Assembly (NCBI GenBank): GCA_029547605.1
Contig: JAKPPB010000077.1
Coordinates: 1-46,816 of the forward strand
DNA from: Methanobacteriota archaeon
Lineage (GTDB): Archaea > Halobacteriota > Methanomicrobia > Methanomicrobiales > Methanospirillaceae
DNA length: 46,816 nucleotides
Direction of reading: 5' to 3'
The notes under the pieces are model-generated. The model was not told the DNA's origin. It made no database searches and saw nothing but the letters and a program-made list of their open reading frames with translations. The translations under genes and the position numbers were made by a program. Shown here piece after piece: positions 1 through 46,816 of the stretch (positions are counted from its first letter, which is position 1; every line of letters begins with the position of its first letter).

Positions 1-313
1 ATTTTACGGTTTATCCTTGGTTATTTTTGTATTTTGAAGTTTTTCCAAGTGTACTTTTATCCGGGATTGAAAAATATGTGCCCAAATGTTAATTGAGATA
101 TAATTTTGCGTTATTTTGAGTTTGATCCAGTAAGGGGGCTAGTACCCGTACAGATCGCGTCCTTCGCGTCCCTGGCATAGACGAGGTCCCGGGAATCGAC
201 CTGCGTGAAAGGGCCGGGAACCCTTCGTGGAGGCGGAAAAGGCCATACATTGCCAGGAGTGTCGTTCTTCCGGTATGAAACACGTACCTTTGGCCTTATA
301 TGCCCGTTTTCGC
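1..313. other. AT-rich window edge, no gene recognised
   Basis: This stretch lies downstream of the polymerase D large subunit gene. Bases 1 to about 140 are strikingly AT-rich compared with the GC-rich genes that follow; 141-313 is GC-rich again. Short open frames exist on the minus strand, but none resembles a protein I recognise, and they run across the end of polC. The 12-mer gtaagggggcta at 130-141 also occurs in opposite orientation at 46676-46687, next to a transposase fragment. The AT-rich part may be mobile-element or intergenic DNA; nothing firmer can be said. Confidence 0.4.
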
Positions 314-3300
314 CTACATGAAGTCCGCGAGGCCCATCTGCTGGCTCTTCTCCTGGCCAAATGTCGACTCGATCGCCATATCGAGGACCTGGACCCGCTG
401 GCGGGTATACTCCGATACCCGGTACTTCCTGCAGATATCCCGCGACATCTCCAGGTACTTCTTCACAGATCCCTCGTGGACCGTGGGGATGATGTTGCCA
501 CCGCACCGGTTGCACCTGCCCGCAAGCGGCATCCGGCGATAGCTCGTGTTGCATTTCACGCACCTGAACTTCTGCTTGGAAAAGGCAGAGAGGTTTCCCT
601 GGAGGTCGCGGATGAAATGGGTGGTCAGCACCCGTTCTGCCACATCATCCTCGTCAACGGCGCGGATCTTCGTCGCAAGGTTAAGTTCTGCATCGAGCTT
701 GTCTATCATGCTCTTGAGCTGGGTATACATGGACTCAAGGGGTCCCGCCGAGATGTCGGTCGTGTCGTGCGTGAACAAGAATCCCTCGATCTGTGCGGGG
801 GTCCCAAGGCGCCTCCCCACCCTGTCCACAAGCCCCTCCACTTCTTTTGGATGGGCATATTTAAGGGAAGCCAGGTAGAACTCGAGGGGGTAGCAAGGCC
901 CCACGTCGAGGTTGTGGCTCTCCTTGTCGATCTCGGCAGGATCGATCCTGGTGGTCAGGACGAGGGGTGCGTCCATTGAGCCGCCGCGGGTCTCGGGTAA
1001 AAACGAGCGCGAGAAGTTGATCAGCCCGTCAAGAAGGAGCATGATGCAGTCCTCGTCGCCGTCGCACTGGCCGGTAAAGATTCCGTTTGCGAGCACCGTG
1101 TGGTCGTCTGCCACGGTCAGGCAGAATACTCGCGTGTCAGGTGAGGGGACGACTTCGCGGCGGATGATGTGATCGGAAAGGACGTTCATTCCTACCATTA
1201 CCGGGACCGGGTCCCCCTCCTCCACTTCGACCGCCCGGATCTTCCGGAGCGAACAGGTGTCCCAGACGAGCATCGCGTGATCAGGGGTAACCGCGATCTC
1301 CCTGCCGCCGCGGGTCTCGAACCGGATCAGGGCTTCAGGAGACCTGTGGATGGAGACCGTCGTTACACGCCGAAGGTGGGGCCTGCCCTCACGGTCAACG
1401 GTGCGCACCAGGAGAGTGGAAGCCGGGTCCGAGTAATATGTCCCGAGCCGGTCGATCCCCGGCCGGGAAAGGTCGAAGTTCTCTGATACTATCTGCCGTA
1501 TCGGCCTCGTGCACCACTCCCTCCCATCGAAGGTCTCGATCATGGTGTCTCCAAAGAAGCAGTTCCGCCGCTTGGCTGCGTGGAAGAAGGGGTGGGCATA
1601 CCCGACGTTCGCACGGGAGAACCCGACGATCCTCGCGAGTACGCCGGCACTGGTGTGGGGTGCAAGGCCGATTACCAGGTGGCCAAGGAGGTCGTCCCTC
1701 GTCTGCACCCGGTAAAAGGGGGGCAGGCCATAGCACTTCTCAAGGAGCTCGTCAAGGAACTGCGCCACCTTCACCATGTACTCCGCGCACGATTCAGAGA
1801 CCAGTATGTCCTGGGCCTTGAGTTCCACTACCTGGGACGGATCGTAGAGCGCATCTCCCCGGATATCCTCCGTGTACCCGAGCTCCCGGAGCTTTTCCGG
1901 GGAGACTCCTACCTCGCCGGGACGGATGTGGGTGAGGGGGAGGTCGATCATATCGTACCGGATTGTCCCATCCTTGAAGACAAAGAGGTCCCGCGCCGCC
2001 CTGAGGATCCCCTTCTCCATCGGCTCCACCGTCCGCTCCCGGGAGATGAGCCCCTTTACTCCTTTCACGAGCGAGATACTGCTCTCCCTGATGCCGAGGC
2101 GCTCCATCGCCGTCGCATACTCCTGCTTCACGTTGAGGCTCGTGACCAATGAGCAGACAAGTGGCGTGTGGCAGTTCGGGCACTCGAGGCCTTCGTGCTC
2201 CCGCTTGCATCGGGGGCAGCTGTAGACCGGATCGGTGTGAGCCCCGCACTCGCACCGGTTACGGAACGTCTCCGTCCCGCAGGAGGGGCATCTCCTCCTC
2301 CCGGTCTCGATGGTAATCACCCCGCCATCCATGTTCGGCTGTGGGGCGTGGTTCGATGCTTCCTGGAATGACCGTCTGCTGCCTCCTGCCTCGCCGAGGG
2401 GAAAGAGCGAGTGGGGCGGAGGGTTCATCTTCCGGGGCTTCGATTTTCCGGGGCGGCCCATGCGGCCCCCGATGCGGGTGCCCCCCCTGGAACGAATCCG
2501 GAACCCCGAGAGGTGGCTGACGAGGGAGAGGGGGTCGTCCATGGGAGCCCCCTCCCACGCGGTTCGCTTCTTCAGCTTCAGGTCAAGACCAAGGCAGGCG
2601 AGAAAGACATAGTATTCGCTTATGCATATGAGCCCCTCCCTTACGCGGTGGGGGAGAAGGATCACCTCGAGCATCTCCTTGATGCGCCCCTCCTGGGGCA
2701 GGACAAGGATCCCGTGCTTGAATTCCCCATATCGCGCTACGGAGTCCGCAAGTTCTGCGATCTCTTCGCATGAGAGGTCATCCCAGAGCCACGTGAAGTC
2801 TGGATGGAGGAATGCTCCCTCGAAGCAGAGGGCGATTGCCTCCTCTTCATTCTCGGGACGCACCGACCCGCCTTCCAGGCACCACCACTCGTGGCAGTAG
2901 GCAGGCGGGACCAGGGGGTGGTTGTTCTCCAGGAATTCGCCGTACCCGATCAGGATCTCCCCGACATCGAGGATCCGCTCGACTTCCTGGCTGAGCGCTC
3001 TTGCCTGCGCCGCATCATCGATCCTGAGCACGTCTCCGCATTTCAGCCTGACCGTCGGTCCCTGGATGGTGTCCACCGGGACGATCCCGGCGGCCTTGCC
3101 CGGCCGCTCCACCTTCATCTGGGTACCTACTGCCAGGAAGTCCCCAAGGATGTGCATGGTCGCAGGGTTAAGCCCCGCCGCAGCAAAGCCCGTGTTCCGG
3201 GAGCGTCCGTACCGGAGCCTGAACCCCCCTTTCCTCATCGGGTAGGAGAAGACCGGGCGGCCCCCGATGAGGTCCCGCAGGTACTTGTCTTTTGGCCTGA

Positions 3301-4180
3301 TACCTGGAGCATCATCCCCGTCGCCCCCCTTCGAGGCCCCTCCGATCAGTTCGTCCAGCCACTCCCATCCGTCCAGCGAGAGCGCCCGTACATTCTTCTG
3401 GACCTTCGGTGCCTTGAGTGCAAGGCCTTCTGCAAGCACGAGGGCCATCCCACCCCTCACGGTGTTCGTCTCCACCCGCTCGAGGTTCCGGTACCCGCTG
3501 ACCTCCTCCTGCTCCGTTCCTTCACCGTCAATACAGACCGGGCAGTTCTGGACGATCAACCTGATCTCGCGCTCAGAGGGGAGGTACTGGAGGTTCATGA
3601 TGGAGTTATACTGGCGGATCTCCTCGATGTAGCGCTCCACTTCCTCGGGGCGGGGGATATAGCGGTTCATCCCGAGCGCTCGCCTGACAGAATCCCCCAC
3701 CAGCACCGAGAGGGCCTGGGCGGTCCCCCCTGCGCTCCTGATCGGTCCTGCGTAATAGATCTTCAGGTACCGGCTCCCGTCGTCATTTCGCCCAATGCCC
3801 ACCTTGGCGATGCCTTCCGTCGGTGCCGCGACCACTCCCTCTGTGAGGACTGCCATGGCGGTGCGTATGGCATGGTCGAGGATCTCCTCTTCGCTCTTCT
3901 CCCCGAACCTGCGCTGCACAAAGTCCCCGCCGATGTGGAGGGCCACCTCCTCCCTTGACATCTGGCCCTCCATCTCGCGTATCCTCGCGGCCAGGCCCCT
4001 GATCCCAAGGAGGGCCTCCACACGGTCCGCGAGGTCACTTGCCACAGGTATCTCGACGACCGTGCGGGGGTCGATCCCCGCGGCCCTTGCCCGCTCCGCA
4101 ACTGCCATGGCCGCGTTCAGCCCTTCCTGCAGCCCGGCGAGGTAGCGTTCGATTGCCGGAGAGCACTGCATCATCACCAT
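314..4180 (-). CDS. polC: DNA polymerase D (archaeal Pol II) large subunit DP2, intein-containing
   Basis: Large catalytic subunit of the two-subunit family D replicative polymerase of Euryarchaeota; it pairs with a small exonuclease subunit (DP1) that is not in this window. The precursor is 1288 residues. The N-terminal DP2 region is followed by a linker near residues 580-640 rich in Pro and Lys, a zinc-binding cluster starting CPSCGTET and continuing through several CxxC/CxC pairs, and the catalytic region HAAKRRN / CDGDED. A C-terminal zinc motif (RCVKCN ... RCNRCGGN) is also present. A 165-residue intein (residues 874-1038) interrupts the gene exactly between KRRN and CDGDED, so the mature protein would be about 1123 residues, normal for DP2. 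The start ATG is followed by GTG ATG ATG; the ATG at 4174 is an alternative start. A HEAT-repeat gene lies 107 bases upstream on the same strand. Confidence 0.97.
1067..1561 (-). other. Mini-intein in polymerase D large subunit, C-terminal Gln
   Basis: In-frame intein of 165 residues inside polC (precursor residues 874-1038). Block A begins with the nucleophile Cys ([13 protein letters not shown]). Block B is [16 protein letters not shown] with the TxxH motif. Block F is [18 protein letters not shown]. The intein ends NGIFTGQ and is followed by the +1 residue Cys of CDGDED. Terminal Gln replaces the usual Asn and the penultimate residue is Gly rather than His. There is no room for a LAGLIDADG homing endonuclease, so it cannot spread by itself. 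The insertion site is the one used by Pyrococcus Pol II inteins, at least one of which is known to splice with a terminal Gln. The uninterrupted frame and retained Cys1, TxxH and Cys+1 suggest it is active. Confidence 0.93.
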
Positions 4181-4287
4181 CTCTCTTGCCGCGTCAGTAA
4201 CTTATCAGTTGGCTTTGGAATCTCTCCCATGCGCTGACTCCCCGATCGTCCCCATTGAGAGAGGGAGAGAGAGTGCGCAAATAATTG

Positions 4288-4797
4288 TTATGCCTTTTCA
4301 TCCATCGACGAGAGTAGCGACTCCAGCCCCACCTCGCCCATCTGCCACAGGGTGAGCGTGGCACACTCACGCAGCACCGGCTCGTCTGACCCGAGCATCT
4401 CTCTGATCGCGGGGATTGCCGGTTCCCCTATCCTGCACAGGGCCTGCGCGAGGAAACCCCGGGTCCTTGGATCCGCATCCCGCATGGCTGCGAGGATTGG
4501 TGCCACCGCCTGCTCCCCGAGGTGCCCGAGCGTAGCGGCGGCATACCGGCAGAAACCGGGATCCGGGTTTTTGGAGATTGCATCAAGAAGCGGGCCAATT
4601 ACCTGCGGGCCGATCCTGACCAGGGCGACTGCGGCATACCACCGCACGTCGTTCTCTACCGGTTCCTGGAGGAGCGAGATGAGCCGGGGAATGGCCTTCT
4701 CCCCCTCTCCGGCAAGCTGTCTGACTGCTTCGCGTCGAGCGGACAGATCTCCATGGACGAGGGTCGCGGCAAGTTTCTCCAGTTCAGGGTCTTCCAT
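4288..4797 (-). CDS. HEAT-repeat protein (soluble, about 169 aa)
   Basis: Small all-helical repeat protein made of five to six HEAT/PBS-lyase-like repeats of about 30 residues, for example NDVRWYAAVALVRIG, PGFCRYAAATLGHLG, PRTRGFLAQALCRIG and PVLRECATLTLWQMG. Such repeats mediate protein-protein contacts; no enzymatic motif is visible. I prefer the ATG at 4797 (MEDPELEKLAATL): it has GGTG six bases upstream and reduces the overlap with the upstream MscS gene to 14 bases, while the open frame extends to 4854. It is the last gene of the MscS cluster and one of three HEAT-repeat genes in this window. Partner unknown. Confidence 0.8.
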   Translation of the reverse strand: MEDPELEKLAATLVHGDLSARREAVRQLAGEGEKAIPRLISLLQEPVENDVRWYAAVALVRIGPQVIGPLLDAISKNPDPGFCRYAAATLGHLGEQAVAPILAAMRDADPRTRGFLAQALCRIGEPAIPAIREMLGSDEPVLRECATLTLWQMGEVGLESLLSSMDEKA

Positions 4798-5644
4798 AGG
4801 CAGCACCATCTCCCTGTGTACCGGAACAGGACGGTCCTTCCTTATCCCTGGCAAACGTGATCACCCGCTGGGGGAATGGGATCTCGATCCCTTCTGCATC
4901 GAGCGCTTTCTTGATCGCCCAGAGCATCTCGGTCCTCACTGACCACCATACCCGGGAGGGAGCCCAGATGAAGACCCTGAGGTTCACGCTCGAGTCCGAG
5001 AGCGTGTCTACAAAGACGCTCGGCGCCGGGTGTCTGAGGACAAATGGATGGTCATCAAGGAGACTCTTGATGATACGGATTGCCTTCGCGGCGTCGGACT
5101 GGTAGCTTATCCCAATGGTGTACTCGAACCTCCTGGCCACATTGGCGACGAAATTGGTGATCTCAGAAGTGAAGATCTTCTCGTTCGGGACCCTTACATA
5201 CACCCCTTCATGCGTCTTGATGATGGTGGAGAGGACACGTATCTCCTCGACTGTTCCGCTCACCGCCCCGATATTGACACTGTCCCCAGGTTTCATCGGC
5301 CGCTCCGCGATGAGAAAGAGGCCCGAACCGAAGTTCGAGACGATCCTCTGGCTTGCAAACGCAATCACCAGCCCCATCGTACCCCCTACCACCAGCATGT
5401 CCGCAAGATTGATGTCAAAACTCGGGAGGGCGAGGTATATCCCGACAATGATGATCGCGGCCTGGATTACCCTGATCAGGAAGTCCATCTCTTTTGGCGG
5501 GATCCGGTCGCTCAGTGACTTCTTGAGGTAAATGGCAACGACTTTTGCAATGATCGCCGCTGCCAGCACTGAGATGGCGAATACGATCAGGTCAAACAGG
5601 GTGACATTTCCTATGATTTCGATCTTGAGGGATTCGAACGCCAT
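4784..5644 (-). CDS. MscS-family small-conductance mechanosensitive channel
   Basis: Membrane channel that opens under membrane tension and releases small solutes during hypo-osmotic shock. The N-terminal part has hydrophobic segments at about residues 15-40 and 60-80. The pore-helix and beta-domain signature follows: VVGGTMGLVIAFASQ, IVSNFGSGLFLI, then RPMKPGDSVNIG and the segment ending VRVPNEKIFTSEITNF. At about 286 residues it is a typical short MscS. The ATG at 5644 is chosen because GGAGAG lies eight bases upstream; a GTG at 5653 overlapping the upstream stop is the alternative. The tail after the last beta strand is short and polar. The preceding DUF432-like gene is coupled by near-overlap, suggesting co-translation. 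Confidence 0.92.
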   Translation of the reverse strand: MAFESLKIEIIGNVTLFDLIVFAISVLAAAIIAKVVAIYLKKSLSDRIPPKEMDFLIRVIQAAIIIVGIYLALPSFDINLADMLVVGGTMGLVIAFASQRIVSNFGSGLFLIAERPMKPGDSVNIGAVSGTVEEIRVLSTIIKTHEGVYVRVPNEKIFTSEITNFVANVARRFEYTIGISYQSDAAKAIRIIKSLLDDHPFVLRHPAPSVFVDTLSDSSVNLRVFIWAPSRVWWSVRTEMLWAIKKALDAEGIEIPFPQRVITFARDKEGPSCSGTQGDGAAYGRP

Positions 5645-5649
5645 TCCGT

Positions 5650-6384
5650 TCACTCTCCTACGCCGTATTCCATCATGAACGGCTGTTTTTCAGGGATAAG
5701 CAGCCTTTTTGTGGGAAACACGCGCAGCGACTGCTTCATCCCCTCCTCGGGGGGCAGGTCGAGGACCCTCGTCTCGGCCACGAGGCGCGAGAAGACCTCC
5801 ATCTCTCCGGAGATTGCAACCGTCCTTCCGTGGAAGATCCTGAGTGCGGAGACGTCAAAGACGGCACGCGAGACCTCCACCCAGTCCCTCCCGGAGTTCC
5901 TGATGGCGAGGAAGAGCACTCCCTCCTTGAGAGGGTCCGTGGGAGGCGCGGATTCAAATACCTCGCACTCAACGTGCCTGGTGATGAACCCGTTCTCCGG
6001 GGTGCCGTAGAGGGAGTACTTGGGCCGGGCAAGGGAGAAGACGTCAAGGAGCGTATAATTTTCATCAGCTCCGACAAACACCCCGATCTCAACTGGGAAT
6101 TTCAGGCAGATCAGGATCCTGGAGCTCGGCCTGAGGGTGACGGGCGTGAAGTGAAATTCGATCATCCCCGTCACTTCTGAAGGCAGGTTGACGGGCTCGA
6201 CGGGGTTGATGATCACCCTCCCTTCGCGGTACCCAAGCCGCTTCGTGAGCGTCTCCCGAGGGGCAACCCTCCTGTAAGTGGATGTTTCACCCTCGACCTC
6301 AACCGATACGGTGATCCCAGCCGCGTCTGTCTGGAAAGGGATCTTGTATATTCCAAACACAGGAAGAGATGGAACTCCCACCAC
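5650..6384 (-). CDS. DUF432-like archaeal protein next to MscS
   Basis: A 244-residue protein rich in predicted beta strands without signal peptide or membrane segment. I assign it to the archaeal DUF432 family from its overall pattern (FGIYKIPF near the start, a central segment RILICLKFPVEIGVFVG, and the KYSLYGTPENGFITRH region); the function of this family is unknown. The start at 6384 is a GTG; another GTG at 6360 (beginning FGIYKIPF) is a reasonable alternative because a TATA-like AAGTATATG sits directly upstream of 6384. The gene end nearly overlaps the MscS start, so the protein may act with or regulate the channel. That link is inference from position only. Confidence 0.6.
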   Translation of the reverse strand: MVGVPSLPVFGIYKIPFQTDAAGITVSVEVEGETSTYRRVAPRETLTKRLGYREGRVIINPVEPVNLPSEVTGMIEFHFTPVTLRPSSRILICLKFPVEIGVFVGADENYTLLDVFSLARPKYSLYGTPENGFITRHVECEVFESAPPTDPLKEGVLFLAIRNSGRDWVEVSRAVFDVSALRIFHGRTVAISGEMEVFSRLVAETRVLDLPPEEGMKQSLRVFPTKRLLIPEKQPFMMEYGVGE

Positions 6385-6426
6385 ATATACTTGACCGGGG
6401 GAAAAACCACGTGCAGTGCGGGGGTT

Positions 6427-7668
6427 TTATTGACAGTCGCCACTTTCTTTGAGTTCTGTCTGCTTCTCCCCTCTCTTCCGGGCAAGGGAGAGGATCACTT
6501 CCCTTGTTTCGTCATCTGCCAATGAGAGGACAGGGAAAAAACCCTCCGCAAACCTAGGGCTGGTCGCTTCCCGGAGGGCCTGGAAGACGCGGCTCCTCTC
6601 ATCTGGGGAGGCTGCGCCGAGATACGCAAGCAGTCGTGCATGCACTCCTTCGCCGAGGCACCCGAGGGAATCGAGAACGGAGGCGCGGACTGCTTCATCG
6701 GGGTCCGAGAGCGCGGTGAGAAGGGGATCCATCACTTCCGACCCGCCTATCTTCCCGAGCGCGATCGCGGCTCCGCGCCGTGCAGCAGGGCTTCCCCCCT
6801 GCAAGACTATAAGAAGGGGGGAGAGGGCAGTATTGCCGAACTGGCCCAGTGCAAACGCTGCCCTGCTCTGGACGAACCGGTCATGGTCCTCGAGGAGCGC
6901 GATCAGCGGGGGGATGGCACGGGGGTCACCGATCTCGCCAAGCGCGATCGCCGCCTTCCACCTCACGTCCTCGTCAGGGTTTCCGAGCGCCCCGATGAGC
7001 GGCTCAACGGCGGGACTGCCGATCCGGGCAAGGGCCTCGGCTGCCTTCCACCTCACCCCAGAATAGCGGTCGCCTGTGAGCGCGGCCATGAGGGGTGTGA
7101 CCGCCGTGGGCTCCCTCAATACCCCCAGGGCCTCGGCGGCTTCGTACTGGACCGCGGGGTCCCTGTGTCTGAGGGCCTCGATGAGCCCCCGGGCATCCTT
7201 CTCATCTTTGAGCCTCTTCACGTTGACCGAAGATCGTAACTTCGCCTTCCATTCATCAAGGTTGCCCCTGAACCGTCCCGAGGTGCCTTCCCTCAGTGCA
7301 GCATTGGCCATCTGGGTCATCACCTGCTCCTGTTCCCTGTGTACATAGTCCATCACGGTGCCGATAACAACGGCGACGACCACGAACATCAAGGCGCGGA
7401 TCCACGCGTCGACTGGGACGGCTCCACCGATGAGAAAATAGTCACCGACATATACTGCCGCGAGGAAGACCGCCCCCAGCACCCCTCTCTTCCCGTACCA
7501 GACCGCACCCAGGACCACGGGGATATAGAAGAAATGGGAATATACCACTTCTATCCCCATCGCGTGGTGCACGACTGCCTCGAGTGCCACCGACAGAGCG
7601 ACAAGAGAGAGGAGGATTGCCAGCTTAAAGCGGTCCATCCTGTTCAGGTGCAGGTCAGAAAATGCCAT
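6427..7668 (-). CDS. Membrane-anchored HEAT-repeat protein
   Basis: 413 residues. The N-terminus has four predicted transmembrane helices at about residues 14-34, 41-60, 62-80 and 87-109, an arrangement resembling four-helix sensor membrane domains. A short linker with several charged residues (about 110-155) leads to seven or eight HEAT/PBS-lyase repeats of about 31 residues, for example SGVRWKAAEALARIG, EDVRWKAAIALGEIG and RFVQSRAAFALGQFG. The layout suggests a membrane receptor or scaffold that presents a helical repeat surface to the cytoplasm. There is no kinase, cyclase or other output domain. It lies 42 bases upstream of the DUF432-like gene, in the same direction, and may be the first gene of the MscS cluster. 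ATG 7668 is used; ATG 7638 is possible. Confidence 0.85.
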   Translation of the reverse strand: MAFSDLHLNRMDRFKLAILLSLVALSVALEAVVHHAMGIEVVYSHFFYIPVVLGAVWYGKRGVLGAVFLAAVYVGDYFLIGGAVPVDAWIRALMFVVVAVVIGTVMDYVHREQEQVMTQMANAALREGTSGRFRGNLDEWKAKLRSSVNVKRLKDEKDARGLIEALRHRDPAVQYEAAEALGVLREPTAVTPLMAALTGDRYSGVRWKAAEALARIGSPAVEPLIGALGNPDEDVRWKAAIALGEIGDPRAIPPLIALLEDHDRFVQSRAAFALGQFGNTALSPLLIVLQGGSPAARRGAAIALGKIGGSEVMDPLLTALSDPDEAVRASVLDSLGCLGEGVHARLLAYLGAASPDERSRVFQALREATSPRFAEGFFPVLSLADDETREVILSLARKRGEKQTELKESGDCQ

Positions 7669-7744
7669 TCATCTGGGTATTTGCATGAAATCGTTGATAA
7701 ATCCACCGGGGGGGAGTTTTAACGGTCTTTTTGAACCTGCGCGG

Positions 7745-8929
7745 TTACCGGGGACTCTCCGCCCCGGCTTCGGTCGCCACCCCGATACATTCTTCGGTGG
7801 TCCCCAGGCGGACCGCTGCACCGCACATGTTCGGGATGTAGGCATACGCCTTCCCCGAGTTGACCATAATTGCCGAGAACCGCTCCATCGCAGGGGATAC
7901 CACCATGCAGGTGTCGGCAAATACGTGTGCCCCGCTCTCTTCGATGGCAGCGACCTCTTCGGGGTGACGGGACGCAACGTCCCTTGACGCAAAGACAAAG
8001 ACCGGGATCCGAACCTTTTTTCCGGCAAGGAGCTCCGCGATGCGTGAGAGCTCGTCCGGCGAGCAGTGGGGGCATCCAAGGGCGACCGCGTCCACGGGGA
8101 TCTCTTCCATGGCGGCCGATACCTCATCGAATCCGAGGGAGATCACCTCCAGCCCTCCTGTAGGGTAGGAGAAGATCCTCGCCTCGGGCGTGATATCCTT
8201 GACGTGGAAGAGGGCCACTGCGCCGGATGCTGCCATCGCGGCCCCGAGCGCTTTCAGGAGGTCCTTCTTCGGCCGTATACCCTCGATCAGGGGGATGCGG
8301 CTGCCTACAAGTCTCCCGGCAAGGTATCCGAGTGCACCGAGGTGTGCGGCATCGGAGAGGCGATCTCCATCTTCCACTCGAATCACCACCTGGGGCCTCC
8401 TCGCTGCGACCAGGTGGAGCCCGTATTCCGGCGTCTTTCCGATGATCGCCGCAGCAAGGGCGCTTGGCCCCCCTTCACGGTTCGTCCTCGCCCCGATCAC
8501 TGAGTTTGCATACACGACCGCCGAGGACTCGGACCAGGCCAGGTGATCGCCGTACCGGGTCGAATACAGGTAATACGGCGTGCACGTGCACTCCATGGTC
8601 ACGCCAAGGCGCCGGTAGGCATCCAGTACCTTCTCCTGCACCTGTGCGAATTCGGGGGTTATGCCCATCTCCTGCCAGCGGGAACGGTCCATGCCCACCG
8701 GGTTAAGAACCGTCGGCACAGAGACCCTGGCATCGAGCCTCTGGAGCCAGTCAAGGCCCCAGCGGCCGATTGTCTTGTAGGAGGCCCCGCTCACCTGGGC
8801 GCTGACGATGGGAATAAGCCGTTCTGCCCCGTATACCTTGCCGAGCGCCACCAGGATCTCGAGCATCCTGGCCCTCGTCTCGCCCTCCTCCCCGGCGAGG
8901 ACGGCCTCCTCGTCAGGCGAGAGGATCAT
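7745..8929 (-). CDS. Aconitase X large subunit (phosphomevalonate dehydratase large subunit)
   Basis: 394-residue protein of the aconitase X catalytic family (old name DUF521). In archaea, AcnX with its small subunit dehydrates mevalonate 5-phosphate to trans-anhydromevalonate 5-phosphate in the archaeal mevalonate pathway. Cysteines that could bind the Fe-S cluster are seen in MECTCTPYYL, in ALGCPHCSPDEL, in FADTCMVVSPA and in the C-terminal IPNMCGAAV. The ATG at 8929 overlaps the stop of the upstream UbiD-like gene as ATGA; the open frame runs further upstream to 9262, but that part is out-of-frame sequence of the neighbour. The neighbour supplies the next pathway step, which strongly supports the isoprenoid role over the hydroxyproline-type AcnX enzymes of bacteria. 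The small subunit (about 130 aa, DUF126) is not in this window. Confidence 0.9.
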   Translation of the reverse strand: MILSPDEEAVLAGEEGETRARMLEILVALGKVYGAERLIPIVSAQVSGASYKTIGRWGLDWLQRLDARVSVPTVLNPVGMDRSRWQEMGITPEFAQVQEKVLDAYRRLGVTMECTCTPYYLYSTRYGDHLAWSESSAVVYANSVIGARTNREGGPSALAAAIIGKTPEYGLHLVAARRPQVVIRVEDGDRLSDAAHLGALGYLAGRLVGSRIPLIEGIRPKKDLLKALGAAMAASGAVALFHVKDITPEARIFSYPTGGLEVISLGFDEVSAAMEEIPVDAVALGCPHCSPDELSRIAELLAGKKVRIPVFVFASRDVASRHPEEVAAIEESGAHVFADTCMVVSPAMERFSAIMVNSGKAYAYIPNMCGAAVRLGTTEECIGVATEAGAESPR

Positions 8930-10173
8930 GACCCTTCCTGCCAGCCCGCACGCTGGAACTCGGCCTCCCTGCCGAGGACCATCGTTGCGTCGACACCCAC
9001 CTTCACGTTGGTACCGTCGCCTACCCTGCAGGGATCGAGCGACGACCCCCTCACCCCGGTGACCACCATGATGTCCTGGTCCCCGCGGACCCTCGTCGCC
9101 AGGGCAAACTCTACCTCGTGTGGGTCGGCAGGGTCTATGTCCTCGTCTACCACGACCACGTGCTTGAGTGAGGTGTGCGCGGCAAACGCTGCCATGATGG
9201 CGTTCTTGGCGTCCCCCTGGGTACTCTTCCTGATCTGTATCACCGCGTGGAAATAGCCGCATCCCCCGGTAGTCAGCACCACGTTCCTTGCCTCGGTAAC
9301 TGCCGATACCGCCCGGAATATGATTGGCTCGTAAGGGACACCCATGAGGAGCCGGTGCTCGTTTCCGCCCGGGAGGATGCTGTGGTAGATACAGTCTTTC
9401 CTGGTATGCATCCCGGTAAACCGAATCACCGGCTGCGTGCGAACACTGTCATAGGTGCCGGTGATGTCAACGAACGGCCCCTCACGTGCCGTGTCGCTCC
9501 CGATGTAGCCCTCGAGCACGATCTCCGCGTCGGGGACCAGCACCCCGTTACGGCACTGGTGGACCCGGACCTCGCCCCCGAGCAACTCAGCGGCAAAAGG
9601 CAGCTCTTTTCCCTTTGGGACCCGGGAGCAGCTGGCAAAGGTCACTGCAGGGTGGACCCCGATAGCAACGGCCACTGGAAGCTCCTCACCCCGGGCAAGC
9701 GCTTCCCTGTGGAGCATGTAGGTGTGCCTCCCCTCGACGAGCCTTGCCGCCACCCTGTCCCGGTCAAGGACGAGCATCCTGTGGATGGACGCATTCTCCA
9801 CCCCCTGGTACCGGGAGAAGACGATGCCTGCGGTGAGGTACTTCCCGGCATCGCCGGGAAAGAACTTCATCACGGGGATACAAGAGAGGTCCGCCGGAGC
9901 CATGGGCAGATTGCCCTCCCGGACCACGCTTCCCTCATACGAAGACTTCGAGAGGCGCATCCCAATCTCGCCTTCTCCAACGCCGAGCGCAAGGGAGAGC
10001 GCCTTTCTTGTGGCCGTGACATTCATGACGCAGCGGCCTTCGGGAAGATCATGGAAGAAGATGAGGGAGTCTGTCCTGCTCGCCATCTTCGGTGCACCAA
10101 ACTCGTCCGAAGGCCTATTGTCCACGTCAACGACCATCGAATGCTCGCGCATCTGTTCGATGAATTCACGCAT
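8926..10173 (-). CDS. UbiD-family decarboxylase, probable anhydromevalonate phosphate decarboxylase
   Basis: About 415 residues, a UbiD-type prenylated-FMN-dependent decarboxylase. In the archaeal mevalonate pathway this enzyme converts trans-anhydromevalonate 5-phosphate to isopentenyl phosphate, later phosphorylated to IPP. Family features include the segment ending HREALARGEELPVAVAIG, the EGPFVDITGTYD region (UbiD ExxxxD-type acid residues) and the VVVVDEDIDPADPHEVEFA region. It needs a flavin prenyltransferase (UbiX-like) made elsewhere. ATG 10173 is preferred because GGGTGGGAGG lies about ten bases upstream; a GTG start at 10191 is open. The stop overlaps the AcnX start. A general UbiD/menaquinone role is the alternative, made unlikely by this linkage. 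Confidence 0.88.
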   Translation of the reverse strand: MREFIEQMREHSMVVDVDNRPSDEFGAPKMASRTDSLIFFHDLPEGRCVMNVTATRKALSLALGVGEGEIGMRLSKSSYEGSVVREGNLPMAPADLSCIPVMKFFPGDAGKYLTAGIVFSRYQGVENASIHRMLVLDRDRVAARLVEGRHTYMLHREALARGEELPVAVAIGVHPAVTFASCSRVPKGKELPFAAELLGGEVRVHQCRNGVLVPDAEIVLEGYIGSDTAREGPFVDITGTYDSVRTQPVIRFTGMHTRKDCIYHSILPGGNEHRLLMGVPYEPIIFRAVSAVTEARNVVLTTGGCGYFHAVIQIRKSTQGDAKNAIMAAFAAHTSLKHVVVVDEDIDPADPHEVEFALATRVRGDQDIMVVTGVRGSSLDPCRVGDGTNVKVGVDATMVLGREAEFQRAGWQEGS

Positions 10174-10273
10174 TGCAGTCTTGCCTCCCACCCATGGGAT
10201 AACGTGTGAGCTGCTCTCTGATAAATCTACAAGCTCGCAGGCGAGGATAATTGCTCACGGAACGAAAAATTCC

Positions 10274-10283
10274 AAAAAAAAAA
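10274..10283 (-). terminator. T10 tract after membrane protein gene
   Basis: Ten consecutive A residues on the plus strand, hence a U10 run in minus-strand RNA, 10 bases after the stop codon at 10293. Archaeal RNA polymerase terminates at such U-tracts without needing a hairpin. It would end the HD phosphohydrolase/membrane protein transcript. Confidence 0.6.
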
Positions 10284-10292
10284 GGGTAAGAC

Positions 10293-10736
10293 TTATTGGC
10301 GGGGCGGATTATAGAAACGGAACCTGAACTGGGACTCCTCGAGGACTCGTGCACTTGCGGGGTCCAGTTCCCTTCTTGCCGCCTTCACAATTGAGTTCAG
10401 GATATTCTTCTCCTTGAGGACATCATAATCCCCTTCACGGGTCTCGTTCAGGAAATCCAGGAGTTCGTTGACGTGGAGGAGCACCTGGGGGCCAGCCACA
10501 AGGTTGACTTGGTTGAGCGTGAACGCGAGGTGCCGTTTTGCACGGTCAAGCGAGTATGCATCGCCGGCGGCGACGTTTATCTCCGTCACTGCCTGGAGGA
10601 GCGACTCGTACACCTTCAGTTTCACCCTGTTGTTCACGAACTCCCGTGCCCGATAATCTCTGTACAGATACGCCCCGCAGAAGACAAAGGCAAATGCAAC
10701 TACGCCAGTGGTGACGACGATCCAGTATTCGATCAT
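10293..10736 (-). CDS. Hypothetical membrane-anchored protein
   Basis: 147 residues that I cannot assign to a family. One N-terminal transmembrane helix (about residues 4-26, WIVVTTGVVAFAFVFCGAYL) is followed by YRDYRAREF and a mostly helical soluble domain, consistent with a single-pass protein facing the cytoplasm. The ATG at 10736 (MIEYWIVV) puts the helix at the N-terminus and has GAGGGGG just upstream; the frame is open to 10802. It lies 76 bases downstream of the HD phosphohydrolase gene on the same strand and is followed by a T10 tract. Confidence 0.7.
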   Translation of the reverse strand: MIEYWIVVTTGVVAFAFVFCGAYLYRDYRAREFVNNRVKLKVYESLLQAVTEINVAAGDAYSLDRAKRHLAFTLNQVNLVAGPQVLLHVNELLDFLNETREGDYDVLKEKNILNSIVKAARRELDPASARVLEESQFRFRFYNPPRQ

Positions 10737-10811
10737 TTGGACCCCCTCGCACTCTCTTGGTGGCAGGCGTTCATAAAGATTCTTTTTCGCCCGCGATTGC
10801 ACCGGGGGTAA

Positions 10812-12017
10812 TCACCCGAAGAGGTGCTCCTGGGTGGTCTCGGGCTTGACATTGAGCATGTCCGCTGCCACATCGGCCACACACTCCCTGTACCTGGAAG
10901 GAGTATACACGCCGAGCCTCCATTGGCCCCTCCTGGTATCGTTGAGAGTATGCAGCAGGGGAGAGAGCTCAGATAGCCCGACTGCACGGTGCCGGTTCTT
11001 CACCTGGACATGGAGCGACATGTCCCCCGGGAATGGTGGAATGTCTAACAGCACTTCGTGGGGAAGCACTCCCGCAATGGCAGCGATCCTGCCAGCGAGC
11101 GCCACCCTCTTTTGATGTGAACAGAACTGGGCCATCCGCGCCGCATTCACCTGTTCGCGACTCAGGTATAGCGCCCGCTTATAGAGCCTGCGCTGGTATA
11201 TCCGGAGGGAGAGGTCCCGCGCGACCGGCGAAGGGGAGGTGAGGAGGGCGTGCAAGCAGGCAGAATCGTCCTCCAGGAGGAGCGCGGAAAGCCCGTCTGC
11301 TGCCTGTTCACCGACGTGCGCCATCACTGCAGCCTGGAACATCATCTCCGCGATCCGGCTCACGTGGTGGAAGTACACCGCGGGCCGCATAAGTGTGCGT
11401 GCGATAAGGAGCGACTCGGCCGCATTGACCCCCGATTCTTCAAGGACCACTCTTCCATCGACAAGGGTGGTGCTCCGGATGAGACGGTGAGCGTCGACGG
11501 TGCCGTATGGCGCGCCGGTGTAATGGGCATCGCGCAGCAGGTAGTCCATGCGGTCCACATCGAGCTCCCCGTGGATGATCCCCGAGAGAGGGTGTTCTCC
11601 ACGGATCATGGAGATCACCGCACCGGTGTCGACCCCCATTTCATCCAGGATCTTCGCGGTCCCGGGCTGTTCAAGGAGTGCCCCGACATCCTGGTGGTTC
11701 TTCCCCGCAAACTCCTCTGAGAGCGGCTCGATTGCATGAGAGAATGGCCCATGCCCCACATCATGGAGAAGCCCCGCCGATGCGACGACGAGGCGCTCCT
11801 TCTCGTCAAGACCAAGCTGTCGGGCCATCACTCCCGCAAGGTGCATCGTCCCGAGTGAGTGCTCAAACCGGGTGTGGTGGGCGCCGGGGTAGACAAGGTA
11901 CGAGAACCCGAGTTGCCGCACATACCGGAGCCGCTGCACGGGGGCAGAATCAAGGAGGGGGACCATGGATGCCGGGACTTCCACATAGCCGTGCACCGGG
12001 TCCTTGATGATCTTCAT
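10812..12017 (-). CDS. HD-domain phosphohydrolase (dGTPase/SAMHD1-like)
   Basis: 401-residue metal-dependent phosphohydrolase. The HD metal site is clear: the first His in HHTRFEHSLGTMHLA, HD in AGLLHDVGHGPFSHAIE, and a later Asp in GELDVDRMDYLLRDAHYTG. This set is characteristic of the YdhJ/SAMHD1-like group, whose characterised members hydrolyse dNTPs or other nucleotides; the actual substrate is unknown. The start KDPVHGYVEVP is the family's typical N-terminus. I use ATG 12017; the frame also allows a TTG at 12023. A TATA-like ATTATTTATA lies 34-43 bases upstream. It is divergent from cofD. Confidence 0.9.
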   Translation of the reverse strand: MKIIKDPVHGYVEVPASMVPLLDSAPVQRLRYVRQLGFSYLVYPGAHHTRFEHSLGTMHLAGVMARQLGLDEKERLVVASAGLLHDVGHGPFSHAIEPLSEEFAGKNHQDVGALLEQPGTAKILDEMGVDTGAVISMIRGEHPLSGIIHGELDVDRMDYLLRDAHYTGAPYGTVDAHRLIRSTTLVDGRVVLEESGVNAAESLLIARTLMRPAVYFHHVSRIAEMMFQAAVMAHVGEQAADGLSALLLEDDSACLHALLTSPSPVARDLSLRIYQRRLYKRALYLSREQVNAARMAQFCSHQKRVALAGRIAAIAGVLPHEVLLDIPPFPGDMSLHVQVKNRHRAVGLSELSPLLHTLNDTRRGQWRLGVYTPSRYRECVADVAADMLNVKPETTQEHLFG

Positions 12018-12050
12018 TCCCAATCCGAAACAACACTCTTCTCACCTTCA

Positions 12051-12060
12051 TATAAATAAT
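12051..12060 (-). promoter_or_regulatory. TATA-like box for HD phosphohydrolase
   Basis: ATTATTTATA on the minus strand, centred about 38 bases before the ATG at 12017, predicting a transcription start near 12029 and a leader of roughly 12 bases. The same AT block cannot serve cofD on the plus strand, because it is only 14 bases from that ATG. Confidence 0.45.
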
Positions 12061-12068
12061 AGAGAACT

Positions 12069-12971
12069 ATGATCACGTTCCTCTCGGGGGGTACCGGGAC
12101 CCCCAAGCTGATCCGGGGCATGAGGCGCTCCCTGCCCGACCATGAGATCTCGGTGGTCGTCAACACCGCAGAAGACGTATGGATAAGCGGGGGGTTCGTT
12201 TCGCCCGACATCGACACCCTGATCTACCTCTTCTCCGGTCTCCTCAACACCTCCTCGTGGTGGGGGCAGGAGGGGGATACCTTCACCACCCATAATGAGC
12301 TCATGAAATTGGATGGCGGGGAATACATCGCCATAGGGGACCGCGATAGGGCTGTCCATCTCATTCGGGGAGAACTCCTCAGGGAAGGGATGACCCTGAC
12401 TGCTGCGACGGCCCGGTTGTGCGTAGCGTTTGGGGTCACGGCTCATATCCTCCCTATGACCGACACTCCCGTAGAAACCGTTGTCAACTCTGGGGGGTGT
12501 GAGATTCATTTCCAGGAGTACTGGGTCCGGCACAGGGGCGCGATTCCCATCGATGGTGTCAGGAGGAGATGGACTGTGCCTCCTGTCGCCACTCCCGGTG
12601 TCATCTCCGCGATCACTACTGCCGAGGCGGTGATTATCGGCCCGAGCAACCCAATCACCAGTATCCTTCCCATCCTCGAATGCAGGGGTGTACTCGAGGC
12701 ATTGGAGAGGGTCCCGGTCGTTGCCGTGAGTCCTTTCATCGGGCACGCCCCGGTGAGCGGCCCGGCCGCAGCCCTGATGCGGGCACGGGGTCTCTCCCCT
12801 GACTCGTCTGCAACGAGGGAACTCTACGCCGGGTTCCTTGACCACTTCATCCAGGACACTTTGGATTCGGTCGAAGTGAGCGGTGCGGTCAGGATGGATA
12901 CGCTGATGAACCGCCCCGGGGTGGACGAGGCGCTTGCAAAAAGGATACTCTCTCTCGTGAGGGGTGGCTGA
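12069..12971 (+). CDS. cofD: 2-phospho-L-lactate transferase CofD (coenzyme F420 synthesis)
   Basis: 300 residues. CofD joins the activated phospholactate/phosphoenolpyruvate-type guanylyl donor to the deazaflavin Fo, making F420-0 for the central hydride carrier of methanogenesis. Seen directly: the N-terminal ITFLSGGTGTPKLIRGM, VVNTAEDVWISGGFVSPDIDTLIY, and IGPSNPITSILPIL, all hallmark CofD segments for Fo and GDP-moiety binding. Length is normal. The TTG/GTG alternatives are unnecessary because the ATG starts exactly at the family's N-terminus. It is divergent from the HD gene and followed 79 bases later by a HEAT-repeat gene; a functional link to it is not implied. Confidence 0.97.
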   Translation: MITFLSGGTGTPKLIRGMRRSLPDHEISVVVNTAEDVWISGGFVSPDIDTLIYLFSGLLNTSSWWGQEGDTFTTHNELMKLDGGEYIAIGDRDRAVHLIRGELLREGMTLTAATARLCVAFGVTAHILPMTDTPVETVVNSGGCEIHFQEYWVRHRGAIPIDGVRRRWTVPPVATPGVISAITTAEAVIIGPSNPITSILPILECRGVLEALERVPVVAVSPFIGHAPVSGPAAALMRARGLSPDSSATRELYAGFLDHFIQDTLDSVEVSGAVRMDTLMNRPGVDEALAKRILSLVRGG

Positions 12972-13050
12972 AAACCGGTTTTGCTGCCCCCAGTCAACGA
13001 AAAGAGTTTTTTACCTGCGAGTCAGACACAGGTGTGAGGAACGGGACCAG

Positions 13051-14313
13051 ATGAGCATCTTTCGATCACTCAAGGGGGCGCTTGGCGGGGAAGGGACGCA
13101 CCAGGCGGTTGAAGTGGAGAGGGAGCACATGGAGAGCGTGAGAAAAGCGCTCGCCTACGGTGATGTGGAAGCCCGCTGGAACGCGATCCGGGCGGCAGGC
13201 GAGCTGGGGGACGCGTTCATAGACCCGCTCGTCAATGCGCTTGACGACGAGCACTGGATCATCAGGAGGGGTGCAGGAGAGACGCTCGCGAGGATCGGGC
13301 TCCCTGCCGTTCCCCCGCTGATAGAGGTGCTGGGAACCGAAGACGAGTCGGTCCGCCAGGAGGCCATGCGTGCGTGTGTGCTGATCGGGGGACCCGCAGT
13401 GGAGTCGCTGACGCGGGCACTCTCACGCGACAATCCTGCAATACGGCGCGGTGCCGCGGAGATACTGGGAGAGATGCAGGTGCAGTCCGCTTCAGCTCCC
13501 CTGATTGAGGCGTTGAGGGACAGTGACCCCGGCGTGCGGAGGGAGGCTGCAACCGCGCTGAAGATGCTCGGGGTCGAGGAGGCCATTCCCCCGCTGATCA
13601 GCCTCCTTGGCGACGAGTCGGGGTTCGTCCGCATCGCCGCGGCAGAAGCCCTCTGCTCGATGGGGGGCAAAAGTATCGCTCCCCTTATTGCGGCACTCGC
13701 GCACCCGCAGCCCGAGATCCGCCAGCGTTCAGCGCTCGCACTCGCCTCGATCGGCACCCCCGCAGTTGAGCCGCTCATATCAGCACTCAGCCATGACGAC
13801 CCCCTGGTGCGGCAGGGCGCCGCAGGTGTGCTCGGAAGGATTCGCGACCCCCGGGCGATCTCCGGCCTCATTGGGATCCTCGGGGACAGGGAGAGGAATG
13901 TCCGGCAGGAAGCTGTCAGAGCACTCGCACTTCTTGGCAATCCCGCCATCACCCCGCTCGTGGCAGCGTTCCGCGAAGGCGATGTAGTAGTGCGAAACTG
14001 CACTATGGAAACGCTCTGGATCATCGGTGAGCCTGCCACCCGCCCCCTGCTGGAACTCCTCTCTGACCAGAACGCCGAGGTCCGCAGGCGGACGGCTCTT
14101 TTGCTCGGGGAGATTGGTGACCCGGCCGCGGTCGATGGATTGACCCGGCTCCTGGCAGACCCGGTCCCTTCTGTCAGGCGCGAGGGGTTTGAAGCCCTGG
14201 AGAAAGTAAGGAAGAAGCAGGGCGAAGGGCTCCGTACGATCCCACAGTCACCCACTCAACCTGACCAGGAGCCGGGGAAGCCCGTGAAGGGCAAGAAATC
14301 CGGGACCTGGTGA
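13051..14313 (+). CDS. HEAT-repeat protein (soluble, 12 or so repeats)
   Basis: 420-residue protein composed almost entirely of HEAT/PBS-lyase repeats of about 31 residues from residue 25 to residue 385, with units such as WIIRRGAGETLARIG, PAIRRGAAEILGEM, PEIRQRSALALASIG and AEVRRRTALLLGEIG. The C-terminal 35 residues are Pro/Lys-rich and probably disordered. No transmembrane helix. Start ATG 13051 (MSIFRSLKGAL) has GTGAGGAACGG upstream; the open frame starts at 12964 but that piece overlaps cofD and looks non-coding. Similar repeats occur in the proteins at 4288 and 6427, so these three may be paralogues. Role unknown, presumably a protein-binding scaffold. Confidence 0.85.
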   Translation: MSIFRSLKGALGGEGTHQAVEVEREHMESVRKALAYGDVEARWNAIRAAGELGDAFIDPLVNALDDEHWIIRRGAGETLARIGLPAVPPLIEVLGTEDESVRQEAMRACVLIGGPAVESLTRALSRDNPAIRRGAAEILGEMQVQSASAPLIEALRDSDPGVRREAATALKMLGVEEAIPPLISLLGDESGFVRIAAAEALCSMGGKSIAPLIAALAHPQPEIRQRSALALASIGTPAVEPLISALSHDDPLVRQGAAGVLGRIRDPRAISGLIGILGDRERNVRQEAVRALALLGNPAITPLVAAFREGDVVVRNCTMETLWIIGEPATRPLLELLSDQNAEVRRRTALLLGEIGDPAAVDGLTRLLADPVPSVRREGFEALEKVRKKQGEGLRTIPQSPTQPDQEPGKPVKGKKSGTW

Positions 14314-14335
14314 ATGGAGACCTGACTGAAGGGTA

Positions 14336-14860
14336 TCAGGGAAGAAGTGTGAAGCGGAAGCTTGCGGTGGACAGCGGCACCTCAATCCCCTGGACCTTCA
14401 CCAGGTACTCGTCGGGTTCCCATCCGCGGGTATCGATCAGGTACGACCAGGTATTCGGAAGCCCGCGTTCTCCTGCGAGGACCGCCACGACACCCGCACT
14501 CCCAGAGACCGCGACCGGATCACTCTTTCTCGTCGGGCCAAACGAGACAGGCGTGACCTCAACGAGGATATGGTTTCCGGGAGAGAGGATCGTCGTACCG
14601 TTAAGAAGGATACGGTCTCCTGCTCGGTAGGCACCCTGATGCCTGAAGGGATGTGCCAGATTCGGAGGCAGGGGAGGCTCTTCGGGTTTTCCGGCATCAA
14701 CTCCTCCATCCATGACTCGAGGGGTAGGGGGGGCAGAGAAGGTCCCGTGAGCAGGCACTTCTCCCTCAGGGCCTTTCGCCATGAGACAGCCCCCAGAGAC
14801 AGATGCCAGCACTGCAATGATAAAAACACATGCCAGCCAATCACGCGTGCGCATGATCAT
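14336..14860 (-). CDS. Predicted exported lipoprotein
   Basis: About 174 residues. The N-terminus MIMRTRDWLACVFIIAVLAS followed by VSGGC is a lipoprotein-type signal with the modified Cys near residue 26. After a Pro-rich linker comes a beta-rich domain (AGDRILLNGTTILSPGNHILVEVTP ... NTWSYLIDTRGWEPDEYLVKVQGIE) of a type common in surface proteins of Methanomicrobiales. ATG 14860 or ATG 14854 are both possible; no Shine-Dalgarno is visible, and the open frame to 14998 is not expected to be used. It converges on the HEAT gene with 22 bases between. Confidence 0.7.
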   Translation of the reverse strand: MIMRTRDWLACVFIIAVLASVSGGCLMAKGPEGEVPAHGTFSAPPTPRVMDGGVDAGKPEEPPLPPNLAHPFRHQGAYRAGDRILLNGTTILSPGNHILVEVTPVSFGPTRKSDPVAVSGSAGVVAVLAGERGLPNTWSYLIDTRGWEPDEYLVKVQGIEVPLSTASFRFTLLP

Positions 14861-15007
14861 GAGGGTGCGGGGCTTGGTAAAGAATCTTCGGGGTGATGGC
14901 AGGGGCCCGCGATGGGCGGGGGGGCCTTTGCCAATCGGTGTGCTCTGGCGATACCCATAAGGCCCCGGCACACAAAAGAGAGAGGAGAAAGAGGGCAAGG
15001 GTGCACG

Positions 15008-15658
15008 ATGCCACCACAGGAGAGACCATCCACAAGGGAAGAGGTGATACTCGCCCTGAATGCCAAATTCGCAGTGATGCGCAGGCTATACGGAGTGAAG
15101 AAGATCGGCATCTTCGGTTCGGTCGCCCGCGGCGAGGAGCGGACCGAAAGCGATGTCGATATTGAGGTGGAATTCGATTCAGGGATGGACACCTATGCAA
15201 ATTATATCGGCCTTTCCCTGTATCTCGATGAACTCCTTGGGAGGAGAGTTGACCTTGTGTTGTCCCGCGTGCTCGCCTCGTATATCAGGCCTGAACTTGG
15301 TGCCGAGTTTGCGGTGCTCAGCCGCGACAAGGTGTACCTCGGCCAGATCCTCGATGAGATCACCTATCTCTCCCACCGCACAAAGGGTGTGTCCGCCCGG
15401 GAATTCCAGAAGGACGAGACGCTCCGCCGTGCAGTGGTCCGCAGCCTGGAGGTCATAGGTGAATCAGCGGCAAGGGTCTCGGACCAGTGCATGCAGGAAT
15501 CCAGGGGGATCTCCTGGAACGAGCTCGAAGGGCTCAGGTCACGGCTGATACACCCCTACTTCTCACCTGACTGGGGTCTCGTGTGGAACGTGCTCAACGT
15601 TTATCTTCCCACCGTTGAACCGGCGCTCCGGAAACTCCATGCCCGGATTTCGCGATGA
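15008..15658 (+). CDS. Fused MntA-type nucleotidyltransferase and HepT-type HEPN protein
   Basis: 216 residues containing two domains normally encoded by two adjacent genes. Residues 1-105 are a minimal nucleotidyltransferase: G37-S38, then ten residues, then D49-x-D51, with D82 in RRVDLV as the third acidic residue. Residues 106-216 are a HEPN (DUF86/HepT) domain with the family motif R177-SRLI-H182-P-Y184. In characterised two-gene systems, HepT is an RNase toxin and MntA inactivates it by adding AMP to the motif tyrosine. Here all catalytic residues of both halves look intact and are in one open frame, so modification in cis is plausible. ATG 15008 is preceded by GGGTG; the frame is open back to 14912. 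A T-rich stretch follows the gene. The fused form could also be a non-toxic regulatory descendant. Confidence 0.88.
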   Translation: MPPQERPSTREEVILALNAKFAVMRRLYGVKKIGIFGSVARGEERTESDVDIEVEFDSGMDTYANYIGLSLYLDELLGRRVDLVLSRVLASYIRPELGAEFAVLSRDKVYLGQILDEITYLSHRTKGVSAREFQKDETLRRAVVRSLEVIGESAARVSDQCMQESRGISWNELEGLRSRLIHPYFSPDWGLVWNVLNVYLPTVEPALRKLHARISR

Positions 15659-15979
15659 AATCTGTTCTTATCTGAACAATACCCGCCTTTTCCTTCCTTT
15701 CGAACTTTCGTTCATGGATCGGTGTGGGACCGGGGAATATGACTTGGTTTAGTGGAGGCGGTCTCACCCCCACCCTCACCACACGATGCAATACCCTTCG
15801 CCTCAAAAATTTCATTAATGAGTTCCCATCTCCCTAGACCCCGCGAATGGGACTCCATCCTTTCCAACACTCCCACATACCCACAGCAGGGATGATTCCC
15901 GAACACTCCCACGAAGTGTTGAAAATGGAAGCGGTTGACCTTGCTGAATATTTTTAATAAGACAGCAACATCAACAACC
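15659..15979. other. Gene-poor stretch with two inverted repeats
   Basis: No convincing gene. T-rich ccttttccttcctttcg at about 15686-15702 may terminate the MntA-HepT transcript. One inverted repeat pairs 15724-15732 (gtgggaccg) with 15759-15767 (cggtctcac), nine pairs with one G-U. A second pairs 15854-15871 (tccatcctttccaacact) imperfectly with 15915-15929 (agtgttgaaaatgga). The second repeat encloses the 9-mer aacactccc twice. This may be a structured leader or a regulator-binding region for the gene at 16155. Confidence 0.4.
15949..15960 (+). promoter_or_regulatory. TATA-like box upstream of the unknown gene at 16155
   Basis: tatttttaataa centred at about 15954. The expected transcription start, about 26 bases downstream, coincides with an ATG at 15980, so the transcript would begin either as a leaderless small message or with a 175-base leader for the gene at 16155. 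Confidence 0.4.
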
Positions 15980-16093
15980 ATGCAAGAAGTCACAAGGGAA
16001 TGCCGGGGTGAAGACCGATCCGTTGGCTGCGATACCCCTATGGACCTTTCACTGGTACTGCCCTGCGTGGTATCGTTTATTATTCATCGGTGA
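15980..16093 (+). CDS. Possible small leaderless ORF (37 aa)
   Basis: ATG to TGA frame beginning MQEVTRECRGEDRSVGCDTP, with no match I recognise. The case for it is position only: it begins where transcription from the TATA-like box at 15949-15960 should start, which suits a leaderless archaeal mRNA. It could be a leader peptide ahead of the gene at 16155 or simply untranslated leader. Low confidence. Confidence 0.2.
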   Translation: MQEVTRECRGEDRSVGCDTPMDLSLVLPCVVSFIIHR

Positions 16094-16154
16094 CGAAGTT
16101 ACATTCTGTTGAGATGCGCCCCGGTCCTGCATGCCCTCTCGCTGGAAGTGACGG

Positions 16155-17135
16155 ATGAACCACTCGTTTAATCTCTCCCCTGTCCTGCGTGAGCTCCTCG
16201 AGTTCGCGGAGGGATGCCTCGGGACCGAGATCCAGCTTGTCAGGAGGACTGACGTGCCTCCCCAGGGAGTCCTCATCGATGACTTCATGTTTGGAACCGG
16301 CAAGCATGTGATCGCGTTCTCGAGTTCCCAGCTTGGGATGCTCAAGGACTACACCATCTGCCGCCACTGCCTGGAACTCCTGGCAAAGGGCTGTGCGGCC
16401 AAAAACAATGATTTTCGGGTCATCTCCTTCTCAAAGGAGTGTGCGCTCCCCGCCTGTCAGCAGATCTACCTTGACATCCTCAAGGACGAAGGTACCCGGA
16501 ACATTGCCGTCTGGAGAAAGAAGCAGCTCGTCTTTCTCCTGTACATGCTCTTCCACGAGGCATTCTCCGAGCTCCCGCTCACGCTCCTCGCAAACCTCAT
16601 CATTTCGAGGAAATACCCCGTGATCAGGAATGCCCAGGTATACTTCCTCTTAAAAGAGAGCATGCGGGACATGCACGACCTGGTCCCCGTCAAAGAGTTC
16701 CTGCCCCAGCGTTATTTTGTCCTGCATAATGGGATGTACTATGCCAGGGACATGCTGCTTGCATATGTGCTCTCCGAGTACAAATTGAACCCTGTCATCA
16801 ACATCCCCGAACTCCAGCGCTTCCGCAACCTGGACGTCAAAGAGATGATGAGCCACCGCTGGAGCCGTTCCCCATGGTACCATACCAAGATGGTAGGGGA
16901 TGCGCTCTCGAACATCCTCAAGCTCACCATTACCATGGACATGGAGAGGGAATTAAACGAGGAATATTTCAGGGAGATCTTTGCGCTTTCACGAGAGATA
17001 CTCTCACGCTGGGGGGTAATGATGGGAATGCAGGACTGGTTTGTCTGGGAGAGTCCTGCGCACCTGAAAGCAGCGCTCGCCGCGCAGCAGGGAATGGAAT
17101 CGGCTATTCAGCAGGAGATATTCGGGACTGACTGA
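16155..17135 (+). CDS. Unknown protein, 326 aa
   Basis: I do not recognise this family. The protein is soluble in appearance, without signal peptide or clear membrane helix; the most hydrophobic part is LVFLLYMLFHEAFSELPLTL near residues 122-141. Cysteines are grouped in the first third (CRHCLELLAKGC, then CALPAC), which could bind metal, but no known motif results. HEAFSE is not a convincing metalloprotease site because the HExxH pattern is incomplete. Codon use and composition match the neighbours. It has its own upstream region (see 15659-15979 and the TATA-like box) and is followed 113 bases later by aspS, so it is probably a single-gene transcript. Confidence 0.75.
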   Translation: MNHSFNLSPVLRELLEFAEGCLGTEIQLVRRTDVPPQGVLIDDFMFGTGKHVIAFSSSQLGMLKDYTICRHCLELLAKGCAAKNNDFRVISFSKECALPACQQIYLDILKDEGTRNIAVWRKKQLVFLLYMLFHEAFSELPLTLLANLIISRKYPVIRNAQVYFLLKESMRDMHDLVPVKEFLPQRYFVLHNGMYYARDMLLAYVLSEYKLNPVINIPELQRFRNLDVKEMMSHRWSRSPWYHTKMVGDALSNILKLTITMDMERELNEEYFREIFALSREILSRWGVMMGMQDWFVWESPAHLKAALAAQQGMESAIQQEIFGTD

Positions 17136-17248
17136 CATGTCCGGGAGGTGATCCCAACCGGATAATGCATGCATCCAGATCCTTCGCAATCCCCTTTGGT
17201 GCAGGAAAACACAATTATCCTTCACATCCCATAGCTACTGGATTTCAT

Positions 17249-18541
17249 ATGCGGATACCGATACAGGAGGTCACTCCCGGCGTGGAAAGGGCAGAGATAG
17301 TGGGGTTTGTCCACGAGTTGCGGGACCTGGGGGGACTCTCATTTCTCCTCGTCAGGGATCGCACCGGGATCATCCAGGTGACTGTCCCAAAGAAGAAAGT
17401 CCCGGAGGCTGTGCTCTCCGCAGTCAGGGAGGTCTCTCGTGAATCCGTGGTCAGGGTTCGCGGGACCGTGAAGGCAATCGAGAAAGCGCCGGGGGGCAGG
17501 GAACTTGTCCCGGAGTCGTTCGAGATCGTGAGCCTCGCAGAGAGCCCGCTTCCCCTCGATGTCGTGGAGAAAGTACCCGCAGACCTGGATACAAGGCTCG
17601 ATTCCCGCTTCCTGGACGCAAGGCGTCCCCGGGTAGCTGCGGTCTTCCAGGTCAGGAACGCCTGTATGCAGGCGGTGTACGAGCACCTCTTCTCTTCAGG
17701 ATTCATCCATATCACCACTCCAAAAGTGGTGGCCGCTGCAACAGAAGGAGGGACCGAGCTCTTCCCCATCGCCTACTTCGAGAAGGAGGCGTTCCTGAAC
17801 CAGAGCCCCCAGCTCTACAAGCAGATGATGATGGGTGCGGGCTTTGAGAAGGTCTTTGAGATAGGTCCCATCTTCCGGGCAGAGGAGCATAATACGACGA
17901 AACACCTGAACGAGGCCACCTCGATCGATGTGGAAGTCTCGTACGCCGATCACCACCAGGTGATGGCGCTCCTCGAGGAGATCGTCATTGCCGCATACAG
18001 GAGAGTCGATTCGACCTGCCGGGCTTTTCTTGACCTGCTCGAACTCGGGGACTTCGAAGTCCCCTCGTCCCCCTTCCCACGCCTGCCGTACGAGGAGGCG
18101 ATCACGATCGCCCAGAAAAAGACCGATGAGCCCATCTCGTACGGGGACGACATCGGCACCGCGGCAGAGAAAGCAATCGGCGAGGAGATGGGAAGCCACT
18201 ACTTCATCGTCGACTGGCCCACCGCGATAAAACCGTACTACGCGATGCCGTATGACGATGACCCTTCCGTCTGCAAGGCGTTCGACCTGATGCACCCCAG
18301 GATGGAGCTCTCCTCGGGATCACAGCGGGTGCACCAGCACGACCTCCTCGTCCGCCAGATCCAGTCAAAGGGGCTGAACCCAGAGAGCTTTCTTTTCTAC
18401 CTCACCCCGTTCCGGTACGGGATGCCCCCACACTCCGGATGGGGTCTTGGCGCCGAGCGGCTTGTCATGACTATGCTTGGGCTCCAGAATATCCGTGAAG
18501 CTGTCCTCTTTCCCCGCGACAGGCACCGCCTGGTTCCCTGA
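17249..18541 (+). CDS. aspS: Aspartyl-tRNA synthetase, archaeal type
   Basis: 430-residue class IIb synthetase charging tRNA(Asp), and probably tRNA(Asn), with aspartate. The N-terminal OB fold carries [20 protein letters not shown]; class II motif 2 is [14 protein letters not shown] and motif 3 is [16 protein letters not shown]. His22 in the OB fold is the residue type associated with non-discriminating archaeal AspRS, which feed the tRNA-dependent amidotransferase route to Asn-tRNA; this is inference. ATG 17249 gives the standard family N-terminus; the frame is open to 17165. The methionine synthase gene begins eight bases after the stop, so they are probably co-transcribed. Confidence 0.96.
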
Positions 18542-18548
18542 GAAGCCG

Positions 18549-19454
18549 ATGGACCCGTTCGCACGCTTCCCCTTCCTCCCCACCACCGTGGTGGGCAGCT
18601 TTCCCGTCGAGCGTGGGTCAGGACTTTTAGGCCTCCTCGATCCTTTCAGGCACGCGGTAAAGGTTGCGGTCGATGCACAGGTCCGTGCTGGTATTGACAT
18701 CATCTCGGACGGGCAGGTGAGGGGTGATATGATACAGGCGTTCTCAACCCGGCTTCCCGGTATCCACGGCCAGGAAGTGGTGAACAAGGTGCTCCCTGCA
18801 TCCGGGGCCATCACTGTCAACGATACCCGTTACGCTCTCTCCTGCCACCCGCTGGTGAAGGGCATACTCACCGGCCCGACCACCCTTTCGCACGGCCTGC
18901 ATATCGCCACGCCAACCTACAGAAACCGGGAGGACCTGGCTCGCGATCTTGCTGTCGCACTTGTCCCCGAGGCCCTTTCCCTTGAGCGGGCCGGGGTCTG
19001 CATGCTGCAGGTTGACGAGCCGATCCTCTCCACCGGGGCCGCGTGTCTTGATGCGGGGAGAGACGCGCTTTCCCGGGTGACCTCGGCCCTCGGGGTTCCC
19101 GTCTCTCTGCACGTCTGTGGAGACCTGTCGGAGATCATTGACCAACTCCTCTCATTCCCTGTCGCGATGCTGGACATCGAATGTGCAAAGAGCCCGGAAA
19201 ACCTTGACCTCCTTGACAGGAGATCGCTCCACGGTAAAAAGCTCGGCATCGGCTGCGTGGATTCAAGCGACCCTGCCGTCGAACCCGTGAGTGTGATCCG
19301 GGAGAGGGTCGAGCGTGCGGTCGATCTCCTCGGCCCCGGCGCCCTCCTCTTTGACCCCGACTGCGGCCTCCGGATGCTTCCAAAGGACGCGGCGTTCGGG
19401 AAGATCTCCCACATGGTCGCGGCTGTCCGGGAGGTTCGTCAAACACTTGGATAA
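18549..19454 (+). CDS. Core methionine synthase (MetE C-terminal-domain-like)
   Basis: 301 residues, equal to only the catalytic zinc domain of cobalamin-independent methionine synthase. Zinc ligands are recognisable as H188 and C190 (SLHVCGDL) and C272 (DPDCGLRM); homocysteine-binding segments include VVGSFPVER near the start and QVDEPILS near residue 155. Such short archaeal enzymes lack the folate-binding half and are thought to take the methyl group from a corrinoid protein or methylcobalamin, as in methanogen MesA-type synthases. ATG 18549 lies eight bases after the aspS stop; the longer frame to 18477 runs through aspS and is rejected. A tandem repeat array lies 27 bases downstream. Confidence 0.88.
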   Translation: MDPFARFPFLPTTVVGSFPVERGSGLLGLLDPFRHAVKVAVDAQVRAGIDIISDGQVRGDMIQAFSTRLPGIHGQEVVNKVLPASGAITVNDTRYALSCHPLVKGILTGPTTLSHGLHIATPTYRNREDLARDLAVALVPEALSLERAGVCMLQVDEPILSTGAACLDAGRDALSRVTSALGVPVSLHVCGDLSEIIDQLLSFPVAMLDIECAKSPENLDLLDRRSLHGKKLGIGCVDSSDPAVEPVSVIRERVERAVDLLGPGALLFDPDCGLRMLPKDAAFGKISHMVAAVREVRQTLG

Positions 19455-19481
19455 GGGAAGGTGAATTTTTTTTCCCAACCC

Positions 19482-19808
19482 ATCCGAATGAACATCGCTC
19501 CGCGACACTTTTTCCTTTGGCCATTTTCGGGGAACTGTACCGGGAAGGGTCCAGTTATCCGAATGAACATCGCTCCGCGATACTTTTTCCTTTGGCCATT
19601 TTCGGGGAACTGTACCGGGAAGGGTCCAGTTATCCGAATGAACATCGCTCCGCGATACTTTTTCCTTTTGGCCATTTTCGGGGAACTGTACCGGGAAGGG
19701 TCCAGTTATCCGAATGAACATCGCTCCGCGATACTTTTTCCTTTTGGCCATTTTCGGGGAACTGTACCGGGCAGGGTCCAGTTATCCGAATGAACATCGC
19801 TCCGCGAT
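19482..19808 (+). repeat. Tandem array of 75-76 bp hairpin/T-tract units
   Basis: Four complete units starting at 19482, 19557, 19632 and 19708 and a truncated fifth from 19784. Unit spacing is 75, 75, 76 and 76 bases; the extra base is one more T in the cctttt run of the last two. Units differ by only a few substitutions. Each unit contains the short stem atcgc-tcc-gcgat followed by actttttcctttt, i.e. a hairpin plus T-tract on the plus strand, then the constant sequence ggccattttcggggaactgtaccgg. There is no unique sequence between units, so this is not a CRISPR. It lies exactly between two converging genes, so a repeated terminator for the aspS/methionine synthase transcript is the simplest reading. 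Confidence 0.85.
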
Positions 19809-19814
19809 GTTCAT
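19790..19814 (-). terminator. Perfect 11-bp hairpin spanning the stop codon of the KaiC-like gene
   Basis: atgaacatcgc-tcc-gcgatgttcat is a perfect inverted repeat with 11-base arms. It is built from the start of the fifth repeat unit of the tandem array plus the last codons and the stop (19811-19813) of the minus-strand gene. On minus-strand RNA it forms at the very end of the coding region, but no long T-tract follows directly in that direction. Terminator or RNA-stability role is inferred. Confidence 0.5.
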
Positions 19815-20410
19815 ACCACCCTCGACGTGGTCGAGAGTTCGATCCCCTTTTCGGTGATATTGAAGGGGATCAACCGTTTCGGGACCTGGCCACGTCGGAT
19901 CTTGTGCACGGCAAGCTGGCGCTCGATCTCGTTCATGAATATCACCTCCTTTAACTCGATCACCACGTCGGCAATCCGCATAATGCGGATCTCTTCGTGG
20001 GAGGGATGGAGATCGGGGTAGAGGATGAGCATGATGTTGGCATCCCTGGACGAGATCTCCTTCTTGACCCTTTCAAAAAAAGCGATGGCTGTATCGATAC
20101 CGCGTGAGATGATGATGCTCGAGAGGGAGTCAACGACAACACGGTCACCCTTGCAGAGTTCCACGAGCTGATCAGGCGTCAATCCAGAGGCATTGAGCAT
20201 CCCCTGTTCGACCTCGCCGTCGATCATCAGGTAACTCCCCGTATTGCCGTCCACGCTCCAGAACTGACGGGCCATGTGGTCTATCCCGGTAAGGGGAGAG
20301 CCCTGGACTACTATCGATGCACCGAGGGGGAAGCCTCCCTCTATGGCGAGATCCAGGCCCGATATGCCGGTGGATCGCCTGTTGTCCTTGGCCAAAGGAG
20401 ATATCTCCAA
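19811..20410 (-). CDS. KaiC/RAD55-like ATPase-fold protein with degraded P-loop
   Basis: 199 residues with the RecA/KaiC core of archaeal RAD55-like proteins: N-terminal STGISGLDLAIEGGFPLGASIVVQG, then GSPLTGIDH where Walker A (GxxGxGKS/T) belongs, a Walker B-like DRVVVDSLSSIIISRG, and a C-terminal winged segment (PKRLIPFNITEKGIELSTTSRVV). The key Lys and Ser/Thr of Walker A are missing (residues 37-45), so ATP hydrolysis is doubtful. Proteins of this kind in archaea are often regulators. It follows the acyl-CoA synthetase gene by 42 bases on the same strand and its 3' end abuts the tandem repeat array. Confidence 0.78.
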   Translation of the reverse strand: MEISPLAKDNRRSTGISGLDLAIEGGFPLGASIVVQGSPLTGIDHMARQFWSVDGNTGSYLMIDGEVEQGMLNASGLTPDQLVELCKGDRVVVDSLSSIIISRGIDTAIAFFERVKKEISSRDANIMLILYPDLHPSHEEIRIMRIADVVIELKEVIFMNEIERQLAVHKIRRGQVPKRLIPFNITEKGIELSTTSRVV

Positions 20411-20452
20411 ACCGTACTATTTCTGTCCCTTCACTTATATCCTTGCCCCGAA

Positions 20453-21994
20453 TCAGGATATTTTGGAGAACTCTTCCCGTAGCGTGCGACGGAGGAGTTT
20501 CCATCCATGCACTCTGGGAAGGGACCCGACAAAGACCACTCTCCTCGGCACCTTGTACCCGGCCATCCGGCTCCTGCAGAACGCTGCCACCTCACCCTCA
20601 TCCAGAAGACCATCAGCCCTTGCGACCACTGCGGCAACAGGGATCTCTCCCTTCCTCTCATCGGGGATCCCGAATACCGCCGCATCTGCGATATCAGGGT
20701 GCTGGAGGAGGATGTTCTCGACCTCTGTCGGATAGATCTTCCAGCCTGACATGACGATCATGTCCTTCTTCCTGTCAGTGATGAACAAGGCCCCCCCTTC
20801 GTCAAGGTGCCCCATGTCTCCCGTCAGGAACCACCCCCCCGGAAGAAACGTCTCGGAAGTCTCCCGTGGCATCTCCCAGTAGCCAGCCGCTACCGAAGGC
20901 CCCCGGAGGGCGATCTCTCCCGTCTCGCCCGTCCCCAGCACGATCCCAGGGTCAGCACTGTCAACGATACGGACTTCGCTGTACCCGATGGGTATCCCGA
21001 CGCTCCGGTACTCGCGGGTCAATTCAGGAATACCTGGGACTGTCGCAGTCCCGGTCCCGACCACAATGGTCTCTGAGAGGCCGTACGAGTTTGCGATGGG
21101 GATCCCATACCGCCTGTCGAACGCCTCCCAGACCGCGGGCAACAGTTGGCCTCCCCCGCTGATGATCACCCGGACAGAGCGAAGTGAGTCTTCTGCTCCT
21201 TCGGGAGCACTGCAGAGGCCGTGGATTACCGGCGGCATCGCAGAGAGGACAGTGATGCGGTATTCCCTGGCCAGGCGCAGGTACTCCTCCTCCTGATATC
21301 GCTCCATAATCACGTAGGTCCCTTTTGCCCGCAGGACCGAGATTCCCCATGATACTCCCACATGCGCCATGGGATAGATGCCGAGGTACATGTCGCCCTG
21401 CCGAAGCGCAAGTGCCTCCCTCTCTGCGTCCAGCGCAGCGATCCAGTTCCCCTGCGTGAGCACCGCTCCCTTCGGCCTGCCAGTGGTCCCCGAAGTATAC
21501 TGTATCTGGCATGGGTCATCGAACCTGCATGGGACCGGGTCATGGAATGACGGTTCTTCCTGCATAATCCGGGACCACGGCATCGTGCCCTCGGGTGCAT
21601 CCCCTGTGCAGACCACCACCCCGGGCGGTGAAATGGATGATATCGCCGCCCTTACGACCGGCAACCCCTCAGTGCTGCAGATGATGCCACGGGCACCTGA
21701 GTTCTCGACAAGGTAACGAAGTTCACCCTCCTTCAAGACGATATTGGCAGGAACTGCGACTGCGCCTATCCGCCAGATGGCAAAATAACTGACGAGATAT
21801 TCGGGGCATGAGTCCAGGTATATGCAGACCCGGTCGCCTTTCGAGAGACCGCCTCCAACCAGCGCCGAAGCGAGTCTCCTGACCATGTCAAGGAGGGCAC
21901 GGTATGTGTATCTCTCGCCTTTCGCCGGCAAGGCAAGGGCGCATGCAGTGGGGTCGAGGGCATGGTTGTCGAGGAATGTGGAGAGGTTCTGCAT
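20453..21994 (-). CDS. AMP-forming acyl-CoA synthetase / acyl-adenylate ligase
   Basis: 513 residues of the ANL superfamily. Motifs in order: P-loop YTSGTTGRPKGAVLTQGN, the A5-type NSYGLSETIVVG, the hinge region GWFLTGDMGHLDEGG followed by DRKKDMIVMSGWKIYPTEVE, and the C-terminal catalytic Lys in LPRVHGWKLLRR. It activates a carboxylic acid with ATP and transfers it to CoA; the substrate cannot be read from the sequence, though the length fits medium/long-chain or aromatic acid ligases. A TATA-like GTTTAATATC (22027-22036, minus) lies about 37 bases upstream of the ATG. The KaiC-like gene follows and is probably co-transcribed. Confidence 0.9.
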   Translation of the reverse strand: MQNLSTFLDNHALDPTACALALPAKGERYTYRALLDMVRRLASALVGGGLSKGDRVCIYLDSCPEYLVSYFAIWRIGAVAVPANIVLKEGELRYLVENSGARGIICSTEGLPVVRAAISSISPPGVVVCTGDAPEGTMPWSRIMQEEPSFHDPVPCRFDDPCQIQYTSGTTGRPKGAVLTQGNWIAALDAEREALALRQGDMYLGIYPMAHVGVSWGISVLRAKGTYVIMERYQEEEYLRLAREYRITVLSAMPPVIHGLCSAPEGAEDSLRSVRVIISGGGQLLPAVWEAFDRRYGIPIANSYGLSETIVVGTGTATVPGIPELTREYRSVGIPIGYSEVRIVDSADPGIVLGTGETGEIALRGPSVAAGYWEMPRETSETFLPGGWFLTGDMGHLDEGGALFITDRKKDMIVMSGWKIYPTEVENILLQHPDIADAAVFGIPDERKGEIPVAAVVARADGLLDEGEVAAFCRSRMAGYKVPRRVVFVGSLPRVHGWKLLRRTLREEFSKIS

Positions 21995-22026
21995 CTGAGC
22001 TCTGCCTGAAAAATTGGTCAGATATT

Positions 22027-22036
22027 GATATTAAAC
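22027..22036 (-). promoter_or_regulatory. TATA-like box for acyl-CoA synthetase operon
   Basis: GTTTAATATC on the minus strand in the 61-base gap between cdc48 and the synthetase gene. It predicts a start near 22005, eleven or so bases ahead of the ATG at 21994. Confidence 0.4.
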
Positions 22037-22055
22037 GCCCACTATTCTTTGGCCT

Positions 22056-24476
22056 TCACTGGTACTCGGGCGGCTGAACATCTTTAGGGAGTCCGCCCTT
22101 GAAGGACTGCCGGATCCTCTCGTAATACTCCTTCAGCCGCGGGTTCATTGTGGGATGCACTTTCGCAAGGCTCGCCTCGAAGTGGCGCTGCGCGACCTGG
22201 CGCGAGCCCTCCCGCATGGCAAAGACACCTGCCTCACGGCAGAGCGCCTCGAGGTCAGATCCCACGTAGCCCTCGGTGCGGGCTGCAATGCCACATAAAA
22301 GCGATTCACGGGATTCATCCCGGACCATAAGTCCCCGTGAACTCATCGCTTCAGCCATGTATTTCCGGCGTTGAGACCGCGAGAGAGGGCTCTTTCCCTT
22401 GACGGTGAGCTTCTCTGCCACAGAGCGGAATTCTTCCGGAGTTACTTCCCTCTCCTTTCCGAGCTGTCCACAGAGTTCGTCAATGGTCTCCTCGTCGAAC
22501 CCTTCGATTGCGTCGATGAGCATCTCCATGACTGATCCCTCGACCGGCATCCCGCGGAGATGAATGGCCAGGATACGTACCCGGTCTTCCAGGCCCGGTT
22601 CCCCGATATAGACCAGGCGGTCAAACCTGCCTGCCCGGAGAAGTGCCGGGTCAACCAGCATCGGCTGGTTTGTGGCCCCAAGGACGACGACGTCTTTGAG
22701 CTCCTCGAGCCCGTCGATCTCAGTCAGGATCTGGTTGAGCACGCTCTCCATCACGTGGCTGCCCACCTCGCTGCCCCTTGTGGGGGCGAGGGCATCGAGT
22801 TCATCGAAGAAGATGATGGACGGGGCCACCTGCCGGGCTTTCTTGAATATCTCACGTACCGCCCGCTCGCTCTCCCCCACCCACTTGGAGAGGAGCTGGG
22901 GGCCTCTGATGGCGATGAAGTTCGCCCCGCTCTCGTTTGCAACCGCTTTTGCGATCAGGGTCTTTCCGGTCCCGGGAGGACCGAAGAGGAGGACACCGCG
23001 GGGGGGGCGGATGCCCAGCTCCTCGAAACGCTCCCTCTCTGTCAGTGGATACTCGACGGCCTCCTGTATCTCCTGCTTGGCTTCATCGAGGCCACCCACG
23101 TCCTGCCATGTGATATGAGATACCTCGAGCATCACCTCCCTCATCGCGCTCGGGCTGACGTCCCGCAGCGCGTCTCGGAAGTCCCCGCCGGTGACCTCCA
23201 TCATGTCCAGCACCTCTTCAGGTATCTCCTCCTCGTCAAGGTCTATCTCGGGGAGGTACCGGCGCAGCGCCCGGATCCCTGCTTCTCTTGCGAGGGCCGC
23301 GAGGTCCGCCCCGACGAACCCGTGGGTCTGCTGGGCAAGCATTTCGAGGTTCACCTCTTCTGAAAGCGGCATCCCTCTCGTGTGGATCTTCAGGATCTCG
23401 ATACGATCCGGCTCGGCGGGAACCCCGATCTCGATCTCGCGGTCAAACCTCCCCGGCCTTCGCAGGGCCGGGTCAATCGCGTCCACGCGGTTTGTAGCCC
23501 CGATCACCACCACCTGGCCACGCTCCTCGAGGCCATCCATCATCGTCAGGAGCTGGGCAACCACACGACGTTCCACCTCGCCCGTCACCTCCTCCCGCCT
23601 GGGAGTGATGGAGTCGAGTTCGTCGATGAAGATGATGGACGGGGCGTTCTGCTCGGCCTCGTCGAAGATCTCGCGGAGTTTCTGCTCGCTCTCGCCGTAA
23701 TACTTCGAGATGACCTCGGGACCGGCAATCGAGATGAAGTGTGCCCCGCTCTCGCTTGCAACCGCCTTTGCGATCAAGGTCTTTCCCGTCCCTGGAGGAC
23801 CAAAGAGGAGGACACCTTTTGGCGGCTCGATCCCCAGTTTCTGGAAGAGCTCGGGGTGGCGCATGGGCAGCTCGATCATCTCACGCACGCGCTGCAGTTC
23901 GTCCTTGAGCCCGCCGATGTCCTCGTAAGAGATGCGTTTTGCCCCTTCCACTCCGGGTGCAGGCTTCTCGGAGAACTCGATGTGTGTGTTCTTGGTGATG
24001 ATCACCGCCTGTTCGGGCTCGATCTCCACCACCTTGAAGGGAACGAACTGCGTCTGCAGGAACGGCAACCCGCTCGAGAGAGGGATCAGGTCGTTCTTCA
24101 CCACCGGGAAATCGATAAGTGAATTGACGATGTGAGGGGTGATATTGATGGGGACGTTCCGCGGGAGGTCCTCGGGCGGTGCAAGTACCACCCGCTTTGC
24201 CTCGACCTCGTCCTGCACGCGGGATACCTTGACAGTATCACCGATGCTGACCCCCGCATTCATCCTGGTGAAATTATCGATCCGTATCTTGTTCTGGTTC
24301 CAGTCCTCCACGAGGGACCGCCAGACCTTTGCCACGGTCCGGCGTTTCCCTTCCACCACCACGATATCACCGGGAGAGATCTTCAAAAAGAGCATTGTCT
24401 CTGGGTCGAGCCTCGCCTTTCCGCCGCCCTGATCGCCTGGATACGCGCTGTCAACCTTCAGATGGAGTTCAGGCAT
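22056..24476 (-). CDS. cdc48: CDC48/VAT-type AAA+ ATPase with insertion in D2
   Basis: 806-residue archaeal homologue of p97/VAT, a hexameric unfoldase that feeds substrates to the proteasome. Residues 1-180 are the N domain (double-psi barrel then four-stranded part). D1 has Walker A GPPGTGKT at 226-233 and Walker [11 protein letters not shown]2 has a second GPPGTGKT and IIFFDELDA, with both second-region-of-homology arginine segments intact. Compared with D1 in the same protein, D2 carries about 70 extra residues between HLRGMPVEG and [11 protein letters not shown] (about residues 648-733, bases 22277-22536), charged and predicted helical. This explains the length relative to about 745 in VAT. 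The ATG at 24476 sits about 30 bases after a TATA-like box, so the mRNA may be almost leaderless. Confidence 0.95.
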
Positions 24477-24501
24477 TAATTTAAAGGTGCAATACGCTGG
24501 G

Positions 24502-24510
24502 ATTTATAAG
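24502..24510 (-). promoter_or_regulatory. TATA-like box for cdc48
   Basis: CTTATAAAT on the minus strand, centred 30 bases before the cdc48 ATG, predicting a transcription start at or within a few bases of the start codon. The divergent larC gene (ATG 24516) may use tttaaagg at 24480-24487, so the two promoters would overlap in this 39-base gap. Confidence 0.5.
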
Positions 24511-24515
24511 TACGT

Positions 24516-25703
24516 ATGCGAGTCCTGGTCTTTGACCCGTTCCGGGGTGCCGCGGGTGACATGGTCTGCGGAGCGCTGCTGCACCTTGGCGCAGACGCGG
24601 ACCTCGTGTCCCGGGCGATGGAGTCGGTCGTAGCCGAACCCTCCATCAAAGAGGTCACACGGGCAGGGATCCGGGCCGTCAAGGTGGACACCCGGGCACC
24701 GGTCCTGCTCCGGTCGTTGCCAGAGGTCCTTGAACGGGTGAAAGGTGCAGATGCACCTGCGGGGGCGATTGCAATGGCCTGCAAAGTATTCGAGAGGATA
24801 GCTGCCGGGGAGGCGGTCATCCATGGTGAATGTCCCCATTTCCACGAGGTGGGGGCAGACGATGCAATCGCAGACGTCGTCGGGGCCTGCACTGCACTCT
24901 CCTCTCTCCACGTGGATTCGGTTGTGGTCGGCGCTGTTGCGGTCGGTGGCGGGACTGCCCGCACCGTTCACGGGACAGTCCCTGTCCCAGCTCCCGCGAC
25001 CCTCGCCATCCTCCAGGGAACCGGCCTCGCTGTGCAGTATGGAACAGGCGAGGATGGCGAGCTCTGCACCCCCACGGGCGCTGCACTCCTTGCGGAGTTT
25101 ACCACCGCATTTCCAGGCGTCCCTCCCTGGGGCAGGGTGGTCGCCACGGGGTATGGTGCCGGAGAAAGGGACCCGCCTTCTGTCCCGAATGTGCTCCGTG
25201 CAACCCTCCTCGAGACATCCCATTTTTCTGAAGGGGACGAGGTAGACATCCTGGAGACCAATATGGACGACGTGACCGGCGAGATCCTCGCCGGATGCGT
25301 AGACAGGCTGATGGGTATGGGAGCACGCGATGTATGTGCCGTTCCCTGTACCATGAAGAAAGGGCGCCCGGGCTATCTCGTTCGGGTAATCTGCTTTCCC
25401 GGGGACTCATCCCGGCTCTCGGTGGCACTTGCGGAAGAGACAGGTACCCTTGGCGTGCGATGCATCCCGAGCGTCCACAGGTTCATGGCAGAGAGGGAGA
25501 CTCGAATCGTCACTATCAATCTGTCCGGCAGGCGATGGGATGTCCCGGTCAAGTGCGGGAGCCTTGGGGGAAAGGCCTTCTCTGTCAAGGCCGAGTCCGA
25601 TCGCGTGCGTGAAGTGGCAAGGGCATGCTCGGTCCCCGCCCGCGAGGTTGCCCGGCTGGCAGAAGCAGAGGCCTGGAAGGCGGCGGGCAGGACGGGTGAA
25701 TGA
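24516..25703 (+). CDS. larC: LarC, nickel-pincer cofactor nickel insertase
   Basis: 395 residues of the LarC (DUF111) family, which inserts nickel into pyridinium-3,5-bisthiocarboxylic acid mononucleotide, the cofactor of lactate racemase and related LarA enzymes. Recognisable segments: N-terminal VLVFDPFRGAAGDMVCGALLHLG, FHEVGADDAIADVVG, and VDILETNMDDVTGEILAG. The family is widespread in methanogens whether or not a lactate racemase is known, so the client enzyme is open. The protein is encoded in one frame, without the programmed frameshift of the Lactobacillus gene. Its stop overlaps the radB start (ATGA at 25700-25703). Confidence 0.93.
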   Translation: MRVLVFDPFRGAAGDMVCGALLHLGADADLVSRAMESVVAEPSIKEVTRAGIRAVKVDTRAPVLLRSLPEVLERVKGADAPAGAIAMACKVFERIAAGEAVIHGECPHFHEVGADDAIADVVGACTALSSLHVDSVVVGAVAVGGGTARTVHGTVPVPAPATLAILQGTGLAVQYGTGEDGELCTPTGAALLAEFTTAFPGVPPWGRVVATGYGAGERDPPSVPNVLRATLLETSHFSEGDEVDILETNMDDVTGEILAGCVDRLMGMGARDVCAVPCTMKKGRPGYLVRVICFPGDSSRLSVALAEETGTLGVRCIPSVHRFMAERETRIVTINLSGRRWDVPVKCGSLGGKAFSVKAESDRVREVARACSVPAREVARLAEAEAWKAAGRTGE

Positions 25704-26401
25704 ACCCCCCTCCCCTCTCCACGGGCTCGGCCGAACTTGACGAGATCCTCGGGGGCGGCCTTGCACGCGGGGTGATCACCCAGCTCTTCGGTGAACCGGC
25801 CAGCGGGAAGAGCACCATCTGCGTAATGGCTTCGGTCTCGGCGCTCCGTTCGGGAGACCGGGTGCTCTTCCTGGACAGCGAGGGCTTTTCCGCCGAGCGG
25901 TTCCGGCAGATCGCAGGAGAAGACGCCGAAAAACTGGCTGCAGGACTCTATCTCTATGAACCCGAGGACTTCACGCAGCAGGGTGTGATGGTAAAGAGCC
26001 TCGACTCCATGCTCCGCGGAGGGGAGACCGGGCTCGTGGTAGTCGACTCTGCAACAGGTCTCTACCGGAGTCAGCTCGAACGTGGCCGCGACGCCATGCA
26101 GAAACTGACGGGGCAGGTGCTGATGCTGCTCGGGTATGCGAGGAGGTACCGCATCCCGGTACTCATCTCAAACCAGGTCTATACCGACACCACGAGGAAC
26201 GTCTTCGTAGGCCTTGGGGGCACCGCCCTCGAACACCTCTCAAAGACCATCGTCCGCCTTGAGAGGAGGGACCACCTCCGCCGGGCAACCCTCGTAAAGC
26301 ATCGTTCCCTTCCAACGGGAGCGTGGTTCGACTTCGAGATCACTCAGAACGGGATCCGCGCCTGCAGACCGCCCCAGGGGCAGGAAAAAGAAGTTTTTTA
26401 A
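25700..26401 (+). CDS. radB: RadB, RadA-paralogue recombination protein
   Basis: 233-residue RecA-fold ATPase, the usual length of euryarchaeal RadB, which assists RadA in homologous recombination. Walker A is GEPASGKSTIC (residues 31-41) and Walker B is TGLVVVDSATGL; there is no N-terminal helix-hairpin-helix domain as in RadA. The C-terminus RRATLVKHRSLPTGAWFDFEITQNGI is typical. The start overlaps the larC stop, so translation is coupled although the functions look unrelated. Confidence 0.95.
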   Translation: MNPPPLSTGSAELDEILGGGLARGVITQLFGEPASGKSTICVMASVSALRSGDRVLFLDSEGFSAERFRQIAGEDAEKLAAGLYLYEPEDFTQQGVMVKSLDSMLRGGETGLVVVDSATGLYRSQLERGRDAMQKLTGQVLMLLGYARRYRIPVLISNQVYTDTTRNVFVGLGGTALEHLSKTIVRLERRDHLRRATLVKHRSLPTGAWFDFEITQNGIRACRPPQGQEKEVF

Positions 26402-26425
26402 TCCGGATTTCCCATCATTACTGGT

Positions 26426-26983
26426 ATGAAAGGGCCTGCTTTCCGCCCTCCGGTAGTACTGACCATCCTGATCCTGGCAACCTGCACTATGCTCTTCCTC
26501 GCTGGATGTATGGGAACTGCTCCCCATGTGTCCGGGGAGGTCGGATCTGGTGATGCCTGGAAAACCATGGAACTCCGGGACGTGCAGACGGGAGAGGCGT
26601 TTTCCGTCACCTCGCTCTCAGGAACACCTGTAATCCTGTATACCTTCACGATCTCCTGTCCCATCTGCACTCTGCAGCAGAAGGAGATATCGGCAATCAA
26701 GAGGGAGCTTGGCGACAGCATCGCGGTCATCGGGCTTGACATTGATCCTAGGGAGGATGAGAAGGCGCTGATGAACCATATCATGAGAAACGGATTTTCG
26801 GGCTACTACGTCATCTCCCCTCCAGGAATGACCCAATCCCTGATGGACAGGTTTGGGCCGCTGGTAGTCACGCCTGCCTCGGCCCCGGTGATGGTAATCT
26901 GTCCCTCGGGAAATGCCAGGCTGCTTGACACAGGTATCAAGACCTCGTCCCAGATCTCTGCGTCGCTCAAGGCGGTGTGCTGA
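26426..26983 (+). CDS. Thioredoxin-like (TlpA/AhpC-type) lipoprotein
   Basis: 185 residues with a lipoprotein signal (hydrophobic ILILATCTMLFLAGC, modified Cys near residue 28) and a thioredoxin fold outside the membrane. The redox motif is CPIC in YTFTISCPICTLQQKEIS; the cis-Pro loop is seen near TPASAPVMVIC. It probably reduces or oxidises disulfides in extracytoplasmic proteins, receiving electrons through the CcdA protein encoded 3 bases downstream. Start ATG 26426 lies 24 bases after the radB stop. Confidence 0.9.
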   Translation: MKGPAFRPPVVLTILILATCTMLFLAGCMGTAPHVSGEVGSGDAWKTMELRDVQTGEAFSVTSLSGTPVILYTFTISCPICTLQQKEISAIKRELGDSIAVIGLDIDPREDEKALMNHIMRNGFSGYYVISPPGMTQSLMDRFGPLVVTPASAPVMVICPSGNARLLDTGIKTSSQISASLKAVC

Positions 26984-26986
26984 TCG

Positions 26987-27697
26987 GTGGAAGTTCTTTT
27001 TTCCTGGTGGATGGCCTTCCTTGCTGGTCTTTACGCCCCGCTCGGGTCTCCATGCGTCATCCCCCTTTATCCCGGCTTCCTCTCGTTCCTTGCGGGGACC
27101 GGCGCCAGCAGCGAACGGAAGTACTCAATGCTGATGCTCGGGATGGTCGTGGCAGCCGGAGTCATCATCTCCATGCTCGCATTCGGGATCGTGTATGTCA
27201 CCTTTGTACAGGTTTCGCTCTCTCGGTTCCTTTCCATAATATCGCCGGCGGCATTCCTTGTCCTTGCAGTCTTTTCACTGGTCCTAATCCTCGATATTGA
27301 CTTCAGCCGGTGGACAGGGGTAATCTCTATCCCCCGAAGCGGGAGGCCGATCCTGGACGCATTCCTCCTGGGACTCTTTTTCGGGATCGTCATCCTCCCC
27401 TGCAACGCTGCGGCTGTAGTGGCGCTCCTCGCGATTGGAACCACTGCCACAGGTTTCCTGGCAAACCTCGGCTCGTTCTTTGCCTTCGGTATCGGGATGT
27501 CTCTCCCGCTCCTTGCACTTGCTGCCCTCTCTCTGACGCGGAGCCGCGAGATCCTCGCGTGGTTCTCCCGAAACCGCAGGGCTGTTCATGTCGTGGCCGG
27601 AGTGATGATGCTCGGAGTTTCGCTCTACTACCTTTTGTTCGTATTTTTTCCCCTGGGGGAAGAGACGGGGGAATGCCTGACAGGAGGGTTCCCCTAA
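26987..27697 (+). CDS. ccdA: CcdA/DsbD-type membrane thiol-disulfide transporter
   Basis: 236 residues with six transmembrane helices. The two membrane cysteines that shuttle electrons appear in symmetric Pro-Cys contexts: PLGSPCVIPLYPGFLSFL near the N-terminus and VILPCNAAAVVALL near residue 138. It transfers reducing equivalents from cytoplasmic thioredoxin across the membrane, here most likely to the lipoprotein encoded just upstream. The start codon is GTG at 26987, four bases after the upstream TGA. The C-terminus converges on dapF with an 8-base gap. Confidence 0.92.
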   Translation: MEVLFSWWMAFLAGLYAPLGSPCVIPLYPGFLSFLAGTGASSERKYSMLMLGMVVAAGVIISMLAFGIVYVTFVQVSLSRFLSIISPAAFLVLAVFSLVLILDIDFSRWTGVISIPRSGRPILDAFLLGLFFGIVILPCNAAAVVALLAIGTTATGFLANLGSFFAFGIGMSLPLLALAALSLTRSREILAWFSRNRRAVHVVAGVMMLGVSLYYLLFVFFPLGEETGECLTGGFP

Positions 27698-27705
27698 AAA
27701 AAATA

Positions 27706-28524
27706 TCAGAACGTGATCGTCCCTGAAAAGACTGTGTTCGCAGGCCCTTCCATCTTCGTCTGCCCGTCAAGGTAAATCGTGAGCGGCCCCCCCATGGTCT
27801 CTACCTCGACTTTATCACCGACATACCCCAGGTGACGGGCAACTGCCGCAGCCGCGGTCGCCCCGGTCCCACAGCAGAACGTCTCCTCCTCGACCCCCCG
27901 CTCGAACGTCCTGACCCGGAGCGAGTCCTTGCCTGAACGCTCAACGAAGTTGACATTTGCCCCTTTCGGGAACGTTTCGTGCCTCCGGATCTTCGGGCCT
28001 ATCACTGCGAGATCCACCGAGTCCAGCGCATCGGTGAAGATGACGGCATGCGGAACTCCGGTGTTGACCGCGTACACCTCGAAACCTTCGACATGCTCCC
28101 TGTACTCCCCCTCTCCGGTCGCCGGGATGTCGGCCCTCATGAACTTCGGCTCCGGCATCCCGATGGTCGCAAAGAAGTTGTCGTCCTGGTAGTTCATCTC
28201 AACCGGGATGATCCCTGCGAGAGTCTCGACTGTGCAGGACCTTCTCACGTACCCGCTGTCGTACGCATACTTGGCAAAACAACGGATCCCGTTCCCGCAC
28301 ATCTCCGCCTCGCTCTCATCAGGCTGCAAAAGCCGCATCTTGAGATCGGCTTTCTGAGATTTTGAGAGGTAGAGCACCCCATCGGCGCCAATCCCGAACC
28401 TGCGGTCGCAGTACAGCGCGGCGAACTGGGCCTTCATCTCGTCAGGTATTGCCACCCCTTCGTACTCGTCGATGAGGATGAAATCGTTCCCATTCCCCTG
28501 CAGCTTGGTAAAATGTAATTCCAT
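27706..28524 (-). CDS. dapF: Diaminopimelate epimerase
   Basis: 272 residues. Converts LL- to meso-diaminopimelate in lysine biosynthesis. The two catalytic cysteines are in EMCGNGIRCFAKYA (C76) and in ETFCCGTGATAAAAV (C218), and the N-terminal FTKLQGNGNDFILID is diagnostic. The ATG at 28524 matches the family N-terminus and has GGGAGGAGAT upstream; the frame is open to 28644 but the extra 40 residues are unlike DapF. A TATA-like CTTATACAG lies about 55-65 bases upstream. Confidence 0.96.
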   Translation of the reverse strand: MELHFTKLQGNGNDFILIDEYEGVAIPDEMKAQFAALYCDRRFGIGADGVLYLSKSQKADLKMRLLQPDESEAEMCGNGIRCFAKYAYDSGYVRRSCTVETLAGIIPVEMNYQDDNFFATIGMPEPKFMRADIPATGEGEYREHVEGFEVYAVNTGVPHAVIFTDALDSVDLAVIGPKIRRHETFPKGANVNFVERSGKDSLRVRTFERGVEEETFCCGTGATAAAAVARHLGYVGDKVEVETMGGPLTIYLDGQTKMEGPANTVFSGTITF

Positions 28525-28644
28525 GCCCTTGATCTCCTCCCTTACCCGTGTCGCCCCCGACCTGCCCACGCATGTCTGTATAAGGTATAGTCGTGAATTC
28601 TTACAATGATTCGCCCGCGGCATCCCCGGTTCGCGCTCATGCAA

Positions 28645-29586
28645 TCACCCGAATCCCCCTGAATACTCCCCGATATCCCACCCGAGCACATCCCGGATGA
28701 TGATATAGGCCATCTGCGGCGGGATGGCCCCTGCCTCGGTCACGATGAGATCAACATAATCAGCGGGGGTCACGTCGAACGCAGGGTTTCTTACCCTGAC
28801 GTGTGGGAGCTGGGATGAAAGAGCGGGGGAGAGGACTTCTTCCGGATCCCTCTCCTCGATCTCGATATACTCCCCAAGAATGGTCCTCGGCGCAAACTTG
28901 TAAGTCTCAGCGGCGACCATCACCCTCGTCCTCGCCTCGCGGGCGGCAAGTGCGATCTGCGAGGTCCCGATCTTGTTCACCACCGCGCCGTTCACCGAGA
29001 CTGCGTCGGCGCCCACCACCACCAGGTCCACCTCGTTCATGAAGTACCTGGCTGCGGAGTCAACAATGAAACTGGTAGGGATCCCTGCCTCATCAAGGGT
29101 CCGGATGGTCAGGTGGCCCTGGTTCCGGGGACGGACCTCCGTAGCAAAGACCGAGATCTCCTTCCCCTGCCGCTTCGCCTCAAGAATGCAGGCAAGGGCT
29201 GCTTCCGAGTTGCAATGGGTGAGAAGGACGTCCCCATCGCGTATGTGCCTGGACCCTATCTGGCCGATCCGCTGGACCGCCTGACCTGACGTGGTAATAA
29301 AGGCCCTGCAGCGCTGCCGGAATACCTGTTTTGCCTCCTCAACGCTCGAGAATTGCTGCCGCAGGACCGCCATCACCGATCGGACAGCGTTTGGGAGGGA
29401 GACGGCGGTGGGGCGGGTGGCAATGAGGAGGTCTGCCGCCTCTTTCATCAATGCCAGGTATTCCTGCAGGTCCGGGGTTCCCAGCGAGGTAGAGTGATCG
29501 TCAAGGGCCTGCACGGCCGCCCTCGCAATCCTGCCGGCCCCCCGGATCTCCATGCGCTTTATCTTCTCTGCAGTATCAGCTAGCAT
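28645..29586 (-). CDS. Ribose-1,5-bisphosphate isomerase (eIF2B-like family)
   Basis: 313 residues. Isomerises ribose 1,5-bisphosphate to ribulose 1,5-bisphosphate, between AMP phosphorylase and form III RuBisCO in the archaeal AMP/nucleoside degradation pathway. Features: EIRGAGRIARAA near the start (the RGA motif), LLTHCNSEAALACI containing the proposed catalytic Cys, VDSAARYFMNEVDLVVVGADAV with the conserved Asp, and NPAFDVTPADYVDLIVTE. The sequence fits this enzyme better than methylthioribose-1-phosphate isomerase or an eIF2B subunit. ATG 29586 is preferred to the upstream GTG at 29595. Divergent from the HAD gene, with one shared AT-rich box. Confidence 0.88.
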   Translation of the reverse strand: MLADTAEKIKRMEIRGAGRIARAAVQALDDHSTSLGTPDLQEYLALMKEAADLLIATRPTAVSLPNAVRSVMAVLRQQFSSVEEAKQVFRQRCRAFITTSGQAVQRIGQIGSRHIRDGDVLLTHCNSEAALACILEAKRQGKEISVFATEVRPRNQGHLTIRTLDEAGIPTSFIVDSAARYFMNEVDLVVVGADAVSVNGAVVNKIGTSQIALAAREARTRVMVAAETYKFAPRTILGEYIEIEERDPEEVLSPALSSQLPHVRVRNPAFDVTPADYVDLIVTEAGAIPPQMAYIIIRDVLGWDIGEYSGGFG

Positions 29587-29622
29587 TGTGGGCACTACTG
29601 TACCTAGTGCCGGTTTTACTCA

Positions 29623-29632
29623 TATAAATATA
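29623..29632. promoter_or_regulatory. Shared near-symmetric TATA box between divergent genes
   Basis: tataaatata reads as a TATA box on both strands. On the minus strand it predicts a start near 29602 with a 16-base leader for the R15P isomerase gene; on the plus strand it predicts a start around 29653, so the HAD gene (ATG 29650) would be essentially leaderless. No other AT-rich element is present in the 63-base gap. Confidence 0.45.
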
Positions 29633-29649
29633 CGGGAGATACTGATCCG

Positions 29650-30459
29650 ATGTCCGTCGCCGTGGTATTCGACAGTGCCGGGACCCTGCTGCACACCTAC
29701 CGGGTGGCCAAGGAAGTGAGAACGGGGGTGCTCCTGCCAGGGATCGAGACCGTCTCCCTCACATTCAGTTCACCTGAACGGGTGCTGGTCGTTATCCATG
29801 TCCACTCAAGGGAGGTGATCGCTGCTCCGCCGGATCAGCTCCTCTCCCAATACCTTGTGGATCACCAGGTGGGGTTTGGGGTGAGCTGTACCCGCAAGGT
29901 GCTCGCCGCTGACGAGATCGCGGCGGCACTCTACCATTCCCCCTATGCCACCGTAGGTGACCTCCAGGACTGCATCAGGAACGTATGGCATGTATGCAAG
30001 AGGGAGGCAATGGTTGCGATGAACAGCGGGGTGATTGTGAACATGGCGCTCCCGGGTATTGAATTCACGGTCACGACCGGAGGGCGCCCGTTCGAGGGTG
30101 CAAGGGAGGCGATAGGCGAGCTCCATCGCATGGGGATTCCTACCTACATCGCATCCGGAGACCGGGTGACGAAACTTGAAAAAATGGCCGACTATCTCGG
30201 CATCCCCCGTGATCGCGTCTTCGGGGTTGCGACCCCTACAGTAAAGGCCCAGATCGTCGCGGACCTCCAGGAAGAGTATGACCGGGTGGTGATGGTAGGA
30301 GACGGGATAAACGACCTGTGCGCAATGAAAAAGGCAGATATCGCCATCCTCACCGAAGAGCAGTCCGGCGAGAGACACCCCGAGCTCTACCAGGCTGCAG
30401 ACCATGTGGTCCAGAATGTGCGGGAAGTCGTAGCCATCGTAAAAAGACTCAAAAGCTGA
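29650..30459 (+). CDS. HAD-superfamily protein related to P-type ATPase P domain
   Basis: 269 residues. Motif I is FDSAGTLLHTYR (the DxxGT form used by P-type ATPases rather than DxDxT), motif II is the Ser of YIASGDR, motif III Lys is in TPTVKAQIV, and motif IV is MVGDGINDLCAMKKADIAI, nearly identical to the P-type ATPase hinge. There are no transmembrane helices, so it is a soluble phosphatase or phosphotransfer protein, not an ion pump; the substrate is unknown. It lies 76 bases upstream of atwA in the same direction and may belong to the MCR activation operon, but only position suggests this. Confidence 0.82.
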   Translation: MSVAVVFDSAGTLLHTYRVAKEVRTGVLLPGIETVSLTFSSPERVLVVIHVHSREVIAAPPDQLLSQYLVDHQVGFGVSCTRKVLAADEIAAALYHSPYATVGDLQDCIRNVWHVCKREAMVAMNSGVIVNMALPGIEFTVTTGGRPFEGAREAIGELHRMGIPTYIASGDRVTKLEKMADYLGIPRDRVFGVATPTVKAQIVADLQEEYDRVVMVGDGINDLCAMKKADIAILTEEQSGERHPELYQAADHVVQNVREVVAIVKRLKS

Positions 30460-30535
30460 TGAGAACGGCCATGATCCGATGCCAGATGAAAAGTAATATG
30501 CACCATGCACAATATTGTCTAGTAAGAGGAAAAAA

Positions 30536-32149
30536 ATGAACCCGCTGGTCACCGTTGAGAATCTCTGTATGGACTTTGATGGGAAAAGAGTCCTTCATAA
30601 CATTTCTTTTGAGATCGGTGAGGGGGAGGTCCTCGGGATCATCGGCCGCAGTGGGGCCGGAAAGACGGTGCTCATGCACCTTATGAGAGGAGTGGAGCAG
30701 CCACCGACAACGGGAAGAATCGTATACCACGTCGCAGTGTGTGATGCCTGCCCGTTCCTTGGCGTCGGAAGCCTCGCGGGGAAGGCATGCCCGGATTGCG
30801 GACGTGTTCTTGTTCCAAGGGACATCGACCTCTGGAAAGAGCCCGACGAGGGTCTCAGGCGGAGGCTCATGCAGCATACCGCGATCATGTTCCAGAGGAC
30901 GTTTGCCCTCTATGGAAACGACCGCGTGATAGAAAACGTCCTCCATGCGCTTGATGATATCAATTACCCCCAGGAGAGGGCTATCAACAGGGCCGCAGAC
31001 CTCCTCGACCAGGTGCGCCTCTCCCACCGCATGATGCATATCGCGCGTGACCTGTCGGGAGGGGAGAAACAGCGTGTAGTGCTCGCCCGCCAGCTTGCAA
31101 AGGAACCATTCCTCCTCTTCGCAGACGAGCCTACAGGGACCCTGGACCCTGAGACTGCTCACCTGGTGCATTCCATGCTGATTGAAGCGACAGAGCAGAA
31201 CCACATGGGAATGGTCGTCACCTCACACTTCTCTCAAACCATCAATGAAGTTGCTGACAGGGCCATGCTCCTTGTCGAGGGAAAGATTGCCGCAATTGGG
31301 TCGCCTGATGAAGTAATCCGGACCTTCATGGCTGACCTCTCCGATACTGAGGAATTCGAAGTCCCGGCCTTTGGGGGAGAGATCATGATCGCAAGGGACG
31401 TCTACAAGCGCTACATCTCCGTAGACAGGGGCGTGGTCCGGGCAGTCAACGGCGTCACCTTCGAGGTGAAGGAGAAGGAGATATTCGGGATTATCGGGAA
31501 GAGTGGCGCCGGAAAGACCACCCTTTCACGGATCATCGCAGGGATAATCGAACCCACCAACGGAGAGATGATCATTCGCATCGGCGATGATGCAGTTGAC
31601 ATGACGAAACCCGGGATCGAGAACAGAGGGAGAGCAAAGGGGTACATCGGCCTCCTGCACCAGGAATACGACCTGTACCCCCACCGGACGGTCCTGGACA
31701 ACCTTACCGATGCAATAGGGCTCGAGTTTCCAAAAGAGCTGGCGATGCGAAAGGCCGTCATCACCCTCAAGATGGCAGGGTTTACCGAAGCAAAGAGCAA
31801 AGAGATATTAGAGCGCCTTCCAGGCCAGCTGTCTGACGGTGAGCGGCACCGTGTGGCACTCGCCCAGGTATTGATACGGGAACCGAGGATTGTCATACTC
31901 GACGAGCCCACCGGGACGATGGACCCCCTCACCAAGGTCGATGTCAAGCACTCCATCATGCACGCCCGCGATGAGATGGACGAGACGTTCATCATTGTCT
32001 CCCATGACATGGACTTTGTCCGGGACATCTGCGTCCGGCTTGCCCTGATGAGGGGAGGAAAGATTGTCCAGATAGGCAATACACAGGATGTCCTTGCCAG
32101 TCTGACTGAAGAAGAGCGCGAGGTCATGAGCAAAGCTGCTCCCTCATAA
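30536..32149 (+). CDS. atwA: Methyl-coenzyme M reductase activation component A2 (ABC ATPase)
   Basis: 537-residue soluble ATPase with two ABC domains. Walker A sequences are GRSGAGKTVLMH and GKSGAGKTTLSR; ABC signatures are LSGGEKQRVV and LSDGERHRVA; Walker B sequences are LLFADEPTGTLD and IVILDEPTGTMD. A Cys-rich insertion in the first half (CDACPFLG and CPDCG, about residues 70-90) is typical of component A2. It provides ATP hydrolysis for reducing the F430 nickel of methyl-coenzyme M reductase to Ni(I). ATG 30536 has GAGG seven bases upstream. It is first in the run of MCR-activation genes, ten bases ahead of mmp3. Confidence 0.96.
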   Translation: MNPLVTVENLCMDFDGKRVLHNISFEIGEGEVLGIIGRSGAGKTVLMHLMRGVEQPPTTGRIVYHVAVCDACPFLGVGSLAGKACPDCGRVLVPRDIDLWKEPDEGLRRRLMQHTAIMFQRTFALYGNDRVIENVLHALDDINYPQERAINRAADLLDQVRLSHRMMHIARDLSGGEKQRVVLARQLAKEPFLLFADEPTGTLDPETAHLVHSMLIEATEQNHMGMVVTSHFSQTINEVADRAMLLVEGKIAAIGSPDEVIRTFMADLSDTEEFEVPAFGGEIMIARDVYKRYISVDRGVVRAVNGVTFEVKEKEIFGIIGKSGAGKTTLSRIIAGIIEPTNGEMIIRIGDDAVDMTKPGIENRGRAKGYIGLLHQEYDLYPHRTVLDNLTDAIGLEFPKELAMRKAVITLKMAGFTEAKSKEILERLPGQLSDGERHRVALAQVLIREPRIVILDEPTGTMDPLTKVDVKHSIMHARDEMDETFIIVSHDMDFVRDICVRLALMRGGKIVQIGNTQDVLASLTEEEREVMSKAAPS

Positions 32150-32159
32150 AGGAGCGTGA

Positions 32160-33689
32160 ATGATCACTCTCCTGCTCGATGGTAACCGCCTCGAAGTTGA
32201 AGAGGGGACTAGGTTAAAAGAGATCCTCCCGGAGAGAGAGCCAGGCTGTTCTGTGGCAATAATTCTCCCTGGGGCCAGGGAATCCGCAACGACAGGGGGC
32301 TTGCGTCTGAATACGACCGCAGGGGAGGTGGTGGTGGATCTCACCCCTGAGGGGCAGAAGATCCTGGAATCCTCCGAATTGAACCTCCCCCTCTCGATCC
32401 ACTGGCAGGACAGGTATGCTGCTGCATTCGGTCCTTTCTCTTCTTCGTTCTCCCCCGCACGGACCACGGTTCTGTATGAGAGGGGAGACCTTATCCTCGG
32501 CTGTGGAGGGTATGATCCGAAGCGATCCTACCTCATATTTGCACGCAGCCGGCATACTTCCGACTTCGGGGCCCCGGCATGGGGAGGAGTCCTCGGCAGA
32601 GTGGTAAGTGGGCGGGGTGTCCTGGACCGCTGGAATACCGGGGACATGGTTACTGCCGAATCCCCTGTCCTCAACTGGGCTGACACCAGCCGATCCTTCA
32701 CTACCACCGACCCCGAGATGGTCCTCGAAGATGGAATGGAAATCATAACATACCTGCAGATTACCTCGCATGGCTTTAGCGGTGGACGTGTTACGTCTGT
32801 TACTGCCGCCCAGAGCGTAGAGCAGATGCTCCTCTCACTCCAGGACAATCGGTTTTTCGTGGGGAGGTCAGCGAGTACCCACATCCGTGATGACAGGAAG
32901 GCGGGAACAGAGGTTGTGTGCCAGGTGCAACAACCACGGAGGGAGGGTGCAGTTACTGTCAGGTGTCATGGCAAATCTGCCGGATCTCTGTATATTTACA
33001 TTCAGGACCTCCCAGGTTCTCCCTCCCATTCAGTAACAGGCCAGGTGACACACGGACTGGAACTGGCCCGTTTGGTAAAGGAGCAAGAGAGTATACACGT
33101 GAGGGTTAATCCTCCCCGATTTGACCTTGTAGGGCTCCCAATCGAGAAGGCCAGGGAGATCGCCTCATCCAGGGGAATCCGCATCGATTGCGACATGGAA
33201 GGCCAGGACCTGATCATTGTCGACCAGTATCCACCCACCACGCTTGAGAGCTTGGCGGCGGGATCTGTCCAGCTCAAAGGAGTGCCCCTGGAACAGGTGA
33301 TTGATATCGTGCTTGATGATAACGCGGCTCCTGTCACTTGTGAGATCTTTCGGTTCCTGACTGGTCTTCATCTGCATGACGTGGGAAGAATTCCTTTCTT
33401 CTTCAATTTTGAGGACGTGTTTCTCTTCAGGCCGAAGGTCCCCAGGGGAGTGAACATCATCCCCGAAAACACCCCTGTTGACCATGTATCATCAGGGGCG
33501 CTCGCAATCACCAACGACTCAAGGAAGGGATCCGGTATGGTGGGAGTACGTACAAGTGACAACAGCGAGTTTGGCCCCACATCGGAGCCGTTCGAGAGTA
33601 CAAATATCATTGGAAAAGTGATTGACCTGAATAAACTCCCGCTGCTGCGTGAGAATGAGATCGTATATATAAGGGAAGTGAAGCCTTGA
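32160..33689 (+). CDS. mmp3: Methanogenesis marker protein 3
   Basis: 509 residues with the marker 3 layout: an N-terminal ubiquitin-like piece (TLLLDGNRLEVEEGTRLKEIL), a cyclophilin-like centre (the GFSGGRVTSVT region) and a C-terminal part ending NLP-type NKLPLLRENEIVYIREVKP. Marker 3 belongs to proteins conserved in all methanogens and has been found in the component A3/MCR activation complex with McrC, Mmp7 and Mmp17. The sequence is full length. Its TGA overlaps the TTG start of mmp6. Confidence 0.93.
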   Translation: MITLLLDGNRLEVEEGTRLKEILPEREPGCSVAIILPGARESATTGGLRLNTTAGEVVVDLTPEGQKILESSELNLPLSIHWQDRYAAAFGPFSSSFSPARTTVLYERGDLILGCGGYDPKRSYLIFARSRHTSDFGAPAWGGVLGRVVSGRGVLDRWNTGDMVTAESPVLNWADTSRSFTTTDPEMVLEDGMEIITYLQITSHGFSGGRVTSVTAAQSVEQMLLSLQDNRFFVGRSASTHIRDDRKAGTEVVCQVQQPRREGAVTVRCHGKSAGSLYIYIQDLPGSPSHSVTGQVTHGLELARLVKEQESIHVRVNPPRFDLVGLPIEKAREIASSRGIRIDCDMEGQDLIIVDQYPPTTLESLAAGSVQLKGVPLEQVIDIVLDDNAAPVTCEIFRFLTGLHLHDVGRIPFFFNFEDVFLFRPKVPRGVNIIPENTPVDHVSSGALAITNDSRKGSGMVGVRTSDNSEFGPTSEPFESTNIIGKVIDLNKLPLLRENEIVYIREVKP

Positions 33690-34144
33690 CCGCCTACAGC
33701 CCCCGCTATGCAGGTTCCGTGACCAGGTATGTCTTTGTCGAGTCCCCGGAGATGACCCCTTCCGATCTCGCCATCAGGGCATACGAGATCTCGCAGGGCG
33801 TAATGATCAAGGAGACCTGTTTCGGGCTCCAGGTTACCGGCAAAGAGGATGACGTGGACCGCATCGTCAGTTCTCTCAGGGCGCTCGACCCTGCGCACAT
33901 CTTCGTAAAAGACAGGGGTTTTCCTCCCGGTGATCGGAGGAGGTGCCGGGCGAACCTCGGAGGAGCCCGCCCGGGTTACTTTGGCCATGAGTTCGAGATA
34001 GGACTGATAAGGAACATCTCAAAAGGGCTCGAGGCGCTCCCGGGACGACCCCCCGGAGAACTCCCGAATCCCCCCACCCCCTCCACAAAGCCCGGGCTCG
34101 ACGCCGCACGGCTGAAGAAGATCATTGAATCACAGGAGTCCTGA
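33686..34144 (+). CDS. mmp6: Methanogenesis marker protein 6
   Basis: 152 residues. Marker 6 family: N-terminal YVFVESPEMTPSDLAIRAYE, then ETCFGLQVTG, and the basic KDRGFPPGDRRRCRANLGGARPG segment; the Pro-rich C-terminal 35 residues are probably disordered. Molecular role unproven, but conserved across methanogens and grouped with MCR activation genes. Start is TTG at 33686, overlapping the mmp3 stop, so translational coupling is expected. Confidence 0.9.
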   Translation: MTAYSPRYAGSVTRYVFVESPEMTPSDLAIRAYEISQGVMIKETCFGLQVTGKEDDVDRIVSSLRALDPAHIFVKDRGFPPGDRRRCRANLGGARPGYFGHEFEIGLIRNISKGLEALPGRPPGELPNPPTPSTKPGLDAARLKKIIESQES

Positions 34145-34145
34145 C

Positions 34146-34595
34146 ATGGCAAAGGTCTTTCTCTACCCCACCACAAGCCTCATCCTCTCGGACCTGGTAG
34201 CCAGGTTCGGGCATACACCTCTCTCTGCAGCCCTCCAGGTCCGCGAAAGGATCCAGACAGCGGGGCTCGAGTCCCCCCCACTCCAGATCACCCCGGAAGA
34301 GCCGAAGAAAGGCCTCAGGTGGGCTGCAGTGGAAGTACCGTCAGGTGTGCGCGGCAGAATGTCCCTTTATGGGCCGATGATCGAGGCGGCGGAGGCGGCA
34401 ATCATCATCAACAACGCAGACTATTCGTTCGGGTGCATGGGATGCGCCCGGACAAATGAACTCATCAAATACCTGGTGCGGAAGAGGAATATCCCGGTCC
34501 TCGACCTTGAATATCCACAAAACGAGGAGGAGGGGGTCGAGTTCGTGGCGGCAATCAAACAGTTCCTGGATACCCTCAAAGGGGGTTCGCCATGA
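34146..34595 (+). CDS. mmp5: Methanogenesis marker protein 5
   Basis: 149 residues starting [20 protein letters not shown]. Marker 5 family, with the conserved [19 protein letters not shown] segment containing CxxC, which could bind a metal. Two bases separate it from mmp6, and its TGA overlaps the ATG of mmp15. Function is inferred only from universal occurrence in methanogens and linkage to MCR activation genes. Confidence 0.92.
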
Positions 34596-35827
34596 GCAGG
34601 GTGAGGATTGCACAGCTCTCCTGCGGCCCGGAATACAGCGGGGTTCAGAAGGAGATCGATGAAGCTGCGGCTGCAGTGGACGCGGAGATCTTTTTCCCTG
34701 ACTTAAAACTCGCAGACATCAGGCACTCCTTTGATGAATTCGGCCTTGACGTGCGGAGTCCCGATCTCAAGCTCGCCATTGCGCGTGCAAAGGCCCTTGT
34801 TGAGGGACGAGTGGAGGCCGACGCCGTCTTCATCGCCACCTGCTTCAGGTGCGCTGAGGCGGCAATCGTCCGGAATGAGCTCCGTCGCTATATCCACGAG
34901 AACTCGAGACTTCCGGTGGTCAGTTATTCGTTCACCGAGCGAACCACGGCCGGGACGCTCCTCACCCGGATGGAGGCGCTGACTACCATCGCACGACGGC
35001 GGGCGCTCCTGGCGAGAGAGGAGCAGCAGGGACTCACGATGGGTGTCGATTCAGGGTCGAGCACCACAAAGGCGGTTGTGATGCGCGATAACGAGATCAT
35101 CGGGACCGGCTGGCTTCCCACCACCGCGGTACTCCAGAGCGCCGATGAAGCGGTCGCGCAGGCCCTTTCTGCCGCCGGAGTGACCCGCGAAGATCTGGAG
35201 GCGATAGGGACCACGGGATACGGCCGGTTCCTTGTCGGTGATCACCTGAAGGCAGACCTCGTCCAGGAGGAGCTGACCGTCAATTCCAAGGGTGCAGTAT
35301 TCCTCGCAGACACCCAGCGGGGCCCTTCTACAGTGATCGACATCGGGGGCATGGACAACAAGGCCATCAGCGTCCAGGACGGCATCCCAGGGACATTCAC
35401 GATGGGAGGCATCTGTGCGGGTGCAAGCGGCCGGTTCCTCGAGATGACCTCAAAGAGGCTCGGGGTCGATATCACAGAACTCGGTCCGCTTGCCATGAAG
35501 GGCCTTTCACGCAAGGTACCCATGAACAGTTACTGCATCGTCTTTGGGACACAGAGCCTGGTGAACGCCCTTGCCGCGGGGAGCAGCCCCGAGGACGTGG
35601 CCGCCGCTGCCTGCCACAGCGTTGCGGAGCAGGTCTTCGAACAGCAGCTCCAGGAGGTGGATATCAAGGACCCGGTGATCATGGTCGGCGGGACATCCCT
35701 GATCCAGGGGCTCGTCCGGGCGATGGAGGACCTCCTCCAGACCGAGATCGTCGTCCCACACCACTCCCAGTATATCGGCGCGGTGGGTTCCGCGCTTCTG
35801 GCTTCAGGGTTCATCAAGGGAGATTAG
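34592..35827 (+). CDS. mmp15: Methanogenesis marker protein 15 (BadF/BcrA/HgdC-type ATPase)
   Basis: 411 residues. The first 140 are marker-specific with two cysteines ([11 protein letters not shown]); the rest is an ASKHA ATPase of the activator type that drives low-potential reduction in 2-hydroxyacyl-CoA dehydratases and benzoyl-CoA reductase. Key features: phosphate 1 loop [14 protein letters not shown], FeS cysteine region [13 protein letters not shown], and phosphate 2 region [11 protein letters not shown]. By analogy it may use ATP to deliver electrons during MCR activation or F430/cluster maturation. Start overlaps mmp5 (ATGA); the mmp17 ATG follows its stop with no gap. Confidence 0.94.
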
Positions 35828-36409
35828 ATGGAGGCAGTGGAGTATTTCGAGGTGGAATGCCCCGAAAAGGCGGGTGGGGACTACTACCGCCGAATCGCCG
35901 ACGTGGTGCTCCTTGACCATAACCTCATCCGCGTGGTACTGAAACTGCATATCTTCATAGATCCAAAGGTTCCGCTCTTCGTTGCTGGCGGTGTGACGAG
36001 GAAACTCCCTGGTATCATCAGGCTACGCGACTTTGCGGACCTGAACATCCAGGAGAGGAAAGTGACAATTTCCATAGGAAATGAAGCGTACCTCGCTCCC
36101 CTTTTACAGATCCTGTGGAAAAAATACGGGAAGGACAATGTGGAACAACCCGATCGATTCACCATCATCCTCTATCTTGACGAGGACGAGTCTCGATCAC
36201 TGGAGGATCTCCCAGTTTTTGACCCGAGTGAATCGATTTACAAGGACCTTATCTACGCTCTCCAGGTCATCCAGCCCGAGGGGTTCAAGGTCAGGAGGCA
36301 GTACTACGGGAACGGCAGGTTTTACCTTGTGGCGAGTGAGGACACCCTTCCCGAAGATATTGAAGATATTGTGAGGCAGAAATTTTCACTGATGGGGGAA
36401 TCCCTGTGA
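35828..36409 (+). CDS. mmp17: Methanogenesis marker protein 17
   Basis: 193 residues beginning MEAVEYFEVECPEKAGGDYY. Marker 17 is a component of the purified MCR activation (A3) complex with McrC, Mmp3 and Mmp7. Length and the central VTRKLPGIIRLRDFADLNI region are as expected. Starts directly after the mmp15 stop; its stop overlaps the GTG start of mmp7. Confidence 0.92.
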   Translation: MEAVEYFEVECPEKAGGDYYRRIADVVLLDHNLIRVVLKLHIFIDPKVPLFVAGGVTRKLPGIIRLRDFADLNIQERKVTISIGNEAYLAPLLQILWKKYGKDNVEQPDRFTIILYLDEDESRSLEDLPVFDPSESIYKDLIYALQVIQPEGFKVRRQYYGNGRFYLVASEDTLPEDIEDIVRQKFSLMGESL

Positions 36410-37344
36410 TCCTGGTTCCGGTCACCTACAAGGGTGGCATCTACCGCCACGACGAGATCATAGATCTCATCGAGGATCTCGGCGGCTACATCATCCAGAA
36501 GCACATGATTGCCCAGGAAGTAGTACTCCAGGCCCTCGTTCCAAAAGACGACATTGAATTGATCCGAAAAGTGGGAAAACCACTCACCGGGGAGCTTACC
36601 CTCTCGCCCCTGGTGGGAACCGAGATTGCGGTGGTGACACCGTCCCTCGAAATCCATCACCTTCCCCATGCATCCTGTGATATTGCCGAGTATATCCGCC
36701 GTTTCGGGGCCAAGACCAACATGGTCGGTCTTGCCAGGGGCTTTGGAAAGCGCATCGCCCAGTTGAACGACGAGGAACGCGATGTCATCAACGAGCACGA
36801 CCTGGCAGTGTACCTGCTCGGCGATTTTGAGACATGCATCGAGAAAAAATTCCCGGTCCTCCGCAGGGGGATCGTGGTCCCGATCGTTCTCTGCGGTGGT
36901 CCTCCGACTGATGCCCTGAAGGCGATCATCGATCCGCCGGTCGATGGGTACGTCGGAAGCATCGGGCGTTTCATGCACAGGACAAAGGAGTCAGAAGAGA
37001 TCTCGAGACTCGATGATGTGGTAGAAGAGATCACGCGGGTGCTCGACAAAAAAAGGGAGGAGATGGCAAAGGATCCCCTCTCCATCTCTCCTGCACGCTT
37101 GATGGATATCATCTCCGAGAAGATCGACGAGATTCACGAGGTGCTCTCGCCGACTCCCATCACCGTGCAGATGGGGGGTCTCCGGGTAAAGCTTCCCTAC
37201 GATACCTTCGGGCCGGTGTTGAGAAAGACTGAAATCGACGAAGGGGTGACCGTCGGCGATCTCGCAGAGGTTTTCCCTTCCCGCATGAGGGACTATATCC
37301 TCATCCGGATAAAGCCATTCTCTGAGACCAACCTGGTGATCTGA
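36406..37344 (+). CDS. mmp7: Methanogenesis marker protein 7
   Basis: 312 residues, start GTG at 36406 overlapping the mmp17 stop. Marker 7 family: N-terminal VPVTYKGGIYRHDEIIDLIEDLGGY, conserved CDIAEYIRRFGAKTNMVGLARGFGKR, and LCGGPPTDALKAIIDPPVDGYVG. In the known MCR activation complex this protein participates in holding nitrogenase-like iron-sulfur clusters; cysteines seen here (C in HASCDIAEY, FETCIEK, VLCGGPP) are candidates for that. Last gene of the operon; a GC-rich hairpin (see 37346-37370) follows. Confidence 0.93.
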   Translation: MILVPVTYKGGIYRHDEIIDLIEDLGGYIIQKHMIAQEVVLQALVPKDDIELIRKVGKPLTGELTLSPLVGTEIAVVTPSLEIHHLPHASCDIAEYIRRFGAKTNMVGLARGFGKRIAQLNDEERDVINEHDLAVYLLGDFETCIEKKFPVLRRGIVVPIVLCGGPPTDALKAIIDPPVDGYVGSIGRFMHRTKESEEISRLDDVVEEITRVLDKKREEMAKDPLSISPARLMDIISEKIDEIHEVLSPTPITVQMGGLRVKLPYDTFGPVLRKTEIDEGVTVGDLAEVFPSRMRDYILIRIKPFSETNLVI

Positions 37345-37345
37345 A

Positions 37346-37370
37346 CGGGGCCGTGGTAGCCAAACCACCC
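37346..37370. terminator. Possible hairpin between convergent genes
   Basis: ggggccgtggt-agccaa-accacccc can fold with GTGGT/ACCAC at the core, extended by a G-C stretch across a small bulge, in the 33-base gap between mmp7 and the convergent lipoprotein gene. Only a weak pyrimidine tract (cttccc) follows. Confidence 0.3.
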
Positions 37371-37377
37371 CTTCCCA

Positions 37378-37926
37378 TCAGGCGGTAAATATGCCTGACA
37401 TCTCGTAATACTGGTAATCCCGGTATGCAAACGGCTGTGTTGAGAACCTCCATACTTTTCCTGGGCCAAGCGAGTTTACGCTCGCATACGTGTTCCCGAG
37501 GAGGTTCCCGTTCGAGTTGTAGAGGTTGAAATTCACGGTGATATGGTCGATGCGGTAACTCTCGTCGTTCTTTATTTTGCCTATTATAATCCGCTGGCCG
37601 GTCGCGTCCACGTCATCCTTGATCTCGATCACGGACAGGCGGACACCCGTCGTAGGGGTGGTGATGAGATACCCATATGGGGTCTTGATCACATACCGGG
37701 GAACACCGCTGCCCGCTTCAATGGGGAGATCAATACCCCCTTCTTGAATAGAAGTGCCCTGAGTGGGAGTGGCCGCGGGGCTTACAGTCGCTACGGGGCC
37801 GGGACCTTGTTCTGAGATGAAGTCCTGAGGCGATATACAGCCTGAAAGTGCGAGCAGACCTGTAAAAATTGCGAACACCAATATGCATGATATGCCACGC
37901 CCACTCTTCTTTCCCACCCTTCTCAT
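37378..37926 (-). CDS. Predicted lipoprotein with FxLYD-like domain
   Basis: 182 residues. Lipoprotein signal with GRGISCILVFAIFTGLLALSGC (split here: hydrophobic core ILVFAIFTGLL, lipobox LSGC near residue 30), a Pro/Thr-rich spacer to about residue 70, then a beta domain with IIIGKIKNDESYRIDHITVNF and NLYNSNGNLLGNTYASVNSL, the pattern of FxLYD domains (KNDS ... V.V.F.LYD..G). These are common extracytoplasmic domains in Methanomicrobiales with no known enzymatic role. Convergent with mmp7. Confidence 0.8.
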   Translation of the reverse strand: MRRVGKKSGRGISCILVFAIFTGLLALSGCISPQDFISEQGPGPVATVSPAATPTQGTSIQEGGIDLPIEAGSGVPRYVIKTPYGYLITTPTTGVRLSVIEIKDDVDATGQRIIIGKIKNDESYRIDHITVNFNLYNSNGNLLGNTYASVNSLGPGKVWRFSTQPFAYRDYQYYEMSGIFTA

Positions 37927-37983
37927 GGAGAAGACTCTTCACCATGTCCTATAAAAACGATTGGTCTTGCTCCTGCCTTTTCC

Positions 37984-37991
37984 AAAAAAAA
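37984..37991 (-). terminator. T8 tract downstream of META-domain gene
   Basis: Eight A residues on the plus strand give U8 on minus-strand RNA about 80 bases after the stop at 38072. A shorter U6-C5 stretch lies closer. Likely 3' end of the META-domain transcript; the lipoprotein gene starts 58 bases further on. Confidence 0.4.
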
Positions 37992-38071
37992 TAACAGGGA
38001 AACGCGTGGTTTACCCAGGTTCCAAGCGGCAGTGTCTGCACAAAGAGGGGGAAAAAAGTGGGGGAGTACCT

Positions 38072-39667
38072 TCAGTGAGCCCGCGGTGGCGCAATGTCAT
38101 CCGGGGCGTTCTCCCCGACGATGCGAGAGAGCGCATCAACGAGTGGTTGGAGGGCTTCAGGGATCACGGTATCCTCCACGAGCACGGTCTTTCCATGTGC
38201 GCGTATTTGGTAAAGGAAAAGGTCTGCGCTCCCGGGTGGTGCCCGGTATTCGGGTGAAAGTCCCATGAACCCGGAACTCACAAGCAGGGTGCTGATCTCC
38301 TCGAGTTCTGCTTCCGAAAGCGCGAAACTGACGGAATAGTCCTTTCGGGTGAGCGAGACTTTTCCGTCGGGGTAGACTTCCAGGTGGTCGTTGTTCCCTG
38401 CAAACCCACCGGTCCTCCAGAACTCGATGAGGGGCTCCGGTCGATCGGATATGTCCTCGATGCCGGGCGAGAATACCAGTATTTCACGGCCCGATGAGTC
38501 TGAGATTACGAGGTCTCCATCCCTGATCTTCCAGGATGCCGCGGTTCCGAGGAGCTGCAGGTAGGTGCTCTCCTGCTTCATGATCGCCCTGGCGGCATCG
38601 TAACAATACATTTCGGTCGAACCTGCAGGCCCGATCCGAATGGTAGTGCCACTCTGCTCGAATGGTGCAAAATAGAGGTTGCAGCCTGAGGTCCCGCTGA
38701 CCCTGCCATCTCCCGAGAATGCCGCTGTGATCACACTTCCCTTGATCACGGGGGCTGTGACTCCGCCACGCTCCATTCCAACCAGAGTCCATGGCCCGAT
38801 GAGGGAGGGGTCAGCCGATTTCTCCTCTCCCAGTCTTGCAGACATCGAGATGACGGTGACCGGTATTCCCCACATGTAGATACCCAGGGTGTCAGGGACT
38901 GTTCTGGCAGTAAAGGAGACCTCCATCCCGTCAACCTGGAATTCTCTGTCCAGGTTCAGGGGGAAAAAAGATCTTCCATCATCGGTGACGATCCCGTAAA
39001 ATCCCCCGGCAAGGTCAATGTACTCGATTCTCCCATCGGCTTTCACCTCTTCACCGAGGGGCACCGCCGACAGAATCCGAAGTGATGTACCCCACATGGA
39101 GATGCTGGCCACTCCCGTCTTCTCCATGCCGGTGAATTTCACTCTGATCCCATCCACCTTGCATGATTCCGGCAGGGTATCGGGGAGGTATCGTGTGCCG
39201 TCATCGGTGACGATGCCATAGAATCCGCCCTCGAGATCCATGTACACCACGGTTCCCGTGGTTGAAACAAGGGACGATTTTCCCACCGACTGGTTGAATG
39301 CCCTCTCCCTGACCGGGTTGATCCCGTGCGACCGTTCAGGGATGGTGAAGTTGAATTTCTGGGAACTCTTCACGATTGACGGGGCACTGACCGGGGCGTT
39401 CTCACGAACGATACGGCCCGGAAGGGGAAGGTCTCTCTTCCAGGCATTGACCACGCCGGCCACATCCGAGCGGGAGTAGGATGCCGGAGCAGATGTGTCC
39501 CTGGCCGGCACCTGGAATGATGACTGGTCCTGCGTCCGGTGGGATGACAGTTTCTCGCTGAGATCATATCTCATTGGTGCGGCCTGGACTGCTCCCATCG
39601 CTCCAAAACAAAGCGCGACGAGAAGCACCAGGCATGTGGAGCGTAGAAAAGAACTCCTATTTTGCAT
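38072..39667 (-). CDS. Exported META-domain protein with two beta repeats
   Basis: 531 residues with an N-terminal signal peptide (STCLVLLVALCFGAMGAVQAA). After a Ser/Pro-rich region come two tandem repeats of about 70 residues, each containing GGFYGIVTDDG (near residues 150 and 220) and ending in a MWG motif (SMWGTSLRIL and YMWGIPVTVI). Then a META/HslJ domain (GPWTLVGMERGG ... GRVSGTSGCNLYFAPF ... MYCYDAARAIM) and a C-terminal beta domain. META domains in bacteria occur in heat-shock or secretion proteins and protease inhibitors; no defined archaeal role. ATG 39667 is preceded by GGAGAG and, about 65 bases up, by a TATA-like TATTTATAAG (39727-39736). Confidence 0.82.
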   Translation of the reverse strand: MQNRSSFLRSTCLVLLVALCFGAMGAVQAAPMRYDLSEKLSSHRTQDQSSFQVPARDTSAPASYSRSDVAGVVNAWKRDLPLPGRIVRENAPVSAPSIVKSSQKFNFTIPERSHGINPVRERAFNQSVGKSSLVSTTGTVVYMDLEGGFYGIVTDDGTRYLPDTLPESCKVDGIRVKFTGMEKTGVASISMWGTSLRILSAVPLGEEVKADGRIEYIDLAGGFYGIVTDDGRSFFPLNLDREFQVDGMEVSFTARTVPDTLGIYMWGIPVTVISMSARLGEEKSADPSLIGPWTLVGMERGGVTAPVIKGSVITAAFSGDGRVSGTSGCNLYFAPFEQSGTTIRIGPAGSTEMYCYDAARAIMKQESTYLQLLGTAASWKIRDGDLVISDSSGREILVFSPGIEDISDRPEPLIEFWRTGGFAGNNDHLEVYPDGKVSLTRKDYSVSFALSEAELEEISTLLVSSGFMGLSPEYRAPPGSADLFLYQIRAHGKTVLVEDTVIPEALQPLVDALSRIVGENAPDDIAPPRAH

Positions 39668-39784
39668 ATATGTCTCTCCTGGTCCTCAAATAAATCTGGG
39701 GAACCATCCAGATCTATGGCGTGATTCTTATAAATACGTGACTTTTACTGCGAATTTTTTCGCACTTACCCTGCGCTGGCAGCA

Positions 39785-39794
39785 GTATAATATG
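39785..39794 (+). promoter_or_regulatory. TATA-like box for AhpD/CMD-like gene
   Basis: gtataatatg, 36-45 bases upstream of the ATG at 39830, predicting a start near 39815; GCGAGG at 39818-39823 would be the ribosome-binding site. A small hairpin gcgaa-tttt-ttcgc at 39750-39763 lies between this promoter and the divergent META-domain promoter at 39727-39736. Confidence 0.5.
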
Positions 39795-39829
39795 GCTTCC
39801 CCGAGGATATTTAGTCAGCGAGGTTCGTC

Positions 39830-40279
39830 ATGAACGACCTGGAAGAATTCGAACACACCCTGCAGAAGATCGTCTCCTGCGGGGGAGAAGAGATTGCAGA
39901 GGCATGGATGAAGGATATTGAGGCAGAGTACGGCCGTGCCCCGCTCATTTTCAAGCGGATGGCTGAACGACCTGAAGTGCTCATCTCCCACCTTCTCTAT
40001 AAGACCGCGGTGACAAGGACAAGTGCCATCGACCCCAAATACATCGAGCTGATCAGCATGGCGGTCGGTTCGGCTCTCCGCTGCCCGCACTGCACAAGCT
40101 ATCACATGCAGGCGGCAGTAAAGAAAGGTGCGAGCAGGGAAGAGATACTGGAAGTGATCCTCCTGGCAGGAATGATCTCGAACTCCTCGGTGCTGGCAAA
40201 TGCCTATCGAATTTTCGACGAGAAGATGGCCAGGTGCATCCCCTGCGACAACTCGGGGATCGAACTCGATAAACACTAA
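39830..40279 (+). CDS. Carboxymuconolactone decarboxylase/AhpD-like protein
   Basis: 149 residues of the alkylhydroperoxidase D-like fold. The redox motif is CPHCTSYHMQAAVKKGASREEI, the classic CxxCxxxH of AhpD-like proteins, so a peroxidase or thiol-redox role is more likely than lactone decarboxylation. Additional cysteines lie near the C-terminus (CIPCDNSG), which could act as a second CxxC. Single-gene transcript with its own promoter; its stop overlaps the stop of the convergent YgiQ gene by four bases. Confidence 0.9.
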   Translation: MNDLEEFEHTLQKIVSCGGEEIAEAWMKDIEAEYGRAPLIFKRMAERPEVLISHLLYKTAVTRTSAIDPKYIELISMAVGSALRCPHCTSYHMQAAVKKGASREEILEVILLAGMISNSSVLANAYRIFDEKMARCIPCDNSGIELDKH

Positions 40280-42105
40280 CCGCCCTTGTGCTCCCCCCTG
40301 GGTGCCCTCCTCCTTCTCCCGGGGGTGTGGGTTCCCTTTTCGCCGTAGAGGAGATCTCTTCTCCCTGTCAAGTTGAGTGCCTCGTCGACCAGATGCCTGT
40401 TCTTCCTGTCGCGGTATGAGAGAAGCGCCCTCTGGACCTGTTTCTCCCTTCCTTTCGGGACATGCACCGGTTCGAGGGTGAAGGGATTGAGCCCCGTATG
40501 ATACATGCAGGTAGACGCCGTCATTGGCGTCGGAGTGAAGTCCTGTACCTGCTCTGTATAAAGGTCGTGGTCGCGGATGAAGACGGCAAGGTCGATCATG
40601 TCCTCAAGCGTACACCCGGGATGCCCCGACATGAAATAAGGGAGGACGTACTGCCTCCTTTCCCTGCCTTCCTGGCATCTCGAAAACGCGGCCAGAAACC
40701 GCTCGAAGACCTCTTTTCCGGGCTTTCCCATCAGTGCGGTGACTCCTGGAGAGACGTGTTCCGGGGCAACTTTCAGGTGCCCTGACACGTGGTGGGCGCA
40801 GATCTCGGGCAGCGGGTTTCCGGGATCTGCAACCAGAAGGTCGTACCGGACGCCAGATCCGATGAAGACACGCTTCACTCCCGGAACCTCCCGGAGGCGG
40901 CGGAGAAGCATGACCTGCCGCTGGTGGGAGACCGGGAGGTTCGGACAATTCTCAGTGCATGCCCTGTCCGGGCATGGACCGGAAACGGCCCACCGGGGGC
41001 ACTCCATGCCGTACATGTTGGCGGTAGGTCCCCCCACATCACTGATCACACCCGAAAATCCTGGCATCCTGGCCATCCGGGTCGCCTCCCTTACCAGCGA
41101 CTCGATGCTCCTGCTCTGGATAATGCGCCCCTGATGGTGAGTGAGGGCACAGAATGCACAGGACCCAAAGCACCCCCGGTGGCTGATGAGCGAAAATTTC
41201 ACGGGTTCCAGTGCCGGGACAGGAAGTGTATATGATGGGTGGGTTCTCCGGGAATAGGGCAGTTCATAGACGGCGTCCAGTTCAGGGGTGGAGAGGGGGA
41301 GTGACGGAGGGTTCTGGACAATAACCGTCTTTGGGTGCCTCTGCGCGACCGCTTTGCCGGTAAACGGGTTCTGCTCGCGGTAGTGCATGGCAAACGCCCT
41401 TGCATAGGCCACCCTGTCTTTCTCTACGTCCGAAAACGAGGGGATCTCCAGGAGCGGGAATGCACAGGAACCAATATAACGGGAAGGAGGGACCCGGAAG
41501 ACCGTCCCCCTGATATCAGTCAGGGATGCCGCAGGCTCCCCTGCATCAAGTCGCCGGGCGATCTCCCTGACCTGCGATTCACCCATGCCGTACACGAGCA
41601 GGTCGGCAGGCGCATCCGCAAGGATCGAGTGCCGGACTGCGCCCGACCAGTAATCGTAGTGTGCAAATCTCCTCAAAGATGCCTCGATTCCGCCCAGAAC
41701 GAGAGGCACTCCGGGGAAGAGCGAGTGGACCTTGTCGCTGTAGACGATTGCTGCCCTGTCAGGTCTCCGGATCTTGCCTCCGGCAGAATATACGTCGCTC
41801 GACCGCCTCTTCTTCGCAGCAGTATAATTGTTCACGAGGGAATCGCAGTTCCCGGGACAGATCGCAAAGAAGAGACGGGGAGCGCCAAGATGAAGAAAGT
41901 CATCGTCACTCCTCCAGTCAGGCTGTGCGATCACCCCGACCGAGAACCCTTCGTCCCAGAGTACCCTGCCGATGACCGCGGCAGCAAACGAGGGGTGATC
42001 GACATAGGCATCGCCGCTGACAAGAATCACGTCGAACTGGTCGATCCGGAGATCCTTTGCCTCCGCAAGAGTCATCGGGAGGAACTTTGGCTGTCTCCTC
42101 TTCAT
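40276..42105 (-). CDS. YgiQ-family radical SAM protein
   Basis: 609 residues. N-terminal B12-binding-like region (FDVILVSGDAYVDHPSFAAAVIGRVL), then the radical SAM cluster motif CFGSCAFC in KFSLISHRGCFGSCAFCALTH (about residue 320), a Cys-rich stretch (ECPRWAVSGPCPDRACTENC) and SGHLKVAPEHVSPG, all typical of YgiQ. It binds a 4Fe-4S cluster and SAM; the substrate is unknown. The C-terminal 25 residues are Arg-rich. Start overlaps the stop of the PPC/DUF296 gene (ATGA at 42102-42105), so it is translated from the same operon. Confidence 0.93.
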   Translation of the reverse strand: MKRRQPKFLPMTLAEAKDLRIDQFDVILVSGDAYVDHPSFAAAVIGRVLWDEGFSVGVIAQPDWRSDDDFLHLGAPRLFFAICPGNCDSLVNNYTAAKKRRSSDVYSAGGKIRRPDRAAIVYSDKVHSLFPGVPLVLGGIEASLRRFAHYDYWSGAVRHSILADAPADLLVYGMGESQVREIARRLDAGEPAASLTDIRGTVFRVPPSRYIGSCAFPLLEIPSFSDVEKDRVAYARAFAMHYREQNPFTGKAVAQRHPKTVIVQNPPSLPLSTPELDAVYELPYSRRTHPSYTLPVPALEPVKFSLISHRGCFGSCAFCALTHHQGRIIQSRSIESLVREATRMARMPGFSGVISDVGGPTANMYGMECPRWAVSGPCPDRACTENCPNLPVSHQRQVMLLRRLREVPGVKRVFIGSGVRYDLLVADPGNPLPEICAHHVSGHLKVAPEHVSPGVTALMGKPGKEVFERFLAAFSRCQEGRERRQYVLPYFMSGHPGCTLEDMIDLAVFIRDHDLYTEQVQDFTPTPMTASTCMYHTGLNPFTLEPVHVPKGREKQVQRALLSYRDRKNRHLVDEALNLTGRRDLLYGEKGTHTPGRRRRAPRGEHKGG

Positions 42106-42554
42106 TGAGGACTTCCGGTCAGGAACCGGGGCAGCTGGAGCCCGGTCATGTCGTCATGGCCTCGGACCGCGTGAATACCCGCGATCTCGGTGATGATCGC
42201 TTCCACCACGATGTAGACCGTTGCGCGGTCCCGGAGGCATCCTGCAAGAGATAGCGATCCCTGTCCGACTGCGGAATGAAGGTGGAGGTGGGGGCCATCC
42301 TCTCCCCACGAGATCGAGCCCACCCCGAGGATCTCCCATCCCCCGGCAACATCCTCGCGATGCGGGACAGGGGGAAGGACGGGTTCCTCCGGCCCAGTCA
42401 CCAGTTGTGCCTGCCCCAGAGCGCCGAGCACCTGGACAGTGCCGCAGAGTACTTTCTTTTCGCGTATGCATTGGAGAATCACTTCGAGGAGGTCTTCACC
42501 ATGGTCGATGCGGAGGACAAATATCCTCCCCGGACGCCCTTCAGTGCACTGCAT
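42102..42554 (-). CDS. PPC/DUF296-domain protein
   Basis: 150 residues matching the PPC (plants and prokaryotes conserved) domain: FVLRIDHGEDLLEVILQCIREKKV, then VLGALGQAQLV, GPHLHLHSAVGQG with the HxHxxxG core, and GCLRDRATVYIVVEAIITE. In plants this domain is part of AT-hook DNA-binding proteins; in prokaryotes it stands alone and trimerises, with no proven function. Thirty bases after the DUF2207 gene and coupled to ygiQ by ATGA overlap. Confidence 0.85.
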   Translation of the reverse strand: MQCTEGRPGRIFVLRIDHGEDLLEVILQCIREKKVLCGTVQVLGALGQAQLVTGPEEPVLPPVPHREDVAGGWEILGVGSISWGEDGPHLHLHSAVGQGSLSLAGCLRDRATVYIVVEAIITEIAGIHAVRGHDDMTGLQLPRFLTGSPQ

Positions 42555-42584
42555 GGATCTCTCCAGTACGTCCGATCCCGCCGC

Positions 42585-44402
42585 TCATCTGCCACCCACT
42601 CCTCCTCCGCCAAACCCGCCGCCGCCCCCAAAAGACCCGCCTCCCCCGAACCCGCCTCCACTCCCTCCGCGGGAGGGAGGGGTAAACGCAAGAACCGGCA
42701 CAAACGCGGTCCTGATTCCCATTGCCATGGGCACACCTGCTTCTGGCAGGCTGACATGGAGGGCCTCCATTGCCCGCTCGACCTTCTCTCCCACGCCAAG
42801 CGCAGTTCCGTAGACCAGCCACTCTCCCCACATCGAGATATCAGCCGGCGTGTACTGCCTGATGAGGGCAAGGTCTGAGAGAAACCGTGCAAACGCGTCC
42901 CACTCCAGTTTCTCCCTGTAGCGGTCATCCTTCCAGTGCCCAAAGAGGGTCGAGGGAAATGCCAGAGCGACTCCTGACTGGACGATCATCCCTGCCCAGA
43001 GTACAATCGCGGGGACGAGCAATGCCGAAAGGACTGGGAAAAGGATGACTGCCATGACTGATACTGCGCAGAACGAGATGCCGACGAAGAGGAGTGGAAA
43101 GAGGTGATCCCGCCCGTCCACGACATAGCGGGATATGAGGCGTGGATCCGATCTCCTCGTCACACCGGAGAGCTGCTGCTGGTAATTGAGCATCTTTTGC
43201 TCCATTGTCCTGTCCCTCCTGGCATCGACTGCCATCTGCTGAAGGGTCTCCGAGTCGACAGTCCCGTTCTCCTGGACATTCTGCAGGAAGTCAAGAACCC
43301 GCTGCTCATACGGTTCATCGGACTGGCTCCTGTTCACGGTGATGGTGATCCCTTTTCCTTCAGGCTTCTCCTGGATGGTGATCACTTTTCTACGGTGCAG
43401 GTCAAGCAGGGTCGCGTAATATCCGTCCTGGTCGAACTCGATTGCGTCTCCCTTGAAGAGGAGGTTTACAGCCCATGGCTTCATCGAGGGGTTGGGACAG
43501 AAACTGAGAAACTCGGGAACGGTGTACTCCTTCTCGCGCCCGAATTTTCTATAAAGGAAAACCAGGAGCAGCGGGGTGAGGACCACCGACAGAAGCCCCC
43601 CGATATAGAGTGCCCATGCACCCAAAAGGGGAATCCGGTGGTAAAACGGGTTTGCGGCCAGCGTTTTTTCTCTCACGTCCTCAACCGGGACGAAAACCCC
43701 AGGTATCCCCTGTGCTTCGGCCGTCAAAAAGAGCATCTCAACTCCGAGGACTTCGTCCCCCGCCGCCTTCCCCCTGATGATTACCCAGCCGCCCTCGCGT
43801 ACCACTGAAAGGCCGGGCGGATGGGGGAATACCTCGCGTGCGTATCGTTCAGGAATGCGAATCTCGAGGTCCCTGAATGGGATGTGTCTGTCAACCAGCC
43901 TGAGGTTCAGGTGAGCGTCAATTTGGTCATACTCGATGGGCGGGAAGAGCCGGTAGGTGTACGATACGGTGTATTTGCCGGCGGGGAAATATCCCGGGTT
44001 GTACATTCCCACCTCGTTTCTTTCGGCGCGGTCCCGCACAAACCGGATATATTCTGGATTATCAGCGTTATAGAGCGTGACCTCTCCCGACCAGTCTTTC
44101 AAGTACCCAACTGTATCTGTTGGCTTTTCCATATCGATGATCTGGATATGGGGGGAATCGAGCGGTTGCGACGAGAGGGGGTCCTGCCAGTACCGGTAGA
44201 GCATCCTGTATTTTCCGCTGCTCTTCACCTCATACGTGTAGGTCTCCCGGTACGATCCATCCTCCCCGAGCGTGGCCTGGTACCGGTCCACGACAAGGTC
44301 GCCGTCGATGAGGACAGGGATTGCCAGTGACAGGATGACCGCCACCGCACCCAGGATGATTGCCAGCACGACAAGGATCAGGAGTGATCTCGTCTCGCTC
44401 AT
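42585..44402 (-). CDS. DUF2207-family membrane protein with Gly-rich tail
   Basis: 605 residues. One N-terminal transmembrane helix (residues 8-32), a long extracytoplasmic beta region (about 33-255), a second helix near 258-284, a cytoplasmic segment with winged-helix-like DQDGYYATLLDLHRRKVI, a hydrophobic hairpin near 432-475, and a tail of GGGF/GGGS repeats from about residue 578 to the end. This is the full DUF2207 architecture. The family typically neighbours LemA genes, as here (11 bases between), and is presumed to function with LemA at the membrane; mechanism unknown. Confidence 0.9.
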   Translation of the reverse strand: MSETRSLLILVVLAIILGAVAVILSLAIPVLIDGDLVVDRYQATLGEDGSYRETYTYEVKSSGKYRMLYRYWQDPLSSQPLDSPHIQIIDMEKPTDTVGYLKDWSGEVTLYNADNPEYIRFVRDRAERNEVGMYNPGYFPAGKYTVSYTYRLFPPIEYDQIDAHLNLRLVDRHIPFRDLEIRIPERYAREVFPHPPGLSVVREGGWVIIRGKAAGDEVLGVEMLFLTAEAQGIPGVFVPVEDVREKTLAANPFYHRIPLLGAWALYIGGLLSVVLTPLLLVFLYRKFGREKEYTVPEFLSFCPNPSMKPWAVNLLFKGDAIEFDQDGYYATLLDLHRRKVITIQEKPEGKGITITVNRSQSDEPYEQRVLDFLQNVQENGTVDSETLQQMAVDARRDRTMEQKMLNYQQQLSGVTRRSDPRLISRYVVDGRDHLFPLLFVGISFCAVSVMAVILFPVLSALLVPAIVLWAGMIVQSGVALAFPSTLFGHWKDDRYREKLEWDAFARFLSDLALIRQYTPADISMWGEWLVYGTALGVGEKVERAMEALHVSLPEAGVPMAMGIRTAFVPVLAFTPPSRGGSGGGFGGGGSFGGGGGFGGGGVGGR

Positions 44403-44413
44403 GCGCCCCTCTC

Positions 44414-44986
44414 TCAGAACGCGATCTTCGGCGGTGTCTGGATGGCCTCTTCAAACTCCAGGTACTCAAGTTTCGGCAACCCGAGGATCCTCGCCACGAA
44501 GTTCGAGGGGATAACGTCGCGGAGGGTATTGAACTGCTGGGAGATGTTATTGTAGGTATACCGCTGACGGGCGATCTCGTCCTCGACTCCGCGGACCGCA
44601 TCCATCAGGTTCATCACCGTGGCGTTCGTCTTCAGGTCCGGGTAGTTCTCTGCCACCGCAAAAAGCCTCCCGAGCAGGGAGCGGGACTCCCGCTCGATCT
44701 GGTTGAGGTCCCCGGGGCCTGCGCTGCCGACGCTCGCCCGCATGGCCGTGACCTTCTCGAATGTCTCACGTTCGAATGAGGCGTAGCTCTTGACCGCGCC
44801 CAGGAGCTGGTCGATCATGTCCAGGCGTTTCTTCATTGCCACTCGTATCTGGCCAAGCGTCGCTTCAGACGAGTTCTTCAGGCTGAAGAACCGGTTGTAT
44901 ACCCCGACAAAATAGAGCACCAGTCCCACGATGACGAGGACGATGATGCCCCCCACAATCCAGGGTATGAGATCTCCAAGTGCCAT
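44414..44986 (-). CDS. lemA: LemA-family protein
   Basis: 190 residues with an N-terminal membrane helix (IPWIVGGIIVLVIVGLVLYF) followed by the four-helix LemA core: YNRFFSLKNSSEATLGQIRVAMKKRLDMI, the AENYPDLKTNATVMNLMDAV segment, and YNNISQQFNTLRDVIPSNFVARILG. Start ATG 44986 has GGTGA five bases upstream; the open frame to 45007 adds seven unlikely residues. It is paired with the DUF2207 gene and probably co-transcribed with the PPC and YgiQ genes. Confidence 0.93.
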   Translation of the reverse strand: MALGDLIPWIVGGIIVLVIVGLVLYFVGVYNRFFSLKNSSEATLGQIRVAMKKRLDMIDQLLGAVKSYASFERETFEKVTAMRASVGSAGPGDLNQIERESRSLLGRLFAVAENYPDLKTNATVMNLMDAVRGVEDEIARQRYTYNNISQQFNTLRDVIPSNFVARILGLPKLEYLEFEEAIQTPPKIAF

Positions 44987-45091
44987 AGCTTCACCTATCT
45001 CTTCCATGCATATTTAACTCCGCTGACCCGGTGAACCAAAAAGACGCTCTCCCGATCAAGTTTTGCACGATGCCAGAGGGCGTCGTCGCGA

Positions 45092-46054
45092 TCATGCGGG
45101 AACGATCCTTCCCACCACTCTGAGCCTGCCGCCCTCAAGATAATGGATGAGGATGGATGCTCCCGGGGGATACACAAGTTCTTTCTCGGATCGGAGCGTG
45201 ATCTCGGGCCTTCTCCAGTCCCCGGCGTTGTTGACGAACGCAATTCTCGCGGGAACAAACTGCATCCAGTGCCCCAGGTACACGACCATCTGCTCTTTTA
45301 AGGGGGCCGGCCAGTAGCGGACCAGCTCGGCTCTCCCATTCAGGATGTGTGAGGACACGAGTGCGGGGTTGGTCGAAAGGACATATCCCCGGTCAAGATC
45401 GTCTGCCTCCACCCCCTTCAGCGCAAGACCCACCCGGTCTCCTGCTCTTGCCTCTGTCACGTCATCATCGTGCTTCTGGATTGACCTGAGATGGGCGACT
45501 TTCCCGGTAGGAAGCACTTTCAGCTGGTCATGGGCCCGTATCGTCCCCTCCGCGACACCGCCGAGGACCACGATCCCGACTCCCTTCACCGGGAAATGGT
45601 GATCGACGGGTACAGACCCTCCATTCGAGGCCTCCGGAAAAGGCTTCACCTTTCCGGCCTCCTCGAGGAAGAGTTCCCTCAGGTGCCCATGATCGTCAGC
45701 ATGGAGTGAGTAGTGCTCAACCACCGTTCCTTTCACGAGGGGTGCAACCTGCTCTGCGGATAAGTAATTCCGCAGCACCAGGACACCTTTTTTAATTCCT
45801 GCCATGTCGAGCATCAGGACGCATTCCCCGAACACCGCGTTGATCTCGTCCACGATGAGGAGGGCCATTCCCGCCATAGAGAGGGAGAAGAAGAGCGAGG
45901 AGAGCTTCTCGGGATAGCGGCTCGGCTCGATGTAGGTGACCGTTACGTCGTCCCTCTTCTGGTTATAAAAGGTGATGTCCGAGACCGTTCCTTTTTTTCC
46001 CAGGTGGCCTGCATAGCCTTCCGGGCCGATGACCGCGACGGTGAGGTTGGGCAT
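45092..46054 (-). CDS. SelB-like elongation factor homologue with degenerate G domain
   Basis: 320 residues arranged like a translational GTPase of the EF-Tu/SelB group: an N-terminal region (1-135), an EF-Tu domain 2 (VPVDHHFPVKGVGIVVLGGVAEG ... DQLKVLP ... AGDRVGLALKGVEADDLDRGYVLS) and a C-terminal domain 3-like barrel. The G domain has lost its motifs: the P-loop position reads GPEGYAGHLGKKGT instead of GHVDHGKT, no DxxG is seen and NKxD is replaced near VLVLRNYLSAEQ. This agrees with the archaeal SelB-like (aSelBL) family rather than with functional SelB. A TATA-like CATATAATTG (46075-46084) is centred 25 bases before the ATG, so the mRNA is probably leaderless. Confidence 0.85.
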   Translation of the reverse strand: MPNLTVAVIGPEGYAGHLGKKGTVSDITFYNQKRDDVTVTYIEPSRYPEKLSSLFFSLSMAGMALLIVDEINAVFGECVLMLDMAGIKKGVLVLRNYLSAEQVAPLVKGTVVEHYSLHADDHGHLRELFLEEAGKVKPFPEASNGGSVPVDHHFPVKGVGIVVLGGVAEGTIRAHDQLKVLPTGKVAHLRSIQKHDDDVTEARAGDRVGLALKGVEADDLDRGYVLSTNPALVSSHILNGRAELVRYWPAPLKEQMVVYLGHWMQFVPARIAFVNNAGDWRRPEITLRSEKELVYPPGASILIHYLEGGRLRVVGRIVPA

Positions 46055-46074
46055 GTTTAGAAGATTGGGTCGGA

Positions 46075-46084
46075 CAATTATATG
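46075..46084 (-). promoter_or_regulatory. TATA-like box for the SelB-like gene
   Basis: CATATAATTG on the minus strand, 25 bases (centre) before the start codon at 46054, which fits transcription beginning at or next to the ATG; no Shine-Dalgarno sequence precedes the gene. Confidence 0.5.
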
Positions 46085-46261
46085 AGAGTTACAGGGATGA
46101 CGGTAGATTGATTCTTTCTACCTATGTTGATGATTCTCTCCGCCTTTCCAGAAATAACTGCTATCTGGAACAGTCTCGCTGTTATAATGCCGAGACTAAT
46201 TCTTTCCCAATTCTCATTTTTACCTGACTTCGTCATAAGATGGCTGATAAGGTAACGTTTA

Positions 46262-46678
46262 TTGAAATTTGTGACCAAAAACGTGACCTTCTCACTAGGG
46301 GAAATAGCACTGGTTCGTAAAATCGATGCCCATACCAATTTTTTTGAATCGATTTTAGAGGGTATAGATGGCAGAAGTCAGACTTTCATACCGTCTGTAA
46401 AACACCTCATTAGCAACAAACTCGGTCAATCAGTGTCAGTGAACAAGTTGCTGGACTTTGCCCCTGTTGAGTTACTTGAGACATTAGGGTTCGAAATTAA
46501 AGTTTCGGAACGAACCTTATATCGAACGCTGGAAAGACTGGGAGAGCGCCATCCGATCATTCTCGAAAGGTTCCAGCAGTGGGAAAAAGACCGGGATCTG
46601 GTGGATTCTGTACAGGTCATGGACTTCAGTTCGAGTTATTTTGAGGGGACGAAATGCCCTCTAGGTGAACTTAGATAG
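46262..46678 (+). pseudogene. N-terminal fragment of an IS1634/IS4-like transposase
   Basis: 138 residues in an AT-rich setting. The pattern VTKNVTFSLGEIALVRKIDAHTNFFESIL, then helical segments ending in a helix-turn-helix-like VSERTLYRTLERLGERHPIILERF, followed by VMDFSSSYFEGTKCPLGEL, matches the beginning of IS1634-type DDE transposases, where the Asp of MDFSSS is the first catalytic residue. An intact enzyme would be about 450-550 residues and continue through the remaining catalytic Asp and Glu; here the frame ends in TAG right after GELR and the following bases do not resume the family pattern in any frame. The start is uncertain (TTG 46262 or GTG 46271). Confidence 0.6.
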
Positions 46679-46816
46679 CCCCCTTACCAATTCACCATTC
46701 AGCGAGTCTCTGTAAATCGATCTTTTTGTCAAAGCCCAAAGAAATCACGAGCCCGAGTAAAAGTACATTCAAACAAACCGTCTTTTTCACAGATTTCGTT
46801 GTATACTTGTGGATTT
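46679..46816. other. AT-rich right edge, possible gene end on minus strand
   Basis: After the transposase fragment, two minus-strand frames stay open to the window edge: one stops at 46692-46694 (ending LGFDKKIDLQRLAEW) and another stops at 46729-46731 (ending FECTFTRARDFFGL). Either could be the C-terminus of a gene lying beyond the window, but they overlap and I cannot choose between them. Base composition is like the transposase fragment and unlike the rest of the window. Confidence 0.25.

Follow-up and report, generated by a model that had tools for sequence, protein, structure and literature searches.

Type VII toxin-antitoxin systems pair a HEPN ribonuclease, HepT, with the minimal nucleotidyltransferase (MNT) MntA, each encoded by its own gene. 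In the pairs studied, the tyrosine in the RX4HXY motif of HepT receives AMP units from MntA, which blocks the RNase (PMC7641770). Examples are SO_3166/SO_3165 of Shewanella, whose products form a complex of 2:6 MntA:HepT, and CL1_0071/0070 of Thermococcus cleftensis (PMC7641770). Spread of these pairs is typically mobile and patchy (PMC2701414). Single chains combining both domains have also been described: Table 1 of PMC3710099 lists the HEPN-M group as "occasionally fused to MNT", the HEPN domains of such fusions are characterized as typically lacking the RNase residues, and domestication is proposed for them; toxin-antitoxin pairs have been suggested to give rise to new cellular enzymes (PMC3710099). 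Plasmid pAgK84 is mentioned in PMC2701414 as carrying a HEPN-MNT fusion. The existence of MNT-HEPN fusions and of RNase loss in them is therefore already known in general terms (PMC3710099). A nucleotidyltransferase followed by a helical domain, considered HEPN-like in PMC3710099, is also the architecture of kanamycin nucleotidyltransferase and the ANT enzymes (1kny, 6un8). The Cmr1-MntA chain (PDB 9z7q), comparable by its name, joins an MntA-like part to Cmr1 rather than to HepT; its sequence match to the protein described here is weak (32 residues, E 0.005), and no paper on that chain was found among the 10 of 51 papers listed in the literature search. Nor was any paper found on the methanogen gene described here, most subscription journals lying outside the search.

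The window, i.e. the entire analyzed stretch of 46,816 nucleotides from an archaeon of the family Methanospirillaceae, contains on its forward strand a single uninterrupted frame (15008..15658) encoding a protein of 216 amino acids. Residues 24–89 (15077..15274, forward strand) form an MntA-like minimal nucleotidyltransferase domain matching Pfam family PF01909 (NTP_transf_2) at 2e-11, with 44.6 bits against a curated cut-off of 21, and residues 114–209 (15347..15634, forward strand) form a HepT-like HEPN domain matching PF01934 at 1.7e-18 (66.9 bits, cut-off 23.5). The MNT motif comprises G37, S38, D49 and D51, the serine and first aspartate separated by ten residues, and D82 supplies the third acid. 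In the HEPN domain, R177-x4-H182-x-Y184 (15536..15559, forward strand) contains the putative RNase dyad and the candidate AMP-acceptor tyrosine. The preliminary description of this DNA, which reported one frame with the GSx10DxD and R-x4-H-x-Y motifs, was thus correct in its residues. The NCBIfam equivalogs MntA_antitoxin (41.8 bits) and HepT_toxin (24.0 bits) score below their 60-bit cut-offs.

The ATG start of the frame is aligned in all six genus members compared. The inter-domain junction, at about residues 101–109 (15308..15334, forward strand), contains no conserved start from which a separate HepT could be produced: the best start-like position between residues 94 and 123 is present in 12 of 33 fused sequences, and within the genus of the window the best position occurs in no more than six of 12 fused genes. 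The fusion shares with type VII HepT/MntA the PF01909 and PF01934 domains, their MNT-then-HEPN order, and the GSx10DxD and RX4HXY motifs. It differs in being one chain with a fixed 1:1 ratio, in contrast to the 2:6 complex of Shewanella, and in its fixed locus, its eroding RNase dyad and its sub-cut-off NCBIfam scores. Because one frame is found in 33 of the 108 family genomes and no internal start is conserved, the protein does not belong to the two-gene systems; by the tests made it is not a two-component toxin-antitoxin and is best filed as a domesticated MNT-HEPN fusion. Single-chain organization is common to that class (PMC3710099), but the copy in the window retains its RNase residues.

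A full-length single-frame fusion is present in 12 of the 13 genomes of the genus. The exception, G007, also lacks matches to the neighboring gene w16155 (E 0.001) and to aspS (E 1e-100), so that the locus is probably unassembled there. In the whole family the complete fusion was found in 33 of 108 genomes, belonging to eight genera, and in one more genome (G021) it is cut by a contig end; all counts out of 33 exclude G021 and contig C125, discussed below. This recurrence across many genomes rules out an assembly frameshift joining two genes, the case that the preliminary description had named as fatal to the fusion. Among the matches listed, the family's remaining genera yielded no full-length single frame, and 20 stretches from 19 genomes of genera without the fusion contained no MNT or HEPN relict near aspS at E 1e-3. 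The aspS gene is present in 19 of these 20 stretches, and in six of them homologues of the HD gene and of w12048 still adjoin it.

Gene order around the fusion was compared at 34 loci, among them G021, where the gene is truncated, and contig C125, the probable contaminant. The aspS gene lies downstream at 32 loci, the contig ending first at the remaining two, and a w12048 homologue lies upstream at 31, the other three loci beginning too near the end of the contig or stretch. The block is not identical throughout: in genus g15 the HEAT-repeat gene and w16155 were not found beside the fusion. A wide scan covering one genome per species in 84,980 species yielded 346 relatives, the best 80 of which were analyzed: 22 are single frames, one is cut by a contig end, two consist of MNT alone and 55 have MNT and HEPN encoded separately. 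The 22 single frames among these best 80 come from genomes titled Methanolinea, Methanoregula, Methanoregulaceae, Methanomicrobiales and, once, Euryarchaeota. The nearest named relatives in the scan, Methanolinea sp. QR_Bin.1 (95%) and Methanoregulaceae archaeon PtaB.Bin056 (94%), place the window in a methanogen of their group. Among plasmid matches, 40 of 1482 records were inspected; in 38 the matched region is annotated as two features, and in two it has no named feature. Eighteen pattern matches on viral contigs were obtained, none of which was confirmed.

The phylogeny agrees with this distribution. In a quick tree calculated with the motif columns removed, a single branch with SH-aLRT support of 100 separates the 33 fused sequences from 51 two-gene pairs, so that the full-length fusions form a clade, the point that the preliminary description had proposed to check. 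The incomplete pairs L096, L128, L105 and L115 were dropped, and L110 and L082, misaligned or gapped, were kept out of the trees. The trees are quick searches with long branches, and the order within the fused clade, in which G024 and G025 group together, is therefore unsure. The fixed locus upstream of aspS, the recurrence in many genomes and the single fused branch make the fusion look like a resident, vertically inherited gene. The mobile and patchy spread typical of type VII HepT/MntA (PMC2701414) is not seen; the fusion occupies the same position upstream of aspS in eight genera.

An apparent second copy in the same assembly, on contig C125 (L050, 4067 bases), was rejected as a paralogue. 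This contig is 99.6% identical to G123, a genome of another genus, has a GC content of 52.5% compared with 58.5% in the window, and is likely a binning contaminant. Its copy was counted among the 34 loci and the 34 motif rows and was excluded from the trees.

On the upstream side, a HEAT-repeat protein is encoded on the same strand, with an opposite-strand gene lacking a Pfam match between it and the fusion. Downstream follow a gene for a 326-amino-acid protein without a Pfam match (w16155, 16155-17135), whose homologues occur in 74 of 108 family genomes, and then aspS. The Pfam matches of the tested neighbors give no hint of a substrate or target of the fusion, and no co-transcribed partner is evident among the surrounding genes. 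The element CGATAYCCATAAG (14949..14961, forward strand), about 47 nt upstream of the fusion start, is kept in each of the six aligned genus members and has a single exact copy in the genome; it is perhaps a promoter. The spacer downstream of the fusion, described in the preliminary account as rich in promoters, does not bear out that claim: a sigma-70 scan of 14700-16200, which does not model archaeal promoters, gave one site compared with a mean of 0.8 (sd 1.0) in shuffled sequences, and the length of the spacer is not conserved, the roughly 500 bases of the window being far fewer in three of the five aligned genus members. The conserved part is the end of the spacer, where about 45 bases (16070-16120) ahead of the gene for the 326-amino-acid protein are strongly conserved in the five members and form a possible promoter with leader.

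The two active sites have had different fates within the clade. S38, D49, D51 and D82 are all kept in 25 of the 33 fused orthologs and the transferase motif is lost in eight, whereas the arginine and histidine of the RNase dyad are present together in only ten, at least one of them being lost in the other 23. The 25 transferase-intact sequences were chosen by S38, D49, D51 and D82, Y184 being no selection criterion, and across them Y184 shows no change. Position 177 is occupied by R in 12, K in 12 and Q in one of these sequences (five changes), and position 182 by H in 15, G in six, L in two and P in two (three changes). The per-site background in the same alignment is a median of three changes, 40 of the 216 sites, Y184 among them, being unchanged; the numbers of changes at R177 and H182 are thus ordinary for the fused protein. 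Both R and H are kept in only nine of the 25, including the copy in the window. In the genus of the window H182 is found in all 12 fused genes and R177 in eight, the others having K. With this background, and with R177, H182 and Y184 all kept, the copy in the window is by its motif residues among the least altered orthologs. Directly after the arginine, 52 of 53 two-gene HepT proteins have D or N; of the 33 fused proteins, 15 have S there, as in the window, and four have T.

Unfused proteins served as controls. In two-gene pairs from the same scan the motif R is present in 51 of 53, H in 51 of 53 and Y in 52 of 53. All three residues are present in each of 20 unfused HepT-like frames (19 from the same family and one from the order; 17 genomes, 16 and one, respectively), of which the HEPN frame alone was examined; these were hand-picked from listings, are mostly open frames and in some cases near-identical, which biases them toward intact genes. 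L051 and L054, without a match among the unfused controls, were read separately. The other PF01934 loci of the window's own genome carry RX4HXY in three of three cases.

In the eight sequences with a broken transferase motif, the position of Y184 is occupied by R in five, F in one, P in one (where the alignment is uncertain) and Y in one (G024). Since the tyrosine is mostly gone where the transferase is broken, this pattern hints that it serves the transferase; the joint loss represents only two independent events, with which significance is unreachable, and G024, keeping the tyrosine despite its broken motif, counts against the tie. Y184 may instead be kept for folding. Erosion of the dyad is likewise open to more than one reading. 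The change of R to K may leave activity in place, and in a Legionella HEPN protein mutation of R and H had a negligible effect on RNase activity (PMC11586414), so that loss of the motif need not equal loss of the RNase. The residue patterns show that in the transferase-intact proteins the transferase and tyrosine are retained jointly and the RNase residues can be lost. The absence of the transferase motif from eight of 33 orthologs indicates that some lineages do without catalysis.

The fused gene is under purifying selection. Whole-gene dN/dS values (NG86) range from 0.055 to 0.251 over 15 pairs of orthologs, being 0.139–0.179 in the six pairs without R-x4-H and 0.063 and 0.120 in the two pairs without the transferase residues; YN00 gave 0.029–0.278 for the same 15 pairs, all but one of which could be estimated. 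Higher single-domain NG86 maxima, 0.40 for HEPN (G123/G127) and 0.76 for MNT (G032/G116), occur where dS is very low. Low dN/dS, including in pairs lacking the motifs, makes pseudogene decay unlikely.

Searches of the phylum (392 genomes) and of a second family, f8 (111 genomes), which we infer to be Methanosarcinaceae, revealed five more MNT-HEPN single chains (G505, G580, G471, G491, and G362). These nest among two-gene pairs from f8, and the tree, which took in 12 of the 33 fused sequences and left out G572, G421 (no HEPN frame at threshold) and G578, requires two origins of the fusion (two changes). The former start methionine of HepT has become isoleucine in these proteins. Every transferase residue tested remains in all five, as does the tyrosine; the histidine is lost in all five (replaced by C or S) and the arginine is lost in three (replaced by G), compared with R, H and Y kept in all 15 two-gene pairs of the family. 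Their dN/dS values (NG86) are 0.157–0.361 over ten pairs. The erosion of the RNase residues with retention of the tyrosine in the transferase-intact sequences, and its recurrence in an independent fusion, go beyond the preliminary description. The literature searches turned up no published account of the fixed locus, of RNase residues lost by degrees among orthologs, of the kept tyrosine or of the second origin, and these also extend what is stated on such fusions in the relevant passages of PMC3710099 and PMC2701414.

Several individual sequences of this search deserve mention. The G471 fusion (L205, just before 3374) has an in-frame TAG shortly before its conserved part, at a position where its relatives have Asn. 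Archaea of this kind may read TAG as pyrrolysine; the codon may be read through in this way, or translation may start later. In G505 a second, broken copy of the fusion (L199, 556-1252) lies about 3 kb upstream of the intact gene. An apparent fusion in G180 was set aside owing to an ambiguous base inside it. In G578 a single frame (L213, 1950-2630, reverse strand) has the reverse order, HEPN then MNT, and precedes an unfused HepT frame whose motif is intact; for both reasons it was not counted as an MNT-HEPN fusion, and it may represent two neighboring pairs run together. Its transferase motif is intact, and its HEPN part has S in place of R, keeps H and has H in place of Tyr, a combination that does not fit the pattern of lost RNase residues and kept tyrosine.

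An AlphaFold2 model of the fusion, built from 23 fused sequences, has a mean pLDDT of 88.2 and a pTM of 0.64; the individual domains are modelled confidently, with their mutual placement unsure. The best alignments of the modelled HEPN part are to HEPN toxins (7ae2, Z 11.6, rmsd 2.6 over 114 residues), and the MNT part aligns with 1wot (Z 10.3, rmsd 3.2 over 89). Helical bundles easily reach such Z values, and a Foldseek search with the model returned nothing at E 0.001; the weight of the assignment therefore rests on the sequence matches. The whole model aligns poorly with the ANT aminoglycoside nucleotidyltransferase 6un8 (179 residues, Z 7.0, rmsd 6.4). Whole-length matches to 1kny and 6un8 are weak throughout (Z 6.7–7.0, rmsd 6.4–7.0), whereas sequence places the fusion with MntA/HepT.

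The chemistry and function of the fusion, inferred here from sequence, are best accommodated by a domesticated former MntA-HepT pair. One fusion event would have occurred in an ancestor within this methanogen family, upstream of aspS, with vertical inheritance since. The unit retained by selection would be the nucleotidyltransferase together with its tyrosine acceptor: most likely the N-terminal domain AMPylates Tyr184 in the HEPN domain to which it is joined, either in cis or from one partner of a HEPN dimer to the other, creating an ATP-dependent modified state that could regulate a partner or the binding of RNA by the HEPN domain. The RNase dyad would no longer be required and would have been lost repeatedly, although the copy in the window, with R177 and H182, may still cut RNA. 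This reading of a gene fused once, inherited vertically, probably self-AMPylating and able to dispense with its RNase is adopted tentatively, its chances falling just short of even. Of the possibilities raised in the preliminary description, cis-AMPylation is plausible, and conversion away from a toxin is favored by the erosion of the RNase residues across the clade. That description had also argued that a covalent fusion cannot act by differential stability of toxin and antitoxin. The fusion is real, but the argument carries little weight, because the AMP addition by which MntA neutralizes HepT is already covalent in two-gene pairs (PMC7641770).

The main competitor to self-AMPylation, somewhat unlikely in our judgment, is that HEPN acts as a substrate-binding domain, as in kanamycin nucleotidyltransferase or the glutamine synthetase-adenylylating enzymes, and the transferase modifies another protein, RNA or a small molecule, Tyr184 being part of the site or fold rather than the acceptor. 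Such a route has been proposed for MNT-fused HEPN domains (PMC3710099) and agrees with the intact transferase motif in 25 of 33 orthologs while the RNase residues vary, and with the poor alignment to 6un8 over 179 residues; it leaves unexplained why Tyr184 is invariant in the 25 transferase-intact sequences and kept in the five independent fusions, and the Pfam matches of the tested neighbors suggest no substrate. The protein in the window, with all its motifs, in a genus that keeps H182 in 12 of 12 genes and R177 in eight of 12, could also be taken for a working toxin-antitoxin or defense module in cis, its RNase held off by AMP on Tyr184 and freed by some signal, for instance when ATP runs low or the modification is lost. 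We regard this as improbable given that 23 of the 33 orthologs sharing the locus have lost R and/or H, that the histidine is gone from all five independent fusions, and that the gene is inherited at a fixed locus. Loss of RNase and transferase residues in some genera would suit a functionless, decaying remnant of a toxin-antitoxin pair, but dN/dS of 0.055–0.361 (NG86) over 25 pairs, including both motif-complete and motif-less sequences, and an open frame and gene order kept across eight genera make decay very improbable.

The locus upstream of aspS shows several stages of one process among orthologs: proteins with all motifs kept, proteins whose RNase residues are gone and proteins whose transferase residues are gone. 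Intermediate stages of toxin-antitoxin domestication are otherwise hard to catch, and the second, independent fusion serves as a replicate. Domestication by self-AMPylation predicts that orthologs without the RNase motif would still AMPylate their own tyrosine. The fusing itself may be what turns a toxin-antitoxin pair into a self-AMPylating switch, with selection retaining the modification and allowing the RNase to disappear as soon as transferase and target tyrosine are in one chain, a step that would have been taken at least two times in archaea and would have produced resident auto-AMPylating proteins with their own cellular role; for this wider proposal the balance currently tips somewhat toward no.
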